Below, one piece after another: positions 1-11,633 of a DNA stretch of 11,633 nt. The notes under the pieces are model-generated. The model had not been told where the DNA came from. It searched no databases and was given only the letters and a program-made list of their open reading frames with translations. The translations under genes were made by a program, and so were the position numbers. Every line of letters begins with the position of its first letter. The stretch's first letter is position 1. This DNA comes from Bacteroidales bacterium (GTDB taxonomy: Bacteria > Bacteroidota > Bacteroidia > Bacteroidales > F082): the NCBI GenBank assembly GCA_016285355.1, contig JAEEQP010000072.1, forward strand, positions 1 to 11,633. The letters are read 5' to 3'.

Positions 1-2
1 CA

Positions 3-152
3 ACCCTCGGCATCTACTGGTCGAGTTCTCTCCATACAGGCTTCCCCGAGCGCGGTTGGAGTTTCCACTACGACCTGGATGAATGCCACGTGTGCGGCAC
101 ATACGAACGTTGTCGTGGACAAGTTGTGCGGGCAGTGCGCGTCTGTCAATAA
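3..152 (+). CDS. C-terminal end of a FISUMP-domain protein (partial, 5' end outside window)
   Basis: An open frame enters from the left edge and stops at TAA 150-152, giving about 49 residues. It contains YWSSS near the start, then a Trp/Phe/Tyr-rich strand (GWSFHYDLD), and ends with a segment resembling the closing VRPVR-type motif of FISUMP (Fibrobacter succinogenes major paralogous) domains, here VVRAVRVCQ. That family is common in Bacteroidota lipoproteins and surface proteins; its biochemical role is unknown to me. Four cysteines (CHVCG, CRG, VCQ) in this short tail are notable. A second gene of the same domain family starts at 1379, so this looks like one of a pair of paralogues now separated by a toxin module. 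The family call rests on a short fragment and on the resemblance to the downstream gene. Confidence 0.6.
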   Translation, partial: TLGIYWSSSLHTGFPERGWSFHYDLDECHVCGTYERCRGQVVRAVRVCQ

Positions 153-166
153 AGTAGCCCGAACAT

Positions 167-201
167 CCAAAGTGGGATTTTGTTGCTATAGCCCACTTCG
201 G
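167..201 (+). terminator. Possible weak terminator after the first FISUMP gene
   Basis: Left arm 167-176 and right arm 192-201 form a 10-bp stem with one mismatch, centred on AAGTGGG/CCCACTT, with a 15-nt loop. It starts 15 bases after the stop codon. The following T tract is short (TTTCGTC), so termination efficiency is doubtful. Confidence 0.35.
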
Positions 202-228
202 TTTCGTCTATGGCCAAGTAACTGTAAA

Positions 229-312
229 TAGTATTTCAAAACACTAACTTTTTGCAAAAAATAATGTTTGAAAACACTAAAATATGATAAAAAATAATGT
301 TTAGAAATACTA
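229..312. repeat. Three 18-bp palindromes at exact 33-bp spacing
   Basis: Dyad-symmetric 18-mers lie at 229-246, 262-279 and 295-312. They follow the form TARTRTTT-NN-AAAYACTA: TAGTATTTcaAAACACTA, TAATGTTTgaAAACACTA and TAATGTTTagAAATACTA. The spacing is exactly 33 bp twice, about three turns of DNA. Copies two and three are each preceded by AAAAAATAATGTTT (256-269, 289-302), so the block also reads as a 33-bp tandem repeat of a little over two units. It lies in AT-rich DNA between the ends of two converging genes, the FISUMP fragment and the AbiEii toxin. It resembles an array of operator sites, but no nearby start codon is an obvious target. Confidence 0.75.
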
Positions 313-346
313 ATTTTGGAATTTATAGACGGAAAGTGGTTGATTT

Positions 347-985
347 TTACGGTTTTTTGTTAAACTTTATGTTTTGGCAGATGGTCATTTCATTCAACCT
401 TGCTGCAATGCTATTCCAATCAAACTTTCCTTGCATCATGACTACATCCTCGTCGAAATTGATGTCGTCGAAATAAATCAATGATTTTGTTGGAACAAGA
501 GGGTTGGATGAAGGATATTTCTGTTTATAGAATTCCAACATTTCGCCAAAATTATAAACCGTTGAAAGATAGGCAATGTCGATGAAATCCTTGATGCGGG
601 AACCATTGTCGCAAATGGTGGACAGTTTCATGGCAACGACATCGGGAAGGCTTTCCATGCGGATGCCTTCTTCCGTTTCAATAGGACAGATGTGCGGGTA
701 ATCGTATCTAATAAGATCAACCATCACCTTTCCGATGAAGCCTTTCAGGGTCTTGCCTTTTTCGTAGCCGACCTTGAAACCATATTGATTGACAAGTAGT
801 TCCTTGATTTCCTGCAAGTCGAAGTCTTCCTTCGAGAACAAATCCAAGTCCACGCTATTGCGGTGACCCAAACGCAAAGCCAAAGAAGTGCCTCCAACCA
901 AGTTGAACGAAGCTAATAGCGGCTCGGATTGGAGCTTTTTTAGCAATTCAAGCGAGCCTGTCTCGATTGTTTCCTTGTGTAGCAT
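347..985 (-). CDS. AbiEii/AbiGii-type nucleotidyltransferase toxin
   Basis: The 212-residue protein belongs to the AbiEii/DUF1814 nucleotidyltransferase family, toxins of type IV or type VII-like toxin-antitoxin systems, some of which modify tRNA and abort phage infection. Visible motifs are GGTSLAL at 31-37 followed by RxSxDxD (R42, S44, D46, D48), the metal-binding nucleotidyltransferase signature; a third acidic residue D90 in VDLIRY; K120 in VVAMKL; and RIKDFID at 130-136, matching the family's KDxxD motif. All catalytic positions appear intact. It starts at ATG 985 inside the 3' end of the upstream partner gene (46-nt overlap), so it is probably translationally coupled and expressed from the same promoter. 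The partner is not the classic AbiEi winged-helix antitoxin. The substrate cannot be told from sequence. Confidence 0.85.
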   Translation of the reverse strand: MLHKETIETGSLELLKKLQSEPLLASFNLVGGTSLALRLGHRNSVDLDLFSKEDFDLQEIKELLVNQYGFKVGYEKGKTLKGFIGKVMVDLIRYDYPHICPIETEEGIRMESLPDVVAMKLSTICDNGSRIKDFIDIAYLSTVYNFGEMLEFYKQKYPSSNPLVPTKSLIYFDDINFDEDVVMMQGKFDWNSIAARLNEMTICQNIKFNKKP

Positions 986-1278
986 TGCAATTCCTCTTTT
1001 TGCAGGTTGAAGTAATGGCAGACGAAATTCATGTCAATGTCTGAAAGGTGGGGGATGGTTTTGATGATTTCACGGAAGCCTTCAAAACCGCCATAAAGGT
1101 CGAAAGCGCCGTAGAAATCTTCAGGCCAACCCAGTTCCACGATACGTTGCACTACAATTGTTTTCGACCGCTGCCAGTCGAAGGTGCTCATGTCGTACTC
1201 CCACAGCAGTGATGTGTTGATGTGGTTGCCGTTGGGGTGGTAGTCGGAGAAAATCGTGTTGTTGTAGGCTGTTGCCAT
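940..1278 (-). CDS. Small partner protein of the AbiEii-type toxin (likely antitoxin, DUF6922-like)
   Basis: A 112-residue protein upstream of and overlapping the nucleotidyltransferase gene. It has LLWEYD at 24-29, then FDW, a VVQRIVELGWPEDFY stretch, YGG and FREIIKTIPHLS, and ends in a Cys/Arg/Lys-rich tail. From memory this matches a small Bacteroidota family (DUF6922-like) found immediately before AbiEii-type toxins; I recognise the family but know of no structure. No membrane segment or signal peptide is visible. Position, overlap and size suggest the antitoxin of the pair, which is inference. ATG 1278 is preceded on the minus strand by a good -7 element (TACTTTTG), leaving a very short leader and supporting this start. 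It is divergent from the lipoprotein gene at 1379. Confidence 0.7.
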   Translation of the reverse strand: MATAYNNTIFSDYHPNGNHINTSLLWEYDMSTFDWQRSKTIVVQRIVELGWPEDFYGAFDLYGGFEGFREIIKTIPHLSDIDMNFVCHYFNLQKEELQCYTRKQSRQARLNC

Positions 1279-1297
1279 TGCTTTTGGATTGTGACTG

Positions 1298-1317
1298 CAA
1301 AAGTAATAATTTTACTT
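1298..1317 (-). promoter_or_regulatory. Promoter -7 element and overlapping dyad for the AbiEii module
   Basis: On the minus strand TACTTTTG (1305-1298) matches TAnnTTTG exactly, about 20 bases before the antitoxin start at 1278. A dyad, AAGTAA-TAATT-TTACTT (1301-1317), overlaps it and could be an autoregulatory operator. No convincing -33 TTTG is seen. Confidence 0.55.
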
Positions 1318-1347
1318 CGGAATGAAGTTGATGAGGATTATTTTTTG

Positions 1348-1355
1348 TTTCTTTG
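1348..1355 (+). promoter_or_regulatory. Probable -7 element for the FISUMP lipoprotein gene
   Basis: TTTCTTTG differs from TAnnTTTG at one position and lies 23 bases before ATG 1379. A TTG at 1328-1330 could serve as a weak -33 element. A promoter here lies downstream of the earlier in-frame ATG at 1322, supporting the later start. Confidence 0.4.
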
Positions 1356-1378
1356 CAAAGTCTAAAACCAACAATAAG

Positions 1379-2023
1379 ATGAACAAATCTACAAAGGTCA
1401 TAGCAGCTTTACTATTCATTGGAATAATTGTTACGTTTATAGGATGTGATGGAAATAGAGAAAACGGCAGAATCAATGGCCATGCTTATGTTGACTTGGG
1501 TTTGCCTAGTGGTACACTTTGGGCTACTTGTAATATGGGAGCTGGTTCTCCTGAAGATTATGGTGGATATTATATTCTAGGACAGGATATTAAAAAGCAC
1601 TTGTATGAATATTACAAAGATGGTGATGTTGAAAAATACTATATGTGTCATGAATTAAACCATCTTGTTGAAGTGTTTGGTGTTGAAGAAAAAGTTGATT
1701 GGAATTTCAGTTGGCATTTACCACGAATGGAGGATTTCGAAGAGTTGATAACAAATTGTAGTTGTGAGAAGATAGAACTGAAAGGTGTGAGCGGATGCTT
1801 ATTTGTCGCACCTAATGGCAATAGCCTCTTCTTGCCTAGTGCTGGTTATTGCGTAGATGGAAAGTTGTTTGGTTTAGGTGAAATGAATTATTATCGTCTT
1901 AGTCCTATTTCTGCATCATCATTTGATGCTTGGATTACGAATGCTAATTTAGGTAGTGGAGGTTTTGGTAGTGGATTTCAAGATTGTGGATTGTCTGTGC
2001 GGCCAGTATGTTCCTCGAAATGA
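1379..2023 (+). CDS. FISUMP-domain lipoprotein
   Basis: Starting at ATG 1379 the protein has 214 residues. MNKSTK, a hydrophobic stretch and FIGC with Cys23 form a lipoprotein signal peptide, so the protein is probably lipidated and exported. An in-frame ATG at 1322 would add 19 residues ahead of this signal and is less likely. The mature part begins with GHAYVDLGLPSGTLWATCN (34-52), a characteristic opening of FISUMP/DUF1566-like domains in Bacteroidota, continues with WHLPRMEDFEEL and LFLPSAG, and closes with GLSVRPVCSSK. Function is unknown; the domain is thought to act in surface display. The canonical YWSSS-type strand is replaced by a diverged stretch (AWITNAN). The gene is visibly more AT-rich than htpG. 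It is followed by a strong terminator and appears monocistronic. Confidence 0.75.
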   Translation: MNKSTKVIAALLFIGIIVTFIGCDGNRENGRINGHAYVDLGLPSGTLWATCNMGAGSPEDYGGYYILGQDIKKHLYEYYKDGDVEKYYMCHELNHLVEVFGVEEKVDWNFSWHLPRMEDFEELITNCSCEKIELKGVSGCLFVAPNGNSLFLPSAGYCVDGKLFGLGEMNYYRLSPISASSFDAWITNANLGSGGFGSGFQDCGLSVRPVCSSK

Positions 2024-2041
2024 TAGAATTGTAACAATAAT

Positions 2042-2090
2042 AATCCCCGCAGCGCCGAGAAGTTTAGTGGCATTGCGGGGATTTCTTTTT
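2042..2090 (+). terminator. Rho-independent terminator after the lipoprotein gene
   Basis: A perfect 10-bp stem, AATCCCCGCA (2042-2051) with TGCGGGGATT (2074-2083), has a 22-nt loop and is followed by TCTTTTTG. It lies between the stop at 2023 and the convergent end of htpG at 2104, so it may also limit read-through from htpG, though the T tract favours the plus strand. Confidence 0.75.
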
Positions 2091-2103
2091 GCTTGAAGCA
2101 TGA

Positions 2104-4023
2104 TTACAGTTTCTCCATATTCCTCTTGACAAATTCGCTCAAATCCTTGCCCTTCAGTAAATTTTTCGATAGCAGTGCGAGGTCGTAAATCTGCCTGATG
2201 GTGGCTTCCTGCTCGGCTTCGTCCTTGTCCAAGAGGCCGGTGATGATGGGGCTGTTGGTATTGAGCATCAGCGTATAGCTGTCGGGCATGGAGCCGTAGA
2301 ACGACATCGGGCCGCCGCCCATCTGCTCCATCTCCTTCATACGGCGCATCCACTCGTTTTGTGTGACCTCCACAGGAGCATCGGTCTCGCCTTCGTTGCT
2401 GAACTCCACGTTGAAACGAACCTTGTCGATGACCTTTTCGAAAGCGGCTTTCAGGGTCTCCTTCTGTTTGTCGTCGAGCTTCGATTCAGCTTCCTTTTCG
2501 TCCTTTACGATGAGTTTGTCAATCGTGTTGGAGTCCACTCGGGCAAACATGGCACGGCTGTCGTCGCCCTTCTCGCCTTCCTTTTGCTCGTAGGCGCTGA
2601 TGAAATGCGGGTCGAGGATGCCGTCCATCATCAGGACGTTGTAGCCCTTGGCCTTGGCGTTCTCGATGTTGGTGTACTGGTCGTCCTTGTCGGTGGCATA
2701 CAGATAGACGAGCATCTTGTCCTTGTTGGTCTGCTGCTCCTTGATGAGGGTCTTGTATTCCTCGATGGTATAGTACTTGTCGTCGGTGTCCTTGAAGAGG
2801 AAGAACTTCTCGGCGCGCTCGTAGAACTTCGGGTCGCTCATCATGCCGTATTCGATGAACACGCGGATGTCGTCCCAGTTCTTCTCGTAAGCCTCGCGGT
2901 CTTTCTTGAAGAGCTCTTCGAGTTTCTCGGCCACCTTCTTGGTGATGTAGGTCGAGATTTTCTTCACGTTCTGGTCGCTTTGCAGGAACGAGCGGCTGAC
3001 GTTCAGTGGGATGTCGGGCGAGTCGATGACGCCGTGCAGTAGCGAGAGGAACTCGGGCAGGATGCCTTCCACGCTGTCGGTGACGAAGACCTCGTTGCAG
3101 TAGAGTTGTATCTTGTTGCGCTGGAACTCGTAGCGGTTCTTCACCTTCGGGAAATAGAGGATGCCCGTGAGGTCGAAGGGATAGTCCACGTTGAGGTGGA
3201 TGTGGAACAGCGGCTCGCCAAAGTTCATCGGGTAGAGCACATGGTAGAAGTCGTTGTATTCCTCGTCCTTGATGTCGGTTGGGGCTTTTTTCCACAGCGG
3301 AGCCACATCGTTGATGATCCAAGGCTTTTCAACTTCTTTGGTCTTGGGTTTGCCGTCTTTGTCGGTCTCGCCCTCGATTTCCTCCTGCACCTTTCGTGTG
3401 CCGAACTGAATCGGGATGGGCAGGAACTTGCAGTATTTGTTGAGCAGCTCACGGATGCGGCCTTCTTCGAGGAACTCGGAGGCATCGTCGGCGATGTAAA
3501 GGATGACGTCGGTGCCGCGGTCGCCCTTCGGAATTTCGTTCATGGTGTACTCTGGGCTACCGTCGCATTCCCAAATGACGCCGTTCTTGCCTTCTTCCTT
3601 GCAGGATTTCGAAATCAGCGCCACCTTCGAGGAGACCATGAAGGCGGAATAGAAGCCCAAGCCAAAATGTCCGATGATGTTGGCGGCCTCGGCCTCACTT
3701 TGCGTCTTGAATTTGGCGATGAATTCCTCCGCGCCCGAGAAAGCGATTTGGTTGATATACTTGTCGACTTCTTCGGCGTTCATGCCTATACCGCGGTCGC
3801 GGACGGTGAGGGTCTTTTTCTTCTTGTCGACTTCCACCTTAATAGTAAGGTCGCCCAATTCACCTTTGAACTCACCCGAGGCGGCGAGGGCTTTCAGCTT
3901 CTGTGTGGCATCCACGGCGTTACTGATGATTTCGCGCAGGAAGATCTCCTGGTCCGAATACAAGAACTTCTTGATGACAGGGAAAATGTTTTCTGTCTTT
4001 ACTCCAATGTTACCTGTTTGCAT
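2104..4023 (-). CDS. htpG: Hsp90-family chaperone HtpG
   Basis: HtpG is the bacterial Hsp90: a cytoplasmic, ATP-driven dimeric chaperone that helps late folding of client proteins. From ATG 4023 it has 639 residues. The N-terminal GHKL ATPase domain shows E31 in FLREIISNAVDA (catalytic Glu and the N35 region), DRGIGM at 76-81 and GHFGLGFYSAF at 118-128. The middle domain has NVSRSFLQ near 341-348, with R343 in the position of the catalytic Arg. A C-terminal dimerisation region follows, with a Met-rich stretch (about 559-573). The length is a little below the roughly 680 residues usual in Bacteroides, without an obvious gap in core motifs. An upstream in-frame ATG at 4077 would add SRSLESRVYLKFKIQID, which falls in the repeat-rich leader, so 4023 (MQTGNIGVKTENIF) is preferred. 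It is transcribed alone from a promoter-like region at 4130-4167. Confidence 0.97.
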   Translation of the reverse strand: MQTGNIGVKTENIFPVIKKFLYSDQEIFLREIISNAVDATQKLKALAASGEFKGELGDLTIKVEVDKKKKTLTVRDRGIGMNAEEVDKYINQIAFSGAEEFIAKFKTQSEAEAANIIGHFGLGFYSAFMVSSKVALISKSCKEEGKNGVIWECDGSPEYTMNEIPKGDRGTDVILYIADDASEFLEEGRIRELLNKYCKFLPIPIQFGTRKVQEEIEGETDKDGKPKTKEVEKPWIINDVAPLWKKAPTDIKDEEYNDFYHVLYPMNFGEPLFHIHLNVDYPFDLTGILYFPKVKNRYEFQRNKIQLYCNEVFVTDSVEGILPEFLSLLHGVIDSPDIPLNVSRSFLQSDQNVKKISTYITKKVAEKLEELFKKDREAYEKNWDDIRVFIEYGMMSDPKFYERAEKFFLFKDTDDKYYTIEEYKTLIKEQQTNKDKMLVYLYATDKDDQYTNIENAKAKGYNVLMMDGILDPHFISAYEQKEGEKGDDSRAMFARVDSNTIDKLIVKDEKEAESKLDDKQKETLKAAFEKVIDKVRFNVEFSNEGETDAPVEVTQNEWMRRMKEMEQMGGGPMSFYGSMPDSYTLMLNTNSPIITGLLDKDEAEQEATIRQIYDLALLSKNLLKGKDLSEFVKRNMEKL

Positions 4024-4050
4024 ATCGATTTGTATTTTGAATTTCAAATA

Positions 4051-4119
4051 GACTCGGGACTCGAGACTGCGGGACACGAGACGATGGGAACGTCTCGCGT
4101 CTCGTGTCTCGAAGACTCG
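4051..4119 (-). promoter_or_regulatory. Structured, repeat-rich 5' leader of htpG
   Basis: The region is built of repeated GACTCG, GAGAC and GTCTCG modules. The best stem pairs 4073-4083 (GACACGAGACG) with 4098-4108, an 11-bp perfect helix with a 14-nt loop; a competing 7-bp stem pairs CGAGACG (4077-4083) with CGTCTCG (4091-4097). It lies between the inferred promoter and the start codon, so it would be transcribed as a strong hairpin in the leader. Whether it regulates htpG is unknown. Confidence 0.55.
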
Positions 4120-4129
4120 CGTCCGATAG

Positions 4130-4167
4130 TCAAATTGTGTGCCATTGGGAAAACTGACATTTTGGCA
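4130..4167 (-). promoter_or_regulatory. Possible sigma-54-like promoter and upstream dyad for htpG
   Basis: Read on the minus strand, TGGCACACAATTTGA (4144-4130) matches the -24/-12 form TGGCAC-N5-TTGC at the right spacing, with the final C replaced by A. Just upstream, TGCCAAAATGTCA (4167-4155) is a near-palindrome with five-base arms and one mismatch, a possible regulator site. No TAnnTTTG element better explains htpG transcription here. The assignment is tentative. Confidence 0.4.
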
Positions 4168-4204
4168 AGGAATTGCTGTTTTGAATCGAGGGAAAAATGT
4201 GTTA

Positions 4205-4251
4205 TATCCAGCGGTGAACGACTAAATTACCATGTTCGCCGCTGGATAAAA
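4205..4251. repeat. Hairpin repeat A, left side of the ATPase cassette
   Basis: Arms 4205-4219 (TATCCAGCGGTGAAC) and 4234-4248 form a 15-bp stem with one G-T pair and a 14-base loop. The 47-bp unit is identical at 42 positions to repeat C at 5840-5886, in the same orientation. AAAAATGTGTT lies before it, as also before repeat B, and ATAGGGTA (4270-4277) follows 18 bases after it, as also after repeat C. Confidence 0.9.
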
Positions 4252-4286
4252 GCACTTTTTTGAAGAAAAATAGGGTAAAAAAATGT

Positions 4287-4338
4287 GTTTTATTCAGCGG
4301 TGAACGCATGTTTTTGTATCTTTGCCGCTGAATAAAAC
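4287..4338. repeat. Hairpin repeat B, overlapping the ATPase promoter
   Basis: Arms 4287-4300 (GTTTTATTCAGCGG) and 4325-4338 pair perfectly over 14 bp, extending to 18 with wobble pairs. It shares AGCGGTGAACG with repeats A and C but has a different loop, which contains the promoter element. It ends eight bases before the ATPase start codon. Confidence 0.9.
4317..4324 (+). promoter_or_regulatory. -7 promoter element of the ATPase gene
   Basis: TATCTTTG is a perfect TAnnTTTG match, 22 bases before ATG 4347. It lies in the loop and inner right arm of hairpin B. The predicted transcript would begin near 4330, inside the right arm, so the full hairpin would not be present in the RNA. No clear -33 TTTG is seen. 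Confidence 0.65.
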
Positions 4339-4346
4339 GATGTTTT

Positions 4347-5795
4347 ATGGTGAATATCATTGGCAGAAAAGACGAGATTTCGGAAATCAAACGACTGTAT
4401 TCCAGTAAAATGCCACAGTTTTTAGCGGTATATGGCCGTCGTCGAGTGGGAAAGACTTTTCTTGTGGACGAGGCATTGAAGGGAAAAATCACCTTCCGCC
4501 ATTCGGGATTATCGCCCGTGGACGAGCAAAACCACAAGAACAGCCTGAAAGAGCAACTGAAGCACTTTTATCTGTCGCTGCAGCGGCAGGGCATGAAGAA
4601 AAGCAAGTGTCCGACATCGTGGCTTGAAGCTTTCTTTATGTTGGAAATGCACCTTCAATCAATTGATGACGGCTCGCGGCAAGTGGTTTTCCTCGATGAA
4701 TTACCTTGGATGGACACACCTCGTTCGGGCTTTGTCACGGCTTTGGAGGCTTTGTGGAACGGCTGGGGCTGCCATCGTGACAATTTCATGTTGGTGGTCT
4801 GCGGCTCGGCAACTTCTTGGATTACTGACAACCTTATTAATAATCATGGAGGCTTGTATGGAAGGCTTACCGGTCAGTTGAGGCTGTCGCCGTTTACCCT
4901 CAATGAGTGTGAACAGTTCTTTCACAGCAAGGGTATTCGAATGTCGCGTTACGATATTGTGCAAAGTTATATGATATTTGGCGGTGTACCGTATTATCTG
5001 AGTTATTTTGAGTCAGGCAGAAGTCTTGCGCAGAATGTTGATAACTTGTTTTTTAAGAAGAATGCGGTGTTGAGTGATGAGTTCGAGCGCTTGTTTTCTT
5101 CCGTGTTTTCGAGACCTGATGAAATGAAGCAAATCGTGAAGGTTCTTGGCAATAGGAGATCAGGTTATACTCAGGAAGAGCTTGCGAGAGCTGCAGGACT
5201 GACAGGGGGCGGCTCTTTCAGCACGATGTTGAAGGCACTCGTCGCCGGTGATTTCATTGAGTCGTACATCCCTTTCGGAAAAGGAAAACGGGAGAAGCAT
5301 TACAAATTGATAGACCATTTTTGCCTGTTTTACATGAAGTTCGTGCAAGGTAGAAAGGAGATTGATCCTGAGTTTTGGATGCACAATGTGACTTCGCAAG
5401 GTGTATCTTCATGGCGGGGCTTTGCGTTTGAGGAAGTGTGTTTTACGCATATCCGGCAGATTAAGAACTCACTCAATATTCTTGGTGTTTCATCAACGGA
5501 GTCGGCATGGGTGGTTAAAGGGGAAGACGAGACTGAAGGAGCGCAAATTGACATGTTGATCAATCGCAAAGACAATGTTGTGAACCTCTGCGAGATGAAG
5601 TTTTACAACGAGAAATATACGGTCAGCAAGGCCTATTATTCAAAGGTTGTTCATCGTCAGAACCTGTTAGAAGAGATGATACCGCGTCGGGCTGTTGTTC
5701 ATAATGTGTTAGTGACCACTGAAGGCTTGACTTATAATGAGTACAGCGGCGTTTTCCAAAATGTAATCACCGTTGATGATTTGTTTGAGAAATGA
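4347..5795 (+). CDS. AAA-type ATPase with DUF234 nuclease-like C-terminus
   Basis: This 482-residue protein belongs to the archaeal-type ATPase (PF01637) plus DUF234 (PF03008) family, which is abundant and multicopy in many Bacteroidota. It opens with IIGRKDEI, followed by Walker A GRRRVGKT (30-37), Walker B VVFLDE (113-118), a sensor-like CGSATSW (152-158) and the conserved YGRLTGQLRLSPF (171-183). A winged-helix-like segment follows at about 258-320 (YTQEELARAAGL). The C-terminus has WRGFAFEEVC (356-365), D402 in AQIDMLI and E416-x-K418 in LCEMKF, matching a PD-(D/E)xK nuclease active site. No signal peptide or membrane helix is seen. Its physiological role is not established. It stands alone, with its own promoter, between hairpin repeats A/B and C, and looks like a self-contained accessory cassette between htpG and the surface-protein gene. 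ATG 4347 fits the promoter position and the family N-terminus. Confidence 0.85.
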   Translation: MVNIIGRKDEISEIKRLYSSKMPQFLAVYGRRRVGKTFLVDEALKGKITFRHSGLSPVDEQNHKNSLKEQLKHFYLSLQRQGMKKSKCPTSWLEAFFMLEMHLQSIDDGSRQVVFLDELPWMDTPRSGFVTALEALWNGWGCHRDNFMLVVCGSATSWITDNLINNHGGLYGRLTGQLRLSPFTLNECEQFFHSKGIRMSRYDIVQSYMIFGGVPYYLSYFESGRSLAQNVDNLFFKKNAVLSDEFERLFSSVFSRPDEMKQIVKVLGNRRSGYTQEELARAAGLTGGGSFSTMLKALVAGDFIESYIPFGKGKREKHYKLIDHFCLFYMKFVQGRKEIDPEFWMHNVTSQGVSSWRGFAFEEVCFTHIRQIKNSLNILGVSSTESAWVVKGEDETEGAQIDMLINRKDNVVNLCEMKFYNEKYTVSKAYYSKVVHRQNLLEEMIPRRAVVHNVLVTTEGLTYNEYSGVFQNVITVDDLFEK

Positions 5796-5839
5796 CAAAT
5801 TTTTGATAATAAATCAGTTGCATTTCAGAAAATATCTTT

Positions 5840-5886
5840 TATCCAGCGGTGAACGACCAAATTACCCCATTCACCGCTGGATAAAA
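5840..5886. repeat. Hairpin repeat C, right side of the ATPase cassette
   Basis: Arms 5837-5853 (TTTTATCCAGCGGTGAA) and 5870-5886 form a perfect 17-bp stem with a 16-base loop, 44 bases after the ATPase stop. It is the closest relative of repeat A, including most of the loop, and is followed by ATAGGGTA (5900-5907) as A is. There is no T-run directly after the stem, so it is a poor rho-independent terminator, though it may still hinder read-through. Confidence 0.9.
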
Positions 5887-5916
5887 CTATGTTTTTGAAA
5901 TAGGGTAGCGATTAAT

Positions 5917-5950
5917 TTTGACCTTGGTATCAAAACAATCCCTATTTTTG
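5917..5950 (+). promoter_or_regulatory. Promoter of the T9SS surface-protein gene
   Basis: TATTTTTG (5943-5950) matches TAnnTTTG, with TTTG at 5917-5920 as the -33 element, 22 bases away. Transcription would start near 5957, about 20 bases before ATG 5977. It lies just outside the repeat C flank. Confidence 0.65.
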
Positions 5951-5976
5951 TAGCCAAATATCAAAACTAACCGAAT

Positions 5977-8460
5977 ATGAAAAAACTGTATGCAATGATT
6001 GCGATGTGGCTTCTGATGGGAAGTGCATCCGCCCAAGTTCTTGTCAATGAGACTTTTGAAAATGGTAACACTGTAGGCCAGACTCCAGTAGGCTGGATTG
6101 GTGATGGTGGCTGGAAAGCTGGTATCACCATTCCTGACGACAACGAAGCCCGAGGGAGAAAGCCACATACCGGCGACTGGTATATGTATGCTACCTATAA
6201 TACCGATGTGTGGATTTACAAGGAAATCAATGTGACCGCAGGAAACTACTATCGTGTGTCGTTCTGGTATGCTACCTGGCATGTCGACCACTTCAACATG
6301 GAAGTCAAAGCCGGTGCAAGTGCTAATCCTTCGGCGATGACGGTGGCAGCGGTGCCGATGATGGTGGTCGACAACGAAGAATATGAGCAGACCTCGGGTG
6401 TGTTCCAGGCCACAAGTTCCGGCTCTTTCTATGTGGGATTCCACAGCGTGGCCGACAATGGGCCTTGGTACTTGTCCATCGATGACATCATCATCGAGCA
6501 GACCGCGCAGTATCATTTCAATGTGGAGCAACTCACAGCCGATACTTCTGTCTATTTCGGCGAGCCTGCCTATCTGCGTTTCCGCCTCAGCAATACAGGC
6601 GAACAATCGGATACTTATCAGTTCAACAGCACAGGTGCCTTGCCGATTGAGTTCTATCAGAATGGCGCGCAAGTGAGCCAGGTCAGTTTGCCTTACAACG
6701 GTTCGGTGGAACTGGTGGCCAAGACGACTTTGCCCATGAATCTGAACAACAATGAAATAGTTCATGCTACCTTTGATGTGGTCTCTAACCATTCTGCCCC
6801 GACACAAAGTGCTGATTTCCAAATTACCGCTTTGGCACCTTATAATAATTACCCCTTGGAAGAAGGTTTCGAGAATGCCTTTGTGCCTTTTGGTTGGCAG
6901 AACAATATTACCAACGGTACTTACGCCTTTGACAGGCGCGAATCGAGCTCCACACCGAGTGCTATGCCGCATGAGGGAAGCCAATATATGGCCCGATTCT
7001 ATACCTACACCAATCCCGAAGGCTGCTCAGCTGAATTGGTCTCGCCCAAGTTAGAACTGAACGCACAAGATAACATCGTTCGTTTCTGGATGTTCCGCAA
7101 CAGCAATCCGAATATCAACCGCCCCGACCGTATCAATGTGTACTATAATTCGGTGCCGAGCTCGGAAGGCGGCCAACTGTTAGGCACTGTCCACCGCTGC
7201 ACTTATTTGGAGCCCGTCATTGCTGATGTGGACGACTGGTATGAGTATTCTTTCACCTTCGACAGCCCAACGGGTTATGGCTTTGTTGTTTTTGAAGGTG
7301 TGAGTGGTTATGGCTGGGACCTCCTTATTGACGACATCTTCATCAACAATTCATCGGAAGACTACGAGGCTCCCACTGTGATTGCTGTCACTGGAAACCA
7401 GACCTACGCCGACACTGAGATGAACCTCACTTTGCGTGTCCATGATGCATCGGATATGCCTGCCACCTTGTCGGCCACCTATACCATTTGGGGTGTGAGC
7501 CACGATTTGACTTTCACTCGCGCTGGTAAGGGCAATTACGACTACACGGCCACCATTCCCGCCTACGACAACCACACTCACGGCACAATGATAGTGCAAT
7601 TGGTAGATGCTTTGGGCAACAGTGCTACATCGGAGGAGATTCCGATCCGTTGGGACTATCAGCGTCCTTTGCTTTTTGAAACCTTTGAGGACTGCACTTT
7701 GTACGGTCTTCCTGAAGGCTGGACTACCGACGGCAACCCGACATGGTGGGATTGGAGTTTCCAAGGTACGGTGTATTACACGGACTATTACGAAGAAGAT
7801 TTCATCGTCTCGCCCCATCGTGGCAATAAGCAAGCCGTGCTGGAATGGGATAATAGCGAGAGTCCTTCGGCACAAGACCAAACCTTGATTACTCCTGTGC
7901 TGACCATCACAAGACCCACCGTGTTGCAGTTCTGGACCTGGGTGCAATACGGCACCGATGGTTACGACCACTTTGCAGTTCGTGTGTACGACACCTACAA
8001 TGGCACTTGGGATGATAAATGGGATGCTGCCGACATGCCTTACGGACAAATCAACGCTTACGATGAGCCCATTTCCATCAACTTGGACGAGTACATCGGG
8101 AAGAATATCAAGATTGGTTTTAGAGGCTACAACAGCTTTGGCGAGTTTTTGGCCTTTGACTGGTTTGTTGACGATGTGAAAGTCGTGCCGACTGACACTA
8201 CTGATGTGAATGTGAATGAATTGGCTGCACTGAAACTGAATGTTTATCCCAATCCCGCCAAGGATGTAGTTTGCATTGAGGCTGCGAAAAACATTCAAAA
8301 TGTGCAACTCATGGGTATCAATGGCGTGATGTTGGAGGACAGAAAGACCAATTCTAATAAGGTGGAGTTGAACCTTGAAGGTTATTCCAAAGGTATCTAT
8401 GTTGTTCGCATCGTGACCGAAGATGGAGTTTCGACCCAAAAAATCAATCTGATTGAATAG
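5977..8460 (+). CDS. Type IX-secreted, multi-domain adhesin-like surface protein
   Basis: The 827-residue protein starts with a signal peptide (MKKLYAMIAMWLLMGSASA, cleavage before Q20 or V21) and ends with a T9SS C-terminal sorting domain (about 750-827: VYPNPAKD, then GIYVVRIVTEDG). It should cross the inner membrane by Sec and the outer membrane by the Por/T9SS system. Between them are three jelly-roll modules of the cleaved-adhesin/MAM-like type at roughly 21-175, 290-458 and 565-738. Each opens with a FE(N/D) strand and GW and ends with an aromatic-rich DD strand (YLSIDDIII, WDLLIDDIF, FDWFVDDVK). Two Ig-like segments (about 180-285 and 463-558) separate them. No protease or glycosidase active site is seen, so binding to matrix, host or carbohydrate is more likely than catalysis; the ligand is unknown. 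Its stop overlaps the next gene's start, suggesting co-transcription. Confidence 0.85.
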   Translation: MKKLYAMIAMWLLMGSASAQVLVNETFENGNTVGQTPVGWIGDGGWKAGITIPDDNEARGRKPHTGDWYMYATYNTDVWIYKEINVTAGNYYRVSFWYATWHVDHFNMEVKAGASANPSAMTVAAVPMMVVDNEEYEQTSGVFQATSSGSFYVGFHSVADNGPWYLSIDDIIIEQTAQYHFNVEQLTADTSVYFGEPAYLRFRLSNTGEQSDTYQFNSTGALPIEFYQNGAQVSQVSLPYNGSVELVAKTTLPMNLNNNEIVHATFDVVSNHSAPTQSADFQITALAPYNNYPLEEGFENAFVPFGWQNNITNGTYAFDRRESSSTPSAMPHEGSQYMARFYTYTNPEGCSAELVSPKLELNAQDNIVRFWMFRNSNPNINRPDRINVYYNSVPSSEGGQLLGTVHRCTYLEPVIADVDDWYEYSFTFDSPTGYGFVVFEGVSGYGWDLLIDDIFINNSSEDYEAPTVIAVTGNQTYADTEMNLTLRVHDASDMPATLSATYTIWGVSHDLTFTRAGKGNYDYTATIPAYDNHTHGTMIVQLVDALGNSATSEEIPIRWDYQRPLLFETFEDCTLYGLPEGWTTDGNPTWWDWSFQGTVYYTDYYEEDFIVSPHRGNKQAVLEWDNSESPSAQDQTLITPVLTITRPTVLQFWTWVQYGTDGYDHFAVRVYDTYNGTWDDKWDAADMPYGQINAYDEPISINLDEYIGKNIKIGFRGYNSFGEFLAFDWFVDDVKVVPTDTTDVNVNELAALKLNVYPNPAKDVVCIEAAKNIQNVQLMGINGVMLEDRKTNSNKVELNLEGYSKGIYVVRIVTEDGVSTQKINLIE

Positions 8461-9730
8461 GGGAGAAGCACATAGGAAAAGAGTTCCGCTTTTTGCCAAG
8501 ATTTTACTTGGCATGGGCATGGGTCTTGGTTTTGGCTTTTTAGCCATGGCCTTGCATTGGGATGATTTTGTGCGCGATTGGGTGGCTCCGTTTGGAGCCA
8601 TCTTTATGCGCCTGCTCAAGTTGATTGCCGTGCCGTTGGTGCTGGTTTCACTTGTTTTGGGTGTGGTAAGTTTAAAGGATATTCGCAACCTGTCACGCAT
8701 TGGAATGAAAACCATACTGATATATGTTTGCACCACCATCATTGCGGTGAGCATCGGACTTGTCACGGTGAACCTTATCAAACCTGGACAATTATTCCCA
8801 AAGGACAAGCAGACCGAGTTTGTGGAGCGTTACCAGCAGACGGTTACGGAACGCCAGAACCAGATGCAGCAAGTGATGGACGACTCTCCTTTGCAGTTTG
8901 TCGTTGACATGGTGCCTGAGAATGTCTTTGAGGCGTTCAGCAGCAATTCCAACATGCTACAAGTCATTTTCTTTGCTTTGATCTTTGGTGTGGCCTTAAT
9001 TTGTGTGGGACAATCACGGACGGCTTCAGTAGTGCGCTTTTTCCAACAGCTAAATCTCATCTTGCTGAAAATCATTGACTTTATCATGGCTTTTGCGCCC
9101 ATCGGGGTTTTTGCCTTGATGGCTGCTTTGATTGTGGACTACGCAGGCGATTTGGGCATCATTTCCGCTTTGGGTATGTATGCCCTGACAGTGGTTTTGG
9201 CCTTGGCCGTGATCATTTTCTTAATCTATCCCACACTTTTGCGCATTTTCAGCAAAAAGAAGCTCGGCCAGTTCTTCAAGGCAGTGTTTCCTGTGCAGAT
9301 GCTGGCTTTTTCGACCAGTTCGAGTGCGGCCACTTTGCCCTTGACGATGGAACGGACGCAAAAACATTTGGGTGTTTCGGAGGAGGTCTCCAGTTTCGTG
9401 CTTCCTGTGGGCGTGACCATCAACATGGACGGCACGAGTTGTTATCAGGCTGTGGCGGCGGTGTTTTTGGCTCAAGTGATTGGCTTGGACTTGACCTTTG
9501 GTCAGATGTTACTCATTTTGGCCACGGCCACCATCTCGTCTATCGGTACGCCAGGCATTCCTGGAGGTTCCATCGTCATGCTGATGATAGTGCTCGACTC
9601 GGTCGGCATCCCGATTGAGGGTTTGGCACTCATTTTGGGCATTGACCGGCCTTTGGACATGCTACGGACAGTGGTCAATGTGACAGGCGATACCACAGTG
9701 GCCTGCATCGTCGATGATACGAAAAAATAG
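8453..9730 (+). CDS. Dicarboxylate/amino acid:cation symporter (DAACS family)
   Basis: An inner-membrane Na+- or H+-coupled transporter of the glutamate/aspartate/C4-dicarboxylate family, 425 residues from TTG 8453. Family hallmarks are present: the hairpin-1 serine motif SSSAATLP (289-296), NMDGT (324-328), hairpin-2 GTPGIPGG (365-372) and DRPLDMLRTVVNVTGD (398-413). D402, R405, N409 and D413 align with the substrate- and cation-binding residues of GltPh; R405 points to an acidic substrate such as aspartate, glutamate or a dicarboxylate. A polar, Gln-rich loop lies at 111-150. No ATG occurs before M21 at 8513, which would cut into the first helix, and TGA immediately precedes 8453, so a TTG start overlapping the upstream gene by 8 nt is most likely. 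The convergent PIN gene ends 4 nt beyond the stop. Confidence 0.9.
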   Translation: MNRGEAHRKRVPLFAKILLGMGMGLGFGFLAMALHWDDFVRDWVAPFGAIFMRLLKLIAVPLVLVSLVLGVVSLKDIRNLSRIGMKTILIYVCTTIIAVSIGLVTVNLIKPGQLFPKDKQTEFVERYQQTVTERQNQMQQVMDDSPLQFVVDMVPENVFEAFSSNSNMLQVIFFALIFGVALICVGQSRTASVVRFFQQLNLILLKIIDFIMAFAPIGVFALMAALIVDYAGDLGIISALGMYALTVVLALAVIIFLIYPTLLRIFSKKKLGQFFKAVFPVQMLAFSTSSSAATLPLTMERTQKHLGVSEEVSSFVLPVGVTINMDGTSCYQAVAAVFLAQVIGLDLTFGQMLLILATATISSIGTPGIPGGSIVMLMIVLDSVGIPIEGLALILGIDRPLDMLRTVVNVTGDTTVACIVDDTKK

Positions 9731-9734
9731 TCTT

Positions 9735-10193
9735 TCATTGTAAAGTTTCTTTACACTTATTTTTTTGCTGTCTCAAATCAAACTCGCAAAGTTCGTCATA
9801 AAACTCGCGCAGCCTTTTTACTTTGACAGGTGGGAAAGGGCTGGTTTTGAGAACGTTGAAATGACTATCTTCGGTAACGATGTAGTCGGCGTTAGCAACA
9901 ACAGCGCAATCGACAAACTTGTTGTCGTCGGGGTCAGTGGTTATCATGTTGAATTGGTAATGCGCATCCACTCTGATGACATTGTTGGCTCGCAAGATGG
10001 CTTCTATGGCAATGTTGGCGGCCAAGGGCGACATGTGCGAGGCAATGATTTCCTCGTATTCCTCTAAAATCGAGTTCGAGATGCAAAGTGTGTATTTTCC
10101 AAGTACAAAGTCTTCCCAAACCTTGTAATAGGTGCTTCGTCTTGACAAGGATTGAAGCAAACAATTGGTATCGAGCACAATGTATCGGTTCAT
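9735..10193 (-). CDS. PIN-domain toxin (COG1569-like)
   Basis: A 152-residue PIN ribonuclease of the putative TA toxin, PIN family (COG1569) type. PIN toxins are Mg2+-dependent RNases that cut RNA when freed from their antitoxin. Acidic residues fall where expected: D8 in VLDTN, E44/E45 in LEEYEE, D90 in DPDDNKF with D95 in FVDCA, and D109 in VTEDSHF. Start ATG 10193 overlaps the antitoxin stop as ATGA; an in-frame ATG at 10274 lies inside the antitoxin gene and adds unrelated residues. The last six residues (CKETLQ) are encoded by the palindrome at 9739-9755, which also occurs upstream of the module, so this C-terminus may derive from the repeat. The cellular target is unknown. Confidence 0.85.
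   Translation of the reverse strand: MNRYIVLDTNCLLQSLSRRSTYYKVWEDFVLGKYTLCISNSILEEYEEIIASHMSPLAANIAIEAILRANNVIRVDAHYQFNMITTDPDDNKFVDCAVVANADYIVTEDSHFNVLKTSPFPPVKVKRLREFYDELCEFDLRQQKNKCKETLQ
9739..9766 (+). terminator. Palindrome that is also a likely terminator for the symporter
   Basis: TGTAAAG-TTT-CTTTACA (9739-9755) forms a 7-bp stem with a 3-nt loop, followed by CTTA and a run of seven T (9760-9766). It begins 9 bases after the symporter stop. It lies inside the PIN gene's final codons on the other strand. Its reverse complement is identical to the 17-mer at 10536-10552. Confidence 0.65.
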
Positions 10194-10420
10194 ACTCTTG
10201 GCCGATAAGGTGTGCGCATGTGTTCGTGGCTCCATTGGGCGACTTTTTCTTCGGTGAGGTCGCCGCTGTCCCAAAGCCTATCAATCTCTTTCTGCAAGCG
10301 CGAGTTCAGGAACTGCACAATGACATTCTTCAATGCGGCAATGTCTTCTTCTTGCGTGATGCAGGAAAGCATGTTGAGCACTTCATATTGTGCAGGAGAA
10401 ATGGTGGTAAGTTGTGCCAT
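10190..10420 (-). CDS. Antitoxin partner of the PIN toxin
   Basis: A 76-residue protein from ATG 10420 (MAQLTTISPAQYEVLNMLSC). It matches the small proteins found directly upstream of COG1569 PIN toxins in Bacteroidota: a short N-terminal segment, a helix with EEDIAALKNVIVQFLNSRLQKEIDRLW (about 24-50), then EEKVAQWSHEHMRTPYR. The acidic helical part plausibly wraps the toxin, and no classical DNA-binding fold is evident, so a role in autorepression is uncertain. An in-frame ATG at 10495 precedes the likely promoter and is rejected. The TGA at 10192-10190 overlaps the toxin ATG by 4 nt, giving tight coupling and antitoxin-first order. Confidence 0.75.
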   Translation of the reverse strand: MAQLTTISPAQYEVLNMLSCITQEEDIAALKNVIVQFLNSRLQKEIDRLWDSGDLTEEKVAQWSHEHMRTPYRPRV

Positions 10421-10444
10421 GATGTTGTTGGTTGTTACAATGGG

Positions 10445-10452
10445 CAAAATTA
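10445..10452 (-). promoter_or_regulatory. -7 promoter element of the PIN toxin-antitoxin operon
   Basis: On the minus strand TAATTTTG (10452-10445) matches TAnnTTTG, about 25 bases before the antitoxin ATG at 10420, giving a short leader. No strong -33 TTTG is seen. Confidence 0.55.
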
Positions 10453-10501
10453 TACATTTTTTCGGATACGGAAAGAATTGATTTGTCTGTTTCATTGGAT
10501 T

Positions 10502-10561
10502 TGTAAAGTGTCACTGTAAAATTTCTTTACACCACTGTAAAGAAACTTTACACTTTTTACA
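10502..10561. repeat. Cluster of TGTAAAG palindromes between the divergent PIN module and efflux gene
   Basis: Two full palindromes, TGTAAAATTTCTTTACA (10515-10531) and TGTAAAGAAACTTTACA (10536-10552), lie exactly 21 bp apart. They are flanked by half-sites TGTAAAGTG (10502-10510) and CACTTTTTACA (10551-10561). The second palindrome equals the minus-strand sequence at 9755-9739, so this element brackets the PIN module. The cluster lies between two divergent promoters and could serve either as an operator. Confidence 0.8.
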
Positions 10562-10599
10562 ATGGTGGTTTTTATAAATAATTGGTTTTTAGTGCTTTA

Positions 10600-10607
10600 T
10601 AATTTTG
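10600..10607 (+). promoter_or_regulatory. -7 promoter element of the efflux gene
   Basis: TAATTTTG matches TAnnTTTG, 45 bases before ATG 10653. The -33 element is weak. The predicted transcript starts near 10614 and would include the hairpin at 10627-10651. Confidence 0.5.
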
Positions 10608-10626
10608 GCATGATTTATGGTTGCCC

Positions 10627-10651
10627 ATGCACATCTTTTAATCATGTGCAT
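10627..10651 (+). promoter_or_regulatory. Hairpin abutting the efflux gene start codon
   Basis: ATGCACAT (10627-10634) and ATGTGCAT (10644-10651) form a perfect 8-bp inverted repeat with a 9-base spacer, ending one base before ATG 10653. In the RNA it would occlude the ribosome-binding region; as DNA it could be a repressor operator. Confidence 0.55.
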
Positions 10652-10652
10652 T

Positions 10653-11633
10653 ATGAAAGCAAGCAAAATCATCACCCTTTCGACCCTGTTTTTGATGACG
10701 GGCACGAGCCTCATGGCGCAGGACACCGTCACGATGAACCTCAAGGAATGTATGCGCTATGCAGTGGAGCATTCCACCAAAATCCGTATCCAGCAGGCCG
10801 ACAACCGAGACGCGCAAATCAACCGCCGCGACGCCATCCTGAACGCCTTCACGCCCGAGGTGAGCGGTGGCACCAACGCTTATTACAACTTCGGTCGTAG
10901 TATCGACCCCGAGACGAACACCTATAGCGTGGTCACCTCGTTCCACAATGGTTACAGCCTCTCGGGCGGAATCGTCTTGTTTAACGGTTTCCAGGCCGTC
11001 AACAATTTAAAGATTACCAAGACGGCGCAACTGATGGGCTTCACCAAAGAGCAACAACTGGAAGACCAAATCTGCCTTGCCACGATGGAGGCCTACTGCA
11101 ATGTGCTTTACTACACCGAATTGGAGAAGGCTTTGCGGGCGCAGGTGACCACGGCGGAGAAGGCCGTGCAACTCGCCACAAAGCAAGAACAATTAGGCCA
11201 AAAGTCTCACGCCGATGTGGTGCAAGTGCAGAGCGACCTCGCCGAAAAACAGTATTTGCTTACTACTTGCCGCAACAACCTTAACAACGCCATCATCACT
11301 CTGAAGGATGTGATGTTTTGGCCTATTGAGGAACCTTTGAAAATTGATGGTTTGGATGTAGGACTGTCACATCGTGGCAGCCCTACAGGAACCCCGGATG
11401 ATGTTTCGTTGTTGGTCAGTCGGGCCAAACAATGGCTGCCCGAGGTGGCCTTGGCCGAGGGCACGATGAAGAACGCCCGCCTCGCCTTGAAGACGGCCCG
11501 CTGGCAACTGCTGCCCACTTTGTCGCTCTATGGCGGCTGGTCGTCGAGCTACTTCACCTATCCGGGCAAGGAGGGCTATGTGCCGACACCATTTATGGAT
11601 CAAATCAAGAACAATAGGGGAGAGTATATACAG
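10653..11633 (+). CDS. TolC-family outer-membrane efflux protein (partial, 3' end outside window)
   Basis: The frame is open from ATG 10653 to the window end, 327 residues with no stop; the family usually has 430-500, so roughly the last third is missing. MKASKIITLSTLFLMTGTSLMA is a Sec signal peptide, with likely cleavage before Q23. The mature protein begins VTMNLKECMRYAVEHSTKIRIQQAD (about 26-50), the typical opening of an outer-membrane efflux repeat, then a beta segment with NFGRSIDPETNTYS and a long coiled-coil stretch (about 120-218) with QLGQKSHADVVQVQSDLAEKQY. The second repeat begins near WLPEVALAEGTMKNARL (261-277). Such proteins form the trimeric exit duct of RND or ABC-type efflux and type I secretion systems; partner genes would be expected downstream, outside the window. 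Codon usage appears GC-richer than in the adjoining PIN module. Confidence 0.92.
   Translation, partial: MKASKIITLSTLFLMTGTSLMAQDTVTMNLKECMRYAVEHSTKIRIQQADNRDAQINRRDAILNAFTPEVSGGTNAYYNFGRSIDPETNTYSVVTSFHNGYSLSGGIVLFNGFQAVNNLKITKTAQLMGFTKEQQLEDQICLATMEAYCNVLYYTELEKALRAQVTTAEKAVQLATKQEQLGQKSHADVVQVQSDLAEKQYLLTTCRNNLNNAIITLKDVMFWPIEEPLKIDGLDVGLSHRGSPTGTPDDVSLLVSRAKQWLPEVALAEGTMKNARLALKTARWQLLPTLSLYGGWSSSYFTYPGKEGYVPTPFMDQIKNNRGEYIQ

Follow-up and report, generated by a model that had tools for sequence, protein, structure and literature searches.

The closest described system by protein is PDC-S27, in which an ATPase is fused to a PD-(D/E)XK-superfamily domain (PMC12988326). In the accessible portions of two papers this class is placed among the abundant defence candidates of archaea and rumen microbes (PMC12988326; PMC13356809), most candidates of this kind are called experimentally unvalidated (PMC12988326), and no mechanism is given for PDC-S27 (PMC12988326; PMC13356809). 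A literature search on ATPase families, palindromes and PDC-S27, covering titles and abstract starts and open papers only, returned no private palindromes for this ATPase family, which is no proof of absence. By layout, the nearest systems are REPtrons (RAYT/TnpA-REP), which according to the available part of one paper have one gene per palindrome type, adjoining palindromes and more than one type per genome, and IS200/IS605 elements, for which the same source describes hairpins near both ends (PMC6006769). Type II toxin-antitoxin operons, with two genes and autoregulation, also bear comparison. IS200/IS605 elements show direct orientation and no target duplication, and the attC core of integron cassettes is GTTRRRY.

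The locus described here belongs to a large family of presumed antiviral ATPase-nuclease genes in rumen bacteria. Most members carry a private palindrome at the promoter, and many have a further copy downstream of the gene. Comparison among relatives shows that units of gene and palindromes can be gained, lost and moved as a block. This points to a gene cassette that recognises itself, and it may be a mobile element of a new kind. In the window (the whole 11,633-nt stretch of DNA analysed), three 50-nt palindromes, A, B and C, all on one strand, bracket one gene at 4347-5795. The features of the unit are:

4190-5916, + strand: the whole unit, absent from the empty site in genome G087, which has about 35 nt there instead
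4202-4251, + strand: palindrome A, the upstream boundary copy, a direct repeat with C, inside the 71-nt repeat 4194-4264
4288-4337, + strand: palindrome B, the promoter copy, its 3' end 9 nt from the ATG
4317-4324, + strand: TATCTTTG, within B, fitting the Bacteroidetes -7 promoter box TAnnTTTG
4347-5795, + strand: the putative ATPase-nuclease gene, 482 aa (PF01637 ATPase_2; PADLOC PDC-S27)
5115-5309, + strand: winged helix-turn-helix codons, residues 257-321, recognition helix 289-300 (domain assigned by eye on predicted secondary structure)
5493-5771, + strand: codons of the PD-(D/E)XK-like domain, residues 383-475 (motif read by eye)
5837-5886, + strand: palindrome C, the downstream boundary copy, inside the direct repeat 5829-5899

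A repeat search returned one 71-nt direct-repeat family (4194-4264, 4280-4350 and 5829-5899), and identity over 50 nt is 44/50 between A and C, 37/50 between A and B and 34/50 between B and C. The preliminary description had presented A (4205-4251) and C (5840-5886) as hairpin repeats in the same orientation with common flanking words, and these points were all recovered: 42 of 47 positions are identical, the outer 17 nt pair at 15/17 in A, 15/17 in B and 17/17 in C, and ATAGGGTA occurs only at 4270 and 5900 and AAAAATGTGTT only at 4193 and 4279. B, the promoter-bearing copy, is as much part of the layout as A and C. The ATPase is the only long gene between A and C, unlike the two genes of a type II toxin-antitoxin operon; as for the proposed single-gene ATPase/DUF234 locus, the ATPase stood (Pfam ATPase_2, PF01637) while DUF234 had no Pfam match. 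A counterpart of A lies 85-86 nt 5' of B in eight close relatives (L001-L007 and L062), and a counterpart of C lies behind the gene in L001 and L004 and not in the remaining close relatives. An Rfam scan gave no family at gathering score.

The gene product is predicted to join an AAA/STAND-like ATPase to a winged helix and to a PD-(D/E)XK-like domain. By its profile match the protein belongs to PDC-S27, an antiviral candidate class: PADLOC profile PDLC04984 matches residues 1-480 of 482 (642 bits, E 1.2e-193), and the architecture of that class is found in it as Pfam ATPase_2 plus a C-terminal PD-(D/E)XK-like domain (motif by eye). The AlphaFold2 model has a mean pLDDT of 91. In keeping with the plausible nuclease site proposed earlier, D402, E416 and K418 of the PD-(D/E)XK-like motif do not vary across 60 homologues and lie in C-terminal strands of the model (read by eye). 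A PDB sequence search with the protein gave no match at E 0.01, and matches to the archaeal ATPases 2qen (PABY2304) and 2fna (SSO1545) stop short of the model's C-terminal PD-(D/E)XK-like part.

Compared with these systems, the locus shares with PDC-S27 both profile and domain make-up, whereas the descriptions of that class, in the portions available, carry no palindromes, cassette limits or mobility. The family resembles REPtrons in that the gene is flanked by its own specific palindrome type, and IS200/IS605 in having palindromes on both sides (A and C here; two-sided cognate palindromes in 29 of the 60 paralogues described below). In REPtrons, however, the protein is HUH-Y1 and the palindromes are dispersed in many copies. 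Here an ATPase carrying a PD-(D/E)XK-like domain takes its place, and neither of the two palindrome types counted is dispersed; REPtrons are also said, in the part of the source available, not to transpose as a unit (PMC6006769), while some units here change place. IS200/IS605 elements differ in their Y1 TnpA transposase, none being present between A and C, in that the types counted here are not multi-copy, and in that many members here have no downstream palindrome found, their shared DNA ending at the stop codon. Since the enzyme differs and the counted palindromes are not dispersed, the layout is best regarded by analogy as working like a REPtron or an IS200/IS605 end while being a member of neither.

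Seventy-nine loci of relatives were fetched from genomes that are drafts or metagenome bins, and the nine genomes with the closest ones were examined for ATPase matches, of which they hold 9, 31, 39, 14, 25, 14, 28, 38 and 14. The paralogue set comprises 60 of 92 matches in four related genomes, drawn from the better-scoring matches listed, with the window-type gene excluded. A score of at least 12 for the arms was reached within 180 nt upstream in 46/60 paralogues against 2/300 dinucleotide shuffles and 11/158 other genes, and downstream in 33/60 against 0/300 and 30/154, and chance is excluded because the paralogues so far exceed shuffles and other genes. At a looser cut, a cognate upstream palindrome is present in 53 of the 60, both sides are occupied in 29 and neither in 5; one or both cognate palindromes are missing in 31, and upstream palindromes are commoner than downstream ones (53/60 vs 31/60). 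Two control families in the same four genomes do not follow this rule: DUF4143 ATPases (28 usable of 30 loci fetched) have palindromes upstream in 6/28 and downstream in 7/28, with cognate arms in one of the three that have both, and AbiEii (24 usable of 26) in 0/24 and 4/24. DUF4143 domain matches number 53 in G003, 31 in G005, 25 in G004 and 39 in G009. Among the 75 of the 79 loci with at least 150 nt upstream, grouped by record title, an upstream arm score of at least 12 was found in 37/53 Bacteroidota-type, 7/19 Firmicutes-type and 0/3 other loci. A 50-nt palindrome of the window's promoter (B) type was present in 38 of 100 units examined, the window among them.

Within a genome, most family members differ in their arms. 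In 28 of 31 two-sided units (stricter cut) the arms on the two sides of the locus match, compared with 4 of 288 non-cognate comparisons inside one genome, and upstream arms are common to only 3 of 392 same-genome unit pairs. In the nine closest genomes, window-type palindromes with up to two mismatches all lie at the ATPase locus (eight genomes; in the ninth, G008, the contig begins inside the ATPase gene), and the 12 matches elsewhere with three mismatches equal the total for a reversed control. Of 99 genus genomes, 11 contain the exact window-type palindrome: seven have the intact unit at htpG, G054 and G063 have gutted units, and in the remaining two the palindrome stands without the ATPase, 3.5 kb from htpG in G029 and at another place, with no ATPase within 6 kb, in G028. 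G066 also has a solo copy near htpG, slightly diverged in sequence. The CGCCCAAAT-type palindrome was likewise found in 11 of the 99. Widespread copies without the ATPase, which the preliminary description named as evidence against a cassette, were not the pattern seen, both types counted genome-wide occupying about one region per genome with no multi-copy burst; solo copies do, however, occur.

A TAnnTTTG box lies within 75 nt of the start in 47 of the 53 units with an upstream palindrome, and in 5% of mononucleotide shuffles. The nearest box is 3' of the palindrome in 41 of the 47 and inside it in 6, and the palindrome is transcribed from the nearest box in none of the 47 scorable units; the box nearest the start was the only one scored, which leaves room for a promoter further upstream. 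Because the box is inside or 3' of the palindrome in all 47, the upstream palindrome probably acts as DNA and not as RNA. Readings as a terminator, a REP sequence or an mRNA hairpin were set aside, with copy counts, box positions and private arms against them.

It is likely, judging from sequence comparison, that the encoded protein binds its own palindromes via the winged helix. Nine window-type proteins (CAGCGG arms) and six TTTCTG-arm relatives are separated by 31 clade-fixed residues, five of which fall in 288-294, where the recognition helix begins; such clustering anywhere was seen in 0.5% of random draws, in a comparison picked post hoc, after inspection of the data. Among the 38 promoter-type units, N288 is found in all four with GCTG arms (L015, L017, L019 and L033) and in none of the other 34, and among all 100 units it is also found in 22 others, with different arms. 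A partial Mantel scan of protein against arm similarity was not significant (best r 0.123 vs a 95% maximum of 0.146, 200 permutations), its best window, residues 264-284, being within the winged helix; the scan took in 100 of 140 units (at least 120 nt upstream, arm score at least 11, intact frame) and 4297 of 4950 pairs, those below 60% identity. Summed mutual information was near 0 in all protein columns and uninformative (22 non-redundant of the 38 units), and 12 of the top 25 pairs involve arm positions 8-12, with 6 in residues 276-287 and 6 elsewhere. Recognition by the encoded protein, as earlier suspected, accords with the helix differences between clades with different palindromes, but a second cluster of clade-fixed residues at 14-26 and the non-significant Mantel scan count against it. 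Centre-to-centre spacing of the arms is broad (21-40 nt, mode 30), and with helical phasing this broad, B-form dimer binding and an extruded hairpin are not separable.

Comparison of the interval from htpG to the surface gene, a check proposed at the outset, gave three empty sites (G087, G044 and G039) that bound the window unit near A and C, with the left limit at 4168-4189 and the right at 5917-5933. The clearest, L235, has left homology to window 4119-4189 and right homology to 5917-5986, the extra interval being 4190-5916; the other junctions are 4169/5933 (L236) and 4168/5930 (L237, in G039, where the right-hand match is weak, score 21). Exact insertion points cannot be fixed from these sites because the intergenic DNA diverges. 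A probe from the 5' end of htpG matched 90 of the 99 genus genomes, and 30 loci were read to about 1.5 kb beyond: five have the ATPase gene, three have palindromes and a gutted gene, and 22 have no ATPase in view, although among these L190 has the gene further along (per L004) and L208 shows only 0.3 kb. In L194, L217 and L218 the surface-protein gene begins less than 300 nt on, and these are the three empty sites. The window-type unit is on the htpG side, at most about 3.5 kb from htpG, in all eight close relatives with that side sequenced, and is therefore largely inherited in place.

Of 11 orthologue pairs compared with larger flanks, seven share at least one flank and four have only the unit in common (L139/L160, L129/L152, L144/L168 and L172/L182, the last two with a left flank of less than 0.8 kb on one side). 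The second unit of L221 is missing from G059, G063 and G001, with right limits that agree within 2 nt, and in place of its third unit (left limit 17467-17468, right limit 19097-19118) G002, G007 and G008 have about 0.9 kb of other DNA. No target-site duplication was seen by eye at the units inspected. Over 25 cross-genome pairs, the end of the shared DNA falls no more than 10 nt from the outermost cognate palindrome in 9/23 upstream and 3/13 downstream, and away from called palindromes in 14/23 and 10/13; in 11 of the 12 pairs with no downstream cognate palindrome called, it falls no more than 17 nt from the stop codon. The claim of a discrete cassette bounded by the repeats is supported by the empty-site limits near A and C; the many relatives whose homology ends away from palindromes count against it.

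The CGCCCAAAT-type unit is present in G003, G005, G007, G063 and G013, and palindromes of this type stand without the cognate ATPase, in the stretch read, in G002, G066, G068, G029 and G073 (the G008 contig ends too early to tell). Four of these five ATPase-less sites, all except that of G073, lie within about 3 kb of radA (8 nt away in G068), as do the full units of G007, G063 and G013; radA was called by NCBIfam TIGR00416, three of the seven being partial ORFs. The downstream palindromes of this type repeat the upstream doublet layout. Past the doublet there is one more cognate palindrome at a distance of 1.0 kb in G002 and 3.4 kb in G007, so that other genes are bracketed. Gutted window-type units have lost the interior of the gene, keeping its first 11-12 codons in L001, L238, L248 and L363 and its last 12-55 codons in L001, L238, L247 and L363; the gutted copy of L001 is in tandem with an intact one. 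A deletion of another paralogue in G002 (L239 3640-3860) joined the promoter-side palindrome loop to the last 95 nt of the gene, about 31 codons.

Closely similar inserted ORFs of 140-143 aa, with a GIY-YIG-like motif by eye, are carried by the gutted window-type units of L001 (1626-2048), L247 and L248; the L001 copy (140 aa) has no Pfam or NCBIfam match, and a 124-aa ORF adjoins the insert in L001 and L248. Two ORFs in L005 (1742-3107), corresponding to the N- and C-terminal parts of DUF1016/YhcG (PADLOC PDC-S02), sit between two window-type palindromes and adjoin the ATPase unit.

The reading that we hold to be somewhat the better bet is that the locus is a single-gene, self-recognising cassette, whose protein binds its own palindromes and represses itself, and whose ends define the unit. 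The ATPase would bind its palindromes with the winged helix, and binding at B would cover the promoter and thereby repress the gene. A and C would be the ends of a unit which, as comparison among relatives shows, is gained, lost and sometimes relocated as a block, and the different arms of each family member would be expected to prevent cross-talk. The unit may be moved by the ATPase-nuclease acting on its own palindromes or by host recombination between direct repeats; an end step catalysed by the former would account for the solo copies, for the presence of a second copy and for such boundary precision as is seen, and host recombination would account for solo copies too. Any benefit to the cell may be antiviral, judging from the PDC-S27 label. 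A bolder and distinctly more tentative proposal is a new class of mobile element, in which the ATPase and its PD-(D/E)XK nuclease would cut or rejoin DNA at private palindromes to excise, insert or exchange the cassette. If that were true, a large part of the catalogued PDC-S27 would be such elements, and each lineage would have evolved a new palindrome and a matching winged helix.

Rather unlikely, in our estimate, is that this is an autoregulated (defence) gene only, its palindromes being private operators and its protein never acting on DNA ends; downstream copies would then derive from tandem duplication and decay, and relocation from homologous recombination or horizontal transfer. The greater frequency of upstream palindromes (53 vs 31 of 60) and their position at the promoter suit such a gene, as do the gutted copy in tandem with an intact one in L001 and the sharing of at least one flank by 7/11 orthologue pairs. 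It accords less well with downstream arms that still match (28/31) and a CGCCCAAAT type that keeps the upstream doublet layout, with palindromes that persist without the gene, or with the 4/11 pairs that share the unit alone in unrelated neighbourhoods.

The palindromes might instead be recombination sites of another enzyme, integron-like or a host tyrosine recombinase, with the ATPase as one cargo. The DUF1016/YhcG pieces between same-type palindromes in L005 and the genes between cognate palindromes in G002 and G007 point that way, but we consider it improbable: each ATPase has arms of its own, which change from clade to clade along with recognition-helix residues; the rule does not hold for two other gene families of these genomes; a scan of proteins from a subset of the window's ORFs turned up no recombinase; and inspection of A, B and C by eye showed no attC core of integron cassettes. 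It is scarcely credible that the palindromes are generic repeats of REP/MITE type, or transcription terminators, that flank the gene by chance. Like REP sequences, they lie between genes and measure about 50 nt, but every paralogue has its private arms, B overlaps the promoter box and ends 9 nt from the start codon, there is no Rfam match, and neither type counted is spread through the genome, which contradicts this explanation for those types.

A private DNA site for each paralogue makes binding, repression and cleavage readily and cheaply testable, and such tests would tell whether these loci serve in defence, are selfish cassettes, or are both at once. The winged helices and their palindromes also form a natural series from which protein-DNA specificity could be decoded.

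Three further features of the window may be mentioned. Between htpG and A, at 4051-4124, lies a long palindrome (arms 4057-4083 and 4098-4124) that is a dispersed repeat, with matches of about 70 nt in many genus contigs (htpG 5'-end probe, query about 341-434). An AbiEii-type nucleotidyltransferase with a DUF6922 neighbour at 347-1278 forms another defence or toxin-antitoxin-like pair. On the minus strand at 9735-10558, palindromes identical or near to TGTAAAGAAACTTTACA likewise bracket a PIN_3 toxin-like gene and its neighbour of 101 aa, one behind at 9739-9755 and a doublet in front at 10515-10531 and 10536-10552; the exact TGTAAAGAAACTTTACA palindrome has 23 matches in seven of the nine related genomes, several of them paired about 20 nt or a few kb apart.
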